64,000 nucleotides of DNA, taken from assembly GCF_029504735.1 (NCBI RefSeq), contig NZ_JAQFIP010000003.1, forward strand, positions 124,001-188,000. Direction: 5' to 3'. The position numbers and the translations under genes were made by a program. The notes below the pieces were generated by a model. The model was not told the origin of the DNA. It saw only the letters and a program-made list of their open reading frames with translations, and did no database searches. Below are positions 1-64,000 of the stretch, piece by piece (positions within the stretch are counted from its first letter, which is position 1; each line of letters opens with the position of its first letter). Source of the stretch: Ereboglobus sp. PH5-10. GTDB lineage: Bacteria; Verrucomicrobiota; Verrucomicrobiia; Opitutales; Opitutaceae.

Positions 1-1185
1 AAAGCCCGCCTCGACAAGGTGCTCTCCAACGCCGAAATCCGCACCATGATCACCGCCTTCGGCACCGGCATCGGACAAAACTTCGACGTTGACGGCACGC
101 CCACCGAAGGCGGCTTCAACGGCGACAAGGCCCGCTACCACAAAATCATCATCATGACCGACGCGGACGTTGACGGCGCGCACATCCGCACCCTCCTCCT
201 CACCTTCTTCTACCGCCAAATGCGCGGCCTCTTTGACAAAGGCTACATCTACATCGCCCAGCCGCCGCTCTACAAAATCAAACGCAAAAAACGCGAGCAA
301 TACATCGAGAACGACGAGCAGATGAACCGCATCCTCCTCGAACTCGGCTCCGAGGACGTCACCCTCACCCGCCTCCGCGACAACAAAGTCCTCGCCCCCG
401 CCGAAATCGACAAACTCGTCGAGCACTTCTCGGCGCTCGAAAAACTCGGCGGCGGCGTCACCCGATACGGCGCCTCGTTCGCCGAATACCTCGACTGCCA
501 CGACAAGGAAACGCACGCCCTCCCCCGCTACATCGCGCGCATCCGCGAAGGCAACAAGGAGAGCCACCAATTCCTCATGGACGAGCACGCCCGCGCCAAG
601 TTCGTGCAAGACCACGGCCTCGACGCCGACCTCTTCGAGCAACCCGCCGGCACCGTGGGGGCGCCGCTTGCGACGCCCTCCGCGACAACCACCGACGACA
701 ACAGCAACAACACCGCCCCCGCCGCCAAAAAAGCCGCCGCCGGCCCGCTCAAACGCATCACCGTCCACGAAATCTTCGAATCGACGGAAATGTCGAAAAT
801 CCTCCGCGCCATCACCGCCGCCTCCGGACTCGACATCAACCGCTACGGCCCCACCGAGGAACCGCGCTACATCATCACCGAAAACGCCGGCCAGAAATCG
901 GAAAGCCAAATCGAAATCCACAGCCCGCTCGAAATCGTTTCGCACATCCGCGCCCTTGGCCGCAAAGGCCTCACCATCCAGCGCTACAAAGGCCTCGGCG
1001 AAATGAACCCCGAGCAACTCTACGAGACGACGATGGACCCCGAGCGCCGCCGCCTCCTCCGCGTGAGCGTGGCCGACGCCGCCAAGGCCGACGCCCTCTT
1101 CACGCTCCTCATGGGCGACGAAGTCCCCCCCCGCCGCCAATTCATCGAAGACAACGCCCTCAACGTCCAATACCTCGACGTCTAA
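1..1185 (+). CDS. gyrB: DNA gyrase subunit B, C-terminal part (cut by window edge)
   Basis: The reading frame is open from base 1, so only about the last 394 codons of gyrB are present. The protein is the ATPase subunit of DNA gyrase, which with GyrA introduces negative supercoils. The visible part begins inside the Toprim domain, and the metal-binding DADVDGAHI motif is at about residue 55 of the fragment. After PPLYK there is an insert of about 190 residues containing a low-complexity Thr/Asn/Ala linker. The conserved tail [20 protein letters not shown] follows. A large insert at this place is known for the GyrB of many Gram-negative bacteria, so it fits GyrB rather than ParE. gyrA follows 121 bases downstream on the same strand, with a repeat in the gap. 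Confidence 0.96.
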
Positions 1186-1193
1186 TAAAAAAA

Positions 1194-1291
1194 AGGAGTC
1201 AGAATACAGAAGTCAGGAGACAGGAGAAAAAACCTCCGGCAACCCTCAAGCCCTCTGTATTCCGACTCCTGACTCCTGTATTCTGACTCCT
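1194..1291. repeat. Inverted/tandem repeat filling the gyrB-gyrA gap
   Basis: The left arm (1194-1219, AGGAGTCAGAATACAG followed by AAGTCAGGAG) is the reverse complement of the right arm (1266-1291) with one mismatch in 26 bases. A second near copy of the right-arm unit, CTGTATTCCGACTCCT, lies directly before it at 1255-1270. The repeat occupies most of the gap. It could form a long hairpin in a gyrB-gyrA transcript, but there is no convincing U-run for a terminator. Confidence 0.85.
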
Positions 1292-1306
1292 TCCTCCTTT
1301 TCATAA

Positions 1307-3802
<2,496 letters not shown>

Positions 3803-3908
3803 AAGGCGGGACGGTTTCGCAAAGCCGATACTTCCACCGTTCGCAGACCACCATAGCACACTCAAAAAATTCGTTTAGCGAGAAGGCAGAAGTTTCGTGA
3901 CTGCCTTT

Positions 3909-4115
3909 GCACGCCAAAGGCGTGCTACAACTTAGCCCGGGGCGAGTTACACTGCCCCGGGTTTTTGTATTTAAAATTCAGCACCCTGAAGGGGTGCAAC
4001 ACCCGCCACCACATGTTGTCGCGCCCATTCAGGGCGCCGACTTTATATTATCGCACCCCTGGGTTGCGCGCTACGCGCCACACCCAGGGCTAATTTGTAT
4101 GACGCCTTTGGCGTC
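3909..4115. repeat. Compound palindromic element A (five hairpins)
   Basis: Short perfect stems follow one another: GCACGCC/GGCGTGC (3909-3925), CCCGGGGC/GCCCCGGG (3936-3961), GCACCC/GGGTGC (3981-3997), GCGCCC/GGGCGC (4021-4037), CCCTGGGT/ACCCAGGG (4057-4089) and GACGCC/GGCGTC (4101-4115). The architecture matches a second cluster at 23725-23903. It is probably a dispersed repetitive element, although single hairpins may act in RNA. Confidence 0.75.
3936..3966 (+). terminator. Possible intrinsic terminator after gyrA
   Basis: An 8-bp GC-only stem (3936-3943 with 3954-3961) and a 10-base loop are followed by a T-run (GTTTTTG). It lies 133 bases after the gyrA stop and is also one hairpin of the palindromic element, so its role as a terminator is an inference. 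Confidence 0.5.
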
Positions 4116-4182
4116 GAATATGCGGCCACACCCTCGCCCCCAAACAAACACCAAAAACTATCCTCAATAAGATAATCGACGC

Positions 4183-4941
4183 CTACAACTTCCCCAGCGC
4201 CAGTAGCGCGCGATGCGTTTGCACGGCGGCCTGCAGCAATGAATCCGTTGGAGGTGGTTGTGATTCTGGCGACGACGATTCGCCTTCGGTTTCTTTTTCA
4301 CCCGGCTTCGCCTGCGAATCAGGGCCCGCCGCATCCGGGGCTTTTTTATCCGCGACCGTTTTTGCCTCCACCTCCGGCTCCGGCAATCCCTGATAGTCGC
4401 GCATGAGCGCCGCCTCGTCATAGCGCTTTTTGTCCGGCTGGTGATTGATCAGAGTCGAAACCGCCGCGCCTTTCGCAATCGCCTCGCATGCGCGGCGGTC
4501 GTCCTCAACGGAACCCCGCACCTTCACGTCGGCGGGCACGTTGTCGCCGGCCAATGCCATGACCAGCACGCCCTGAGTGTTGTCCGGCAATCCGGCGTTG
4601 AGCGTGAACGGAACCGCTGACGACGTGTCGCGATTGATCAACACAAAACGCGCGGCCCGAGTCGCCGGGGACACCGGCGGAACAAGCGCGATTCGCAACG
4701 CGCGCACATCGGCCACGCTCGCATCCACTCCGCGCAAATCGACAACCGCCGCCTTGTTTTCCGCGAGCACGGATTTCAGCGCGGGCAAGTCGGCGGCGGG
4801 GTTTGTCATGCGAAAATACACAAGCCCCTCGCCAAGATCCTGCGCGCCCGCCTTGTCAGCCGCGCCCGACGCCGCGCAAAATCCGGCCAGCAACAGTGAC
4901 AGCGCGCCGAGAAGACATTTGCACAAACGATAAAAACTCAT
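4183..4941 (-). CDS. Secreted protein of unknown function
   Basis: This 252-residue protein is not recognised. ATG at 4941 is chosen because a signal peptide follows at once: basic SFYRLCKC, a hydrophobic Leu-rich core, then a small-residue stretch (AASGAAD) suited to signal peptidase I. A longer TTG start at 4977 would push the signal inward. The mature part (about residues 26-200) has an alpha/beta pattern with repeated VVDLRG- and VLVMAL-like strands. The last 60 residues are rich in Pro, Glu, Lys and Ser and look disordered. The gene ends a leftward run after rpiB, and its 5' leader holds a perfect inverted repeat (4958-4983). Confidence 0.7.
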   Translation of the reverse strand: MSFYRLCKCLLGALSLLLAGFCAASGAADKAGAQDLGEGLVYFRMTNPAADLPALKSVLAENKAAVVDLRGVDASVADVRALRIALVPPVSPATRAARFVLINRDTSSAVPFTLNAGLPDNTQGVLVMALAGDNVPADVKVRGSVEDDRRACEAIAKGAAVSTLINHQPDKKRYDEAALMRDYQGLPEPEVEAKTVADKKAPDAAGPDSQAKPGEKETEGESSSPESQPPPTDSLLQAAVQTHRALLALGKL

Positions 4942-4957
4942 GCGGCACAGTGTTTGC

Positions 4958-4983
4958 GGTTCCTTGAAATTATTCAAGGAACC
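4958..4983. promoter_or_regulatory. Perfect 11-bp inverted repeat in the leader of the secreted-protein gene
   Basis: GGTTCCTTGAA (4958-4968) and TTCAAGGAACC (4973-4983) are separated by four bases (ATTA). The repeat lies 17 bases upstream of the chosen ATG at 4941 and 29 bases after the rpiB stop. It could be an operator or an RNA hairpin that controls translation. No T-run follows on either strand, which argues against a simple terminator. Confidence 0.55.
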
Positions 4984-5012
4984 AGCGTGTGGAGCGAGTA
5001 GTTCGCGCGCGA

Positions 5013-5477
5013 TTACGCCTGGCGCATCGCGCGCTCGATTTCAGCCATTCTTTCAACCTTGGGCAGCGAGCGGGCACCCTCGAATTCGGATTCCAGAAAA
5101 GCGCGCACAATCATCTTGGCCAGCTCGGGGCCTATCACACGCGCGCCGAGAGTGACGATTTGCGCGTTGTTGCTCTTGCGCGCGCGCTCCGCGGAAAATG
5201 TGTCGTGCGCCTGCGCGGCGCGGATACCCGGAACCTTGTTCGCGGTCATGGCCATGCCGATGCCCGTGCCGCACAGCAGCACGCCGCGCTCATGGCGTCC
5301 GCTTCGAATCGCCTCGGCCACGGCCAGCGCGATGTCGGGATAAAGCACGGAAACGCCCTCCTCGGAGCCGACGTCCTCGACCTCGTAGCCCAGGCTTTTG
5401 ATGTGGGCCTTGAGCGTGTTTTTGAGTTCCCAGGCCGCTTCGTCACAGCCGATTACCACGGATTTTTTTTCAGTCAT
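5013..5477 (-). CDS. rpiB: RpiB/LacA/LacB-type sugar-phosphate isomerase (ribose-5-phosphate isomerase B)
   Basis: The protein likely interconverts ribose 5-phosphate and ribulose 5-phosphate in the pentose phosphate pathway. At 154 aa from the ATG at 5477 it has the usual length; an upstream TTG would add 18 untypical residues. The active-site cysteine is Cys69 in LLCGTGIGMAMTANK, and a His-Asp pair (91-92) is in AQAHDTFSAERARKSNNA. The N-terminal loop reads CDEAAWELK, where classical RpiB has an Asp-His pair (as in SDHAG). The Asp is kept but the His is Glu, so substrate preference may differ. A transketolase gene lies in the same window but far away. Confidence 0.85.
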   Translation of the reverse strand: MTEKKSVVIGCDEAAWELKNTLKAHIKSLGYEVEDVGSEEGVSVLYPDIALAVAEAIRSGRHERGVLLCGTGIGMAMTANKVPGIRAAQAHDTFSAERARKSNNAQIVTLGARVIGPELAKMIVRAFLESEFEGARSLPKVERMAEIERAMRQA

Positions 5478-5561
5478 TGTTTTTTGTTTTGGGTTTAAGG
5501 AGATTGTTTTGTCGGTTTCGCGCCTGGGCAAAGAGTCTTTCGCGCACGCGAGGTCGAGCGC

Positions 5562-7340
5562 TTACTTCATGATCATTTCCTTCACCGATTTTCCGGCGGG
5601 GATCATCGGCAAAACGTGCTCGCTGTGCGGCACGATCACGTCGAGCAAATACGGGCCGTCATGGTCGAGCATTTCCCGGATCGCATCGCGCAGCTCGCTC
5701 TTCTTGATCACGCGGCGCGCCTTCACGCCGAAGCCTTCCGCGATCTGTGTGAAGTTCGGATACAGGCCGCCGATGTTTGTCGGGCTGCCGATATTGTTCA
5801 CGTCGCCAAGAATCGTCTGCCCGCGGACGCTTTGATAAAAACGGTCCTCCCACTGTGTCACCATGCCAAGGTGCTGGTTGTTCAGGACCATCACCTTGAT
5901 GTTGATTTTTTCAATGGCCGCGGTGGCGAGTTCCTGAATGTTCATCGTGGTCGAGCCGTCGCCGTCGATGTCGATGACCTGCCTGTCCGGACACGCAACT
6001 TTGGCGCCAATCGCCGCGGGCAGGCCGTAACCCATCGCGCCGAGGCCGAGCGAGCTGATGTAGCGGCGCGGTTTTTCGAACGAGTAAAATTGCGCGGCCC
6101 ACATCTGGTGCTGTCCGACGCCGGTCGCGATGATCGCGTCGCCCTTGCTCAGTTCGTAGAGCGAGGCCACCGCCTCCTGAGGCAAAATGTGCGGGCTGTC
6201 CGGATAACTGAACGGATGCTCCTTGCGCCATTCGCGGATTTGCGCAATCCACGCCGCCGTGTCGGGCGCGGCAAACGAGCGCGCGGACATGAGCTTGTTC
6301 AGGCGCGTGAGCGCATCCTTGACGTCGGCGCAAACCGGGTAATCAACGCGCTTGTTTTTATTGTGCTCGGAGGCGTCGATGTCGATGTGGATGATCTTGG
6401 CGCGCGGAGCAAATCTGTCCGTGTCGCCCGTGATGCGGTCGTCGAAACGCGCGCCGAGGCTGATGAGCAGGTCGCACTGGTCGACGGCCCAGTTGCCATA
6501 CGCCGAGCCGTGCATGCCGAACCAGCGCGCCGAGAGCGGATGCGTCTCGGGGAACGCGCCGAGGCCCATGAGCGTGGTCGCGACCGGTATTTGCGCGCGC
6601 TCGGCAAACGCGAGCAGCTCCTTGTGCGCGCCGGACGAGATGACGCCGCCGCCGACATAGAGCATCGGTTTTTTCGAGGCCGAAACGAGTCCGGCGATTT
6701 GTTTCAACTGCGCGTCGCTCGCGGTGTGCTTCAACCCGACAAACGGATTGCGGAACGAAACTGTTTCCGGGAAACGCGGCACGAAGCGCGCCTGTTGCAC
6801 GTCCTTCGGAATGTCGATGACCACGGGGCCGGGCCGGCCGCTGCGCGCGAGCTCGAACGCCTCCTTGAAGATGCGCGGCAGGTCGGCGACATCGAGCACG
6901 AGGTAGGAGTGTTTCACGATCGGCAGTGTCATGCCGAAAAAGTCGGTTTCCTGAAACGCGCTCTTGCCGATGTATTTTGAAAAAACCTGACCGGTGATGG
7001 CGACGAGCGGGATCGAGTCCATGAACGCGTCGGCGATGCCGGAGACGAGGTTGGTGGCGCCGGGGCCGCTGGTGGCCATGCACACGCCGACCTTGCCGGA
7101 CGCGCGCGCGTAGCCGCCCGCCGCGAACGCGCCGCCCTGCTCATGACGGGGAAGGATGACGCGCAGCTTTTTGTTGCGCGCGAACGCCTGGTGCAACTCG
7201 AGCGCCGCGCCGCCGGGATACGCGAAGACGACACCGACCTTTTCGCGCAGAAGGCATTCGACGACGCAATCGGCGCCGTTCATTTCACGCGGGGCGGTTT
7301 TTGTCGCGGTGGCGGATGAGCGTTTGGCTGTCTTTTTCAT
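5562..7340 (-). CDS. ilvB: Acetolactate synthase, large (catalytic) subunit, biosynthetic type
   Basis: This enzyme condenses two pyruvates, or pyruvate with 2-ketobutyrate, in the first common step of valine, leucine and isoleucine synthesis. At 592 aa from ATG 7340 it shows three domains: N-terminal TPP pyrimidine-binding with the catalytic Glu67 (LPRHEQGG), a central FAD/Rossmann domain, and a C-terminal TPP pyrophosphate domain with the GDGS...NN motif ([10 protein letters not shown] then [10 protein letters not shown]). A Lys/Thr/Ala-rich tail of about 18 residues precedes the conserved start. No small regulatory subunit gene (ilvN) is adjacent, so it must lie elsewhere. I see no attenuator leader in the 110 bases upstream. 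Confidence 0.93.
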
Positions 7341-7451
7341 AAATAAAAGTGGTCCGGAAAAACGTAAAATAAAGTCCGTCGTCCGCGGAGGATGCAAGAA
7401 TGGAAAGCGACCGGGGAGTTGCGCGTGCCGCGGGACGGCGGCAAGCCCGCG

Positions 7452-8453
7452 TCAATGGAGATTCACGCGCGACGCTTTTCCCTCGCGCCCGGCGCGCATC
7501 ATTTCGTCGTAAATCCAGCGGTAAGTTTGCTCCATGCCGTCGCGCAGGCGCGTCGACGGTTCCCAGCCGAACAGCGACTTGATGCGCGTGTTGTCGCTGT
7601 TGCGCCCGTTCACGCCCTTGGGCGCGCCGGGGTTGTATTTTCGCGCGAGCTTCACGCCCGCGATTTCCTCAACGATGCCGACAAGGCCGTTTATCGACAC
7701 GAGTTCCGAGCTTCCGATGTTGAGCGGCTCGGCGCAGTCGCCGCCCATGAGCAACAGCGTGCCTTTTATGCAATCGTCGATGTAGGTGAAACTGCGCGTC
7801 TGGCTGCCGTCGCCCCAGATTTCGATTTCATGCCTGCCGGTGCGCACCGCCTCGATCACCTTGCGGCAAATCGCGGCGGGAGCCTTCTCGCGGCCACCGT
7901 CATAGGTGCCGTGCGGCCCGTAAACATTGTGATAACGCGCCACGCGAGCGACCACGCCGAAATCCTCGTCGAAGTGGCGGCACATGCGCTCACTGAATAG
8001 TTTCTCCCATCCGTAGCCGTCCTCCGGCATCGCCGGATATGCGTCGGCCTCCGTCAGCGGCGTCACGTCCGTGCTCTTTTGTTTGTCGGCATTGTAAACA
8101 CAGGCTGACGACGAGAAGAAAAAACGTCCCGCGCCGCAATCGCGCGCGGCCACAAGCAGGTGTGTGTTGATCAAGACGCTCAACATGCACAGCGCCTTGT
8201 TGTTTTCGATGAACCCCATGCCGCCCATGTCCGCGGCCAGATTATACACCTCGTCGTATCCGCGCACCGCCTCGGCGCAGGCGTCGCGCAACTGCAAGTC
8301 CAGGGTCCGCGACTCCGCGGCGTCATGAATTTGGCACCACGCCTCGACGGGCTTTTTATCCACGGCCCCGACCTTGTGCCCCAAGTCGAGCAAGGCCTTT
8401 ACCAAATGCCCGCCGATGAATCCCCCGGCGCCGCAGACCAGTATCTTTTTCAT
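7452..8453 (-). CDS. NAD-dependent epimerase closely resembling GDP-mannose 3,5-epimerase
   Basis: This is an extended short-chain dehydrogenase/epimerase of 333 aa. The NAD motif GAGGFIGGHL is at the N-terminus. Motifs familiar from plant GDP-mannose 3,5-epimerase are present: NLAADMGGMGFIENN, SSSACVY (Cys118), YGWEK (Tyr147, Lys151), GGREKAPAA (Lys190) and GRNSDN (Arg284). These positions match the catalytic Cys, Tyr, Lys, Lys and Arg described for the Arabidopsis enzyme, which converts GDP-mannose to GDP-L-galactose or GDP-L-gulose. The gene lies 12 bases downstream of a WecG/TagA glycosyltransferase, so a role in making a nucleotide sugar for surface glycan is plausible. The substrate is inferred from motifs only. 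Confidence 0.85.
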   Translation of the reverse strand: MKKILVCGAGGFIGGHLVKALLDLGHKVGAVDKKPVEAWCQIHDAAESRTLDLQLRDACAEAVRGYDEVYNLAADMGGMGFIENNKALCMLSVLINTHLLVAARDCGAGRFFFSSSACVYNADKQKSTDVTPLTEADAYPAMPEDGYGWEKLFSERMCRHFDEDFGVVARVARYHNVYGPHGTYDGGREKAPAAICRKVIEAVRTGRHEIEIWGDGSQTRSFTYIDDCIKGTLLLMGGDCAEPLNIGSSELVSINGLVGIVEEIAGVKLARKYNPGAPKGVNGRNSDNTRIKSLFGWEPSTRLRDGMEQTYRWIYDEMMRAGREGKASRVNLH

Positions 8454-8465
8454 ATGCGAAATTGC

Positions 8466-9254
8466 TTACCCTTTGCGCAGCGTTTCCTCAAGAGGATATC
8501 TTTTCAGCCCGAGCAACTGGAGCGTCACCCTGAGCACGAACAGCGGATTGTTTATCAAGTAGCGACGCCAAAGCCGGCGCGGCTCCATGCACAGCCGGAA
8601 AAACCATTCCAGCCCGCAACGCCGCATCCAGCGAGGAGCCTGCCGCGCGCGACCCGACAAAAAGTCAAACGCCGCGCCCACGCCAAGCAACACCGTGCCC
8701 GACCCGGCGATGCGCGGGGCGAATTGCGCCATGAATTTTTCCTGCTTCGGCGCGCCCAACCCGACCCAAAAAAAGCGCGGCTTGAGCATGTTCACGCGCG
8801 CGGCCAGCACGGCGAGTTCCGCCGGGTCGAGCTCGCGAAACGGCGGCGTCTTGACGCCCGCGACTTTCAATCCCGGAAAACGCGCGCCGAGTTTTTCCGC
8901 CAGCAACCCGGCCGTGCCCTCGCCGCCTCCGTAGAAAAAATGCGTGAGCCCGTCCTCCACGCCCGCCTCGCAGAGCGCAAGCATCAGGTCGGGCCCGTAG
9001 ACGCGCCCGATGTCCCCGCCCGCGCGCCATTTTGCCAGCCAGACCAGCGGCATGCCGTCGGTCGTGTTCAAGAATGCGTCGTTGAGGATGCGTTTGAATC
9101 CGGCGTCCCGTTGCGCCTCCGAAACCCCATGCACTCCCGTCACACACACATACCCGCCCCGCCCCGCGCGCGCGGCATCAAGCAGCAGCGTGGTGGCGAC
9201 GCGCAGGTTCATGGCGCTGACGCCCACGCCGAGCACATTGACTTTTGGAGGCAT
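8466..9254 (-). CDS. WecG/TagA/CpsF-family glycosyltransferase
   Basis: Members of family GT26 transfer a sugar such as N-acetylmannosamine(-uronate) to a lipid-linked acceptor during surface polysaccharide or teichoic acid synthesis. ATG 9254 gives 262 aa, the usual family size; an upstream TTG at 9284 is less likely. Family motifs are visible: VLGVGVSAMNL at the N-terminus, NTTDGMPLVW with the conserved Asp, and VGLGAPKQEKFM. The C-terminus is basic and Trp/Arg-rich (RLWRRYLINNP), consistent with membrane association. It is followed after 12 bases by the epimerase gene and is probably co-transcribed with it. Confidence 0.9.
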   Translation of the reverse strand: MPPKVNVLGVGVSAMNLRVATTLLLDAARAGRGGYVCVTGVHGVSEAQRDAGFKRILNDAFLNTTDGMPLVWLAKWRAGGDIGRVYGPDLMLALCEAGVEDGLTHFFYGGGEGTAGLLAEKLGARFPGLKVAGVKTPPFRELDPAELAVLAARVNMLKPRFFWVGLGAPKQEKFMAQFAPRIAGSGTVLLGVGAAFDFLSGRARQAPRWMRRCGLEWFFRLCMEPRRLWRRYLINNPLFVLRVTLQLLGLKRYPLEETLRKG

Positions 9255-9359
9255 TTCCACGGCCAATTGAAAAAACGCAAACAACGGCGCCGCGCAATGG
9301 GATTTCGCCCGGCGCGCATGCGCGGATTTTCCGCCCGGCGCAAGAAGGCGGCAGCGCGC

Positions 9360-10076
9360 TTACTCCTCGTTCGAAAACACACTCTGCACGTCGTCGATTT
9401 CGTCGAGGGCGTCGTGCAGCTTTTGGAGCGACTCGGCGACCGCCGCGTCGATCGCCACCGTGTTGTTCGGTATGTAGGCGATTTCGGCGGAGTCGGGTTT
9501 GATGCCCGCCTGCTCCAGCGCTTGCGAAACTTTGTCGAACGCGGGGATCGGACAGCGCACTTCGTGGCCTTCCTCGGTCGTGATGATGTCGTCCGCGCCG
9601 GCGTCGAGCGCCACTTCCATGAGCTGGTCCTCGGTTGTCTTGTCCTTCGCGATCAGGAACTGGCCGGCGTGGGTGAAATTGAACGCCACCGCGCCCGCGC
9701 CGGCGAGGTTGCCGCCGTATCGGGAAAACACGCTGCGCACATCGGCCGCGGCGCGGTTCTTATTGTCCGTGGTCACCTTGACGATCATCGCCACGCCGCC
9801 GGGGCCGTAGCCTTCGTAGGTGGCGTCCTCGTAGGAAACGCCGGGAAGCTCGCCCGTGCCTTTCTTGATGGCGCGGTCGATGTTGTCATTGGGCATGTTG
9901 GCGTCGCGCGCCTTCAGGAGGATGGTGCGCAGGCGGGGGTTTGCGTCGGGGTCGCCGCCGCCGGCTTTGGCGGCAAGAGTCAGATCGCGCGAGATGCGGG
10001 AAAAGATTTTGCCTCGTTTGGCGTCAATCGCGCCCTTGAAGTGCTTGAGTTTGGCCCATTTACTGTGTCCTGCCAT
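9360..10076 (-). CDS. yebC: YebC/PmpR-family protein
   Basis: The protein is 238 aa, the standard family length, and starts MAGHSKWAKLKHFKGAIDAK, a slight variant of the family opening. KGTGELPGVSYEDATYEGYG and the GGNLAGAGAVAFNF region are also conserved. Members have been called transcriptional regulators, and more recently some have been tied to relief of ribosome stalling. Which role applies here cannot be told from the sequence. The gene lies between yidC and a glycosyltransferase gene on the same strand. Confidence 0.95.
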   Translation of the reverse strand: MAGHSKWAKLKHFKGAIDAKRGKIFSRISRDLTLAAKAGGGDPDANPRLRTILLKARDANMPNDNIDRAIKKGTGELPGVSYEDATYEGYGPGGVAMIVKVTTDNKNRAAADVRSVFSRYGGNLAGAGAVAFNFTHAGQFLIAKDKTTEDQLMEVALDAGADDIITTEEGHEVRCPIPAFDKVSQALEQAGIKPDSAEIAYIPNNTVAIDAAVAESLQKLHDALDEIDDVQSVFSNEE

Positions 10077-10153
10077 GGCGGGGGAATGTTGGATTAGGGT
10101 GAGTGGTGATTCTCGAATGATGAAATGTTATCGGGTGAATGTGAAGCCCGTGT

Positions 10154-11974
10154 TTATTTTTTCTTCGGGGGCGTCACGTTTTTCATCGGGCGCTTGCCCT
10201 TTGCCGCGGGCGCGGGGGCGGGGGCGGGTTCCTTGTCCTTCATGCGGTTGACGACGAGTTGCTGGCAGATGGTGAACAGGCCGTTGACCGTCGAGTAGAG
10301 CGCGAGCGCGCAGGAGAAGTTGTAGAAGAAGACAATGAACATGAGCGGCATGAACTTCATTATCTTGACCTGCATGTTGTCCACGCTGGGAGAAGGCGTG
10401 AGGCGCATCTGGATCATCATCGTGGCGCCCATGAGGATCGGCATGATGTTGATCGGAAAATTCAGCCAGGGAAGGCGCGCGATGGTGTCGGGCGCGGAAA
10501 GGTCGCTCGCCCACAGGAAGCTCTGGAAGCGGAGTTCGGCGGTGCTTTGAAGCATGAAGAAAAACGCGACAAAGAGCGGCATCGTGATGAAGATCGGCAG
10601 GCAGCCGCCGAGCGGATTCACCCGGTGCTTCTTGAAGAGCTCCATCGTGGCCTGGTTGAGCTTTTGCGGGTTGTCCTTAAATTTCTCGCGGATGGCCTGC
10701 ATCTCGGGCTGCACTTTTTGCATGCGCTTGGCGGAGCGCGACGCGGAGAGCGTGAAGGGCAGCGTCACGAACTTGAGCATCAGCGTCATCATGATGATGG
10801 CGATGCCCCACTGGCCGACAAAGCTGTGCATGAAAACCATGAGCCGGTTCATGATCGGCGAGAAAAAGCCGCTGAGCATGATCGTCCGGTAAAAGCCGCT
10901 GCTGAATTGCAGCACCTCGTCCTCGTTTTTCTTGGAGACTTTGGAGAACGAGCGGATGCGGGTGTATTCCTTCGGGCCGCCGTAATAGTTGAAGCCGAGC
11001 GTGGTCTCGGCGTTGGGCGCGAGCGCGGGCACGTCGAACGCCGCGCTCACGGTGAGGCCAACGGCGGGCGTGGTCATGCCGCGGAGCGGCGGCAGCTCGA
11101 TGCGGCGCGTGATCATGCCGCGTCCGGGCTGGTCGGGCGTGAGCAGGCCGGTGAAGAACTGGTTGCTCACGGAGGCCCAGACAATCTGCTCCGGCGAGCT
11201 GACGTAGGGGACCGGGGCGCTGGCCCCGAAGCCGAGGAAGCCGCTGCCGCCGGCGAGCTTGGAGCGCTCGATGAACTTCGATTTCTCGCCGTTGTTGTAT
11301 CCACTGGTCAAATACATGCCGTTGTCGCGCTCGTTGACGGGCGACGCCGTGCCGATGTTGAAGGAAAACGCCGGCATGGGCACGGCCTCACCGGTGAGAT
11401 TGCGGAGCGTGAGCTCGTGGCGGATGATGTAGGGATCGCCCGCGGCCTCGGGCGCGCCGGTGGGCACGATTGTGTAGCGGCGCAGCACCTCGATGCGGTT
11501 TTCAAAAACCGTGCGGTAAACAACCTCGGTGGCCGATTGCGAAACGAGTTCGTAGGACACATGGCGGTCGAGTTTTTTCGACGTGAACGCGTCGGTCGTG
11601 AACGCGAAGATCGGGTCGGCGTGGCTGCCGTTGAAAACGAAGGGTTCGTCGCTGCTTTTTTCGGCGGCGTATTTTTTGAAGGCAATGTCCTCAAGCGCGC
11701 CGCCGAAGTTGGTGAAGCGCGCCTGGATGTAGTCGTTCGAAAGCGTCACGTAGCGCGCGTCTTCGTAGGCGGAGGCAACCGGGGCGAAGGTCGCGTTGCT
11801 CTGCACGCCGGGCGCGGAGGGCGGCACGGCGGAACCGGGCGCGCCGGCGGGCGCGGATTGCTGCGCGGGCGGCGGCGGTTGCTGGCGCGGTGTGTTGCGC
11901 GAGCCCGTGTATTGCATGAGCCCGAATGCGGCGACCAGCAGCACTATGCCGATGAGGAGGTTTTTTTTATCCAT
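10154..11974 (-). CDS. yidC: Membrane protein insertase YidC
   Basis: YidC inserts and folds inner-membrane proteins, alone or with SecYEG. ATG 11974 gives 606 aa beginning MDKKNLLIGIVLLVAAFGL, the first membrane segment. Next comes a Pro/Gln/Ala-rich linker and a large periplasmic beta-domain (about residues 60-350), typical of diderm YidC. The conserved insertase core has about five membrane helices (from about 365), including GGCLPIFITMPLFVAFFFML. The C-terminus is Lys/Pro-rich. Clustering with rpmH, rnpA and yidD upstream is the classical arrangement. Confidence 0.95.
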   Translation of the reverse strand: MDKKNLLIGIVLLVAAFGLMQYTGSRNTPRQQPPPPAQQSAPAGAPGSAVPPSAPGVQSNATFAPVASAYEDARYVTLSNDYIQARFTNFGGALEDIAFKKYAAEKSSDEPFVFNGSHADPIFAFTTDAFTSKKLDRHVSYELVSQSATEVVYRTVFENRIEVLRRYTIVPTGAPEAAGDPYIIRHELTLRNLTGEAVPMPAFSFNIGTASPVNERDNGMYLTSGYNNGEKSKFIERSKLAGGSGFLGFGASAPVPYVSSPEQIVWASVSNQFFTGLLTPDQPGRGMITRRIELPPLRGMTTPAVGLTVSAAFDVPALAPNAETTLGFNYYGGPKEYTRIRSFSKVSKKNEDEVLQFSSGFYRTIMLSGFFSPIMNRLMVFMHSFVGQWGIAIIMMTLMLKFVTLPFTLSASRSAKRMQKVQPEMQAIREKFKDNPQKLNQATMELFKKHRVNPLGGCLPIFITMPLFVAFFFMLQSTAELRFQSFLWASDLSAPDTIARLPWLNFPINIMPILMGATMMIQMRLTPSPSVDNMQVKIMKFMPLMFIVFFYNFSCALALYSTVNGLFTICQQLVVNRMKDKEPAPAPAPAAKGKRPMKNVTPPKKK

Positions 11975-12021
11975 TATACGAACGTTTTTTGGGAGAGAGT
12001 GTTTGGTTTTGTGAGAAAAAT

Positions 12022-12456
12022 TCAGGCGACGCGCTCGCAACGGAGCCGGCGGCGCGGCGCGGGTGGAGGCACCGGGTCAAGACCGCCCGCGCTCAACGGC
12101 GAGCAACGCAACAGCCGCCACGCCGCCAGCGCGAGTCCGCGCAGCAAACCGTGCGCGCGGAGCGCCTCGGCGGCATAACACGAGCAAGTGGGATGAAACC
12201 GGCACCCAAACGCGGAGCCCGCAACCACGTGCAGCGCGGGCGAAATGACGCGCTGGTAAACGGCGATCAAAAACAAAGGAGCGGCGATCTCCAGGCCGCC
12301 GGACGGGGCGCGACGCACCCCGCCATCCGATTCCGAAACCATCGACATCTCCAGTCCCTGACCCTCAAGCCGTGCGAGGCCTTGCCGCGTCCGGCGGCCT
12401 GGAGACCGCCGCTCCGTGCGCAAGCGTTCTTTGTTCGATTGCATGGTTTTGTTCAC
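12022..12456 (-). CDS. yidD: Membrane protein insertion efficiency factor YidD (unusual N-terminus)
   Basis: YidD is a small membrane-associated helper of YidC. The conserved core is clear: [15 protein letters not shown], then [23 protein letters not shown] and a GGLDPVP end, about 80 residues. The frame opens with GTG at 12456, which overlaps the rnpA stop (GTGA), suggesting translational coupling; ATG at 12444 is an alternative. About 50 extra residues before the core are unlike other YidD and are encoded largely by a 28-bp inverted repeat pair (12278-12415). The normal 5' end may have been altered by a REP-like insertion, or translation may begin inside, for example at the MSMVSESDG methionine. 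Confidence 0.85.
12278..12415. repeat. REP-like inverted repeat inside the yidD 5' end
   Basis: Arms at 12278-12305 (GGAGCGGCGATCTCCAGGCC and on) and 12388-12415 (ending CTGGAGACCGCCGCTCC) are reverse complements over 28 bases with one mismatch. About 80 bases lie between them. The GC-rich palindromic arms resemble intergenic REP/MITE-type elements, yet they lie inside a reading frame. Confidence 0.75.
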
Positions 12457-12839
12457 GGTTTGGTTTCGGTTGGTTGTTTCTGAAAAGCCCTGCGGCAGGC
12501 GTCGGCAAATTTTTGCCCGATCACTGAAAAATCCGTTTTGTTAAGCGAGCGGCGGGCGACGAGCAGGATGTCGTGTCCGGGCGGAACGAGTTGCTGGTTT
12601 TGGCGGAAAACCTCGCGCAGCCGGCGCTTGGCGCGCGCGCGGGCAACGGCATTTCCAACCGCCGCGTAAGAGGCGACCACTCCGACGCGAACAACCGGCG
12701 GCGCGGTTTCGGAAGCGTCGGCGTCCGGACGTTTGTAATGCCAAAACGCAAAGCCGCCGCATTCGAAGCGGCGGCCTTTTTCCCGCAAACTGCGGAAGTC
12801 GCGTTGCCGCCGCACATGTTGTTCGGGGCGGAAACGCAT
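12453..12839 (-). CDS. rnpA: Ribonuclease P protein component
   Basis: This is the protein cofactor of RNase P, which trims tRNA 5' ends. It is 128 aa with ATG at 12839. The basic signature helix reads [18 protein letters not shown], a variant of the RNR motif (the usual RNR/RNRIKR core appears as RARAKR). The opening [21 protein letters not shown] and HDILLVAR near the end are family-typical. The gene lies 52 bases after rpmH and overlaps yidD, the usual rpmH-rnpA-yidD-yidC order. Confidence 0.92.
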
Positions 12840-12891
12840 GATGCCGGCAAGTTAAGTCGCGTTGGATATCGAGATGAGGGACGCGACGGAA

Positions 12892-13029
12892 TCAAACCAC
12901 GGTCAGGCGTTTGCGGCCGACGCGGCGGCGATTGGCGAGGACTTTGCGGCCACCCTTGGTGGCCTTGCGCGCGCGGAAACCGATCTGGCGGGCGCGCTTC
13001 TTGCGATGTGGACGGAATGTAGGTTGCAT
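12892..13029 (-). CDS. rpmH: 50S ribosomal protein L34
   Basis: A short frame of 45 codons reads [20 protein letters not shown] and continues with a very basic helix ending GRKRLTVV. This is the classical L34 pattern of TxRPxxxKRxxxxGFRxR, with an Arg/Lys content near one half. The ATG is at 13029 and the TGA at 12892-12894. It is the first gene of the leftward rpmH-rnpA-yidD-yidC cluster, diverging from hemG across about 113 bases that should hold promoters for both directions. Confidence 0.96.
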
Positions 13030-13142
13030 GATTAGTCGAAAAGGGTGAAAGGTGACCGGACAATGCGGCGGGTGTAAAGCGGAAATATGTTTTTTTGTTG
13101 CGCGCCCCCCAAAGCGTCCCGTGCATTACCCCTCCACGCAAA

Positions 13143-14546
13143 ATGAGCAACCAGTCCATCGCCGTCGTGGGCGGAGGCATCACGGGACTCGCCGCCGCCC
13201 ACCATCTCGCCAGTGAAAACCGCCGCGTCCGCCTTTTCGAGGCGTCGGGGCAGCTCGGCGGCTCCATTCGCAGCGAACGCACGCCGGAGGGCTGGCTCAT
13301 CGAAACCGGCCCCAACACCGTGCTGGACAAGACAAACGAGTTCAAGCGCTACCTCGACATCCCCGGGCTCGCCCAAAGCCGCCTGCGCCCCGACCCGCTC
13401 GCCAAAAAACGCTTCATCGTGCGCAACGGAAAACTCATGGCGCTGCCCACATCGGCGTTCGGCGCGGCCACCACGAGGATTGTTTCGTTCAACCTAAAAT
13501 GGCGCATCGCGCGCGACTTTTTCTTTTCGCGCCCGCGAAACCGCACGGAGGATCTCCCGCTCTCCGAACTCGCGCGCGAGCACTACGGGGACGAATTTAT
13601 CGATTACGCGCTCAACCCCATGGTCGCGGGCATCTACGCGGGCGATCCGGAAAAACTCTCCGCGCGCCACGCCATGCCCTTCATTTGGGACGCGGAGCGC
13701 TCGCACGGCTCGATCGTCCGCGGACAAATCGCCCAGATGCGCGCCCGCCGCAAGGCCGGCATCCCGAAGGCCGAAATGCTTTCGTTCCAAAACGGCCTGC
13801 AGGAATTGCCCGACGCGCTCGCCGCGCAACTGCCAAACTCGGCCCTCGAAACCGGCGCGCGCATCGAATCAATCTCGCGCTGTGAAAGCAGTGGCGCGTC
13901 CGAACCGCGCTGGCTCGTCCGCTGGATGCGCGACGGCGCCGCGCAAACGGAAACATTCTCCAAGGTGCTGCTCGCCATCCCGCCCCACGCGCTCGCCCCG
14001 TTGCAAATCGCGCCCGATGCCGCGCGCCCCGGCGAATTCTTTGCACCGCTCGCCGGGCTCGGCGAAATCGCCTCGCCGCCGCTCGCCTCGCTTTTCCTTG
14101 GCTACAAGCGCGAGCAAATCGCGCATCCGCTCGACGGATTTGGCGCGCTCGTGCCGGAAGTCGAGAAGCTGCCGTTCCTCGGCGTGCTGTTCAGCAGCAG
14201 CCTCTTCGCAGGGCGCACCCCGCCGGGGCACGCGGCGCTCACCGTGATGATCGGCGGCACGCGCCAGCCGGGACTCGCAAGCTTGGGCGAGCAACAGCTT
14301 GTCGACCTTGTGAGCCCGCCGCTTGGAAAACTGCTCGGCATTCAGGGCGCGCCCGTCTTCCAGAAACTCACCACGCACCAGCGCGCGATTCCGCAATACA
14401 ACGTCGGCCATGAAAAATACCTGTCGTTGATCGACGAATTTGAGCGAGCGCACCCCGGCCTGGTCGTCGCCGGCAATGTTCGCGACGGCATCGCCGTCCC
14501 CGCGTGCGTCGCCTCCGGCGTAAAACGCGCCGGGACGGTCATGTGA
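13143..14546 (+). CDS. hemG: Protoporphyrinogen/coproporphyrinogen oxidase, FAD type (HemG/HemY family)
   Basis: This flavoenzyme oxidises a porphyrinogen late in haem synthesis. ATG 13143 gives 467 aa, and an upstream in-frame methionine is not needed. The FAD-binding beta-alpha-beta motif VVGGGITGLAAAHHLA begins at residue 7 and is followed by the LFEASGQLGGSIRSE dinucleotide-binding extension. LIETGPNTVL, PMVAGIYAGDPEKLSARHAMP and the C-terminal NYNVGHEKYL- and RDGIAVPACVASG-like blocks are typical. The sequence alone does not separate the protoporphyrin- from the coproporphyrin-using subtype. It is transcribed away from rpmH, and the next gene converges on it. Confidence 0.88.
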   Translation: MSNQSIAVVGGGITGLAAAHHLASENRRVRLFEASGQLGGSIRSERTPEGWLIETGPNTVLDKTNEFKRYLDIPGLAQSRLRPDPLAKKRFIVRNGKLMALPTSAFGAATTRIVSFNLKWRIARDFFFSRPRNRTEDLPLSELAREHYGDEFIDYALNPMVAGIYAGDPEKLSARHAMPFIWDAERSHGSIVRGQIAQMRARRKAGIPKAEMLSFQNGLQELPDALAAQLPNSALETGARIESISRCESSGASEPRWLVRWMRDGAAQTETFSKVLLAIPPHALAPLQIAPDAARPGEFFAPLAGLGEIASPPLASLFLGYKREQIAHPLDGFGALVPEVEKLPFLGVLFSSSLFAGRTPPGHAALTVMIGGTRQPGLASLGEQQLVDLVSPPLGKLLGIQGAPVFQKLTTHQRAIPQYNVGHEKYLSLIDEFERAHPGLVVAGNVRDGIAVPACVASGVKRAGTVM

Positions 14547-14571
14547 CGCAGGCCGGCTGTCCGCGACAGCG

Positions 14572-16071
14572 CTACGGTTTCAGCCCGTATTCATCGAGCC
14601 GTTTGCGCAAAGTGGCGCGCGTGATGCCAAGTTTTTCGGACGCGCGCGCAGTGTTTCCGTTTTCGGCCTTGAACACGCGAATTATCATTTCGCGTTCCAA
14701 CCGCGCGAGAATGGGCCCGCCGGATTCGGAAAGGGTTTCGCGCAGGAAATCGAGAGCGCGCCCGGTTGTGAGCGAGGGCTCGGATTTGTTTGTTGAGGAC
14801 GCCGCTGTTGTCGCGGGTTCGGACGCAGGAGCGCCGGAGTGTGTTTCATCCCGCACTTCTCCCACGGCGTCGCGCACTTCCTGCGGCAGGTCTTTCAGGA
14901 GGATTGTGTCGCCCTGGGCGATGACGGCGCTGCGATAGATTGTGTTTTCGAGTTCGCGCACATTGCCCGGCCAGCGATGGCGGGTGAGCACGGACATCGC
15001 CTCGGGGGAAACCTTGCGCGCGCGGGTCTTTTTTTGGCGGGCGAGGTTTTGCACGCAAAAATCGACGAGTGGCGGAATGTCGTCCGGACGGGCGCGAAGC
15101 GCGGGAATGCGTATGCGCACGACGTTGAGGCGGTGGTAGAGATCATCGCGAAATGTTTTTTCGCGGATCATGGCATCGATGTCCTTGTTCGTGGCGGCGA
15201 GGATGCGAACGTCGACCTTGATGGTTTCGCCGCCGCCGACGCGCTGGATTTCGCCCTGCTGGAGCACGCGAAGGATTTTCGCCTGCGTGGCCGGGGCCAT
15301 GTCGCCGATTTCGTCGAGAAAGATCGTGCCGCCGTCGCAGAGCTCGAACTTGCCGATGCGCTGGTTGGTCGCGCCGGTGAAGGAGCCTTTTTCATGGCCG
15401 AAGAGTTCGCTCTCGATGAGGTTGTCGGGAATCGCGGCGCAATTGACGGCGATGAAGGGCTTTGGGGCGCGGCGGCTGTGCTTCCAAATGGAGCGCGCGA
15501 CGAGTTCCTTGCCGGTGCCGCTTTCGCCGGTGATCATCACGGTGACGTCGCTGGCGGTGACTTGCCCGATGAGCTTGAACACGTCCCGCATGGGTTGCGA
15601 GCCGCCGACGATGCCCTCCTTAAAATCGTCTCTGGTGATGGCGGGTTTGTAATCGCTCGCGGCGCGGGTGTCGGCGCGGGCCTTGAGCGCGTTTTCGGCA
15701 AGCGCGAGCACCTTCTGCGGATCGAAGGGTTTCATGATGTAATCAAACGCGCCGTATTTCATGGCCTCGATGGCGGTTTGCGCGGTGCCGAAGGCGGTCA
15801 TGAGAATGACCATTTGCCGCGGATTTACGGAGCGGATGTGCTGGAGCGCCTCGATGCCGCTCATGCCCCCCATGCGCACATCGAGAAAGACAAGGGCGGG
15901 CGGGGATTTTTTGACGATGTCGACACCCTGCTCGCCGCTGGCGGCCTCGACGATGTTGTAGTTGCGCGAGGAAAGCACGCGGGAGAGGGAATAACGCACC
16001 TCGGAATCATCGTCGATGAGAAGTATGACGGGGGGCGCGGATGAGCTGGCGGCGGCGGAGTTTTCAGGCAT
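14572..16071 (-). CDS. Sigma-54-dependent response regulator (NtrC family)
   Basis: The protein is 499 aa from ATG 16071. A receiver domain (about 14-130) holds the acidic pocket IDDDSE and the phospho-acceptor Asp64 in VFLDVRM. An AAA+ sigma-54 interaction domain (about 155-390) has Walker A GESGTGKE (182-189), the sigma-54 loop GSFTGA (229-234, normally GAFTGA) and Walker [12 protein letters not shown]. After a Ser/Thr-rich linker comes a Fis-type helix-turn-helix ([20 protein letters not shown]). It should activate sigma-54 promoters when phosphorylated. No histidine kinase gene is adjacent, so the partner and targets are unknown. Confidence 0.93.
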
Positions 16072-16269
16072 GGCGGTTTCGGACGATTGCAAATGACACC
16101 GGCCCGCGCGGTTAGTCAAATTGTCCAACGCCGTTTGGCGCAATAATAAGCGCAATTGCTGCAAGTTCAGATCAGTTTTACGATTTCTTGGGCGTGGAAA
16201 ATGCCGCGTATTTTTCATCCGCGCATTTTTTCCTTCCTTGGCAAGGACGAAGCGGGCAAAGAACACGCC

Positions 16270-16812
16270 ATGAAAAAACCACTACTCAACAAGTGTTTTG
16301 CGGGCCTGACCGCGGGATTTGCGATACTGGCGCTGACCGGCTGTCCGAGCGGGAACTCGACAAAGAAGGTCGTTGGCACGGTGACGAAAAAAACCGTCGA
16401 AACAGCCAAGGGCGTTTTCTCCGGCATCTCCGAGGGCATTGACGAGGGACGCAAACAAACCACGGGCGTGGACGGTGCGAGCGTGGCAACGACCTTTGCC
16501 GAAATGCAAGGCAAGGTGAGCTTCGAGATTCTGAGCGTGGAGGACGACGAGACGCGGGGCGCGGTGATCGTGACACTCGGCCTGGCAAACGAAACGGACG
16601 CGCCAATCCGTGTGAGCGGACTCGCGGCATCCGACCAAGTCATGCTTCTCGACAAGTCCGGTTATGTCGCCCGTGTGCAGCGCGCGCCGACGAACGTCAC
16701 GATTCCCGCGATGGCGAAGGAAAAGGCCCGGCTTGAGTTCACCGGCAAGGCTGCGGATTTTGCGACCCTGCGCCTGCTCGGCGGCGAAGTGTCGCTAAAC
16801 GAACGGGAATAA
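16270..16812 (+). CDS. Putative lipoprotein of unknown function
   Basis: ATG 16270 gives 180 aa with a lipoprotein signal: [17 protein letters not shown], then the lipobox LTGC with Cys25. A Thr/Lys/Gly-rich amphipathic stretch follows ([19 protein letters not shown]). The C-terminal 110 residues look like a beta-sandwich ([20 protein letters not shown]). No known family is recognised. The gene diverges from the NtrC-type regulator across 198 bases and may be co-transcribed with the exported protein gene 59 bases downstream. Confidence 0.75.
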
Positions 16813-16871
16813 GCGGAGCGCAATCCACCCGCCTCCGGAACAATACGCTCTCAATCTCCGCAACAACCCAC

Positions 16872-17744
16872 ATGAACGCGTCCCCTTCCTTCGTTCGGCG
16901 GCGTTGCGGGGTTTTCACCAAAATCACAATCGGGCTGGCGGCGATTGCGACCCTGGGTTTGCCGGAGGGGACACTGCGCGCGGCAAAGGGCGACATTGAT
17001 GTGCTCGTGGCGCCGGACCGCACCGCCGAGGGGAAAAACTTTGTGCCGCCGACCGCGGAAAAACCCCGTCATTGCATCATACACTCGGCGGGGCCGATGG
17101 AGCTGGGCGCGGTTTACGCGGGCGAAAAAATTCCGAGGGAGGAGGAGGTCGCGCCGCACGTGAAGAAGGCGCTCGCATCGCAGCACTACCTCGAAATCGA
17201 CAAGGACCATCCGGAGCCGTCGCTGCTCATAGTTTACAGCTGGGGCAGCATCAACGCCGACGAAACGGAGTTGGGCGAAGAGGGGGGAACCGCCACGACT
17301 CAACGCCACACGGCGGAGATGCTGGGCATCGTCAGCACGAACAAAATGGACCTGCGCCCCCACAGCTTTGACCGCAAACACAACCTGCCGGACTTGAGCG
17401 AAGGACGTTACTTCATTCTTTTCGGCGCATACGACTATGCGGCGCTGAAAGCCGGCAAGCCCCGCCGCCAGACAATGCTGTGGCGCACGCGCCTGAGCAT
17501 TTACAACACGGGCCGCGGCTCGGCGCCGCTCGCCGAGGCGATACCGCGAATGTTGGAAGTCGGCGCAAGCTCGTTTGGCGCGGACGGCTACCCGGTCGAA
17601 CTGCGCAACAAGCTCAAAAAGGGCAAGGTCACGCTTGGCGAGGCCGAGGTTGTGGAATACGTCATCTCCGGCACCGACGTGAAACCCGCGCCAAGGAATA
17701 AAACGAATCCAAAGGCCCCGAAGAAATCGAAAAATGCCAAGTAG
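16872..17744 (+). CDS. Exported protein of unknown function
   Basis: The protein is 290 aa with a probable signal peptide: basic MNASPSFVRRRCG, a hydrophobic stretch (FTKITIGLAAIATLGL), and a possible AXA-type site near LRAAKG. The mature part contains HCIIHSAGPMELGAVYAGEK, LLIVYSWGSINADETE and YFILFGAYDYAAL. The tail is Lys/Asn/Pro-rich. I recognise no family. The spacing to the upstream lipoprotein gene suggests a two-gene unit. ATG 16872 directly precedes the signal. Confidence 0.72.
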   Translation: MNASPSFVRRRCGVFTKITIGLAAIATLGLPEGTLRAAKGDIDVLVAPDRTAEGKNFVPPTAEKPRHCIIHSAGPMELGAVYAGEKIPREEEVAPHVKKALASQHYLEIDKDHPEPSLLIVYSWGSINADETELGEEGGTATTQRHTAEMLGIVSTNKMDLRPHSFDRKHNLPDLSEGRYFILFGAYDYAALKAGKPRRQTMLWRTRLSIYNTGRGSAPLAEAIPRMLEVGASSFGADGYPVELRNKLKKGKVTLGEAEVVEYVISGTDVKPAPRNKTNPKAPKKSKNAK

Positions 17745-17845
17745 GGAAAATCCCGGCGGGTTGGGTTTGGGGATTTTATTACCGTGGGGATTTCCGCGGA
17801 TTTTTCTAGTTGCCGCCCCGCCCTTCCTGCCCGTCTTTTAAACGC

Positions 17846-19624
17846 ATGCACGTTTCGTTCAATATCGCGGCGGATATCGACGCCGCCATGAAAACCGCCG
17901 TCGCCGCCTCAGGCATCGACGCGGGCGACTTCGCGCCCGATGTCCGCACCGCCGATCCGCGCCACGGCGACTTTCAGGCCAACGGCGTCCTCGCCTTCGC
18001 AAAACGCAACAAACAAAACCCGCGCGCACTCGCCGAAAAAATCATCGCCGCGCTCCCCGGCGAAACCAAAGCCCGCTTCGACACCGCCATCGCCGGCCCC
18101 GGATTCATCAACTTCACGCTCAAGCCCGCCGCGCTCGCCGACTGGCTCAACACTTACGACTCCATCCAAAAACTTTCGGCCGGCGCCTCGTCCGCCTACG
18201 CGGGGCAGACATGGGTCGTCGATTATTCCTCGCCCAACACCGCCAAGCAAATGCACGTCGGCCATCTGCGCTCGGCCGTGATCGGCGAGGCGATTTGCCG
18301 GCTGCTTGAGTTTAGCGGCGCAAAAGTAATCCGCGACAACCACCTCGGCGACTGGGGCACGCAGTTCGGAAAACTCATCTACGGTTACAAGCGCTGGCTC
18401 GACAAGGACGCCCTCGCGCGCGATCCGATCTCCGAGCTCGAGCGCCTCTACAAACTCGGCAACGAAGCCACGCCCGACGGCTCGCCCGAACTCGAGGAGG
18501 CGCGCCAGGAACTCGTGAAACTCCAGCGCGGCGACTACGACAGCCTCGAACTCTGGAAACTGTTCTCCGAGGTCAGCAAAAAAGCCTTCGACGAAATCTA
18601 CAAGCAGCTCGCCATCAAGTTCGACCACTACCTCGGCGAAAGTTTCTACAACGACAAACTCCAACCCGTGCTCGACGAGCTCCAAAAACTCGGGCTCGCC
18701 GAGGAGAGCCAGGGCGCGCTCGTCGTTTTCCATCCCGAGCACCCGCGCTTCGCGAAACAGCCATTCATCATCCGCAAAAGCGACGGCGCGTCGAACTACG
18801 CCACCACCGACCTCGCCACCATGCTCTACCGCGTCGAGCATTTCCACGCCGACGGCATCGTGATCCTCACCGACTTCCGCCAGTCCGACCACTTCGAGCA
18901 GCTCGCGCTCACCGCCGAAAAATGGTTCGCCAAAACCGGACGCCGCATGCCCCGGTTCGCCCACGTCACATTCGGCGCCGTGCTCGGCGAAAACAACAAG
19001 CCGCTCAAAACCCGCGACGGCGACACGATCAAGCTGAAGGATCTCCTTGGCGAGGCCGAGGAACGCGCCCACGCCATCGTGAGCGAGAAAAACGCGAGCC
19101 GCCCCAAGGCCGAGCAATTCACCGACGAGGAATGCCGCGCCATTGCGCACCACGTCGGCATCGGCGCCGTGCAATACGCCGACCTCTCGCAAAACCGCTC
19201 CAGCGACTACCTCTTTTCGTGGGACAAAATGCTCTCCCTCGACGGTAACACCGCGCCGTATCTTCTCTACGCGATCGCGCGCATCCACAGCATTTTCCGC
19301 AAGGCCGGCATCGAGCCGGAAGCCCTGGCCGCGATCGAAAAGGAGGCCGCGCCGCTTGAGACACCCACCGAGCTCGCCCTTGCGCGCAAACTCGTGAAGT
19401 TTCCCGACGCGCTTCGCCTCGCCACCGACACGCTCCGCCCGCATTTCCTCGCGCTCTATCTCTACGAGCTCGCGGGCGATTACAGCGCTTTCAACAACGC
19501 GGACAAAGTGCTCGTTGACGACGCGCCGGTTCGCGCCCGCCGCCTGCTTCTTTGCGCGCGCACCCAGCTCACGCTCAACACCGGCCTGAACCTCCTCGGC
19601 GTGCGCACGCTCAAGCGCATGTAG
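17846..19624 (+). CDS. argS: Arginyl-tRNA synthetase
   Basis: The enzyme charges tRNA-Arg. ATG 17846 gives 592 aa, normal for the family. The N-terminal Arg-tRNA synthetase domain is followed by the class I signature SPNTAKQMHVGHLRSAVIG, containing the HIGH equivalent HVGH. DNHLGDWGTQFGKLIYGYKR and the C-terminal anticodon-binding DALR domain are clear. The KMSK position is degenerate (FSWDKMLSLDGNTAPYL), as in many ArgRS. The long antisense frame opposite it is not a gene. Confidence 0.96.
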   Translation: MHVSFNIAADIDAAMKTAVAASGIDAGDFAPDVRTADPRHGDFQANGVLAFAKRNKQNPRALAEKIIAALPGETKARFDTAIAGPGFINFTLKPAALADWLNTYDSIQKLSAGASSAYAGQTWVVDYSSPNTAKQMHVGHLRSAVIGEAICRLLEFSGAKVIRDNHLGDWGTQFGKLIYGYKRWLDKDALARDPISELERLYKLGNEATPDGSPELEEARQELVKLQRGDYDSLELWKLFSEVSKKAFDEIYKQLAIKFDHYLGESFYNDKLQPVLDELQKLGLAEESQGALVVFHPEHPRFAKQPFIIRKSDGASNYATTDLATMLYRVEHFHADGIVILTDFRQSDHFEQLALTAEKWFAKTGRRMPRFAHVTFGAVLGENNKPLKTRDGDTIKLKDLLGEAEERAHAIVSEKNASRPKAEQFTDEECRAIAHHVGIGAVQYADLSQNRSSDYLFSWDKMLSLDGNTAPYLLYAIARIHSIFRKAGIEPEALAAIEKEAAPLETPTELALARKLVKFPDALRLATDTLRPHFLALYLYELAGDYSAFNNADKVLVDDAPVRARRLLLCARTQLTLNTGLNLLGVRTLKRM

Positions 19625-19706
19625 CACAAACTGCCAATCCTGCATTTTTGCCGATTCCCCTTCCCTTCCGAACCACGAGCAAACTTGGCGGTCTGCGCCA
19701 CAAAGA

Positions 19707-20333
19707 ATGCCTCCTTCCCAGCACGAGTATTACATCCGCCAGCCATCCGACACCGACGCGCGCGGACCGTTCACGATTGAACAACTTTCCCGGCTCGCCG
19801 AATCGGGCGGGCTTAATTCGAGCACGCTCCACTTCGACGCCAACACCGACCAGTGGATATCGCTGTTCGAGGTGCCCGAACTGGCCGCGTTGCTGCCCAA
19901 AAACACCGCGAAAAATCCGGCACCTCCCGCGGCTTCGTCTCCGCTCGCGGCGAAACTCACCGTCGTTCTCCTCGCGGGCAGCGCGCTCGCGCTGTTGCTC
20001 CCCATGCTCAAAAGCGTGGACGCGCTCAATGCGAACGCCCTCCTGCAATATCCATGCTTCTGGCTCGGCGCGCTCGACCTTTTGATGGCGTTGTGCTGCG
20101 GCGTGTTTGGCGTGCGATTCTTCCGTTTCGTCCGCGTTCGCACGGGACTCGGGCTCGGTTTTCTGGGCGCGCTTTTTTGGCTGCAAGCGAACACCGGCGC
20201 GCTTGTTGCCGCGTTGATCGCGTCGGTCTGTCTCTGGCTGGCAACAACATGCGCCGCTCCGCGCGCGCTCATCGCAAACACAATCGCAGGCTTGGCAGCG
20301 CTCGCAGCGCTCGCATATTGTCTGCTCACGTAA
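19707..20333 (+). CDS. GYF-domain integral membrane protein
   Basis: This 208-aa protein starts with a GYF_2-like domain (about 5-65: EYYIRQPSDTDARGPFTIEQ, then WISLFEVPELAALL), which in other bacteria binds proline-rich partners or acts as an adaptor. Four to five hydrophobic helices follow between about residue 78 and the end. The domain order, soluble GYF then membrane segments, is common in Verrucomicrobiota and Planctomycetota, but the function is unknown. The next ATG follows this stop codon with no gap, which suggests coupled translation with the YihY-type gene. Confidence 0.75.
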   Translation: MPPSQHEYYIRQPSDTDARGPFTIEQLSRLAESGGLNSSTLHFDANTDQWISLFEVPELAALLPKNTAKNPAPPAASSPLAAKLTVVLLAGSALALLLPMLKSVDALNANALLQYPCFWLGALDLLMALCCGVFGVRFFRFVRVRTGLGLGFLGALFWLQANTGALVAALIASVCLWLATTCAAPRALIANTIAGLAALAALAYCLLT

Positions 20334-22013
20334 ATGCGGCCCCGGGCCGCGCCCACCAATATGATGCGCTCACTCATACTCCTCAAAAACCGCGCCGTCT
20401 CCCTCTACACAAAGGAAATCTGGCAGTCCACGCACATGGGGGAAAAATCCCTGCGCGGCTGGGCTTACGCGCTCCTGCGCGTCATCTCGATCACGATCAC
20501 CGGCACGCTGGCCACGCGCTCGTTTGCGCGCGCCGCCGCCCTGAGCTTCACCACGCTGCTCAGCCTCGGGCCGCTCATCGCGCTTGCGGTAATGGTCGCC
20601 GGCTTTGTGCTCAAGGACCAGGATCCCGACATGATCGCGAACAAACTCAACGACGCGATCAAGTTCGTCGCGCCGCAGGTCGATCACTACGAGGAAATCC
20701 GCCAGCAAAACCGCCGCAATGGGCGCGCCAGAAACTCCGCCGAGCGCCCCGGCACCCAAACACAATCCAACGCCGCATCGCCCGCCCCGGCGCCTTCGGC
20801 GCCCGCGCCATCCTCCGCCGTCACGGCTGCTGAAAAAACATCCACAGCACCATCCACCCCCGCGCAACCCGACACAGCGCAACGCAAGGTTCGCCCCGAA
20901 ATCGTCCGCCTCATCAACAACTTTATCACCAACGCCCGCTCCGGCACCATCGGCGGCATCAGCGCGATCACTCTGATCACGATTGTGATTTTTCTCTTCG
21001 GCGCGATCGAGGATGTGTTCAACGACATTTGGGGCGTGCGACGAACGCGCTCGTGGCTCACGCGCGTCGTGTTTTATTGGACGATTCTCACGCTTGGCAC
21101 GATCATCTTTTCGGTCGCCATCACCACGCTCTCGGCGGCGACTTTCGAGAACTTCTTCCGCGAAAAAATCCCCTTTGGTGCGCAGATGATCGCCGCCGCA
21201 AATTTTGTCATGCCCGCGGTCATCGCCGTGCTCGCGCTTGGGGCGCTCACTCTTTTTTACCGCTTCATTCCCAACACGCGCGTGTATTGGCGCGCGGCGC
21301 TCGCCGGCTCCATCACCATGTCGGTGCTGCTCGTCGGCAACAACCTGATCGCATTCGCATATTTTCGCCGCATCGAAATCACGCAAAGCCTCTACGGCTC
21401 GCTCGGCGTGCTGCCCGTGCTCATGCTCGGGCTGTATGTGTTCTGGATGATTGTGCTGATCGGCGGGCAGGTCAGCTACGCGGTGCAAAACGTGCATTTC
21501 CGCAACAGCCAGATCGCCTGGGGCACGCTGTCGTTCACCCGGCGCGAACGCCTCACGCTCATCGTGCTGCTCACCATCGCGCGGCGTTTCCAGGCGTGCA
21601 TGCCGCCGTGCACCGTTTCGCAACTCGGCGACACGATCAAGGCGCCCGCGCAAATTCTGAACGAATGCCTCAACCGCTTGAAGGATCTCGGGCTGATCTC
21701 GGCCGTGCCGCCGCCGGCCAAACGCGAGGCGGCGTCGGACTATCTGTATCAACCGGCGCGGCCGCTCAACCGCATCACGCTCGGCGAGTTCAAGGAGCTC
21801 TTTGAGAACATCGGCGAGGATCCCTCGGGCATGCTGCTCGACAGCATTGATCCCGTGAGCGCGCAGTATCATGCCGCGATTAAGGCGATAAATCGCGAGC
21901 CGGTTTTCACCAAGACGCTCGAGCAGCTTTTCGCCGAAAACCCGATTGACGGCACACACCCGCCCTTCGCATTCGGCGAAAAACTCAAGCCGGCCCAAGG
22001 CGGAACAACTTGA
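20334..22013 (+). CDS. YihY/BrkB-family inner membrane protein
   Basis: The protein is 559 aa with about six membrane helices in the YihY_BrkB (formerly RNase BN) fold. Family blocks include RAAALSFTTLLSLGPLIALA near residue 70 and SLYGSLGVLPVLMLGLYVFW later. A Pro/Ala/Thr-rich loop of about 60 residues (about 125-185) is inserted after the second helix. The C-terminal 140 residues look like a winged-helix domain (TVSQLGDTIKAPAQILNECL). The role of this family is unsettled; older tRNase claims were withdrawn. The ATG abuts the preceding stop, and ATGs at 20361 or 20364 are alternatives. Confidence 0.85.
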   Translation: MRPRAAPTNMMRSLILLKNRAVSLYTKEIWQSTHMGEKSLRGWAYALLRVISITITGTLATRSFARAAALSFTTLLSLGPLIALAVMVAGFVLKDQDPDMIANKLNDAIKFVAPQVDHYEEIRQQNRRNGRARNSAERPGTQTQSNAASPAPAPSAPAPSSAVTAAEKTSTAPSTPAQPDTAQRKVRPEIVRLINNFITNARSGTIGGISAITLITIVIFLFGAIEDVFNDIWGVRRTRSWLTRVVFYWTILTLGTIIFSVAITTLSAATFENFFREKIPFGAQMIAAANFVMPAVIAVLALGALTLFYRFIPNTRVYWRAALAGSITMSVLLVGNNLIAFAYFRRIEITQSLYGSLGVLPVLMLGLYVFWMIVLIGGQVSYAVQNVHFRNSQIAWGTLSFTRRERLTLIVLLTIARRFQACMPPCTVSQLGDTIKAPAQILNECLNRLKDLGLISAVPPPAKREAASDYLYQPARPLNRITLGEFKELFENIGEDPSGMLLDSIDPVSAQYHAAIKAINREPVFTKTLEQLFAENPIDGTHPPFAFGEKLKPAQGGTT

Positions 22014-22022
22014 ACCGGCATG

Positions 22023-22050
22023 AATCGACTTGAGTCGATTCAAGTCGATT
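22023..22050. repeat. 11-bp inverted repeat after the YihY-type gene
   Basis: AATCGACTTGA (22023-22033) pairs with TCAAGTCGATT (22040-22050), with a GTCGAT spacer that repeats the same core. It begins 9 bases after the stop codon. There is no T-run, so its role is unclear; it may be a small repeat or a transcript-stabilising hairpin. Confidence 0.55.
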
Positions 22051-22085
22051 TACGTTGAAACGGAACGAGCCGGGACAACCACACG

Positions 22086-22115
22086 CAAAAAAAGCGCCGC
22101 AAAACGCGGCGCTTT
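22086..22115 (-). terminator. Intrinsic terminator for the phosphofructokinase gene
   Basis: AAAGCGCCGC (22091-22100) and GCGGCGCTTT (22106-22115) form a 10-bp stem with a 5-base loop. Read leftward, the stem is followed by a T-run (A-run at 22087-22093 on the plus strand). It lies 38 bases after the pfk stop and also separates the two convergent genes. Confidence 0.8.
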
Positions 22116-22153
22116 GAGAGAGAATTAAGTGTGCGTGCGTGTTTGCCGCCGGC

Positions 22154-23413
22154 TCAGATTTCGTATGCGGGGAGCGCTTTGTCCACGCGCACTTTTTCGA
22201 GTTTCACGAAGGCGGGCAGGCCGTTTTCGTAGGGAACGACCGTTTCGCCCTGGATGAGCGGCTGCGCGTAGCGGATGAACTGGTTGCTCATGCTCACGCC
22301 GTCCTCGTTGATCCACTCGCGGGGGAGTTTCTTCACGCCGTTGGCGATGTCGCCAAGCGGGGCGAGTCCGGTTTCGCAGCTGTAGTGGTCGGTGTCGCCA
22401 CGCAGGAGCGTGACCATTTTGTCGGTCTCGCCTTCGACGACGGCGGCTTTGACCGCGGCTTGCCCCGCGAGATAGGCCTCGTCGGCATCGGCTTTCGAAC
22501 CACCAATGACCGCGGCGCGCTGCGCCATGCCGAGCTTGACGGTGCGGCATTTCACGGTCGGGAAGTTTTGTTCGACAAGACCCTTCAGGTAATCGGCCGC
22601 GCCACCGAGCTGGGCATGGCCGAAGGCGTCGGTTTTGTCATCGGCGGAAACGTAGTTGCCGTCGGCGTCGATGAGGCCCTCGCCCACGACAATCATGCAG
22701 TATTTTTCGCGCTTGAGAACGCGTTGCACGTCGCCAACGAACTTCTCTGTCGAGAAGGCGACCTCGGGCAAATAGATGAGGTGCGGGGGATCATTGGGCT
22801 GGTCGCGACGCTTGGCGAGCGCGGCGCCGGCGGCAATCCAGCCCGCGTTGCGACCCATGACCTCGATGATTTGCACGAGGTCGTGCTGGCCCATGGCCTC
22901 GTTGTCGCAGGCAACCTGGCGAACGGTGGAGCAGATGTGCTTGATGACGGAACCGTAGCCGGGGCAATGGTCGGTGACGGGCAGGTCGTTGTCGATGGTC
23001 TTGGGAATGCCGATGACGCGCAGGTCGTAGTTTTGCTCTTGGGCGAGCTTGGAAATTTTGTCGGCGGTGTCCTGCGAGTCGTTGCCGCCCGCGTAGAAGA
23101 AGTAGCGGATGTTGTGCGCCTTGAAGACCTCGAGAACGCGCTCGAAATCCTGCTGTTTCTTGAGCTTGTAGCGGCAGGTGCCGAGCGCGGCGCCGGGCGT
23201 GTAACGGAGGCCGCGGATGACCTGTTGCGATTCGGAGGCGAGGTCGACGAAATCCTCATTAAGGATGCCGAGCACGCCGTTGAGCGTGCCATAGATTTCC
23301 TCGATGCACTCATGGTTGAGTGCTTCGGAGACGACTCCGGCTACGCTGGCGTTGATAACGGCGGTGGGGCCTCCTGACTGGCCCACCAAGACATTTCCTA
23401 CAAGTTCGGCCAT
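22154..23413 (-). CDS. 6-phosphofructokinase, PPi-type active-site signature
   Basis: The enzyme phosphorylates fructose 6-phosphate in glycolysis. It is 419 aa from ATG 23413. The N-terminal phosphate loop is VGQSGGPTAVINAS, the nucleotide/PPi motif is GGNDS (109-113), the catalytic motif is PKTIDND (137-143), and MGRNAGW is present. Relative to E. coli PfkA (GGDGS, PGTIDND), the residue after the third position is Asp112 and Lys138 replaces Gly. These two changes are the known hallmark of pyrophosphate-dependent enzymes. Asn111 replaces the usual metal-binding Asp. PPi use is therefore likely, but the phosphoryl donor needs assay. Confidence 0.88.
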   Translation of the reverse strand: MAELVGNVLVGQSGGPTAVINASVAGVVSEALNHECIEEIYGTLNGVLGILNEDFVDLASESQQVIRGLRYTPGAALGTCRYKLKKQQDFERVLEVFKAHNIRYFFYAGGNDSQDTADKISKLAQEQNYDLRVIGIPKTIDNDLPVTDHCPGYGSVIKHICSTVRQVACDNEAMGQHDLVQIIEVMGRNAGWIAAGAALAKRRDQPNDPPHLIYLPEVAFSTEKFVGDVQRVLKREKYCMIVVGEGLIDADGNYVSADDKTDAFGHAQLGGAADYLKGLVEQNFPTVKCRTVKLGMAQRAAVIGGSKADADEAYLAGQAAVKAAVVEGETDKMVTLLRGDTDHYSCETGLAPLGDIANGVKKLPREWINEDGVSMSNQFIRYAQPLIQGETVVPYENGLPAFVKLEKVRVDKALPAYEI

Positions 23414-23960
23414 GGTGTTGTGCGATGTGATTTTGGTTGTTTGGGTGCTGATAAATTTGTGTGAAGGTCAAAAGAAGTAACTGTGCCCGCTTGCTGGCAA
23501 ATCAATTCTAAGGGAAGCCCAAAAGAACCTGCCGTTTCGAGGCGAGCGGGCTTGCCGTCTGGGTGGAGGCATAAAAGAAACTGTTTCGGTGAAACAGCCC
23601 CGCCAGGATTTGAAACACCGCGCGCCTCCCCAAGGCCAGACACCCGCCGACTAAAAAAACGCCTTCGCCTTTCACGAGGCGTTCATGAAATCAGGCGACA
23701 TGCGCAATACGAAACGGCGGAACGCTCATCCCCAACGGGGATGAGTCCCTTAGCCCGGGTTGGTGCGAGCCGCGAGCGCCTACCCCGGGTGCCATGAGAA
23801 AGATACCGCAACCCCGTTGGGGTTGTTTGTCATATTCACCATACCCAAGGTAGCTCGCTGCGCTCGCAACCTTGGGCTAGAGGACGGAAGCCCGTTGGGC
23901 TTCAAGCAATGTCCCTTTTATTTCGCACTCCTTGATAATCTCGCGCTAAAGCGCGACCGC
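23414..23960. other. Intergenic region between two leftward genes
   Basis: No credible gene is present. The first about 70 bases are the presumed promoter/leader region of pfk (transcribed leftward). Bases 23480-23690 are of mixed composition and include a small stem, CTGTTTC/GAAACAG. Bases 23725-23903 are the second compound palindromic element. An 81-codon frame overlapping the pfk start is not convincing. Confidence 0.65.
23725..23903. repeat. Compound palindromic element B (five hairpins)
   Basis: Stems in order: CTCATCCCC/GGGGATGAG (23725-23745, 3-base loop), a CCCGGG pair framing GTGCGAGCCGCGAGCGC, CAACCCC/GGGGTTG (23809-23825), CCCAAGGT/ACCTTGGG (23844-23876) and GAAGCCC/GGGCTTC (23887-23903). 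TAGCCCGGG- and CAAGG-type cores and GTT/AAC loops recur. The organisation resembles element A at 3909-4115, so both are likely members of one dispersed family. Confidence 0.75.
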
Positions 23961-24998
23961 TCATTTGTCCACATTGATCACGCGCTCCGGGGTGATGCGC
24001 GTGGAGCCGACGCCGAGCGTTTCGGCAAAACCGAGCGTGTGAATGTCCTCGGACACCGCGCGGAAGCCGTTGCGTTCGCGCCAGCGGTTGATGCGCTCCA
24101 AAACCATCGAGTCGAGCGCCACCGGGTCGCTGCTCAACCAAAGCACCGGCTCCGACACCGTGTAGAGCGAGTTAAAATACGGCCCGCCGATGTATTGGTA
24201 GTGCTCCAGGCTCGCAATCGTGAGCGCCCACGTCTGGCGGAGCTCGGGGATCGCGCTCATCTCGGCGACCGCCGCGGGCGCGTTGGCCGGACTGCGGAAA
24301 AAGCGCGCCGTGTTGCTCGCGTTCCAGAGCGTCGCGTTCACCAGCGAGCCGTTGATGCCGAGAATCGGATGGTCGGTGAACACCGGCAGGTTGATCCAAA
24401 AATCCGCGTCGAGAAAGAGCGGCGTGGCGAGGAAGCTCTTGCGGTCCTGCTCCTTGGTCGTGTTCGGGTTTTGATCCTCCACGCTTTTCTCCGCAAAAAT
24501 CGAATCGAAGCGCGACGGCAGCGGGCTGTCGTAAAACCAAACCGGATCGTAATACCGGCCCGACTCCAGCACGTAAACCGGGTGCCCCTTGAACGGATAA
24601 TCTCCTTGCGCGTATGCCGGCAGGTATCCGGTCATGCGCAGGCGCAGCTGGTTCAACCCGACAATGAAAATACCCTCCGTTTCAAATCCGCGCCTTTCCA
24701 TCGCGGCAATAACCGCCTTCACCAGCGCGATCGGCGTGGCCATGCCAGGCCCCGAGTCCGTGTAGATTTTGAGCCCTACTTTTTTCTTCGGTCCCGGCGC
24801 GAGTTTGCGCCCCGTGGACGCCTCGTATTTCGAGAGCAGCAGCTCGACCTTCGCGTCATAGGCGCCCGCGTCGAACTTGGGCAGCCCGGCCTCCCATACG
24901 GGAGTCGGCCCTTGCGCCGCCGGCGTGTCGGCCGCGCGCGCAAATGCCGCAACGGCCAGTGTCGTTGTGAAAAGCAGGATCGCTCTGAAAAATCGCAT
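23961..24998 (-). CDS. Secreted DUF362-type protein
   Basis: The protein is 345 aa with a clear signal peptide (MRFFRAILLFTTTLAVAAFA, then RAAD cleavage). The mature part has features of DUF362 proteins: KVGLKIYTDSGPGMATPIAL with a predicted loop near residue 75, ADFWINLPVFTDHPILGING in the middle, and LWLSSDPVALDSMVLERI near the end. DUF362 proteins often occur with iron-sulfur domains, but no Cys cluster is present here. It is the third gene of a leftward set after an iron-sulfur reductase and a DUF6599 protein. Its function is unknown. Confidence 0.78.
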   Translation of the reverse strand: MRFFRAILLFTTTLAVAAFARAADTPAAQGPTPVWEAGLPKFDAGAYDAKVELLLSKYEASTGRKLAPGPKKKVGLKIYTDSGPGMATPIALVKAVIAAMERRGFETEGIFIVGLNQLRLRMTGYLPAYAQGDYPFKGHPVYVLESGRYYDPVWFYDSPLPSRFDSIFAEKSVEDQNPNTTKEQDRKSFLATPLFLDADFWINLPVFTDHPILGINGSLVNATLWNASNTARFFRSPANAPAAVAEMSAIPELRQTWALTIASLEHYQYIGGPYFNSLYTVSEPVLWLSSDPVALDSMVLERINRWRERNGFRAVSEDIHTLGFAETLGVGSTRITPERVINVDK

Positions 24999-25113
24999 GA
25001 GAAAAAATAAGTCGCCTACCGGGAGGAAAAGTTTCGTGAATTAACGCTTAATGCCAGAATGCATTTGGGGTTAAAAGGGAAATCGCATGCACAGGGGGCG
25101 CGCCTCCGGCCTT

Positions 25114-25986
25114 CTACTTCACGGCTTCCGCAAGCCGCGCCAAAAGCGCGCTCGCATCAATGTCGGCGCCGCTGTCGTTGGTGATGCCGAAGATGTATTG
25201 GCCGCGCCAGAGCATCGGGATGTCGCCGTTGAAGCGGTCGGGCATCACAAACGCGCCTTCTTGGGGCGCGGATTTCTGCCGGTTGAATTTTGCGTAGTCG
25301 CCGAGCAGCTTTTCGATCCCCGCCTTTGTTTTTCCGTCTATGATAAACATGGCATAGTCCTTCCCGTTTTTGTCATAGGTGGCGCTCCATGCGGGGAGCA
25401 TGAATTTGTGTCCGAGGAAACTGTCAACGATGTAGGTCTCCGAGAGCGCCCGTTTGTTCTTCCGCGGAAACGCCTTCAGGATTGCGGGAAGCGCGGCGGC
25501 GGGGTCAATTTTGGCGGCGAGCGTGCGCGCGACTTTTTCCATCATGACCGGGGTTTCCGGACTTTCGTCGGAGGTCGTCACTTTCACATACATGCTGCCG
25601 GATAGAAAATGAACCAGGCCGGCGGCGCGATAACCCTCAGCGCCAATTTGGAGGAAGGCTGGCCCCGGCGAGCGTTCGGCGGAGTATATGGCAAAGGCGT
25701 CAAACGGCGTGGCGTGGCGATACATTTGCAGCGTCACGTATTTGTCCGTGCCGTCCTTTGTGTAATCGACGGAGGTCATCTCGGCAAAGTTGCACTTCAG
25801 ATACCCCTCGGCCGCGCCGTTGATGCGGTCGAAAAGATTATCACCGGTGAAAACCTCAACTTGCTTGGAAATCGTCCAGCCGTCGATTTTCGGCAGCATG
25901 GCGACGAGTTCCCTCGGGGTTTGGGCGAATGTGAGCGCGGCGAAAACGACGGGAAAAACGAATAGTGCGAGGATGATTTTTTTCAT
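25114..25986 (-). CDS. Secreted DUF6599-type protein
   Basis: ATG 25986 gives 290 aa. The frame is open further upstream but overlaps the reductase gene there, and the signal peptide MKKIILALFVFPVVFAALTF begins exactly here. The mature protein opens LVAMLPKIDGWTISKQVEVF, then GDNLFDRINGAAEGYLKCNF. Weak alignment to the pattern LLP..GW......F.GDNLYDYINGGAE of DUF6599 proteins is seen. The rest is beta-rich. It lies 80 bases after the Tat-exported reductase on the same strand, suggesting a common unit. No catalytic motif is recognised. Confidence 0.78.
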   Translation of the reverse strand: MKKIILALFVFPVVFAALTFAQTPRELVAMLPKIDGWTISKQVEVFTGDNLFDRINGAAEGYLKCNFAEMTSVDYTKDGTDKYVTLQMYRHATPFDAFAIYSAERSPGPAFLQIGAEGYRAAGLVHFLSGSMYVKVTTSDESPETPVMMEKVARTLAAKIDPAAALPAILKAFPRKNKRALSETYIVDSFLGHKFMLPAWSATYDKNGKDYAMFIIDGKTKAGIEKLLGDYAKFNRQKSAPQEGAFVMPDRFNGDIPMLWRGQYIFGITNDSGADIDASALLARLAEAVK

Positions 25987-26066
25987 GGTATGAATAAGCC
26001 CCATGCGACCGGCGGGATGAACGGGACAAACGGGACGGGATGAACGCGGTGTTTTGCGCGATTTGG

Positions 26067-27239
26067 CTACACCAAAAACTCGTCGGGCACGTTGCGAATG
26101 CGGGAGATGTCGCGGATTTTTTCGGCAACGAGAAACCCGGAGCGGCAGTTGACGGTGCAGGTTTCGCAATCGCCGCAGGGATTGTCGGGCAGGCCGAGCT
26201 CGGTGATGGTTTCCTTGGCGAGGCCGGGCTGGCGATAGCCGTGCGCATACATGTAGGCGCGCATGAGGTCGGGGATCGGCAGATTTTGAGGGCACTGGCC
26301 GTCGCATCCGTGGCATTGCGTGCAGTAGAGTGAGGCGACTTTTTTGCCGCCGTCGATGAACGCCTTTTCCTCGGGCGTGTAGGCGAGACTGGCGGCGGAT
26401 TCGAGGCACACGTCGAGTTCGTCGAAGTTTGTGTAGCCGGGAATCGCCGTGGTCACGTTTTTATCCCGCAACGCCCACTTGAGCGCGGCGGACACGTTTA
26501 TGTCTTTCGCGCCGGCCATTGTTTTCATCGCGACGATGCCGATGCCGGCGGCGGCGGCGCGCGCGATGGCGGATTTTATATCGAGGCTTTGCTGCTTCTT
26601 GAAATTATACGCCGTGAGCACGACCTCGTAAAACTTCCCCTTGATGACGGCGTCGATGACCTCGGGCTCCTTGTCGTGCGTGGAGACGCCGCAATGCTTG
26701 ATGCGCCCCTGTTTTTTCAAGGTTCGCATGACATTGTGGATCGGTTCGTGAAGCACGGCCTTCCCGGAGTTGACCCCGTGGAGATAAAGGATGTCCACGT
26801 ATTCAAGCCCGAGGCGCTCCATGCTCGTGTTGAACTTTTCCATGAAAATATCCGGGGCGTTGTCGTTGAAGATTTCCCGGCGGACGCCGACTTTCGTCGC
26901 AATGACAAACTGGTCGCGCGGCACGCCCTTGAGCACCTTGCCGAGCATGGTTTCGTTGTTACCGCGCTGGTAACTGTGCGCCGTGTCGAAATGCACGACG
27001 CCGTTGCGCAGGGCCGCCCTGACGAGGTTGGGATTGTCGGCTCTCATCACGCCCATGCTGAGGACGGGGAGCTTGATGCCGGTTTTGCCAAGGGGGCGAA
27101 CCTCGAACTTCGGCGGCTGCGGCGCGACGGTTTTTTCACCGGCTGAAGGTTGCGCGCGCAGCGCGGATGACAGAATCAGGCCCGCGCCTCCGGTTGCGGC
27201 ATGACTGAGAAAACGACGGCGGTTTATGTTTTTTTTCAT
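26067..27239 (-). CDS. Tat-exported aldo/keto reductase with C-terminal iron-sulfur motifs
   Basis: The protein is 390 aa. The N-terminus carries a twin-arginine signal ([20 protein letters not shown]). An aldo/keto reductase barrel spans about 45-310: [28 protein letters not shown] with catalytic Asp and Tyr, and VIATKVG with the Lys. The C-terminal 80 residues hold two cysteine clusters, [12 protein letters not shown] and [11 protein letters not shown], similar to ferredoxin-type 4Fe-4S domains. Folded export via Tat fits a cofactor-containing enzyme. It diverges from gltA across 171 bases. The substrate is unknown; gene order with DUF6599 and DUF362 suggests a shared periplasmic role. Confidence 0.88.
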
Positions 27240-27410
27240 AATGCTTATGAACGGGGTGATTTTATTGGAGTTGTTTTTACCCGCGACGTTTTTTGGTCTG
27301 CGCCCGCGAGTCCGCTGGTCAAATTTTCGCTAAAGGTGAAAAGAATATTTGCACAAAAAACGCAACTTTTCTTTGCATGCCGCGCAATCCAGCCTGCATT
27401 ATCCACAACC

Positions 27411-28727
27411 ATGTCCTCCGACGCCCTCCTCAAATTCAACAACAAGGAACTCACACTGCCGGTCATCACAGGAACCGAAGGCGAAATCGCCATCGATATG
27501 AGCCGCTTGCGAGCGGACACCGGCGCGATCACTTTCGACGAAGGCTATGCCAACACCGGCTCGTGCAAAAGCGAGGTCACCTTCATCGACGGCGAAAAGG
27601 GAATCCTGCGCTACCGCGGCTACCCGATCGAGCAGCTCGCCGAAAAATCCAACTTCGTGGAAACCGCCTATCTCATAATGAACGGCGAGCTGCCCAAGCC
27701 CCACCAGCGCGCCAGGTTCGGACGCCTCCTCTCGGACAACGCCGCGCTGCGCGAGGGCATGGTGCGCTTCATCCAGAATTTCCCGCGCGACGCGCACCCG
27801 ATGGCCGTGCTCTCCGCGAGCCTCAACGCCCTCGGCGCCTACTACCCGCACCTCGCCAGCAACAACCACCAGCAGGATCTCGAGCACTTCGACGAGGCCG
27901 CCGCCGTCGCCATTTCCAAGGTGCGCACCATCGCCGCGCACACCTACCGGGTGAACATGGGCAAACCCTTCAATTATCCGCGCCCGAACTTCGGCTACTG
28001 CGAAAACTTCCTCCACATGCTGTTCACCGACCCCTACAACGAATACATCGCGAAGGAGGAAGTCGCGCGCGCCCTCAACCTCTTCCTGCTCCTGCACGCC
28101 GATCACGAGCAAAACTGCTCGACCTCGACCGTGAAAATGGTCGCCTCCGCCGGCGCCAATCTCTTCGCCTCAATCGCCTCCGGCGTGTGCGCGCTCTGGG
28201 GCCCGCTCCACGGCGGCGCCAACGCGGCCGTGATCGAAATGCTCCAGCACATCCACGACGCCGGCGACGACGGCACGAAATTCATCGCCGCGGCAAAGGC
28301 GGGCAAGGGACAGCGGTTGATGGGCTTCGGCCACCGCGTGTATCGCAACTACGACCCGCGCGCAAAAATCATCAAGCAAAGCTTCCACGACGCGCTCGCG
28401 AGCCTCGGCATCAAAAACGACCCGCTCCTCAACATCGCCATGAAACTTGAGGAAGCCGCGCTCAACGACGAGTATTTCATATCGCGAAAACTCTACCCGA
28501 ACGTCGATTTTTACTCGGGCCTGATCATGCGCGCCATCGGCCTCCCGACCGACATGTTCACCGTGATGTTCGCCATCGGGCGCATGCCCGGCTGGATCGC
28601 CCAATGGCGCGAAATCGCGGCAAACCCGAAAGGCAGAATCTACCGCCCGCGCCAAATCTACACCGGCCACACACTCCGCGACTACGTGCCCATGCGCGAA
28701 CGCATCGAAGCCGCGAAGCGCGCGTAA
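27411..28727 (+). CDS. gltA: Citrate synthase
   Basis: The enzyme makes citrate from acetyl-CoA and oxaloacetate. ATG 27411 gives 438 aa. An upstream in-frame stretch lies in the promoter area and is not conserved. The type II (hexameric, Gram-negative) style is suggested by [20 protein letters not shown] text and length. Active-site histidines lie in [11 protein letters not shown] and [14 protein letters not shown], and the acidic residue is in [16 protein letters not shown]. It diverges from the iron-sulfur reductase gene across about 171 AT-richer bases that should hold both promoters. Confidence 0.96.
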
Positions 28728-28753
28728 CGCGGACGCGGACGTTTCGTTTTCGG

Positions 28754-29335
28754 CTACTTCACCAGCTTCACCTTCGCCTGGGTTTTCACCCGCTCAAACT
28801 CCAGAAAGAAGCTGCCCAGCACGCCCGGCTTCACGCGCACCTTTTTGACGCGCGGATCGGGGCCGCACGAATACGAACCGGAAACCACCTTCCAGCGCTG
28901 TCCGTTTGAAAGCGTGAAAACCGTGCCCTTCTCGAACCCCGCAAACGTGCCCGCCAGCTCAAGCTCCATCGTGTTGTATTCGATCTCGGTGCCGGGATCG
29001 ACCTTCACCTTTTGCCGGTTCGGTTTGGGCGGGGATTTTGGTTTTGCAGTTGCCGCGTCCGTCGCAACCACCGTCACTGGTTCATCCCCGGTGGGCTTGG
29101 CCGCAGCCTGCGTTTCAGCGTTCGCAACACACGCCCCCGCGGCATGCGCCCGCACAAGCGCGTCGAGATGCGCCCGCTCGTCATCGGACAATTTCGCCAA
29201 ACCCGCCGCCGCGTAGTCGGCCTTGCTAAGCCCGCCCGAAAATCCCGCGCCCGCGCAAACTTCAGGGGCGAAAAACAACCCCGCCGCGCAGGCGGCCAGC
29301 GCCGCCGTCAACCGAAAGAAACGAAGAGAAGTCAT
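28754..29335 (-). CDS. Exported protein of unknown function
   Basis: ATG 29335 gives 193 aa. The longer frame upstream overlaps the ptsN leader and lacks a signal at its start. The signal peptide begins MTSLRFFRLTAALAACAAGL, cleaved near EVCAGAG. An Ala/Asp-rich central region is followed by a Lys/Pro linker. The C-terminal about 85 residues are beta-rich and basic (VFTLSNGQRWKVVSGSYSCG, then KKVRVKPGVLGSFFLEFE), perhaps an SH3-like fold. No family is recognised. It converges with gltA. Confidence 0.7.
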   Translation of the reverse strand: MTSLRFFRLTAALAACAAGLFFAPEVCAGAGFSGGLSKADYAAAGLAKLSDDERAHLDALVRAHAAGACVANAETQAAAKPTGDEPVTVVATDAATAKPKSPPKPNRQKVKVDPGTEIEYNTMELELAGTFAGFEKGTVFTLSNGQRWKVVSGSYSCGPDPRVKKVRVKPGVLGSFFLEFERVKTQAKVKLVK

Positions 29336-29478
29336 GCCCGAGTCATGCGCGGCCTTCGCGCGGGCTGCAATTTTATTTGCTTCTTCAAAAAATCGTTTTC
29401 TTGGGCGATTCCTCCCTTGCAAACTCGCGCGCGCGGGCTCTCTCTGTTTCTTTGCTTAACCATCAACCGACATCAGCA

Positions 29479-29961
29479 ATGATTGGCCGCCTCTCACAAC
29501 TCCTGGACCCTTCCCGCGTCACGCTCTCCATCAAGAGCGCGCGGAGAACCGCCGCGATCAACGAAGTTGCGCGGCTCCTCGACGGCCACCCCAATGTCAC
29601 TAATTTCCAGGGCTTCTACAACGAGCTGCTCGCGCGCGAACGCCTCGACACCACCTGCCTCGGCAACGAAATCGCGATTCCGCACGCACGCACCGAGCAT
29701 GTGCAAAAAATCGTGCTCGCCGTCGGTCGCAGCGAGAAGGGCGTCGTGTTTGAAAACTGCAACCAGATCGTAAAACTCATGTTCGTGCTCGGCACGCCGA
29801 AGACAAATCCCGGCACCTACCTCGCCATCGTCAGCGCGCTCTGCCGCCTGCTCAAGGAACCCGAAAACCGCGAGGTCCTCATGAACGCGACAACCCCCGG
29901 GGAATTCATCCAAGCCGTTGTCGCCGCCGAGGAAAAACTCTTCGGCGTTGACGCCAAGTAA
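29479..29961 (+). CDS. ptsN: PTS IIA-Ntr-type protein (PtsN-like)
   Basis: ATG 29479 gives 160 aa, the family length. The fold matches EIIA of the fructose/mannitol and nitrogen type: LLDPSRVTLSIKSARRTAAI, a block RLDTTCLGNEIAIPHARTEH with the phospho-acceptor His in IPHAR, and IVKLMFVLGTPKTNPGTYLA later. It has no transmembrane or IIB part. PtsN proteins usually signal rather than transport. There is no rpoN or hpf neighbour here. MeaB begins 18 bases downstream, so the two are likely co-transcribed. Confidence 0.85.
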   Translation: MIGRLSQLLDPSRVTLSIKSARRTAAINEVARLLDGHPNVTNFQGFYNELLARERLDTTCLGNEIAIPHARTEHVQKIVLAVGRSEKGVVFENCNQIVKLMFVLGTPKTNPGTYLAIVSALCRLLKEPENREVLMNATTPGEFIQAVVAAEEKLFGVDAK

Positions 29962-29979
29962 CCGTCATCCCTTTGCGCC

Positions 29980-31131
29980 GTGTCAGAAAAGCCTGAAAAA
30001 AATCCGCACACACCCGCGCACGAACAACCCGCGACGGGCGGACGCCCCGACTGGGTTCCGGAAAACGCCGGCTCCGCCTTTGCCACCTGGGTGATCGAGG
30101 GCGTGAAACAAACCGGCGACTTCGCGCCGCCCTCCGCCACCCCGCCGCGCCGCCGCAAGCTCTCGATCGACGACTACGTCGAAGGTATCCAAAAACAGGA
30201 TACGACCATCCTCGCGCGCGCGATCACGCTCGTCGAAAGCAGCGTCGCCGCGCACCAGGAGCAGGCGCAGCAGCTCCTCGCGCGCATCCTCCCCGACACC
30301 GGCAAGTCCATGCGCGTCGGCATCACCGGCATCCCCGGCGCGGGCAAGAGCACCACGATCGAAAGCCTCGGCACGCACCTCTGCGAAAAAGGCCACCGTG
30401 TCGCCGTCCTCGCCGTCGATCCGTCGAGCAGTGTGCACGGCGGCAGCATACTCGGCGACAAGGTGCGCATGGAAAAACTCGGACGTCAGCCCGGCGCATT
30501 CATCCGCCCCTCGCCCTCAGGCGGTTCGCTCGGCGGCGTCGCGCGCAAAAGCCGCGAAACCATTCTCCTCTGCGAGGCCGCCGGCTACGACGTGATCATT
30601 GTCGAAACCGTCGGCGTCGGCCAAAGCGAGGTCACCGTGCGCTCCATGGTCGATTGTTTCCTGCTCCTCTCCATCGCCGGCGCGGGCGACGAAGTGCAGG
30701 GCATCAAAAAAGGCATCATGGAACTTGCCGACATCATGGTCGTGAACAAGGCCGACGGTGATAACAAAATTCGCGCCATGGCCGCGCGCGCCGAACTCGA
30801 ACGCGTGCTCCACTACCTGCGCCCCGCCACCGAAGGCTGGACCACTCCCGCGCTCACCGCGTCCGCGATCACCGGCGAGGGCATCGACAGGGTTTGGGAA
30901 ACCGTGCTCAACTTCTTCAAGACCTGCCGCGAAAGCGGAATCCTCGACGAACGCCGCCGCGACCAGTCCATCGCATGGATGCACTCGCTCATACGCGAGG
31001 CGCTGTTGAGTGAGTTTTACCAGGCCCCCGGCGTGAAGGCGCTGCTCCCTCAAATCGAGCACGCCGTCGCCAACGACCAAAAACCCTCCCTCGCCGCCGC
31101 CAAGGAACTGCTCGCGCTCTGGAAACGGTGA
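29980..31131 (+). CDS. meaB: MeaB/ArgK-family GTPase (methylmalonyl-CoA mutase chaperone)
   Basis: These G3E GTPases guard and repair B12-dependent methylmalonyl-CoA mutase. The protein has 383 aa with a GTG start, and a Pro/Thr-rich N-terminal extension of about 60 residues precedes the standard domain. Walker A is GIPGAGKS (117-124). [29 protein letters not shown] and the guanine-specificity motif NKAD are all present. No mutase gene lies nearby, so the partner is elsewhere. The gene converges on the toxin gene, with only three bases between them. Confidence 0.92.
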
Positions 31132-31134
31132 CGC

Positions 31135-31431
31135 TCACCCAAGCCGCCGCTTCCAATAATCCGGCTCGCGATGCAGGTGCATGATCGCGACCACCCACAC
31201 GCAGTCCGGCTCGTCGAGATAAACAACGGCAAATGGAAATGAACGCCCCAAGTTTCTCCTTGCAGGCGGCTCGTATTGTCGGAACTGCGCCGGGGATTTT
31301 CTGATTTCCAAAATCCACCTTTCGATCTCGTCATAAAAACGCCCGCCCAATTGCCGGCTTATGTTCGCGTAATGTTTGGCTGCGACGGCATATTCCTCAT
31401 CGGCCTCGGGGTGAAGAACGACGGGCTTCAT
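31135..31431 (-). CDS. RelE/ParE-superfamily toxin
   Basis: The protein is 98 aa with the type II toxin pattern: VVLHPEADEEYAVAAKHYA, a helix with ISRQLGGRFYDEIERWI, then FRQYEPPARRNLGRSFPFAV and IMHLHREPDYWKRRL at the end. RelE-type members cut mRNA on ribosomes and ParE-type members poison gyrase; this short form cannot be assigned. It begins 6 bases after the antitoxin stop, the usual antitoxin-first order. Confidence 0.88.
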   Translation of the reverse strand: MKPVVLHPEADEEYAVAAKHYANISRQLGGRFYDEIERWILEIRKSPAQFRQYEPPARRNLGRSFPFAVVYLDEPDCVWVVAIMHLHREPDYWKRRLG

Positions 31432-31437
31432 CGGGCA

Positions 31438-31671
31438 TCACCTTCCGACGATTTGCCTGATTTTTTTCGATGACTGCTCCGCCGGAATGCCCTTGATTTT
31501 TCCGCTCCGAATATCGCCGATGCGCGAATGAACGACCGCCGACCACGCGGCGGAGTGTTCCGCATTCTGGCCGCCGTGAGACTCCATCAAAATACGATCG
31601 ACCAGTTCCGCCACCACATCACGCGGCAGCGAACGTGTTTCATTCACGATCTGGTCAATGGTCATCGGCAT
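31438..31671 (-). CDS. Addiction-module antitoxin (TIGR02574-like)
   Basis: The protein is 77 aa from ATG 31671 (or 75 from ATG 31665). MPMTIDQIVNETRSLPRDVV is followed by AELVDRILMES, then a Trp and a C-terminal part with IRSGKIKGIPAEQSSKKIRQ. This fits the small helical antitoxins found beside RelE/ParE toxins. A longer upstream reading frame is basic, has no antitoxin character, and was not chosen. An isolated TA pair between meaB and tkt may be a gene-transfer remnant or a stabilising module. Confidence 0.83.
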   Translation of the reverse strand: MPMTIDQIVNETRSLPRDVVAELVDRILMESHGGQNAEHSAAWSAVVHSRIGDIRSGKIKGIPAEQSSKKIRQIVGR

Positions 31672-31842
31672 CTTGCTAGAATGGGACAACATCCGGTGTT
31701 TGCAACCCCGCAAACGCCTCGGCGTCAAAACGCCGCGCCATTTTTCCCTTTTCACGCATCTCCCTTGCCTCTTCACTTTAAACCTTTGTCTTTTTCACCA
31801 AACGCATAACGCGCCTTTTTACATCACCAAAAAACAACCATC

Positions 31843-33837
<1,995 letters not shown>

Positions 33838-33866
33838 GGAAACGAATATCAAAAACAATCTTCTGC

Positions 33867-33902
33867 AAAAGCGGCGGCCTGAAAAAGTCCGCCGCTTTTT
33901 TT
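33867..33902 (+). terminator. Intrinsic terminator after transketolase
   Basis: AAAAGCGGCGG (33867-33877) pairs with CCGCCGCTTTT (33889-33899), an 11-base loop lies between, and a run of T follows. Confidence 0.88.
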
Positions 33903-34126
33903 GGAGCGGCACAGGCTTCCAGCCCGTGGGATCCGGCCTTACCATCGGCAGTCCGAAAGCAGATTGTGGAAACTCTCTTGGTCTGAAGAAAAGGGTGCCC
34001 AAGCGAAGAGCCCTTAAAAATCCCGTCGCCTTTCCAAAATCCTCGGCGACTTGCTCATTCCCATGAAAACCTCTGTTTCACAAGAGGCGTTATCAACGCT
34101 GACCGCCTTGCAGCTTGCCAAAAAAA

Positions 34127-34203
34127 TGGTGGACGCTACTGGACTCGAACCAGTGACCCCGTGCGTGTGAAGCACGTGCTCTAACCAACTGAGCTAAGCG
34201 TCC
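34127..34203 (-). tRNA. tRNA-Val (anticodon CAC)
   Basis: Read on the minus strand, the cloverleaf is complete: acceptor GGACGCT/AGCGTCC, D arm GCTC...GAGC, anticodon stem CGTGC/GCACG with loop TTCACAC (anticodon CAC, reading GUG), variable GGGTC, and T arm ACTGG-TTCGAGT-CCAGT. The discriminator A and an encoded CCA end the gene. Six Ts follow, which can serve as terminator. Confidence 0.93.
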
Positions 34204-34398
34204 GACAGTTTTTTGCCCGCAAAAATAAGCGGGAGCACAAAACCGTGCCCGCCTGCGCGCGGAAATCAACACTGATTTTTCCGTAATTTCGCCGCTTGCT
34301 CCCGCGCGCTTCCGCCTGCAACTTGACGGGTTTCAAATCACACGCCAATCAACACGAATCGCGACGCCCTTACCGCACCAGACTTTTTACGCACCAGA

Positions 34399-36192
34399 AT
34401 GGACGAAATCCTGACACGCAATTTCTGCATCATTGCCCACGTCGACCACGGCAAGACGACGCTTTCCGACCGCCTGCTCGAACACACCAACACCGTCGAA
34501 CAACGAGTCCTCACCGACCAGCACCTCGACGCCATGGACCTTGAAAAAGAGCGCGGCATCACCATCAAGAGCCACCCCGTCACCATGCACTACCGCGCCA
34601 AGGACGGGCGCACTTACAAGCTCAACCTCATGGACACGCCGGGGCACGTCGACTTTTCCTACGAGGTCTCGCGCTCGCTCGCCGCTTGCGAGGGCGCGGT
34701 GCTCCTCATCGACGCGGCGCAGGGCGTCGAGGCGCAGACGGTCGCCAACGCGCATCTCGCCACCGGACAAGACCTCAAGGTCATCCCCGTCATCAACAAG
34801 ATCGACCTTCCCAGCGCAAACCTCGACCTCTGCCTCCAGCAACTCGAGGACATTCTTTTTATTCCGCACGACGAGGCCATTCTCGCCTCGGGCAAGTCCG
34901 GCATCGGCATCCAGGATATTCTGGAGGCCGTCGTCACGCGCATTCCGCCTCCGCGCTGGCGCGACCACAATGGCACGCGCGCGCTTGTCTTCGATTCGCT
35001 TTACGATTCCTACCGCGGCGTCATCACTTACGCGCGCGTCTTTTCCGGGGCACTGCGCGCCGGCGACGGCATGACGTTGATGAGCACCGGCCAAAAGGCG
35101 GAGATCAAGGAGGTCGGCATCTTCACCCCGAAGATGGTGAAAATCGACATGCTCGGCGAGGGCGATGTCGGTTATGTCGTCTCCAACATCAAGGACACTT
35201 CGGACATCAAAATCGGCGACACCATTACGCAAACGCGCCAGCCCGCCACCGAGATGCTCCCCGGCTACAAGGAGGTGCGCCCGATGGTTTTTTGCGGACT
35301 GTATCCGCTCGAGTCCAATGACTACGAAAAACTCAAGGCCGCGCTCGGACGCCTCCGCCTCAACGACGCCGCGTTTCAATACCAGTCGGAGAGTTCCCTC
35401 GCGCTCGGTTTCGGTTTTCGCTGCGGGTTTCTCGGACTGCTGCACATGGAAATCATCCAGGAGCGCATCCGGCGCGAGCACGACGTGGAAATCATCTCCA
35501 CCTACCCGAGCGTCGTTTACCATGTGAAGGCGCACGGCCTGCCCGAGATCGACGTGGACAATCCCGTGCTCCTGCCCGATCCCGGCACCATCGAATACAT
35601 CGCCGAACCCACCATCCGCGCGTCGATCCTCATTCCCAACACCTGCATGGGCGACATCCTCTCGCTCATCATGGAAAAACGCGGCGTCATTGACCACACC
35701 GACACACTCGACGCCAACCGCGTCATGCTCACCGCCATCCTTCCGCTCAACGAAATCCTCGTCGATTTTAACGACCGGCTGAAGAGCGTCACGCACGGCT
35801 ACGGCTCGATGGATTACGAGCTCGGCGAATACAAGGCCGACGACCTGGTCAAGATGGACATTCTCATCAACGGCGAGCCGGTCGACGCATTCTCAAGCAT
35901 CGTTCACCGAAGCAAGGCCGAGGGGAAGGGCCGCGAGCTTTGCGAAAAACTCGCCGAGATCATCCCGCCGCAAATGTTCCGCGTGGCAATCCAGGCCGCG
36001 ATCGGCGGCAAGATCATCGCGCGCGAAAACGTCCGCGAAATGCGCAAGGACGTCACCGCGAAATGCTACGGCGGCGACATCACCCGCAAGCGCAAGCTCC
36101 TCGAAAAGCAGAAGGAGGGCAAAAAGAAGATGAAACAAATCGGCAAGGTTTCGATCCCCCCGGACGCCTTCATACAAGTTCTGAAGAACTGA
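34399..36192 (+). CDS. lepA: Elongation factor 4 (LepA)
   Basis: LepA is a ribosomal GTPase proposed to back-translocate or remodel stalled ribosomes. It is 597 aa, the full family length. G1 is AHVDHGKTT, with switch/G2 in ERGITIKSH, G3 DTPGHVDF and G4 NKIDL. The C-terminal LepA-specific domain is intact (FRVAIQAAIGGKIIARENVR, then KCYGGDITRKRKLLEKQKEG). ATG 34399 is preceded by 9 bases with no strong Shine-Dalgarno. The signal peptidase gene follows on the same strand, the common lepA-lepB order, but a repeat-filled gap of 98 bases separates them. Confidence 0.96.
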   Translation: MDEILTRNFCIIAHVDHGKTTLSDRLLEHTNTVEQRVLTDQHLDAMDLEKERGITIKSHPVTMHYRAKDGRTYKLNLMDTPGHVDFSYEVSRSLAACEGAVLLIDAAQGVEAQTVANAHLATGQDLKVIPVINKIDLPSANLDLCLQQLEDILFIPHDEAILASGKSGIGIQDILEAVVTRIPPPRWRDHNGTRALVFDSLYDSYRGVITYARVFSGALRAGDGMTLMSTGQKAEIKEVGIFTPKMVKIDMLGEGDVGYVVSNIKDTSDIKIGDTITQTRQPATEMLPGYKEVRPMVFCGLYPLESNDYEKLKAALGRLRLNDAAFQYQSESSLALGFGFRCGFLGLLHMEIIQERIRREHDVEIISTYPSVVYHVKAHGLPEIDVDNPVLLPDPGTIEYIAEPTIRASILIPNTCMGDILSLIMEKRGVIDHTDTLDANRVMLTAILPLNEILVDFNDRLKSVTHGYGSMDYELGEYKADDLVKMDILINGEPVDAFSSIVHRSKAEGKGRELCEKLAEIIPPQMFRVAIQAAIGGKIIARENVREMRKDVTAKCYGGDITRKRKLLEKQKEGKKKMKQIGKVSIPPDAFIQVLKN

Positions 36193-36278
36193 AAACCTGA
36201 AGGCTGAAAAAACAATCGCCCAAACCGCTCAAATCATACACCAACGAACCTTCAGCCCTCAGGCTTTCAGGTTTTCAG
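36189..36278. repeat. Inverted/tandem CTGAAGG-type repeat between lepA and lepB
   Basis: CTGAAAACCTGAA (36189-36201) is the exact reverse complement of TTCAGGTTTTCAG (36266-36278). Each arm continues with short AAGGCTGAA- or TTCAGCCCTCAGG-type units. It overlaps the last codon of lepA and nearly fills the gap before lepB. The unit is related in style to the gyrB-gyrA repeat. Confidence 0.8.
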
Positions 36279-36290
36279 AACTTCCCTCCC

Positions 36291-37598
36291 ATGTTCGGAC
36301 TCTTCACCTCGCCCGATAAACAAATGCGCGCCAATGCGCGCAACTGGCTCGATGTCGCGGATCGTGTTTTTAACTACCGGCGCGACGAACTGAGCGAGGC
36401 CGAGCTCGCCGACTTGCAGAAAAAGACGGAGACCCTGCGCACGCAGGTTCGCGAAAAAGCCGGGGCCGAAAAACTCAAGCTGTCCATCGAGGAACTGGAG
36501 CCGGTGCTGCGAAAAACAGGCGGGCGCATTTATCCGCACAGCGGATTGCGCGAGTGGGTGGAGTTCTTTGTGGTCGCGGCGATCCTGCTGATCGGAATGA
36601 GGCAGTTTTTTGTGCAGCCGTTCAAGATTCCGACCAACTCGATGTGGCCCACCTACAACGGCATGTTTCCCGAAGTGCACGCGAAGATCGAGGACGAGCC
36701 GGGCGCGGCCGCGCGGCTGTTTCGCACGCTGGCACTTGGCGCGATCGCCTACCGTGTCGACGCGCCGGTGGACGGCGAGATTGTGATTCCCGTGGGCTAT
36801 AACAGTAATGAGAAAACCTATTACATGGTGGGAGAGCCTGTAAAGGGACGGCACTGGCTCGTTCTACCGCAAAACCAAAGACGGTATTATGTGGTTGTTG
36901 GGAATCAGGTTGTTTCTGTCAGTGTGCCCGAGGACTTTGCAATGGACTGGGCGATTAAGGACACCATTAATCCAGAAGAGATCGACTTTGCCCATCTGGC
37001 GCGCAAGGCCGAGCAGGAGGGCCGTATTGCGAGAGGCTATGTAACAACAGAGTCCGGCGACAGGGTGCCCGCATACATGCTGCGCACGGGCAAACATGTG
37101 CGCGCGGGCGAGCGTGTCCTCTCGTTCGACATCATCACGGGCGACCAGCTTTTTGTGGATCGCATGAGCTACCATTTTGTGAAGCCAAAGGTGGGCTCCA
37201 GTTTTGTGTTTCGCACGCGCAACATCGAGGGCCTCGGCGACAGCTATTACATCAAGCGTTTCATCGGCGGCGCGGGCGACGTCCTGGAAATCCGCCCTCC
37301 GTGCCTTTACCGCAACGGGGCGCCGATCACGGGCGCGCAGGCCTTTGAGGACAACGCAACGCGCCAGGGTAAGTATCGCGGTTACGTCAACGGCAAGCCG
37401 GCGGGAGGCTATCCGCGCCCCATACTTGTTCCCGGCCAAAAATACACTGTGTCCAAGGATGGATACATCGCGCTCGGCGACAATTCCAACAACAGCCTCG
37501 ACAGCCGCTACTGGGGCGAGGTGCCGAAGAAGGACGCGGTGGGGCGCCCGCTGTGGGTGTTTTATCCGTTCACCAGCCACTGGGGACCGGCGAAGTAA
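36291..37598 (+). CDS. lepB: Signal peptidase I, enlarged
   Basis: The enzyme cleaves signal peptides from exported proteins on the outer side of the inner membrane. It is 435 aa, much longer than most bacterial homologues. Residues 1-85 are a charged, probably helical cytoplasmic extension. One membrane segment (about 89-106) leads into the catalytic Ser117 in IPTNSMWPT. The general base is Lys322 in YYIKRFIGGAGD, and GDNSNNSLDSRYWG is near the end. About 200 residues separate Ser from Lys instead of the usual some 55, so a large insert is present. The next gene starts 3 bases after the stop. Confidence 0.9.
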   Translation: MFGLFTSPDKQMRANARNWLDVADRVFNYRRDELSEAELADLQKKTETLRTQVREKAGAEKLKLSIEELEPVLRKTGGRIYPHSGLREWVEFFVVAAILLIGMRQFFVQPFKIPTNSMWPTYNGMFPEVHAKIEDEPGAAARLFRTLALGAIAYRVDAPVDGEIVIPVGYNSNEKTYYMVGEPVKGRHWLVLPQNQRRYYVVVGNQVVSVSVPEDFAMDWAIKDTINPEEIDFAHLARKAEQEGRIARGYVTTESGDRVPAYMLRTGKHVRAGERVLSFDIITGDQLFVDRMSYHFVKPKVGSSFVFRTRNIEGLGDSYYIKRFIGGAGDVLEIRPPCLYRNGAPITGAQAFEDNATRQGKYRGYVNGKPAGGYPRPILVPGQKYTVSKDGYIALGDNSNNSLDSRYWGEVPKKDAVGRPLWVFYPFTSHWGPAK

Positions 37599-37601
37599 GA
37601 C

Positions 37602-38618
37602 ATGGCAAGGGGCAAATCCCGCAAGAAAACGCGCAACCGCGGGCGCATGAATTTGCGCCGCCTGATTGTTTGCGGGCTGGTCGTCTTTGGATTGCTGGGC
37701 GGGGTTGCGATCTGGCACCGCCTCGCCCCGCCCGCCACGCGGGAACGCATCGAATCCGTGACGCTCAACGTGATCGACCTTGCGCGTGAAAACAGGTCGA
37801 TGCCCCGCGAACTGGTTTTCTGGCTCGATTTGCTTTCGGACAAAATCCCGCTCGCCCGAGGAAAAACCGTCGCCCCCGGCGTGACAATCGAAAGCGACTT
37901 GATGGTTCTGGGCGGCACGCCCGCCTCGCCCGAGCCCCTGGATTTTTTGCAAAACAAAGGCTACCTCGCGGGCTACGACAACAACCACCGAAACCCCGCA
38001 TGGGTCGCCTATCGCGTGTTTCCGCCGAAATACAAATCGGGCAGGCGCCCCGACAAGTTCGAGCCCGATCCGCGCACGCGCGCCAAGGTGCGCTCCTCCG
38101 CGTATTCAAACTCCGGATACGACCGCGGCCACATGGCGCCGAACCGCGCGATTGCGGTGTGCCACGGCGGGGAGGCGCAGGTGGAGACGTTTCTCATGTC
38201 AAATGTCGTGCCACAGTTGCACGGCCTGAACGCGGCCTTCTGGGAGGCGATGGAAGCGCGCGTGATTGAGCGCTACACGCGCCGCTTCGGCCAGGTCTGG
38301 GTAATGTGCGGCCCGGTTTACGAGGCGGGCAAAACACCCGTCAAAATCGGCTCGGACGTAAGCGTGCCGGACGCGTTTTTCCTGATAATCTCAACGCACG
38401 AAAAAGACGCGTCCAACAAAGACATCACCGACACCGGGCTCATGCGCACGGAGGCATTTTTGGTGCCGCACCGCGCAATCGCGGCGAAGGAGGCCCCGTC
38501 AAAATATTTGGCAAGCGTGCGCGAGATAGAACAGCGCACGGGTCTGGATTTCTTTCCGCTGTTTTCGAGCGAAGTGCAGGACGCGCTGGAGAGCGAACCC
38601 GCCAAGCGCGCGTGGTAG
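37602..38618 (+). CDS. Membrane-anchored DNA/RNA non-specific endonuclease (NUC1 family)
   Basis: The protein is 338 aa. Basic residues and one hydrophobic helix (about 20-38) suggest an N-terminal anchor with the domain outside. The beta-beta-alpha-metal nuclease motif is SGYDRGHMAPNRA, with DRGH at 174-177 (catalytic His177), and SNVVPQLHGLNAAFWEAME contains the metal-binding Asn. QVWVMCGPVY and the DAFFLI strands follow. Members degrade extracellular or scavenged DNA and RNA. The start is 3 bases after the lepB stop, suggesting coupled expression. Confidence 0.88.
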   Translation: MARGKSRKKTRNRGRMNLRRLIVCGLVVFGLLGGVAIWHRLAPPATRERIESVTLNVIDLARENRSMPRELVFWLDLLSDKIPLARGKTVAPGVTIESDLMVLGGTPASPEPLDFLQNKGYLAGYDNNHRNPAWVAYRVFPPKYKSGRRPDKFEPDPRTRAKVRSSAYSNSGYDRGHMAPNRAIAVCHGGEAQVETFLMSNVVPQLHGLNAAFWEAMEARVIERYTRRFGQVWVMCGPVYEAGKTPVKIGSDVSVPDAFFLIISTHEKDASNKDITDTGLMRTEAFLVPHRAIAAKEAPSKYLASVREIEQRTGLDFFPLFSSEVQDALESEPAKRAW

Positions 38619-38629
38619 GAATGCCGGCC

Positions 38630-38702
38630 CGCAGGGGCGCACCTGGCGTGCGCAGTCACAACACCCGCACAAACGAGGGCGCGCGCAAGCCGCGCCCCTG
38701 CG
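38630..38702. repeat. REP-like inverted repeat between the nuclease and galE genes
   Basis: CGCAGGGGCGC (38630-38640) and GCGCCCCTGCG (38692-38702) are exact reverse complements around a GC-rich centre with CGCAG and CACCCGCAC. The gap separates two convergent genes. The palindromic GC arms resemble other REP-like elements of this window. Confidence 0.65.
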
Positions 38703-38722
38703 AAATGCGACAGGTTGCGCGC

Positions 38723-39712
38723 TTACTTCCCGTATCCGTTCGGGTGCTTCGAGTGCCAGTTCCAGGCGCTGGCCACGAGGGATTCGATGTCGTGGTATTT
38801 GATTTTCCAGCCGAGCTCCCGCTGCGCCTTGGTGGAGTCGGCGTAGAGCGCGGGAGGATCGCCCTCGCGGCGCGGGGCGATGGTGTAGGGCACTTTTTTG
38901 CCGGTCACTTTTTCAACGGCGCGGATGATTTCCAAGACGGACACGGGCGTGCCGGTGCCGAGATTCCAGGTGAAGACCTTGCCCGGCTCGGCGAGCTTGT
39001 CGAAGGCGGCGACGTGGGCGCGGCTCAGGTCGTCAACGTGTATGTAGTCGCGCAGGCAGGTGCCGTCGGGCGTCGGGTAGTCGTCGCCGAAGAGCTTGAG
39101 CGGCGGGCACTGTCCGGTGGCCGCGCCGATGGCGAGCGGGATGAGGTGCGTCTCGGGCGAGTGATCCTCGCCGATGGAGCCGTCCTCGGACGCGCCGGAG
39201 GCGTTGAAATAGCGGAACACCGCCGCGCTGAGCCCGTAGGCGCGCGCGAAGGCGTGCAGGGCGTGCTCGACGTCGAGCTTGGTTTGCCCGTAGGGGTTGA
39301 TCGGATTCGTGGGGGAATCCTCCGTGATGGGCATTTTTTCGGGAATGCCGTAGGTCGCCGCGGTCGAGGAGAAGACGAATTTTTTGACGCCCTTCGAGAG
39401 CATCGTCCTCAGGAGCTGGAGCGTGGAGACGACGTTGTTGAAATAATACTTCATCGGCTCCTGGACGGATTCGCCGACAAAGATGTAGGCGGCGAAGTGC
39501 ATCACGACGTCGATTTTTTCATCGACGAGGATTTTGCCCACGGCGGCCTCGTCGCCGAGATTCGCCTCGTAGAAGGGCACGTCGGGCGCGACGGCCGGAC
39601 GATGGCCGAAGACAAGATTATCGATCACCACGGGACGATGGCCCGCGGCGGCCACTTGGCGCACGCAATGGCTGCCAATGTAACCAGCTCCACCTGCAAT
39701 TAAAACATTCAT
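38723..39712 (-). CDS. galE: UDP-glucose 4-epimerase
   Basis: The enzyme converts UDP-glucose to UDP-galactose for glycan synthesis or galactose use. It is 329 aa, the usual length, with ATG at 39712. The NAD motif is GGAGYIGSH, followed by HFAAYIFVGESV, SSTAATYG and the catalytic INPYGQTK (Tyr-x-x-x-Lys). The late RDYIHVDDLSRAHV and EGDPPALYADSTKAQRELGW are family hallmarks. It diverges from the ketosynthase gene across 98 bases. Confidence 0.94.
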   Translation of the reverse strand: MNVLIAGGAGYIGSHCVRQVAAAGHRPVVIDNLVFGHRPAVAPDVPFYEANLGDEAAVGKILVDEKIDVVMHFAAYIFVGESVQEPMKYYFNNVVSTLQLLRTMLSKGVKKFVFSSTAATYGIPEKMPITEDSPTNPINPYGQTKLDVEHALHAFARAYGLSAAVFRYFNASGASEDGSIGEDHSPETHLIPLAIGAATGQCPPLKLFGDDYPTPDGTCLRDYIHVDDLSRAHVAAFDKLAEPGKVFTWNLGTGTPVSVLEIIRAVEKVTGKKVPYTIAPRREGDPPALYADSTKAQRELGWKIKYHDIESLVASAWNWHSKHPNGYGK

Positions 39713-39810
39713 GCGAAGTGAATGTTGTATTGATTGTGCGCGGCGGTTGGCTAGCTATTTTCGTTTCATTTTTCGCATTAACCCGCACAGTGTCCGCTTA
39801 TAAAGTCCGC

Positions 39811-41046
39811 ATGAATCTTCCTCGCATCGTTATCACAGGCGTCGGCCTCACCGCTCCAAACGGCAATTCGCTCGCCGAATTTCGCGCAAACCTCCTCGCC
39901 GGGGTTGGCGGCATTGAACCGCTCGAAGTGCGCTACATGGGGCCGCTGATCGCGGGCGTCTGCCATTACGACCCGCTCAAATACCAGAAGAAAAAAGAGG
40001 TGCGCGTGGGCACCCGCGCCGGGTCGATCTCGATCTACTGCGCGCACGAGGCGCTGGCCGACGCCGGGATTCCCGTCGAGTCCGTCGCGAAGGACCGCAC
40101 GGGCATTTACATCGGCATCACCGAACACGGCAACGTGGAGACGGAAAACGAAATCTACAGCCTCTCGAAATACAACTACGACACGAAGTTCTGGTCGCAT
40201 TACCACAACCCTCGCACCGTCGCCAACAACCCCGCCGGCGAAACCTCGCTCAACCTCGGCGTCACCGGCCCCGCCTACACGATCGGCGCGGCGTGCGCCG
40301 CCGGCAACATGGGCCTCATCCACGCCGCGCAAATGCTCCGCCTCGGCGAGGTCGATCTCGCGATTTGCGGCGGCGTGAGCGAAAGCATCCACACATTCGG
40401 CATCTTCGCCGCGTTCAAAAGCCAGAACGCGCTCGCCTCCCATCCCGATCCGAAAAAAGCCTCGCGCCCCTTCGACCTTGCGCGCAACGGCATCGTCATC
40501 TCCGAGGGCGGCGCGCTTTACACGCTCGAACGCCTCGACGACGCGCTCAAGCGCGGCGCCAAAATCTACGGCGAAATTTCCGGCTACCACGTGAACTCCG
40601 ACGCCTCCGACTACGTGCTCCCGAACCCCGAGCGCCAGGCGGAATGCGTGGCCGCCTCGATCCGGCGCGCCGGTTTGCGCCCGTCGGACATCCACATCGT
40701 CAACACGCACGCCACCGCCACGCCGCTCGGCGACGTTCAGGAGGCCGACGGCCTGCGCACAGTGTTTCAGGATTGCCCCGACACATACATCAACAACACC
40801 AAGAGCTTCATCGGGCACGCCATGGGCGCGGCGGGCGCGCTCGAACTCGCGGGCAACCTGCCCAGCTTCGAAGACCTCGTTGTGCACCCCACGATCAATG
40901 TGGACAACCTCGACCCGAAGTGCGCGCTCCCCGGCCTCGTGATAAATGCGCCCGTGAAGGCAAAACGGGTTGACGCTATCCTCAACAACTCGTTCGGTAT
41001 GTTGGGCATCAACTCCACGCTTATCATAAAACGATACGTGGCCTGA
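39811..41046 (+). CDS. Beta-ketoacyl-ACP synthase (FabF-like)
   Basis: The enzyme elongates an acyl chain by Claisen condensation of acyl-enzyme with malonyl-ACP. ATG 39811 gives 411 aa. The long upstream frame lies over the divergent promoter region. The active-site triad is visible: Cys162 in TIGAACAAGNMGLIHA, His300 in IVNTHATATPLGD and His336 in SFIGHAMGAAG. A carrier protein gene follows 55 bases downstream. No other fatty-acid gene is adjacent, so the pair may supply a special fatty acid, polyene or polyketide rather than bulk lipid. The exact role is an inference. Confidence 0.88.
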   Translation: MNLPRIVITGVGLTAPNGNSLAEFRANLLAGVGGIEPLEVRYMGPLIAGVCHYDPLKYQKKKEVRVGTRAGSISIYCAHEALADAGIPVESVAKDRTGIYIGITEHGNVETENEIYSLSKYNYDTKFWSHYHNPRTVANNPAGETSLNLGVTGPAYTIGAACAAGNMGLIHAAQMLRLGEVDLAICGGVSESIHTFGIFAAFKSQNALASHPDPKKASRPFDLARNGIVISEGGALYTLERLDDALKRGAKIYGEISGYHVNSDASDYVLPNPERQAECVAASIRRAGLRPSDIHIVNTHATATPLGDVQEADGLRTVFQDCPDTYINNTKSFIGHAMGAAGALELAGNLPSFEDLVVHPTINVDNLDPKCALPGLVINAPVKAKRVDAILNNSFGMLGINSTLIIKRYVA

Positions 41047-41101
41047 GCCCCTGACAACACGCCAACCGACTTTTTCCAAACACAACACAACGCCACACAG
41101 C

Positions 41102-41359
41102 ATGACTAAAGACGAATGCAAAAAGCTCGTGATCGAAATCATCGCCGACATCGCGCCTGATGAAGATCTCACCAACCTCAAGCCCGACGTGCGCCTGCGC
41201 GACCAGCTCCAACTCGACTCGATGGACTTCTTGGACATCGTGATGGAACTGCGCAAACGCCACGGCATCGAGGTTCCCGAGGCGGACTACATGCAGCTTG
41301 CCTCGCTCGACAGTTGCGCGGAATACCTCACGCCCAAATTCCAAGCGATGGGCAAATAA
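41102..41359 (+). CDS. Acyl carrier protein
   Basis: The protein is 85 aa with the four-helix carrier pattern. The phosphopantetheine attachment site is Ser40 in LQLDSMDFLDIVM, matching the LDS(L/M)D motif. LKPDVRLRDQLQL and an acidic, Ile/Leu-rich helix after the Ser agree with ACP. It lies directly after the ketosynthase gene and is ended by a perfect terminator palindrome, so the two form a short operon. It differs from a standard AcpP (more Lys/Arg in RKRHGIEVPEADYMQL), consistent with a dedicated carrier. Confidence 0.9.
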   Translation: MTKDECKKLVIEIIADIAPDEDLTNLKPDVRLRDQLQLDSMDFLDIVMELRKRHGIEVPEADYMQLASLDSCAEYLTPKFQAMGK

Positions 41360-41412
41360 GCCGCCGCGATTTTAAGAAAATTCAAGAACCGCAAACCGCA
41401 AGGGATGCGATA

Positions 41413-41444
41413 AAAAAACCGGAGCGGGCCCGCTCCGGTTTTTT
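41413..41444 (+). terminator. Intrinsic terminator after the KS-ACP pair
   Basis: AAAAAACCGGAGCGGG (41413-41428) is followed immediately by its perfect complement CCCGCTCCGGTTTTTT (41429-41444). The T-run supports termination on the plus strand. The A-run may also stop leftward transcription from the opposite direction. Confidence 0.85.
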
Positions 41445-41451
41445 GTCGAAA

Positions 41452-41525
41452 GGTGGGGCGGTCTCGCCGAGGCCGCCGCGTTTGTCTCCCGTCAGTCTCG
41501 GCGCGCTCGGCGAGCACGCCCTACC
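41452..41525. repeat. Imperfect REP-like inverted repeat after the terminator
   Basis: Arms of 27 bases at 41452-41478 and 41499-41525 pair with a handful of mismatches, containing CTCGCCGAG/CTCGGCGAG cores and GGTGGGGCG/CGCCCTACC ends. It lies in the 200-base gap between the KS-ACP operon and the convergent NHL-protein gene. Only its palindromic character is certain. Confidence 0.6.
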
Positions 41526-41559
41526 GAAATTCAAAAGCCGGCGGGCGCCGACTCGTGTT

Positions 41560-43386
41560 TCACTTGCGCCGCAGGCGCGCCGCCGCAAGCGCGCCGAGCA
41601 CGAGCAGATACCACGCCGAAGGCGCGCCGCCACCACCGCCGCCGGAGGACGACTCGCCGACCGTGACATTTTCGCCACCTGTTGATCCGGTTGAAATCGG
41701 CGCGGCGGTGAGCGCGAGCGTGCTCACGGTAACCGTCGTGCCGCTTTGCGTGATTTTGCGAATCGCCGCGTTTTCCGAATCGGCCACATAGATACTTCCA
41801 TTGCCACCGACGGCGACACCGGAGGGAATGTTAAAGAGCGCCTCCGAGGCGTCGCCGTCCTGAAAGCTGTTCGAGTAAAGTTCCCACAGGCTCGAACCAC
41901 TTGTCCAAAGCCAGTTGGTAAGGCCAGCGAGGACGTGTCCGGAACCCGAGGTTGTTAATTTCACAATGCGCGAGCTGTAGGCATCGACAATGTAGAGGTT
42001 GCCGGCACTGTCATAACAAAATCCGGCAGGACTGATCGGCTTTGGGGAAGCATTCGCGATAGTGTCGTAGGCGGGTTCATTCACGCACATCTGGAAATAA
42101 TCCATATCGCCAGTTGCGATGGTTACGATCACGAAGGAGTCGTTGCCGGGATCGGCAACGAGGAGCAATTTGCCGTCCGGTGAAAGCGTGATGCCCAGCG
42201 CGCCGCTGAAGCGATATGAATACTGCGATGCGGACGGGGGAGGAAATGAAACGGAGGTGGTGCCTGTGATATCAATACCTGAACCTTGAAAACCGCCGCC
42301 GAGAATGCCGCCGGTGCCACCCGTGTAAATTTCACCTCCCCCACCGAATATCCATGAGCCGGTGGTAATCAGGGTTCCGGTGCCGAGCACGGCTCCATCG
42401 GATGATCCCCAGTTGCCCCAACTCATGGTTCCCGTTACGCTTCCGCCGCCTGTGTTTTTATAATATTCTCCCGCGACATGCGAGGTGACTCCCGTTGGCG
42501 TGATCTTGCGAATCACACTGTTGCCCGCATCGACCACATAGACATTGCCGGACTCATCAACCGTGAGCGCGGCCGGGTAGTCAAACCGGGCGCCGGCACC
42601 CGTGCCCTCTTGGTAATCGCCTGCGTGACCGGACGAACCAGCGAGCGTCGAGACATTGCCGTCGGACGCGATTATACGGATGGCGTTGTTGCCGGCATCG
42701 GCAACGTAGAGCTTGCCGTTGTGATACGCGATTCCTCGCGGATATTTGAAACGCGCGAGCGTGCCCGACGCATTTGTCGTTCCTGACTCACCTGTCGCGC
42801 TTCCGGCGAAAACGGAAACCTTGCTGTCGTCCGTGATTTTCAGGACGGCGTGCGAGAGCATGTCGGCCACGTAGAGATTGCCGGACGCGTCAAAGGTGAG
42901 CGATGCCGGACAATTGAGAAAGGATGTCTTGACGTTGAGTTTTTCCGAAACAACGGCGCGGGTGGCGGTGGACTGACCGCCGTCGTGGGAAATCGTGACG
43001 GTGGCGCGATATTGCCAGCCGGTCATGTTTGTGCCGAGCGCCCAGATGGTAAGCGGGTTCGAGGAGCCGCTCGAATAGAGGGTCGAGTCCTCCAGTGCGC
43101 TGCCGATTTTGCGCCAGCTCGCGCCGTTGTTTTCCGAGACTTCCCAATAGCCGTCGGTGAGTGTGGCGTAATCGGGATTCGGCGCGCCCGATTCGGTTGT
43201 CGCGTAACGGTTCCCGGCGGGAAGCACCACGGCCAGGTTAAGGCTCTGGTTTTCGAGCTGGTAGCCCATGCGCGAACCCTCGATGTAAGGCTCGGGCGCG
43301 GCGGCTCGAAGCGGTGTGTGGAGCTGCGCAAAAGCAAGCGCGCTGACAAAAAGGCACGAGGCAAAGTGAAGGTTTTTTATTTTCAT
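41560..43386 (-). CDS. NHL-repeat secreted protein with C-terminal sorting-like tail
   Basis: ATG 43386 gives 608 aa with an N-terminal signal (MKIKNLHFASCLFVSALAFA). Residues about 45-150 form a beta-rich module, and NHL-type repeats then occur between about 160 and 560, each with phrases such as ASGNLYVADMLSHAVLKIT and ESGNVYVVDAGNSVIRKIT, ending with NGSIYVADSENAAIRKIT. A low-complexity loop of Gly, Ser and Thr is inserted near 310-345. The last about 35 residues are a Gly-rich run, GAPSAW, a Leu/Ala helix and ARLRRK. This anatomy resembles a Gly-rich protein-sorting tail recognised at the outer surface. Function is unknown, and surface anchoring is an inference. Confidence 0.8.
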   Translation of the reverse strand: MKIKNLHFASCLFVSALAFAQLHTPLRAAAPEPYIEGSRMGYQLENQSLNLAVVLPAGNRYATTESGAPNPDYATLTDGYWEVSENNGASWRKIGSALEDSTLYSSGSSNPLTIWALGTNMTGWQYRATVTISHDGGQSTATRAVVSEKLNVKTSFLNCPASLTFDASGNLYVADMLSHAVLKITDDSKVSVFAGSATGESGTTNASGTLARFKYPRGIAYHNGKLYVADAGNNAIRIIASDGNVSTLAGSSGHAGDYQEGTGAGARFDYPAALTVDESGNVYVVDAGNSVIRKITPTGVTSHVAGEYYKNTGGGSVTGTMSWGNWGSSDGAVLGTGTLITTGSWIFGGGGEIYTGGTGGILGGGFQGSGIDITGTTSVSFPPPSASQYSYRFSGALGITLSPDGKLLLVADPGNDSFVIVTIATGDMDYFQMCVNEPAYDTIANASPKPISPAGFCYDSAGNLYIVDAYSSRIVKLTTSGSGHVLAGLTNWLWTSGSSLWELYSNSFQDGDASEALFNIPSGVAVGGNGSIYVADSENAAIRKITQSGTTVTVSTLALTAAPISTGSTGGENVTVGESSSGGGGGGAPSAWYLLVLGALAAARLRRK

Positions 43387-43497
43387 AAGTTTGGACAACA
43401 GATGCGCGGGGTTACGAAGAATGCACAAAACAATGCCACGGCCCAAATGCCGGTCAATTGCCAATGGCGTAAAAATTGATGCAAAAAAGCCCCGCAA

Positions 43498-44352
43498 TCA
43501 CTTCAACGCCTCATCGAAAAACCGCACCAGTTCGTCACGGTAAACATTGCCTTGCGCCTCGGTCATGGCGTCGATGTGGCTGCCGCCGTTGATCGTGATC
43601 AACTTTTTCGGCTCCCTCGCCGCCGCGAACAGGCGCGTGGCATTTTCATACGGCACGACATTGTCGGCCGTGCCGTGGATCATGAGCAGCGGGATCGGCG
43701 GAAGCGCTGCCACGTATTTGCCCGCCGAATACTTGTTGCCGATGAGCAAGCCGCCTCCGGGAACCTTCTGGTTTGCGATGTGCGCATACGAGTAGAACGT
43801 CGCCTCCTGCGCGACCGCGCGCACTCCCTCGCGGTTGCCCGCGCCCACGGCGGCGATGGCGTGGGTGCCGCCGAGGCTTTGTCCGAACACGAGGAGCCTG
43901 GTCGCGTCCACATCGGGGCGCGAACGCGCGTAGTCGAGTGCGGCCTGCGAGTCCTCAAACAAGCCGCGTTGTGTCGCGCGGCCCTCCGACGCACCGTAAC
44001 CGCGGTAGTCAAAAACAAGCACGTTGAAACCGCGCGCGGGCAGCCAGCCCACGAATTCCCAATGCGAGGTCATGTTTTGCGAATTGCCATGGTAATGGAT
44101 GACCGTGCCCTTCGCTTTTCGCGCGTCGACGGCGCCGTCCACGACGGCGGGCATGAACCAGCCGGAGAGCTTGGTGCCGTCGCGGCTCTTGAAAGTGACG
44201 GCCTCATAGGCGACGCCTTTCTTGCCGGGCGTGCCGTAAACATCGCGGGTTGGATAATAGAATACGCTGTTGGCGCAGCCGCTGAAGCCGACAATCACGC
44301 CGGTCAAAATAATCACGCCGAGAACAATGCCTATGATGCGAAGTGTTTCCAT
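43498..44352 (-). CDS. Alpha/beta hydrolase, membrane-anchored
   Basis: Taking ATG 44352 gives 284 aa; ATG 44400 would add 16 residues before the same hydrophobic helix. That helix, ending in VIVGFSGCANS, may be a signal anchor or lipoprotein signal (non-ideal lipobox FSGC). The catalytic Ser is in FGQSLGGTHA, the acid in HGTADNVVP and the His in GGSHIDAM. GTVIHYHGNSQNMTSHWEF resembles the oxyanion-hole region of esterases/peptidases of this fold. Substrate unknown. Confidence 0.83.
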   Translation of the reverse strand: METLRIIGIVLGVIILTGVIVGFSGCANSVFYYPTRDVYGTPGKKGVAYEAVTFKSRDGTKLSGWFMPAVVDGAVDARKAKGTVIHYHGNSQNMTSHWEFVGWLPARGFNVLVFDYRGYGASEGRATQRGLFEDSQAALDYARSRPDVDATRLLVFGQSLGGTHAIAAVGAGNREGVRAVAQEATFYSYAHIANQKVPGGGLLIGNKYSAGKYVAALPPIPLLMIHGTADNVVPYENATRLFAAAREPKKLITINGGSHIDAMTEAQGNVYRDELVRFFDEALK

Positions 44353-44446
44353 GCCGCGAAAACCCTGCGCGAACCCAATGCGCTTTGCGAGCCTTCGCAT
44401 CGTGTGTTGAGAATGCGCACAGGTGCGCCCCGCGGGTGAAACGCGG

Positions 44447-45607
44447 TCACAGCGCCGCCTTCATGCGCCGCAGGGCCTCGTCGAGCGTGGCGCGCGGACA
44501 GCCGAAATTGAGGCGGACATGAGCGCCGCGCGGCGAGCCGAAATCCGCGCCGTCGCTCAGGCCGACGCCGTGCTTCTCAAAATGCGCGACGGGGTTTTCG
44601 AGCTTGAGCGCGCTGACGTTGAGCCATGCGAGATAGGTCGCCTCGTGCGGTGCCTCGATGGTGACGCCGGGAAGCTCGCCGGCGACAAATTCGCGAACGC
44701 GATCACGGTTGCCGCGCAGGTAGGCGAGAAGCTCCTGCCGCCAAGGTTCGCTGTCGCGATAGGCCGCGGCGCACGCTGCATAACCGAGCGCGTTGACCTC
44801 GGCGACAATGCCCGCGGCGGCGCGTTGAAACGTGGCGCGAAGCGTTGGGTTGCTAATGATGGCAAACGAGGTGCAGAGGCCGGGAATGTTGTAGGTTTTG
44901 CTCGGCGCCATGAGTGTGATGGCGCGGGCGGCAATCTCGGGCGCGAGCGTGGCGGCGGGGATGTGCGGGAGCGCCGGGTCGAGAACGAGATCGCAGTGGA
45001 TCTCGTCGGAACAGAGAACGATTTTGTGGCGCAGGCAAAACTCGGCGAGGCGCAGAAGCTCCTCGCGGCGAAAAACGCGCGCGACGGGATTGTGGGGATT
45101 GCAGAGGAGGAAAATCTTCACGCTGCCATTGCCCGCAACGACGGCGCGCTCCATGGCGTCGAAGTCGATTTCCCAGCGGCGCGCGGCGCTGTTGAGCGCG
45201 AGGGGAACGGCGAGCGAGCGGCGTCCGGAATTGGTCGCGGCAGTCATGAAGGGCGGGTAGATCGGCGTGTTGCAGAGGACTTGGTCGCCGGGGCCGGCGA
45301 AGGCCTGCGCAGTCACATTGAGGCCGCAGACGAGGCCGGGCAGCCAGACAATCCATTCCGGCAAAATCGCCCAGCCATAGCGCGCTTGCATGGCCTCGAC
45401 AACGGCGGCGGTTTCATCGGCCGTGGCGTGGGCGTAGCCGAAGATGCCGTGCGCGACACGTCGCCGCAGCGCCTCGACAATAGCGGGCGAAGTTTGAAAA
45501 TCCATGTCGGCAACCCACATGGGGAGGATGTCGGAGCCGGCGTATTTCTGCCATTTCAGCGAGTTGGTGCCGCGGCGGTCGTGTGTTGTTTCAAAGTCGT
45601 GGGACAT
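44447..45607 (-). CDS. PatB/MalY-type PLP-dependent C-S lyase (cystathionine beta-lyase family)
   Basis: This fold-type I aminotransferase-like enzyme is 386 aa, as is usual. PatB/MalY members cleave cystathionine or cysteine S-conjugates, and some, such as MalY, moonlight as regulators. GTNSLKWQKYAGSDILPMWV at the start and DMDFQTSPAI are typical of this group. The aldehyde-binding Lys is in SKTYNIPGL, SDEIHCDLVL holds the PLP-facing Asp, and a C-terminal Arg in HVRLNFGCPR fits carboxylate binding. It diverges from the oxidoreductase gene with 47 bases between the start codons. Confidence 0.88.
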   Translation of the reverse strand: MSHDFETTHDRRGTNSLKWQKYAGSDILPMWVADMDFQTSPAIVEALRRRVAHGIFGYAHATADETAAVVEAMQARYGWAILPEWIVWLPGLVCGLNVTAQAFAGPGDQVLCNTPIYPPFMTAATNSGRRSLAVPLALNSAARRWEIDFDAMERAVVAGNGSVKIFLLCNPHNPVARVFRREELLRLAEFCLRHKIVLCSDEIHCDLVLDPALPHIPAATLAPEIAARAITLMAPSKTYNIPGLCTSFAIISNPTLRATFQRAAAGIVAEVNALGYAACAAAYRDSEPWRQELLAYLRGNRDRVREFVAGELPGVTIEAPHEATYLAWLNVSALKLENPVAHFEKHGVGLSDGADFGSPRGAHVRLNFGCPRATLDEALRRMKAAL

Positions 45608-45654
45608 GGTATGCGGGCTTGCGTTTTTTAGTTTTGGAAAAACGTTCGTATGAC

Positions 45655-46692
45655 ATGAGCACGCAACATCTCAAGTGGGGACTTTTGGCGACGGGGCGGA
45701 TTGCGGAAAAATTTGCAAACGGCCTGGCTGCGTCAAAGTTGGGGCGCGCGGTGGCGGTCGGAAGCCGGAGCGGGGCGACGGCGCGGGCGTTTGCGGAGAA
45801 ATTTGGCATCGCCCGCGCGCACGAAAGCTACGAGGCGCTGCTGGCGGACGCGGAGGTGGACGCGGTTTACATCGCGACCCCGCATCCGATGCATCTTGAG
45901 TGGGCGCTCAAGGCGGCGCGGGCGGGAAAACATATCCTGTGCGAGAAGCCGATGGGGATGAACCGCGCGCAGACGGAGCAAATGATCGCGGCGGCGCGCG
46001 AGCACGGGGTGTTTTTGATGGAGGCGTTCATGTATCGATGCCATCCGCAGACGGCGAGGATCGCGGAGTTGATTCGCGATGGCGCTCTGGGCGAGGTTCG
46101 CATGGTGCAGGCGGCATTTGGCTACAATCGCCCCTTTGACCCGCAATCCCGCGTTTGGAGTAACGGGCTGGGCGGCGGCGGGATTCTGGACGTGGGATGC
46201 TATCCGGTTTCGCTCTCGCGTTTTGTCGCGGGCGCGGCGGAGGGAAAAGGGAGCGTGTTCCTCGATCCGGTGGAAATCAACGGGACGGGCGTCACGCATC
46301 CGCAGACGGGCGTCGATGAGTGGGCGGCGGCGACCTTGAAATTTTCAACAGGCATGGTGGCGCAGGTGTCGTGCTCCACGAGCGTGCAACAGCAAAACAC
46401 GGCGCGCATTTACGGCACGAAGGGCTGGCTGCATGTCGTGGAGCCGTGGACCCCGTCGCGCAACGAGGGCGGCCGGGCCCGCATGTGGCTGCGCCGTCCG
46501 GACGCGGCGGCGGGGGAGATCGCGCTGCCGTATCAAGAAAGTGAATACATGCTTGAGGCCGATGTCGTGGCGGAGTGCGTGGCCGCGGGGAGGCGCGAGG
46601 CGGGCCAGATGAGCTGGGCCGACTCGCTCGGCAACGCGGCGGCGCTGGACAAATGGCTGGAGCTCGCGGGCGTGAAATACGGCGCCGCGTGA
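45655..46692 (+). CDS. Gfo/Idh/MocA-family oxidoreductase
   Basis: ATG 45655 gives 345 aa. The NAD(P)-binding Rossmann domain opens KWGLLATGRIAEKFANGLA. YIATPHPMHLEWALKAARAG and the catalytic-lysine motif KHILCEKPMGM are the family hallmarks. The second half is the GFO_IDH_MocA C-terminal domain (GEVRMVQAAFGYNRPFDPQS, GGGGILDVGCYPVSL). Substrates of this family are sugars, inositols or related cyclitols; none is indicated here. It converges with the autotransporter gene with only 10 bases between stops. Confidence 0.92.
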   Translation: MSTQHLKWGLLATGRIAEKFANGLAASKLGRAVAVGSRSGATARAFAEKFGIARAHESYEALLADAEVDAVYIATPHPMHLEWALKAARAGKHILCEKPMGMNRAQTEQMIAAAREHGVFLMEAFMYRCHPQTARIAELIRDGALGEVRMVQAAFGYNRPFDPQSRVWSNGLGGGGILDVGCYPVSLSRFVAGAAEGKGSVFLDPVEINGTGVTHPQTGVDEWAAATLKFSTGMVAQVSCSTSVQQQNTARIYGTKGWLHVVEPWTPSRNEGGRARMWLRRPDAAAGEIALPYQESEYMLEADVVAECVAAGRREAGQMSWADSLGNAAALDKWLELAGVKYGAA

Positions 46693-46702
46693 GCGCGCCG
46701 CG

Positions 46703-49700
46703 CTACCAGGCGCGGCGGTAGCCGAGGTTTATGCTCCAGGGGCGCTCGTAGTGCGGGGCCTTGTTGTATTCATAATCCAAATACAACTGGCTTCGCTCGT
46801 CGATCAGGTAGCCCGCGCCCGCGCCGGTTTCAAACCGCCAGCCCTCAAAGCCGGGGCTTTGGGTGCGGCCTTCCACCGTGACTTCGCCGCCGCTGATGTC
46901 GCTCTTGACCACGCCGAACTTGATGTAGGGAATCCAACGCTCGAAGTTGGCGCCGGTGCGGACTTGCGCGCTGTATTGCCACGAGTCGGCGTCGCCGATG
47001 CGCACTTGGATGTCGCGGTGGCGGTCGTTCCTCATGGTGTAGCCGGTCCCGTTGATCCAGGCGACGGCGGCTTGCGCGGAGGGCTCCACCCAGTAGCGGC
47101 CGTTCACAAATCGGCGGCCGGCCTCGACGGAGACGCCCTGGATGTTGTTTTTGTATTTGCCGCGCGAGAGGTAGCCGTCAACGCCGCGCGCGTTGAGTTC
47201 GCTTTCGGAGCGGTCGAGGCGCAGCACGGAATCGACGAACCAGCCGGCGTCGTGAATCCAGAGCGCGTAGAGGCCGCCGCCGAGGATGGTGCTGTTGCCG
47301 TCGCCGTATTTGTGGCCCAGGGCCTCGAAGGAGCGGTCGCTGTAGCTCATGCCGGCATGGACGCCGGCCATGAGGAGCGCGTTTTTAATGGCGAAGATTT
47401 TGTCCGCGCCCACGGTGAGGCCGTGGGTGTCCTGACGGACGCGGCTGTTTCCAAAGTGGGAATCGGTGTTGAGGCGGTAGGTGTTGGCGCGGGCCCAGAT
47501 GTTGCCGCGGTCGTGAGATCGGGCCGGGGCGCCGCGATCGTGCGGTATGCCGGCGCGGTCGCCCAGTGTGGCGAGGTGGTCGGCGGGCATGTTGACGCGG
47601 ATGTCGCCCATGCGTTTGTGGACGTTGTCGAGGCCGTAGTGCAGGTCGGCGGTCATCACCCCGGCGGTGCTCAGGATCGCGTCGCCGCCGCGGCTGATGG
47701 AGTTGCCGGCGGTCAGGTAATAGGCCGAGGTGTCGGGCATGATCGCGCCGCCGTCGCCTTGGTGGAGCTCGTAGGTGATCATGCCGAACTCGATGCCGTC
47801 GGAGGTGAACACGGGGTCGCCGTATTCGTAATCGACGACGAGCAGGGCGTATTTGCGGGCGGGGTCGTGGGGCCGCGTGTCGTTCATGCTGGTGAAGACA
47901 ATGTGGTGCGCGCCGTCCGCGCTGCCGCTGATGATGAGGCGGTCGGTTTGTTTGTTGGCGAGATCGACGTTCATGCGGCCCGTCGTTTCGCCTGTGTAGT
48001 CGCCCGTGATCGTGAGCGTGGTGTAGGTGGTGTCGTTCGAGCCGGGCGTGTGGTAGTGGATCGCGCCGCCGACGGCGTGGAGGTTTTGGAGGGTTTGCAA
48101 TTTGTTGCCGAGGTCGAGCGTGGCGTGTTCGAGCGTGATGCCGCGGCTCGTCCGGATGGCGTTTTCGGCGGCGAGGCGCAGCGTGCCGTTTTTAACGGTG
48201 GTCGAGCCGGTGTGGCGTTGCGCTTTCCCAAGCACCACGACGCCGTCGCCGATGGCGGCGATGTCGCCCGCGCCGTCGATCACGCCGGCGTAGGTGACGA
48301 GGTCGGAGCGGTTGAAGATGAGCGAGGCGGCGTCCGCGACGGTGGCGTCGGCGGCGATGGCGGTGTCCGGGGCCCAGCCGTTTGCCGCGCCGTCGCCGAT
48401 TTGGAGCGCGCCGTTTTCAACGACGAGTTTGCCGGTGAGGGCGTTGTCGCCAGTGAGCGTGGTGGTGCCGCTGCCGCGCTGGACGAGGTCGCCCGCGCCG
48501 ATGATCGCGCCGGTGTGGGTGATGTTGCCGGAGCGGTTGATTGTGAGCGTGCCGGAGTTGGCGACCGTGGCGGAGGCGATCATGCCGGAGGCGCCGCCGC
48601 CCTGCCCCGCCCCGAGCTGGAGGTGCGCGCCGGTTTCGATTGTCGTGGAGCCGGTGTGGGTGTTGTCGCCGGTGAGCGTGAGGACGCTGCCGGCGGTGAG
48701 GGTGAGTTCGCCGGCGCCGTCGATTGTGCCGGAGAAGACGAGGCCGTCGGTGTTGTTGTCGATGTTGAGCGCGCCGGTGCCGATGCGGATGGCGCCCGCG
48801 CCGGAGAGGTTGCGCAGGGTTTGGGTTGTGTTGCCGGTGTCGAAGGCGGCGCCGGCGGTGATGCTCACGCTCGTGCTGCTGGCGATGATGTTGGAGGCGC
48901 CGGCGGTGGTGAGTGTGGCGGAGCCGGTGATGAGTGTCGCGCCGGTGTAGTCGTTGCCGCCATGGCCGAGGACGATGGTGCGGCTTCCTGTGAAGGTGAA
49001 GCCCGCCGCGCCCGCGCCGGTGAGTTGCGCGCTGAGGGTGTCGTCGTGCGCGTCGGCGGGATTGATGACGAGGCTTTCGGCGTCGCTGAGCGCATCGATT
49101 GAGACGAGGCCGTAGTTGAGCAGGATGTCGCCGTCCTGGGTGATGGCGTTGTAGCCGTAGGTGTTTTTGCCGACGGGTGTGGCGCTGTTTTGTCCGTAGG
49201 TGAGCGTGGAGGCGCCGGAGGGGAGCGGCGCGCCGTTGCTGTCGATGAGCTCAAAGGCGATGCCGTCGGCGGGGCCGCTTTCGGTGGAGCGGACGATGGT
49301 GCGCTCGTGCAGGAGGTAATCGGGCGGGGCGACGTCGACGTCGAAGATGTTGCCGTTGAGGCCGTGGCCGGGGGGCGCGGGCGGGTTGATGCCGGAGAGG
49401 ACGTCGGTGTCGATGCCGATTTTGGTCGCGGCGGTGCCGCTGGTTTCGCCGACGGAGAGCGTTTTCACCGTGAGCATGTGGGGGGCGATGCCGGAGGTCG
49501 TGTCGGTTTTCACGATGAAGGTGCCGCCGGCGAGGTCGAGGCCGCCGATGGTGCGATTGGCGTCGAGCGTGGTCTCGGAGTTTTCGGCGAGCTGGAGGGT
49601 CGCGTTGGCGAGGATGGTTTGCGCGGTGTCGTTGAAATTGAACTTGGATGTCCGCGCGCCTCCGCCGACGCCGATGGTGCCGGTGAAGGAAAGGGCTGAG

Positions 49701-51718
49701 GGGCTGAAGGGCTGAAGGCTGAAGGTGACGGATTGCGCGTCGCCGGTGTTGCGCAGGTTCACGAGGCCGTCGCCGGCGAGGGCGTTGGCGACAGTGGCGT
49801 CGGTGGCGGCGTGCACGCCGAGGGTCGCGCCGGTCGCGATGTTCACGGTGGCGTCCTTGAGTTGGGTGGCATCCCACGCAACGGCCAGGGTGCCTTCGCG
49901 CACATCGACGGTCCGCATGTCGAGGTCGTCGGTGTCCATTGTCCATGAGCCCGCGCCCCGCTTGATTAGCGTGCCGGTGAAAGTCGTGGGGCCGGTGACC
50001 GCCGAGGTGTAGGCGGTTTCGCTGCCGGCCGCGCCGTTGAGCACCAATTGCGAGGCGTCGCCAGCAATGAAGAGTTGCCCGGCCAGCGTGCTGCTGTTCC
50101 AGAGGCGCACTTCGTGCGCGGCGTCACCGTCATCGCCTTCGTCCAGATAGACGGCGTGGTCGCCGCCGCGGATCACGCCGCCGGTCGTGTTCGTGACGAT
50201 TGTTCCTTGCAAGGAGACAAGGCCGGTGTCCGAGATGCCGTTGATGGTGCCGCTGTTTGTGAGCGTGCCGCCGCTTACCATGATGACGCCGACATCGGCA
50301 CCCTCGATCACGCCGCCGAGGTTCGAGATCGTCGCCTCGCCCGCGATATCGACGGCAAAGGTGTATGCGCCATCGGGGCGGCCCGTGGCGAGGATGGTGC
50401 CGGTGTTTGTCACCGTGCCCCCGGCATACAGGGAGACGCCGGCTATGCCGCCCTGGATCAGGCCGGCGTCGTTTGTGACTGCGGAGTCGGTGTAGCTGGT
50501 GATGCCGCTCACCGTCCCGCCGATGATCGTGCCGCTGTTCGCGAACGTGCCGCCGGCCATCGCGTGGATGCCAATTTCGGCGCTGTGGATAAGGCCGCCG
50601 GCGTTGTTTGAGACCGTCACCGCGAGGCCGTGCGCATAAACGCCGTTGAAATGCGCGCCGAGGATCGTGCCGCTGTTGGACAGCGTGCCGCCGTATTGAA
50701 ACCAGATGCCGCTGTGATCGCCCGAGAGGAGGCCGTCGGTCGTGTTGGTCACCAATATGGACGCGCCCAGATTGGTGATCGCGTATTCGCCGCCCCTGAT
50801 GACGCCGCCGTTTGCGATTTCACCCCCGCCCGCCATTTGAACGCCCGCGTAGGTGCTCGAAATAATCCCGGAGGCATTGTTGATGATCAGCGCGGACGAG
50901 CCGGCGGTGAAAACTCCGTAGGCGGACTGGCTGCCGTAATAGGACGGGTTGATGATCGAGCCGGAATTGACCACGGTGCCCCCGGCTCTCAACGTCACGC
51001 CGGCGGAGGTGCCTCGCAGCAGGCCGGTGGTGCCGTTGATGACAAGCGCGCTGGCGCCGTGGGAATACACGCCATGGCTGTTGGACGCGTAATAATTGCT
51101 CGTGCCGGAGATCACCCCGGTGTTTGTCACCGTGCCCCCGGCGGTGAGCTGGATGCCGCCCTGGCCGCCCTGGATGGTGCCGCCATTGTTCAGAATCGCC
51201 ACCGCGCCCCGCTGGGCATGGATGCCATAATCATAGTAGCTCATGCTTTTGATGAGACCGGCGTTTGTCACCGTGCCCCCGCCGCTTAAAAACACGCCCT
51301 TGGAGCTTCCCTCGATCACCCCGGTGGCGGTGTTGTCGATGAACGAGGGGCCGCCGTCGGAATAGATGCCGGAACTCGCCCAGCTTGCCGCGGAGCTGAT
51401 CATGCCGGCGTTGGTGATGACGGCGCCGCCATTGTTAAAATACAAGGCGTGAGTGGAGTTGGCTGACACCAGCGAGCCCTCGGTAATGGCGAGCGTCACA
51501 CCGGTCATCGTCCCGGTTATGCCCCCGAAAACGATCACTCCGGAAAGAACGTATTCGCCCGCGGCGGGAATGTTGTAGCCGGTCCCGGACGGGATGCTTG
51601 TCGTCTGCGCGGACAGACGCCCCGCAAAGATAACAAATGGAAGAATGGCAAAAATGGCGGCGGCCTGAAACGACTCGCGAACCATCCGGCGTGTCTTGAT
51701 ATATATTTTACTTTTCAT
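46703..51718 (-). CDS. Autotransporter (type Va) with repeat-rich passenger, 1671 aa
   Basis: The protein has a signal peptide (about 1-40, ending GRLSAQ), a long passenger and a C-terminal barrel. Residues about 60-560 hold about ten 40-50-residue repeats of the type GGTVTNTGTI...GVYAHG....NNAGGLI. The region about 560-1300 contains autotransporter-associated beta-strand (PATR) repeats such as LTGDNTHTGSTTIETGAHLQ. The last about 280 residues (46703-47550) are an autotransporter barrel domain with alternating hydrophobic strands ending RPWSINLGYRRAW, with the terminal aromatic residue that signals outer-membrane insertion. The gene starts in an AT-rich stretch and shares a long DNA segment with its neighbour. 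Confidence 0.93.
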   Translation of the reverse strand: MKSKIYIKTRRMVRESFQAAAIFAILPFVIFAGRLSAQTTSIPSGTGYNIPAAGEYVLSGVIVFGGITGTMTGVTLAITEGSLVSANSTHALYFNNGGAVITNAGMISSAASWASSGIYSDGGPSFIDNTATGVIEGSSKGVFLSGGGTVTNAGLIKSMSYYDYGIHAQRGAVAILNNGGTIQGGQGGIQLTAGGTVTNTGVISGTSNYYASNSHGVYSHGASALVINGTTGLLRGTSAGVTLRAGGTVVNSGSIINPSYYGSQSAYGVFTAGSSALIINNASGIISSTYAGVQMAGGGEIANGGVIRGGEYAITNLGASILVTNTTDGLLSGDHSGIWFQYGGTLSNSGTILGAHFNGVYAHGLAVTVSNNAGGLIHSAEIGIHAMAGGTFANSGTIIGGTVSGITSYTDSAVTNDAGLIQGGIAGVSLYAGGTVTNTGTILATGRPDGAYTFAVDIAGEATISNLGGVIEGADVGVIMVSGGTLTNSGTINGISDTGLVSLQGTIVTNTTGGVIRGGDHAVYLDEGDDGDAAHEVRLWNSSTLAGQLFIAGDASQLVLNGAAGSETAYTSAVTGPTTFTGTLIKRGAGSWTMDTDDLDMRTVDVREGTLAVAWDATQLKDATVNIATGATLGVHAATDATVANALAGDGLVNLRNTGDAQSVTFSLQPFSPSALSFTGTIGVGGGARTSKFNFNDTAQTILANATLQLAENSETTLDANRTIGGLDLAGGTFIVKTDTTSGIAPHMLTVKTLSVGETSGTAATKIGIDTDVLSGINPPAPPGHGLNGNIFDVDVAPPDYLLHERTIVRSTESGPADGIAFELIDSNGAPLPSGASTLTYGQNSATPVGKNTYGYNAITQDGDILLNYGLVSIDALSDAESLVINPADAHDDTLSAQLTGAGAAGFTFTGSRTIVLGHGGNDYTGATLITGSATLTTAGASNIIASSTSVSITAGAAFDTGNTTQTLRNLSGAGAIRIGTGALNIDNNTDGLVFSGTIDGAGELTLTAGSVLTLTGDNTHTGSTTIETGAHLQLGAGQGGGASGMIASATVANSGTLTINRSGNITHTGAIIGAGDLVQRGSGTTTLTGDNALTGKLVVENGALQIGDGAANGWAPDTAIAADATVADAASLIFNRSDLVTYAGVIDGAGDIAAIGDGVVVLGKAQRHTGSTTVKNGTLRLAAENAIRTSRGITLEHATLDLGNKLQTLQNLHAVGGAIHYHTPGSNDTTYTTLTITGDYTGETTGRMNVDLANKQTDRLIISGSADGAHHIVFTSMNDTRPHDPARKYALLVVDYEYGDPVFTSDGIEFGMITYELHQGDGGAIMPDTSAYYLTAGNSISRGGDAILSTAGVMTADLHYGLDNVHKRMGDIRVNMPADHLATLGDRAGIPHDRGAPARSHDRGNIWARANTYRLNTDSHFGNSRVRQDTHGLTVGADKIFAIKNALLMAGVHAGMSYSDRSFEALGHKYGDGNSTILGGGLYALWIHDAGWFVDSVLRLDRSESELNARGVDGYLSRGKYKNNIQGVSVEAGRRFVNGRYWVEPSAQAAVAWINGTGYTMRNDRHRDIQVRIGDADSWQYSAQVRTGANFERWIPYIKFGVVKSDISGGEVTVEGRTQSPGFEGWRFETGAGAGYLIDERSQLYLDYEYNKAPHYERPWSINLGYRRAW
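48250..49340. repeat. Segment shared with the neighbouring giant autotransporter
   Basis: This part aligns with 62890-64000 at a steady offset of 14645 bases from about 48720 to at least 49160, with only small gaps further left. Many stretches of 20 or more bases are identical, for example around 49110-49160 with 63755-63805. The encoded text is near identical, with phrases such as GKNTYGYNAITQDGDILLN. The homology probably continues past the window edge. Confidence 0.85.
49693..49724. repeat. CTGAAGG-type simple repeat inside the autotransporter frame
   Basis: Four tandem variants of GGGCTGAAG lie in frame and encode LQPFSPSALSF in the passenger. The unit is the same type as the repeat in the lepA-lepB gap (36189-36278), which suggests an intergenic repeat spread into coding DNA and was kept in frame. 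Confidence 0.6.
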
Positions 51719-52461
51719 GCGATATTCGATGTCTGATAATCCGCTGGCGAAAGGCCGAAACGGACCGTTATATAATGCAACAGGGATTCATTTAAGGCGG
51801 GAATTCAACGAAATTCGCATACTTTTTACTTTAATAATTTGTGTGTATTTATATTTTAATAAACACAGTAAATCACGACTGGCCTTCGCGCTTATTTATA
51901 AAAACAGTGTTATGTTTTTATATTATATCTATGAACACCATCCGCCGGGGTAAAACGGAGCGAGGAACACAGGCCGCGACAGGGGTTTACATTCGCGAGG
52001 GGGAGTGGATAAACAAATGCGCAAAAACAAGATGCGCCGGCCAAGGAGGCCCGCCTTTGCGCATCGAGCGCGCACACGCCAATTTCAGGCCGGCTTATGG
52101 TAGCGCGCGCATGCGATTAAAATTTCTTCCAGCCAAAACCCCCGGGACAGTATCATCACATTGCCGCGATTGCATGCGCTCCTGATTTTATTTTTTGCGG
52201 TGTATACAAAAAGCATTTATATTTTGCAGCGAACAAATGTGCTCCAAGGCCACGGCCTCCCCGTTTCATTAAAAACGGAAGGATGAGAAAGATGAATTTT
52301 CAACCGCGGATGGACGCGGGGTTGCGAAGATATTCCCAAGCCAATTAGGTTTGGGGCTCGATGGTTTTATTATCCGCGTGCGCCTGCGTTTATCCGCGGT
52401 TGGATTTGCCTTGGTTTTTTTTCGGGATCACTAACAGGCGGACTTGGCAGTCTGCGCTGCG
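51719..52461. other. 743-base gap between the two autotransporter genes
   Basis: No convincing gene. Bases 51719-51960 are unusually AT-rich (runs such as TTATATAATGC and TTTTTATATTATATCTATG), unlike the rest of the window, and probably contain the promoter of the leftward 1671-aa gene. The right half returns to normal composition and ends with a REP-like repeat (52301-52402). An 85-codon frame at 51696-51953 follows the AT-rich DNA and is not supported. Confidence 0.6.
52301..52402. repeat. REP-like inverted repeat downstream of the giant autotransporter
   Basis: CAACCGCGGAT (52301-52311) and ATCCGCGGTTG (52392-52402) are exact reverse complements, with a middle rich in further palindromic scraps (GATGGTTTTATTATCCGCG). 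It lies about 60 bases after the stop of the giant gene. Confidence 0.65.
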
Positions 52462-55400
52462 TTACCAGAGGCGGCGGTAGCCGAGGTTGAGCGACCAGGG
52501 GCGCTCGTAGGCGCCCGCCTTGTTGTATTCATAATCCAAATACACCTGGCTGCGCGGGTCGATCAGGTAGCTCGCGCCAAAACCGGCCTCGAATCGCCAG
52601 CCGTCGTAGTCGGGGGCGAAGGTCTTTTCGTTCGCGTGTATCTTGCCGCCGTCGGTGTCGGTGCGCACCACGCCGATTTTGCCGTAGGGCGACCATTTCG
52701 AATTCGTGAGCTGACGGCCAACACGCACCTGGCCGCGATATTGGGCGGCGCGGGAGCCGTCCACTTTTACGTCAAGCGCGACGCTTTCCGGCGTGGTGCG
52801 ATAGCTCGCGCTGTTCAGCCAGGCCACGGCCACTTGCACGCCGGGCTCGACCCACCAGCCGTTGGGGTTTTCAAGGCGGCGGCCAAACTCAAGCGACACG
52901 CCTTGCGCGTTGCTGTTGTAATCACCACGAACCAGGCGGCCCCCGGTCGTGCGCGCCTCGAAGCTGTTTTTGTAGCGATCGACCTTGAGCACGAGGTCGG
53001 CGAACCAGCCGTTGTCGCGCAGCCACGTGGCGTAGAGGCCGGCGGAGAGATTGCGGGTCTCGCCCTCGCCGCCGGCGGCGTCGAAGTCGCGGTCAATGTT
53101 GCCCATGTCAACAAATCCGCCGAGGAGATTCACGCTGCTGCGCGCGCGGAAGGCTTTGTCGCCGCCGGCGGTCAGTCCATAGGCATGCTGGTCAAAGCCG
53201 CGTCCGGAGATCGTGTTGTTCGCGTTCAAATAGTAGCCGCGTCCGCGCAGCCACAGGTTGCCGGTCGGTTTTTCGACGCCGGCCAGTTCGGCGCGGGCAT
53301 GGCCCATGCGCAGGTGAAGCGCGTCGAGGGAATAGTGCCAGTCCTTGGCGAGCATGGAGGCGGTGTTGATGATCGAGTCCGCCACGTCCGAGAGGCCGGT
53401 GTTGAGCAGATACCATTTGTCGGGGTCAAGGCTCAACGCGCTGAGGACCGCGGAGCCTTTGTTGAGTTCAAACGAGGCCAGTCCAAAGTCGATTTTTTCG
53501 CCTTCGAGCCGGTAGGTCGCGGCCCCGGCGTCGGTGATGAGCGGGATTGCGGTTTCGCCACCGGCGGGAATGCCGTCGGCGGACACCGGGTTGACCGCAA
53601 CGGTGTGCGCGCCGACGGCGCTGCCGTTGGTGATGGCGAAATGGTCGGCCACCTCGCCATCGGCCTTGAGTCCGGTGGCGTTGCTGAAATCGACGTTGAA
53701 CACCAGCGAGCCATTGTCGCCGGAGAGGCTGGCAAGCGTGGCGCGCCGGAAGGCCGGGCCGGAATGGACAAAGCCCAGCTTCGAGTTGTCGAGCGTCGTG
53801 GCGCCCAGTTGTGCGTTGTCAATGTCGAGCCAGATGGCGGAGTCGTCGCGGGCGTCCACGCGGGCGGTGGCGCCGCCGAGGGCGCTTGCGGCGCGCAGGT
53901 GAACGACGGCGTTGGCCAGCTCGACGTTGTCGATCTCGTTGTCGTGCTCGATGGCAAACCAGTCGCTGGTGGTGATCGCGAGCGTGCCCGGGCCGGTGAC
54001 AGTGTTGCCCATCACGCCGGCGGCGGTGCGATATTCGAGGGTGGCGCCGTCGGCGACGGAAATATCGGCGGTGTTGAGCGCGGCGATGTCCTCGAGGACG
54101 AGCCTGCCGCGCTCGACGCGCGCGCTGCCGAGGAATCCGGCGTTGGCCGTCGCGATGACGGCGGCGCCGCCGTTGGTTTTGATGATTTCGCCCGCGCCGG
54201 CAAGCGTGTTGGCGATGGCGCCGTCCGCGGCGACATCAAACCGGAGCGTGCCGCCAACCGTGATGTTGCTTGCGCCGAGCGCGGCAACGTCCTTCAAGTC
54301 CGCCATGGCGGATTCGGCGATTGTGATGTTTGCGTCGAAGCCGGTGTTGGCGGAGGTGACGGTGAGCGTGCCGCCCCGCAATTCGAGCGTGCCGCCGCCG
54401 GTGAGCGTGCCAGCCGCGACGCCGCCGTTCACAATGGTGAGCGCGCCGTCGAAGCCGAGGGCGACCGTGGAGCTGGCGGCGGTGTGGAGCGCGCCGACGA
54501 TTTGCGCGGTGTTGCCGATCAGGGTCGTGGTGTTGTTTTCCAGGCGCAGGAGCGAGGTGTGGCTGTCGTTGTTGCCAAGGGCGTTGTTTTTGCCGGTCAC
54601 CAGCACGCTGTCCGCGGTGACAACGGTTTCGCCGGCATAGTCGTTGCCGCTATTGTTGAGCGTGATGATGCCGCCGGTGGCGCTGATGCGCAGACCGCCC
54701 TCGCCGGTGACTCTTGCGTCGAGCACGCTGTTCGCCGCGCCGGTGGTGTCGAGCGCGAGCGTTTTGCCGCCCTGAATGTCGAGCTCGGTGAGCAGATAAT
54801 CGTAATAGAGACCCGCGCCCCGCCCTCCCATGGCGTTTGTCGCGGTGGCAACGGCGGCGTATTCGTAATTGGCGATCACGACGCCGTCGTAATTTATTTT
54901 CTTACCGGCGCCGATGGCGCTGCCGTCCTCGCGCCGGATTTCCATCTGGCCCTCCTGCGTGACGATGTCCGCGTCCAAGAGCTTGACCGCGTTCGCGCCG
55001 GGGTCGTCCTGGTCGAGGAAGTTGGTCGGGGGCGGCAGCGTGCCGTCCGACGTCAAGTCCTCGGAGAAGCCCTCGAAAATGACTTTGCTGGAGGAGTCCG
55101 CGACCGCGAGCGTGCCGGTCTTGAAAACGTGCGCGGGGTTGAGCGCGTCCATGGCGATGCTCAGCGTGCCGCCGTCCATCGTCAGGCCGCCGATTGCGCC
55201 GGCGCGCGCGACGCGCACATTCGAGTCGGCACCGGCGCGCACGGTCGCGCGCGCGAGCGCCCGCTCGTTGAGCGCGCCCGCGGCATCGTTGCCGAAGTCG
55301 AGCCTGGTCGAGACGAGGTTGAGCGCGCCGTTGAAATCCGCGCCGGCGGAGGCGGCGAAGTTTAACGCGCCGCCGTCGAGGTCAACAGCCACCACACCGG

Positions 55401-58400
55401 CTCCGGTGAGAACATTTTCGTAAGTCCAGGCGGGGGCCGTGTCGCTTTCGATGCGGAGCGTGCCGCTGACATCGGTCGCGGCGGCGCCGAGGTGGTCTTG
55501 CTCGCCCACGAGCATGTCGCCGATGATGTCCCACTTGCCGTCGAAGCCGGAGTTGTCGCCGCCGACCGTGGCGGACGCGCCGGACGCGATGCGGTTGGTG
55601 CCGCTGCCGCTGATATCCGCCGCCAGGTCAACGCCCGCGACGCGCACGTCCAGCAAGCCCGCATTGGCCGTGGTGTTCGCGTAAGCGCCGGCGGCGGTGA
55701 GCGCGAGCACGGCGTTGTTGGTCACGTTGCCGTCGCCGATGCCGCCGAGATGCGCCAGCGTGAGCGTGCCGCCCGTGACGAGCGTGTCGCCGGTGAAGTT
55801 TTCGTTGGCGCGGCTGATGACGAGGTTGCCGGTGTTTTGTTTGACGAGTTCGCCGGCACCGGTGAGGGCGTTGGCGAAGTTCCATGTCGCGGCGTTGTCG
55901 GCGACAAACACGCCGCTGTTGGCGATTGTAGCCGCGCCGGTGTTCGCGGCCTCGCTCGCGATGAGGCGCGAATCGGCGTCGATGATGAAACTGCCGGAGG
56001 CGGTGATGGCGTTGGCTCCGGCGAGCGTGATTGTCGCGCTGTTTGAAAGTTGCACGTTGCCGTCACCGTTGACCGATTTCGCGAAGACGCCGCGCGCCGC
56101 GTCGAACAACACGAGGTTGCTGTTTTCGATTGCGCCGGTCGCGCCCACCGCGTCGACCTCGCGCAGTTTGAGTGTGCCGCTGTTTTCAATCGCGGCGGTG
56201 AATCCGCTGTTGGAATTGGTCACGTCGAGCACGCCGCCGATGAGCGCGAGCGTGCCGCCGCCGGTGAGCGCGCCGGAGCTCGTGCCGCCGGACAGAATCG
56301 TGAGCGCGCCGGAGTTCAAGTTCAGCGTTGAGGTTGCGGCGCCGTTGAACGCGCCCACGGTTTGCGCGTTGCCGTCGAGGTCCGCGCCGGCGCCGGCGGC
56401 GAGTTCGAGCAGGCTGGTCTGGCCGAGCGCGCCGGACGCGCCGAGCTTCAACGTGCCGCCGGTGACAAGCGTCGCGCCGGTGTATGTGTTGCCGTCGTTG
56501 CCCAGGGTGATGACGCCGGTGTCGCCGTCGGCGTTGATTTGCAGGTTGCCGTCGCCGCTGACCAGGGCGTGCAGTTCGTCGCCGCCAAGGAAGGCGGTGT
56601 CCTTGTCCAGCAGCGTCGTCTGGCTGGTGAGCAGGCGCAGGTGCGTGAGCGTGTAGCCGAGGAAGAGGCCGCCCTCGTCGGCGGTCGCGGTGAAGTTGTA
56701 AGTGCCGCTGGCGGTCACGGTGTCGCCGCGCGTGATGTCGCGCTGCGTGGCGTCGCCGAGTTCGTTGCCGAACTGGTCAACAAGCTGCGCGCCGGAGAGC
56801 GCGGTCTTGCCGCTGTGCGCGACGCTCTTGACGAGCTGGACGCCCAGGCCCTCGTCCTGACGCAGGAGCGAGAGGACGTTGTTGAAACTGCCCGTGTCAA
56901 CAACCAGCACGGTGTCGCCGACGTGCAGCGCGTTTGTGTCAACGAAGCCGGCGGCGGCGGTGCCGCTGTTGTCCAGCGCGAAACGGATCGTGCCGCTTTC
57001 CAGCATGAGGTTTCCGACTCGCTGCGAGCCGGTGGCGACGGTCGTGATGTTGCCGTCGCCAATGAGCAGGCTCGCGTTCGCGAGCGCGGAGGCGTTGTCC
57101 GCGCCGAGCGCGAATGTGTTGTTTTGCAAGCGCACCGTGCCGCTGTAATTCGCGCCGACCACCGAGGCCGCGCCGAAGCCGAAGCCGCCGGCGTTGTCCA
57201 CGAGCAGCTCGCCGGACGCGCCGACCAGGCGGTGGTTGAAAATGTAGTCGCCGCCCATGCCGAGCAGCGCGAGGCGACCGCCGTCGATTTCCACGGTCGC
57301 GCCGGACGCGCCGGCGACGCCGAGATTGTCCTGCGAAGTCATCGTGCCGGTGCCGCGCACGAGCCACGCGCCCGCAAACCCGGTGTTTTCGCCGGCGATG
57401 GAGAGATCGGCGTCCGCCCCGACAATGACCGCGCCGCCGCCGCTGATGTTATTGGAAACGGCGCCGTCAAAATCGTCGAAAACAAGAACGCCCGCGGGTT
57501 GCGCCCCGACATCCGACGAGCCGAGCGCGCCGGCAATCGCGGCGGTGAGCGTGCCGGTCGTGACGAGCGTGTCGCCGGTGAAGTTTTCGTTGGCGCGGGC
57601 GATGACGAGGTTGCCGGTGTTTTGCTTGACGAGCGTGCCGGTGCCGACGAGGGCGTTGGCGAAGTCCCATGTCGCGGCGTTGTCGGCGACAAACACGCCG
57701 CTGTTGGCGATTGTAGCCGCGCCGGTGTTCGCGGCCTCGCTCGCGATGAGGCGCGAATCCGCGTCGATGATAAAGCTGCCGGAGGCGGTGATGGCGTTGG
57801 CTCCGGCGAGCGTGATTGTCGCGCTGTTTGAAAGTTGCACGTTGCCGTCGCCGTTGACGGATTTTGCGAAGACGCCGCGCGCCGCGTCGAACAACACGAG
57901 GTTGCTGTTTTCGATTGCGCCGGTCGCGCCCACCGCGTCGGCCTCGCGCAGTTTGAGCGTGCCGCTGTTTTCAATCGCGGCGGTGAATTCGCTGTTGGAA
58001 TTGGTCACGTCGAACATGCCGCCGGTGAGCGCGAGCGTGCCGCCGCCAGTGAGCGCGCCGGAGCTTGTGCCGCCGGACAGAATCGTGAGCGCACCGGAGT
58101 TCAAGTTCAGCGTTGAGGTTGCGGCGCCGTTGAACGCGCCCACGGTTTGCGCGTTGCCGTCGAGGTCCACGCCGGCGCCGGCGGCGAGTTCGAGCAGGCT
58201 CGTGAGGCCAAAGGCGTTGTCCGTGTTGGCGATCACGGTGCCGCTGGTGATCGTGGTCGTGCCGGTGTAGTTGCTCAGCGCGTTGCCGATGAACGCGACG
58301 CCGGCGGCGCGCATATCGAAATTGCCGGAGCCGGTGAGTTGCGCGCCGAGGGTGGCGTCGGCGCCGGTGTTGTCGAGCACGATGGTCTTGCCGGCGTCGG

Positions 58401-61400
58401 CGTCGAGCCGCTTGAGGCCGTAGGTGAGATACACGCCGCGGCTTCCGTCCTCGTCGCTGACCACGGCGAAATAATCGTAATACGCGGTTCCGAGCGTGCC
58501 GCCCGCCTCAATGACCGGCTTGCTGATCGCGGCCGTGCCGCCACTGAGCGCGCTGCCGCTGATCGTGGTGACGGTGAGCTGCGCGCCCGCGCCGCTATCA
58601 ACGACGGCGGCGGTGATTACTTGCTGGAGATTTTCGCCGCCGTCCTGGTCGAAGAACGAGGCGGGGGAAGGTTCATCCGCGTCGAAATCAATCGGGCCGC
58701 TGCCGCTGATGACGATCGTGCCCGTGCCGGTCGCGCCGAGGTGGCCGACCATGAGCGTGCCGGTGATGACGTTGTTGACCATCCTCGTGACAAAGGCGCC
58801 GCCGTCGAAGTCGATGCCGGCGATTTCGCGGTTGGAGGCGATGGACGCGCTGCCGCTCGCGCCGAGGCGAAGCGTGGCGTTGCGCAAGGCGGTTTCGGAG
58901 GTGTCGTCGTCGAGCAGGAAGGAGCCGTTTTTGACGAGCACCGCGCCGGTGAAATTATCCCCGGCGAAGGCGGCGCTCGCGACGGCGAAGCGGAACGTGC
59001 CGGAGCCGCCGAGCTCGGCCGCGAGCACGCCGGAGCCGCCGAGGGCGTTGGCGTAGGTCCAGTCGGAGCTGGTGCCGACGGTGAGCACGCCGTCAACGCG
59101 CGTGGCGGCGGCGCCGAGATTGTCCTGCGCGGTGACGGTCGCGGAACCGTCGGCGGCGATGTGCCACAGGCCGTCGAAGCCGGTGTTGTCGCCGGTGATG
59201 TTTGTATCCAGGTTTTCAATACGGTTGGTGCCGCTGCCGGTGATGTCCGACGCGAGCGTGACGCCGCTGCCGGTGACGAGGAGCACGCCGGCGTTGACAG
59301 CGGCGTTGGAGAAGGCGGCGTCGCTTAGCGCGAGGGTGAGCGTGCCGGTTTGCGCGATGCGCGCGGCACCGGTCGCGCCGAGCGCGCCGGACGCGCCGAG
59401 CGAGAGCTCGCCGTTGTTGACGAAGGTGTCGCCCGAGTAGGTGTTGCCGGAGGTGAGCGCAAGGGTGGAGTCGCCCTCCTTCACCAGCGCGCCGTCGCCG
59501 GAGACGAGGCCGGAGAAGGTGGAGCTTCGCGTGGCGTTCACGGTGAGCGTGCCGGTGCCGAGGGTGACGGCGCCGTCGCCGGAGAGGTTGTTCACGCGCT
59601 GGTTATAATTGTTCAGGTCGAACACGCCGTTGACGACGACTGCGGTGCTGCTGGCGATGGCGTTGGCCGTGCCCGCGCGCAGCACGCCCTCGCTGACGAG
59701 CGTCGTGCCGGTGTGGGTGTTTTCCGCGCTGAGGATGAGCGTGCCCTCGCCGAGTTTGACGAGCGATTTGCCGTCCCAGCCGGCGTGCGCGGTGGTGTTG
59801 CCGAGGACCACGTCAACCTCGAACGTCTTGCCCGAGCCGAGCGTGAAGTTGCCGTGGCCGTAGGGCGCGCCGTTGCCAAACCAGGAGAGGTTCACGCCGG
59901 CGAGGTATCGTTTCGCGTCGGCGGATTTGTGGATGCCGCCGTAGAGATAGTCGGGGAGGCTCGCGGCGTCGAAGCCGGCGAGCGTGGCGCTGTCGAAGGT
60001 GCCGGAGATCACGCCGGTGGTTGTCTTGAGGAGCACTTGCGTGCCGTTGGCAAGAACCTCGGCGGCGGTGGAAAGATCCGGGCCGATGGTGAATCCGGTC
60101 ACGCTGAGCGTGCCGCCGACCGTCGCCGCCGACGCGATGACAAAGGCGTCGCCAAGGCCGCGCCCGGAGGCGTCGAGCGCGAGCGTGGACGCGGCGTTTT
60201 GCTGATACGTGCCGACGACGTTGACGAGGCCGCTGCCGGAAACGCCGAGGTATCCCACGCCGGTGTAGCCGACGCGGAGGTTGTTCGCATTATTGAAGTA
60301 ACCGGAGCCGCTCACCGTCACGCGGCCGTGGCTGTTTGCGTTGCGACCGATGTAGCCGTGGGTGGTTTGCACGCTGCCGCTCCCGGCGATCTCCAGGCTG
60401 CCCGTGCCGGAACGTCCGACGTAGAGGCCGCTCATGCTCGTAATGTTCCAGTGTCCGGAATCGTCCACGGTCACGCTGCCGTTGCCGTTGGCGGCGTAGC
60501 CGATGTCGGCACTGGCGCTTTGCACTCCGCCGCCGCCGGAAATCGCCATGCGGCCCGTGCCGCTGTTGCCGACGCGGAGATTGCCCGTGTTGTTAAAGTA
60601 ACCGGAACCGCCCACCGTCACGCTGCCGTTGCTGTTTGCGATGTTGCCGACGTAACCGTTGACGGCTTGCACGCTGCCGCTCCCGGCAATCATCAGTATG
60701 CCGGCGCCAGTGCGCCCGACGTGGAGATCGCCCGTGTTATTCCAGAATCCGGAACCGTCCACGGTCACGGTGCCGGTGCTGTTGACGCTGTTGTTGCCAA
60801 TGTAACCGATGGTGTTTCGCACGCCGCCGCTTTCGGTGATCCTCAGGCCGCCGGCGCCGTTATTGCCGATGGTGAGGGATTGCGTGTTATTCCAGAAACC
60901 GGAACCGCCCACGGTGACGCTGCCGACGCCGGTGGCGTGGGCTCCGATTTCGCCGCTGTCGCTTTGCACGCTGCCGCTTCCGGCAATCGTCAGGGTGCCG
61001 CTGCCGTTGGCGCCGACATAAAAGCCATATCTATTATTCCAGAAACCGGAACCGCTCACCGTCGCGCTGCCGACGCCGCCGGCATATGCGCCGATGAAAC
61101 CGAACGCGCTTTTCACACTGCCGCTTTCGACAATCGCCAGGCCGCCGGCGCCGGTGTGGCCGACATAAAGATAGCCGTTGTTGGAAAGGCCGGCCTCGAC
61201 GCCGAGATAACCGCTCACGTTGACCGTGCCGTTGTCGCCCGCGGTTTCGCCGATGATGACGCGCGTGTTGCCGCCCGTCCAGTCGGTGATGTTGAGCGTG
61301 CCGCCGTTGACGAAGGTCGTGCCGGTGTGGGTGTTGCTCGCGCTGAGGATGAGCGCGCCCGCGCCGAGCTTGGTGAGCGATTTGCCGTCCCAACCGGCGT

Positions 61401-64000
61401 GCGCGGCGGTGTCGGCGAGCGGCACGTCAACGTCGAACGTGTCGCCCGCGTCGATGGTGAACGTGCCGTGGCTGCCCGGCGCGTCGCCGAGCCAGGAGAG
61501 GCTCACGCCGGCGAGGTATTGTCTCGCATTGGCGGATTTGCGGATGCCGCCCTGGATATAATCGGGCAGGCTCGCGGCGTCGAAGCCGTCGAGCGTGGCG
61601 CTGGCGAACGCGCCGGAAATCGTGCCGGTGGTGGTTTCGAGAAGCACTTGGTTGTTGTTGGCGAGAACGTCGCTGGCCTTGGAGAAATCCGCGCCGATGC
61701 TCAACCCGCTCACGCTGAGCGTGCCGCCGACCGTGGCCGACGAGGCGACGACAAAGGCGTCGTCGCGGTCGCGAGCGGTGGCGTCGAGCGCGAGCGTGGA
61801 CATGGCGTTTTGGCGGTAGGTGCCGCCGATGGTGACGCGTCCGCCGTCGGAAATGGAGAGGCGGCCCGTGCCGCTGTTGCCGACGAAGAGGTTGCCCGTG
61901 TTGTTCCAGAGACCGGAGCCGGACACGGTCACGGCGCCCTTGCCGCTGGCGAAGCGCCCGATGTAGGCGGTGGCGCTTTGCACGCTGCCGCTCCCGACAA
62001 TCGCCAGGCTGCCGGAGCCGTAACGTCCGACGGAGAGGATGCCCGTGTTGAGCCAGTGGCCCGAACCGCCCACGGTCACGACGCCGACGCCGTTGGTGTT
62101 GTTGCCGATGGCGCCGGTGGTGTTTTGCACGACGCCGCTCCCGGAGATGGTCATGGCGGCGGCGCCTTGATCGGCGACGTAAAGATCGCTCGCGCCGCCA
62201 AGGTAACCGCTGACATTGAGCGTGCCGCTTGTGCCGGCGGCGCCGCCGACGAGGACGCGCGCGGTGGCGCCCGTCCAGTTGGTGATGTCGAGCGAGCCGC
62301 CGCTGACGAGGGTCGTGCCGGTGTAGGTGTTGCTCGCGCTGAGGATGAGCGCGCCCTCGCCGAGCTTGGTGAGCGATTTGCCGTCCCAGCCGGCGTGCGC
62401 GGTGGTGTTGCCGATGGCCACGTCAACATTGAACGTGTCGCCCGCGCCGATGGTGAACGTGCCGTGGCTGTATGCCGCGGCGCCGAACCAGGAGAGGGTC
62501 ATGCCGGCGAGGTATTGTCTCGCATTGGCGGATTTGTAGATGCTGCCGAGGAGATAATTGGGCAGGCCGGAGCCGTCGAAACCGTCGAGCGTGGCGCTGG
62601 CAAAGGCGCCGGAGATCGTGCCCGTGGTGGTTTCGAGGAGCACTTGGTTGTTGTTGGCGAGAACCGCGCTGGCGGAGGAACCAGCCGAGCCCGCGGCGAA
62701 TCCGCGCACGCTGAGCGTGCCGCCGACCGTCGCCGACGACGCGACGACAAAGGCGTCGGCGAGGCCGCGCCCGGAGGCGTCGAGCGCGAGCGAGGAGCGG
62801 GCGTTTTGCACATACGCGCCGGCGATGTTAACGGAGCCGCTGCCGGCGACCATGATGACGCCGCCGGCGCCGGCATCGCCGAGTTGGAGGTCGCCCGCGC
62901 CTCGGAGATAACCGGCCGCGTCGATCGTGCCGGTGGCGGTGACGCGGTCGGAGCGGTTGAGGAAGAGCGTGGCGCCGGAGCTGATTTGCGCGTTGGCGGC
63001 GATGACGCCGCCCGCCCAGCCGTCGGTCGCGCCGGAGCCGATTTGTAGCGAGCCGTTTTTGACGACGAGATTGCCGGTGAGGGCGTTCGCGCCGGTGAGC
63101 GTGGTGGCGCCGCCGCCGAGTTGGACGAGGTCGCCCGCGCCGGTGATCGCGCCGGCGTAGGTGACGGCGTCGGATCGGTTGAATGTGAGCGTGCCGGAGT
63201 TGGCGACCGCGGCGCTGGCAATCATGCCGGAGGCGCCGCCGCCCTCCCCCGCCGCGCCGAGTTGGAGGTGCGCGGCGGTTTCGATTGTGGCGAGGCCGGT
63301 GTGGGTGTTGTTGCCGGTGAGGATGAGCGCGCCGCCGGCGGCGAGGGTGAGCGCGCCCGCGCCGTCGATCGTGCCGGAGAAGACGAGGCCGGCGGTGTTG
63401 TTGATGATGTCGAGCGAGCCGTCGCCGATGTGGATGGCGCCCGCGCCGGAGAGGTTGCGCAGGGCCTGGTCGGTGTTGTCGGTGTCGAAGGCGGCGCCGG
63501 CGGTGATGGTCACGCTCGTGCTGCTGGCGATGACGTTGTCGATGCCCGCGGTGGTGAGCGTGGCGGAGCCGGTGATGAGCGTGGCGCCGGTGTAGTCGTT
63601 GTCGGTGTGGCCGAGGACGATGGTGCGGCTGCCGGTGAACGCGAAGCCCGCCGCGCCCGCGCCGGTGAGTTGCGCGCTGAGGGTGTCGTCGATGGCGTCG
63701 GCGGGATCGATGACGATGTTTTCGATGTCGCTGAGTGACTCGATGGAGACGAGGCCGTGGTTGAGCAGGATGTCGCCGTCCTGGGTGATGGCGTTGTAGC
63801 CGTAGGTGTTTTTGCCGACGGGGCCGCCGCCGGAATCCTCGCCGTAGGTGATGGAGGAGGTGCCGGAGTGGATCGGGTCGCCGTTGCTATCGACGAGGTC
63901 GAAGGCGATGCCGTCCTCGGGGCCGCTTTCGGTGGAGTGGACGATGGTGCGCTCGCGCAGGAAGGAGCCGGACTTGACGACATCAATGTCGAAGATATTT
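52462..64000 (-). CDS. Giant autotransporter, 5' end beyond the window
   Basis: The frame is open from the stop at 52462 to base 64000 with no stop codon, so about 3846 codons are visible and the start lies outside. A candidate start inside, at 63513 (GTG), is rejected because conserved passenger text continues beyond it. From N to C: PATR-type repeats, a block of T5SS/PEP-CTERM-type repeats (GSGSVQ...GYIG...GSVTV.GSGFWNNTG.LYVG, about ten units), further beta-helix, and a C-terminal barrel of about 280 residues ending RPWSLNLGYRRLW. Very long direct repeats occur. Likely an outer-membrane-anchored adhesin or surface layer; the target is unknown. Confidence 0.92.
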   Translation of the reverse strand, partial: NIFDIDVVKSGSFLRERTIVHSTESGPEDGIAFDLVDSNGDPIHSGTSSITYGEDSGGGPVGKNTYGYNAITQDGDILLNHGLVSIESLSDIENIVIDPADAIDDTLSAQLTGAGAAGFAFTGSRTIVLGHTDNDYTGATLITGSATLTTAGIDNVIASSTSVTITAGAAFDTDNTDQALRNLSGAGAIHIGDGSLDIINNTAGLVFSGTIDGAGALTLAAGGALILTGNNTHTGLATIETAAHLQLGAAGEGGGASGMIASAAVANSGTLTFNRSDAVTYAGAITGAGDLVQLGGGATTLTGANALTGNLVVKNGSLQIGSGATDGWAGGVIAANAQISSGATLFLNRSDRVTATGTIDAAGYLRGAGDLQLGDAGAGGVIMVAGSGSVNIAGAYVQNARSSLALDASGRGLADAFVVASSATVGGTLSVRGFAAGSAGSSASAVLANNNQVLLETTTGTISGAFASATLDGFDGSGLPNYLLGSIYKSANARQYLAGMTLSWFGAAAYSHGTFTIGAGDTFNVDVAIGNTTAHAGWDGKSLTKLGEGALILSASNTYTGTTLVSGGSLDITNWTGATARVLVGGAAGTSGTLNVSGYLGGASDLYVADQGAAAMTISGSGVVQNTTGAIGNNTNGVGVVTVGGSGHWLNTGILSVGRYGSGSLAIVGSGSVQSATAYIGRFASGKGAVTVSGSGLWNNTGNLFVGNSGTGRLSISDGGRVTIGGTYRQNAMSTLALDATARDRDDAFVVASSATVGGTLSVSGLSIGADFSKASDVLANNNQVLLETTTGTISGAFASATLDGFDAASLPDYIQGGIRKSANARQYLAGVSLSWLGDAPGSHGTFTIDAGDTFDVDVPLADTAAHAGWDGKSLTKLGAGALILSASNTHTGTTFVNGGTLNITDWTGGNTRVIIGETAGDNGTVNVSGYLGVEAGLSNNGYLYVGHTGAGGLAIVESGSVKSAFGFIGAYAGGVGSATVSGSGFWNNRYGFYVGANGSGTLTIAGSGSVQSDSGEIGAHATGVGSVTVGGSGFWNNTQSLTIGNNGAGGLRITESGGVRNTIGYIGNNSVNSTGTVTVDGSGFWNNTGDLHVGRTGAGILMIAGSGSVQAVNGYVGNIANSNGSVTVGGSGYFNNTGNLRVGNSGTGRMAISGGGGVQSASADIGYAANGNGSVTVDDSGHWNITSMSGLYVGRSGTGSLEIAGSGSVQTTHGYIGRNANSHGRVTVSGSGYFNNANNLRVGYTGVGYLGVSGSGLVNVVGTYQQNAASTLALDASGRGLGDAFVIASAATVGGTLSVTGFTIGPDLSTAAEVLANGTQVLLKTTTGVISGTFDSATLAGFDAASLPDYLYGGIHKSADAKRYLAGVNLSWFGNGAPYGHGNFTLGSGKTFEVDVVLGNTTAHAGWDGKSLVKLGEGTLILSAENTHTGTTLVSEGVLRAGTANAIASSTAVVVNGVFDLNNYNQRVNNLSGDGAVTLGTGTLTVNATRSSTFSGLVSGDGALVKEGDSTLALTSGNTYSGDTFVNNGELSLGASGALGATGAARIAQTGTLTLALSDAAFSNAAVNAGVLLVTGSGVTLASDITGSGTNRIENLDTNITGDNTGFDGLWHIAADGSATVTAQDNLGAAATRVDGVLTVGTSSDWTYANALGGSGVLAAELGGSGTFRFAVASAAFAGDNFTGAVLVKNGSFLLDDDTSETALRNATLRLGASGSASIASNREIAGIDFDGGAFVTRMVNNVITGTLMVGHLGATGTGTIVISGSGPIDFDADEPSPASFFDQDGGENLQQVITAAVVDSGAGAQLTVTTISGSALSGGTAAISKPVIEAGGTLGTAYYDYFAVVSDEDGSRGVYLTYGLKRLDADAGKTIVLDNTGADATLGAQLTGSGNFDMRAAGVAFIGNALSNYTGTTTITSGTVIANTDNAFGLTSLLELAAGAGVDLDGNAQTVGAFNGAATSTLNLNSGALTILSGGTSSGALTGGGTLALTGGMFDVTNSNSEFTAAIENSGTLKLREADAVGATGAIENSNLVLFDAARGVFAKSVNGDGNVQLSNSATITLAGANAITASGSFIIDADSRLIASEAANTGAATIANSGVFVADNAATWDFANALVGTGTLVKQNTGNLVIARANENFTGDTLVTTGTLTAAIAGALGSSDVGAQPAGVLVFDDFDGAVSNNISGGGAVIVGADADLSIAGENTGFAGAWLVRGTGTMTSQDNLGVAGASGATVEIDGGRLALLGMGGDYIFNHRLVGASGELLVDNAGGFGFGAASVVGANYSGTVRLQNNTFALGADNASALANASLLIGDGNITTVATGSQRVGNLMLESGTIRFALDNSGTAAAGFVDTNALHVGDTVLVVDTGSFNNVLSLLRQDEGLGVQLVKSVAHSGKTALSGAQLVDQFGNELGDATQRDITRGDTVTASGTYNFTATADEGGLFLGYTLTHLRLLTSQTTLLDKDTAFLGGDELHALVSGDGNLQINADGDTGVITLGNDGNTYTGATLVTGGTLKLGASGALGQTSLLELAAGAGADLDGNAQTVGAFNGAATSTLNLNSGALTILSGGTSSGALTGGGTLALIGGVLDVTNSNSGFTAAIENSGTLKLREVDAVGATGAIENSNLVLFDAARGVFAKSVNGDGNVQLSNSATITLAGANAITASGSFIIDADSRLIASEAANTGAATIANSGVFVADNAATWNFANALTGAGELVKQNTGNLVISRANENFTGDTLVTGGTLTLAHLGGIGDGNVTNNAVLALTAAGAYANTTANAGLLDVRVAGVDLAADISGSGTNRIASGASATVGGDNSGFDGKWDIIGDMLVGEQDHLGAAATDVSGTLRIESDTAPAWTYENVLTGAGVVAVDLDGGALNFAASAGADFNGALNLVSTRLDFGNDAAGALNERALARATVRAGADSNVRVARAGAIGGLTMDGGTLSIAMDALNPAHVFKTGTLAVADSSSKVIFEGFSEDLTSDGTLPPPTNFLDQDDPGANAVKLLDADIVTQEGQMEIRREDGSAIGAGKKINYDGVVIANYEYAAVATATNAMGGRGAGLYYDYLLTELDIQGGKTLALDTTGAANSVLDARVTGEGGLRISATGGIITLNNSGNDYAGETVVTADSVLVTGKNNALGNNDSHTSLLRLENNTTTLIGNTAQIVGALHTAASSTVALGFDGALTIVNGGVAAGTLTGGGTLELRGGTLTVTSANTGFDANITIAESAMADLKDVAALGASNITVGGTLRFDVAADGAIANTLAGAGEIIKTNGGAAVIATANAGFLGSARVERGRLVLEDIAALNTADISVADGATLEYRTAAGVMGNTVTGPGTLAITTSDWFAIEHDNEIDNVELANAVVHLRAASALGGATARVDARDDSAIWLDIDNAQLGATTLDNSKLGFVHSGPAFRRATLASLSGDNGSLVFNVDFSNATGLKADGEVADHFAITNGSAVGAHTVAVNPVSADGIPAGGETAIPLITDAGAATYRLEGEKIDFGLASFELNKGSAVLSALSLDPDKWYLLNTGLSDVADSIINTASMLAKDWHYSLDALHLRMGHARAELAGVEKPTGNLWLRGRGYYLNANNTISGRGFDQHAYGLTAGGDKAFRARSSVNLLGGFVDMGNIDRDFDAAGGEGETRNLSAGLYATWLRDNGWFADLVLKVDRYKNSFEARTTGGRLVRGDYNSNAQGVSLEFGRRLENPNGWWVEPGVQVAVAWLNSASYRTTPESVALDVKVDGSRAAQYRGQVRVGRQLTNSKWSPYGKIGVVRTDTDGGKIHANEKTFAPDYDGWRFEAGFGASYLIDPRSQVYLDYEYNKAGAYERPWSLNLGYRRLW
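55776..56415. repeat. 640-bp direct repeat, copy 1
   Basis: The partner is 57561-58200, at an exact offset of 1785 bases (595 codons) with no gap, so the frame is kept. Differences are scattered single bases. The encoded block includes AATWxFANAL, NTGAATIANSGVFVADNAAT and LVLFDAARGVFAKSVNGDGN. Confidence 0.9.
57561..58200. repeat. 640-bp direct repeat, copy 2
   Basis: Matches 55776-56415 at an offset of 1785 bases without gaps. Identity is very high over long runs, for example the stretch that begins GCGGCGTTGTCGGCGACAAA. Low divergence points to recent duplication or gene conversion. Confidence 0.9.
59700..60200. repeat. DAFVxAS...GWDGKSL module, copy 3
   Basis: Encodes the block GTxxLVSEG...HAGWDGKSLVKLGEGTLIL...NTHTGTT together with ALDASGRGLGDAFVIASAATVG. 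It resembles the copies at 61300-61815 and 62296-62811 at an offset of about 1611-1614 bases, but is more diverged (for example LVKTTTGVISGTFDSATLAGFD in place of the other copies' text). Confidence 0.75.
61300..61815. repeat. DAFVVAS...GWDGKSL module, copy 2
   Basis: Matches 62296-62811 at an exact offset of 996 bases (332 codons). The encoded text includes HAGWDGKSLTKLGAGALIL and NNQVLLETTTGTISGAFASA. Each copy is flanked by T5SS/PEP-CTERM-type repeat units. Confidence 0.85.
62296..62811. repeat. DAFVVAS...GWDGKSL module, copy 1
   Basis: Matches 61300-61815 at an offset of 996 bases. The frame is kept. Together with copies 2 and 3 it gives three super-blocks that carry about one, three and seven T5SS/PEP-CTERM-type units in order along the protein. 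Confidence 0.85.
62890..64000. repeat. Segment shared with the 1671-aa autotransporter gene
   Basis: The counterpart of 48250-49340 at an offset of 14645 bases over most of its length. Homology reaches the window edge (encoded NIFDIDVV matches NIFDVDVA), so the full extent is unknown. Confidence 0.85.

Follow-up and report, generated by a model that had tools for sequence, protein, structure and literature searches.

The products of GDP-mannose 3,5-epimerases (GMEs) are rare L-sugars. In the plant enzymes, of which structures from Arabidopsis (2c54, 2c59, 2c5a, 2c5e) and Myrciaria dubia (8sg0) are available, epimerisation depends on a cysteine acid, a lysine base and an acidifying arginine (PMC8787198). 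GDP-L-fucose synthase (GMER) belongs to the same extended SDR fold class and shares the catalytic cysteine for 3,5-epimerisation (PMC8787198). Forty-three close bacterial homologues of GME were counted in 2011 (PMC3220709), and the first bacterial enzyme to be characterised, GM35E of Methylacidiphilum fumariolicum, a member of the Verrucomicrobiota, was described in 2019, a role in lipopolysaccharide or antibiotics being proposed from the genes near it (PMC6678494). For that enzyme, an 80:15:5 mixture of GDP-L-Gal and GDP-L-Gul with GDP-Man is reported (PMC6678494). Among the glycosyltransferases of family GT26, TagA takes UDP-ManNAc, and roles have been assigned to its residues (PMC6493773); TagA/TarA structures come from Thermoanaerobacter italicus (5wb4, 5wfg, 7mpk, 7n41). 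In the window analysed here, a stretch of 64,000 nucleotides from Ereboglobus sp. PH5-10 (Opitutaceae), a member of a gut genus, a GME-like gene lies beside a GT26 gene. We compared both proteins with these systems and followed the pair across bacterial genomes.

Results

The gene pair is isolated among housekeeping genes

Both open reading frames of the pair, and the short gap that an earlier note on this DNA had described between the epimerase and the glycosyltransferase genes, were confirmed on the minus strand (Table 1). The GT26 gene is the upstream member; an alternative start, the TTG at 9284, would give a product 10 aa longer, and an AAAGGG within its final codons is separated from the GME start codon by 15 bases. 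A promoter and terminator scan returned matches at chance level.

Table 1. Features of the gene pair and its immediate neighbours, in window coordinates
Feature	Position	Strand	Remarks
GDP-mannose 3,5-epimerase homologue (GME-like)	7452..8453	minus, 8453->7452	333 aa; extended SDR, PF01370
Intergenic gap GT26/GME-like	8454..8465		12 bases
GT26 (WecG/TagA/CpsF) glycosyltransferase	8466..9254	minus, 9254->8466	262 aa; PF03808
TGVHG motif of GT26 (T39-G43)	9126..9140	minus	aligns with TagA P38-I42
Acetolactate synthase large subunit	5562..7340	minus	downstream neighbour; outside module
YebC/TACO1 family	9360..10076	minus	upstream neighbour; outside module

Pfam and NCBIfam scans of the flanks, over up to ~22 kb, recovered gyrB, gyrA, ribose-5-phosphate isomerase, acetolactate synthase, yebC and yidC and no polysaccharide cluster, indicating that the pair is isolated among housekeeping genes. 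GC and GC3 of the two genes resemble those of the neighbouring genes, and thus give no compositional sign of a recent import. Elsewhere, the 3.58-Mb host genome encodes one ManC-like guanylyltransferase (362 aa), whose score of 285 bits falls short of the GMP_PMI cut-off of 373. It also has two initiating sugar transferases, and its only GT26 is that of the window. Two exosortases are also encoded in this genome, at G000:C6:12265-13041(+) and G000:C1:299563-300282(-).

A GME gene with an adjoining GT26 gene was present in three of the four genomes of the genus, and the fourth, 65% complete, yielded no GME at E<=1e-60. Genome G001 (locus L131) has the same gene order as the window. At another locus, L018, the pair is intact despite different flanking genes, neither acetolactate synthase nor YebC being found by tblastn on its 6.5-kb contig. 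These data show that the pair stayed joined while its location changed.

The epimerase belongs to the GME family, outside the plant group

The five catalytic positions that the earlier note had read in the epimerase, Cys118, Tyr147, Lys151, Lys190 and Arg284, do align with the corresponding catalytic residues (Cys, Tyr, Lys, Lys, Arg) in plant GME, whose residue roles are taken from PMC8787198. The protein also possesses the glycine motif GAGGFIG and the S116-Y147-K151 triad, and its N176 and R220 correspond to plant N203 and to the diphosphate-contact residue R243. The match to plant GME is far above chance: a phmmer search against the PDB returned the plant enzymes at E-values from 3.4e-95 (8sg0) to 1.8e-92, compared with 2.6e-28 for the best non-GME protein, and identity to the plant structures is 46-47% over approximately the full length. 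In a fold comparison, the predicted model (pLDDT 90.7) superimposed on 8sg0 with a Z score of 45.3 and an rmsd of 1.4 over 320 residues, the best other family being UDP-glucose 4-epimerase (4zrn, Z 37.9). The window enzyme and plant GME thus have the fold, the catalytic residues and the diphosphate-contact arginine in common.

Two other identities were discarded. A general SDR matched by chance is ruled out by the phmmer gap, the fold comparison and the tree described below. GDP-L-fucose synthase is ruled out by the base and the arginine, since in GMER the base is a His and a Lys lies next to the Cys, positions taken by K190 and R284 in the window enzyme, and by an NCBIfam score of 110 against a cut-off of 500.

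Phylogeny, which the earlier note had named as a check against plant GME and other SDRs, placed the window protein inside the GME set. The tree, built by a quick method from 125 rows with SH-aLRT supports, omits five duplicate loci (L001, L002, L122, L004, L006) and three non-GME loci (L128-L130). It separates 120 GME rows from five SDR paralogues of the own genome with a support of 99. The window protein belongs to a clade of 98 of these 120 rows (support 99), whereas the two plant sequences cluster with 15 Verrucomicrobiota rows (support 87). The unresolved base of the tree holds L118 and L099-L102 (family f24, genomes of 2.2-2.5 Mb), three of the latter clustering at 97. The designation of a plant-type GME therefore stands in one respect and falls in another: sequence, tree and fold all mark the protein as a GME homologue, but it sits in a clade of its own, apart from the plant group, and a strict plant-type enzyme is excluded by the tree. 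Nor does the supposed closeness to plants hold, with 46% identity to the plant sequences versus 50% to a Methylacidiphilum-like bacterial row.

The five catalytic residues are invariant in all 120 aligned GME rows, which were themselves retrieved by similarity. When the rows are split into three GME sets, from which L012, L118 and the five paralogues are omitted, the catalytic residues, C118, K190 and R284 included, and the diphosphate-contact residues are invariant in 98/98, 16/16 and 4/4 rows. Seven further residues (W39, Q41, C89, E262, R271, Y273 and A277) are fixed in all 98 window-clade rows, and no more than 2 of the 20 rows that make up the other two sets have them. The window enzyme thus differs from plant GME by its separate clade with clade-specific residues, and its relatives differ by their bacterial polysaccharide context.

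The characterised Methylacidiphilum enzyme probably has its counterparts in L099-L102. Identity to the plant sequence is 50.2% for L100, and the Methylacidiphilum enzyme is described as 50.5% identical to plant GME (PMC6678494). A longer stretch around L100 (L133) has a GT4-type transferase directly beside GME and a CDP-alcohol phosphatidyltransferase close by, the same glycosyltransferase and CDP-alcohol phosphatidyltransferase neighbours as in the GME context given in that source (PMC6678494). These rows fall outside the window clade, and the Methylacidiphilum-like genomes contain GME with no GT26 match.

Such an epimerase is not unusual in bacteria: with a plant query at E<=1e-60, GME was found in 59 of 387 genomes of the phylum, and a match at the same limit was present in 10 of 57 genomes, own genome included. 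With tblastn at the loose limit of E<=1e-3, at least 583 contig stretches encode a relative. The 80 stretches kept from these, at 65-85% identity, come from Verrucomicrobiota, Acidobacteriota, Bacteroidota, Cyanobacteriota, Pseudomonadota, Chloroflexota, Actinomycetota and Planctomycetota. In conclusion, the epimerase adds one more member to an established family, and such enzymes are not rare.

The neighbouring GT26 shares the TagA fold and differs from TagA in the pocket

The glycosyltransferase scored 182 bits against PF03808 (cut-off 27.4), and its predicted model (pLDDT 93.8) matched TagA structures in a fold search, with a TMt of 0.93 to 7mpk. Its residues D66, R84, Q171, E172 and D197 correspond to TagA D65, R83, Q167, E168 and D191, and R220, R227 and R230 to TagA R214, R221 and R224. 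The two proteins, which are ~26% identical and have different partner genes, therefore share the fold, the Asp base, Arg83, Gln167/Glu168 and the C-terminal arginine set of TagA, residues whose roles are taken from PMC6493773. By contrast, T37 and N39 of the TagA pocket are V38 and G40 in the window GT26, and the uracil-stacking Y137 is P138. On these three positions, the protein was not assigned to the TagA-type UDP-ManNAc transferases. The PPF found at the Y137 position is common in GT26s whether or not GME is nearby, and is thus uninformative on the nucleotide; no guanine-reading residue set was found in the GT26 sequence. In the model, strand 34-39 ends and helix 41-49 begins within the TGVHG motif.

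GT26 genes adjoin GME in several phyla

Among 80 genome-contig loci, 29, from at least three phyla, have a GT26 gene directly beside GME on the same strand with no intervening gene; one further GT26 is adjacent on the opposite strand, and two are separated from GME by one gene. Eight of the 29 adjoining GT26s lie upstream of GME, five of them bearing the motif, and the 21 on the downstream side are without exception members of a divergent group. The 43 GT26 rows near GME comprise 24 divergent sequences without the motif and 19 of the window type, 16 of which display [STA]G[VA]HG at TagA positions 38-42, in the pocket region (L021, L056 and L076 lack it). GME neighbourhoods elsewhere are a polysaccharide setting: a Pfam scan of 64 of the 71 close neighbour ORFs that met our limits identified GT4-type transferases (8), cytidylyltransferase-like proteins (8), exosortases (6), UDP-glucose/GDP-mannose dehydrogenases (5) and ManC-type families (2).

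The divergent GT26s directly downstream of GME come mostly from Acidobacteriota (L028, L029, L043, L057-L060, L064, L065, L070, L073, L074, L083, L086, L088-L091, L097 and others). They score 84-93 bits against PF03808 in the three scanned, and mostly have PAAPA and DS where the window type has TGVHG and DG. Low-scoring DS-type GT26s are also found in Opitutaceae that lack GME.

A GT26 subtype tracks GME across genomes

GT26 was detected in 218 of the 387 genomes of the Verrucomicrobiota sample. We read the GT26s of all 45 genomes with both genes and of 96 of the 173 GT26-only genomes, the latter set being non-random, as it consists of the top of the GT26 match list and a low-scoring set. GT26 pieces lacking the motif region were scored negative, and multi-copy genomes were read in part. 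The form [STA]G[VAF]HG occurred in 27/45 genomes with GME versus 1/96 without (Fisher 6e-16), and the narrower [STA]G[VA]HG in 25/45 versus 1/96. Eleven genomes with GT26 at <=~4.2 kb from GME had partly inspired the motif idea; when these were set aside, the counts were 16/34 versus 1/96 (p 3e-10), or 14/34 for the narrower form. Permutation within families, of which eight were mixed, gave 13 joint cases and a p of ~5e-6, the floor of the test. The motif is absent in 18 of the 45 genomes with GME and GT26, one of which (G350) has only a fragment without the motif region. GME-less Opitutaceae also contain window-type GT26s, most of which read differently at the motif site, indicating that GT26 per se is not bound to GME.

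The sole motif-positive genome without GME in this sample, G223, has a best GME match of E 5e-22 at 28% identity. A genome of the same genus, G211, has GME with only a divergent GT26, and G223 has the TGVHG GT26 and no GME, which suggests a pair broken on each side, or gene loss.

A second set was assembled with the motif fixed beforehand, by a class search with a motif-positive Skermanella GT26 as query. It includes 30 loci plus 40 stretches lower in the list, 68 of the 70 being from previously unused genomes, many of these in families or genera already sampled. GME was present in the retrieved flank of 18/50 motif-positive and 0/20 motif-negative loci (Fisher 0.0016), or of 18/48 and 0/20 once two repeats were removed (p 0.0007); in 30 of the 48 new motif-positive loci, GME was not within the retrieved flank. 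Median stretch length was 6.8 kb for motif-negative and 3.8 kb for motif-positive loci, so that the length bias runs against the observed association. Three of the 18 loci with GME also contain a second GT26, which is motif-negative.

The occurrence of the TG[VA]HG GT26 subtype thus tracks that of GME across genomes, non-adjacent genes included. The earlier suggestion of a two-gene glycan module is strengthened on two counts, the pair being kept in the genus and the association of GME with the GT26 subtype extending well beyond it. In a GT26 tree computed without the motif columns, we counted seven motif changes and three supported independent pairs (p 0.5), indicating that it is largely a clade of GT26s that accompanies GME. 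The motif is nearly confined to one clade, and a residue-level role for it is a candidate reading.

The pair on a Skermanella plasmid, and other GT26 arrangements

In another phylum, a Skermanella plasmid carries a UDP-glucuronate decarboxylase-like gene followed in turn by GME, a GT26 with ITGVHG and a WcaJ-like initiating transferase; the decarboxylase-like gene just ahead of GME makes a different donor possible there. This was the one locus with a nearby GT26 among the four plasmid GME loci read (of five), the three others having none within 8-10 kb of GME. The closest plasmid GT26s among the matches listed are from Rhizobium. The one examined has VRDAHG; its neighbours are an undecaprenyl-phosphate glucose phosphotransferase and another SDR with 28% identity to the window GME, the three genes being consecutive at L344:7938-11390(+). 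No Rhizobium plasmid record was among the GME matches at E<=1e-50. The Rhizobium protein is possibly another GT26 donor subtype.

Tandem GT26s were also observed near GME, at L152:6160-7836(-) and L141:10619-12346(-) and at L399, L402 and L403, either as single ORFs (559 and 576 aa, each containing two PF03808 domains) or as separate neighbouring pairs. They join a TGVHG-type copy to one of a different type, which reads AANTH[IV] at four of the five loci, suggesting two sugar additions in succession. In family f55, a GT26 with VFA[VA][DE]S at the motif site was present in 7/7 genomes with GME that were read and in 0/96 without (L213, L251, L247, L245, L250, L217 and L218); these belong to a single lineage.

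Discussion

What appears novel and noteworthy at this locus is the GME-associated GT26 subtype, which is supported by two genome sets. Among the matches listed, no open-access title or abstract start mentioned a GME–GT26 link or the TG[VA]HG motif. We put at roughly one in two the probability that the pair constitutes a small glycan module, in which the L-sugar produced by GME is transferred by GT26. In such a module, GDP-mannose, which the ManC-like guanylyltransferase encoded elsewhere in the genome could supply, would be oxidised at C4 with bound NAD+, epimerised at C5 and C3 by the C118/K190 acid-base pair and then reduced, yielding, by homology, GDP-L-galactose and some GDP-L-gulose. The GT26, predicted to be an inverting, membrane-associated transferase, would then add the L-sugar to a polyprenyl-diphosphate-linked sugar on the cytoplasmic side of the membrane, probably as an early step in the assembly of an exopolysaccharide or O-antigen unit. 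Because the subtype tracks GME, we infer that it uses the GME product, and it may thereby put rare L-sugars into surface polysaccharides. Counting against the module are the Methylacidiphilum-like genomes, which have GME and no GT26 match, and the position of the pair outside any polysaccharide cluster. So do G223, the 18 motif-less genomes among the 45 with both genes, the 24 divergent and three window-type GT26s near GME that lack the motif, the single GT26 among four plasmid GME loci, and the altered TagA positions T37 and N39. A wider proposal, which we advance tentatively, is that TG[VA]HG GT26s as a group would be transferases of GDP-L-Gal, GDP-L-Gul or GDP-D-altrose, forming a GDP-sugar branch of the family in which T39-G43 takes part in a donor code, and that their genes would mark rare-hexose surface polysaccharides.

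The chief rival to the module is a GT26 that works on the same polymer with a UDP donor. The epimerase would then be a real GME and the GT26 would draw on a common UDP-sugar, such as that of glucose, ManNAc or xylose. In this view, the two genes co-occur since they serve the same polymer, onto which another transferase places the L-sugar. To our knowledge, the described GT26 members use UDP-sugars. This is the case of TagA with UDP-ManNAc (PMC6493773), and a candidate for the other transferase is at hand in the GT4-type genes, which at 8/64, level with the cytidylyltransferase-like ones, are among the commonest other GME neighbours and accompany GME in the Methylacidiphilum-like locus, whose genomes have no GT26 match. 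The decarboxylase-like gene of the Skermanella locus and the window-type GT26s of GME-less Opitutaceae, with their mostly different motif letters, point the same way. A UDP-sugar donor nevertheless fits poorly with the fact that a GT26 subtype, and not GT26 generally, tracks GME within families, and we regard it as somewhat unlikely.

The window clade might also have shifted to another substrate or product, either a different NDP-hexose or mainly GDP-L-gulose or GDP-D-altrose. Its seven fixed residues, on a branch supported at 99 SH-aLRT, make such a shift possible, and we know of no assay of a window-clade member. However, the catalytic and diphosphate-contact residues are unchanged, and one and the same GT26 subtype accompanies window-clade GMEs in some genomes and plant-side GMEs in others, which suggests a shared product; we consider the shift improbable. 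Finally, GME and GT26 are both patchy in distribution and many genomes have just one of them, as would be expected if they were chance neighbours whose co-occurrence merely followed genome size or lineage. That explanation is very hard to reconcile with a pair kept in its genus despite differing flanks and with adjacency in 29/80 loci, and the association survives family stratification, the removal of linked genomes and a second locus set.

The GT26 subtype that tracks GME provides a candidate transferase, a type of acceptor (a polyprenyl-diphosphate-linked sugar) and a motif to mutate. If GT26 does transfer the GME product, a transferase would become available for L-hexoside synthesis, and L-galactose or L-gulose would be predictable in the polysaccharides of uncultured Verrucomicrobiota and other bacteria.
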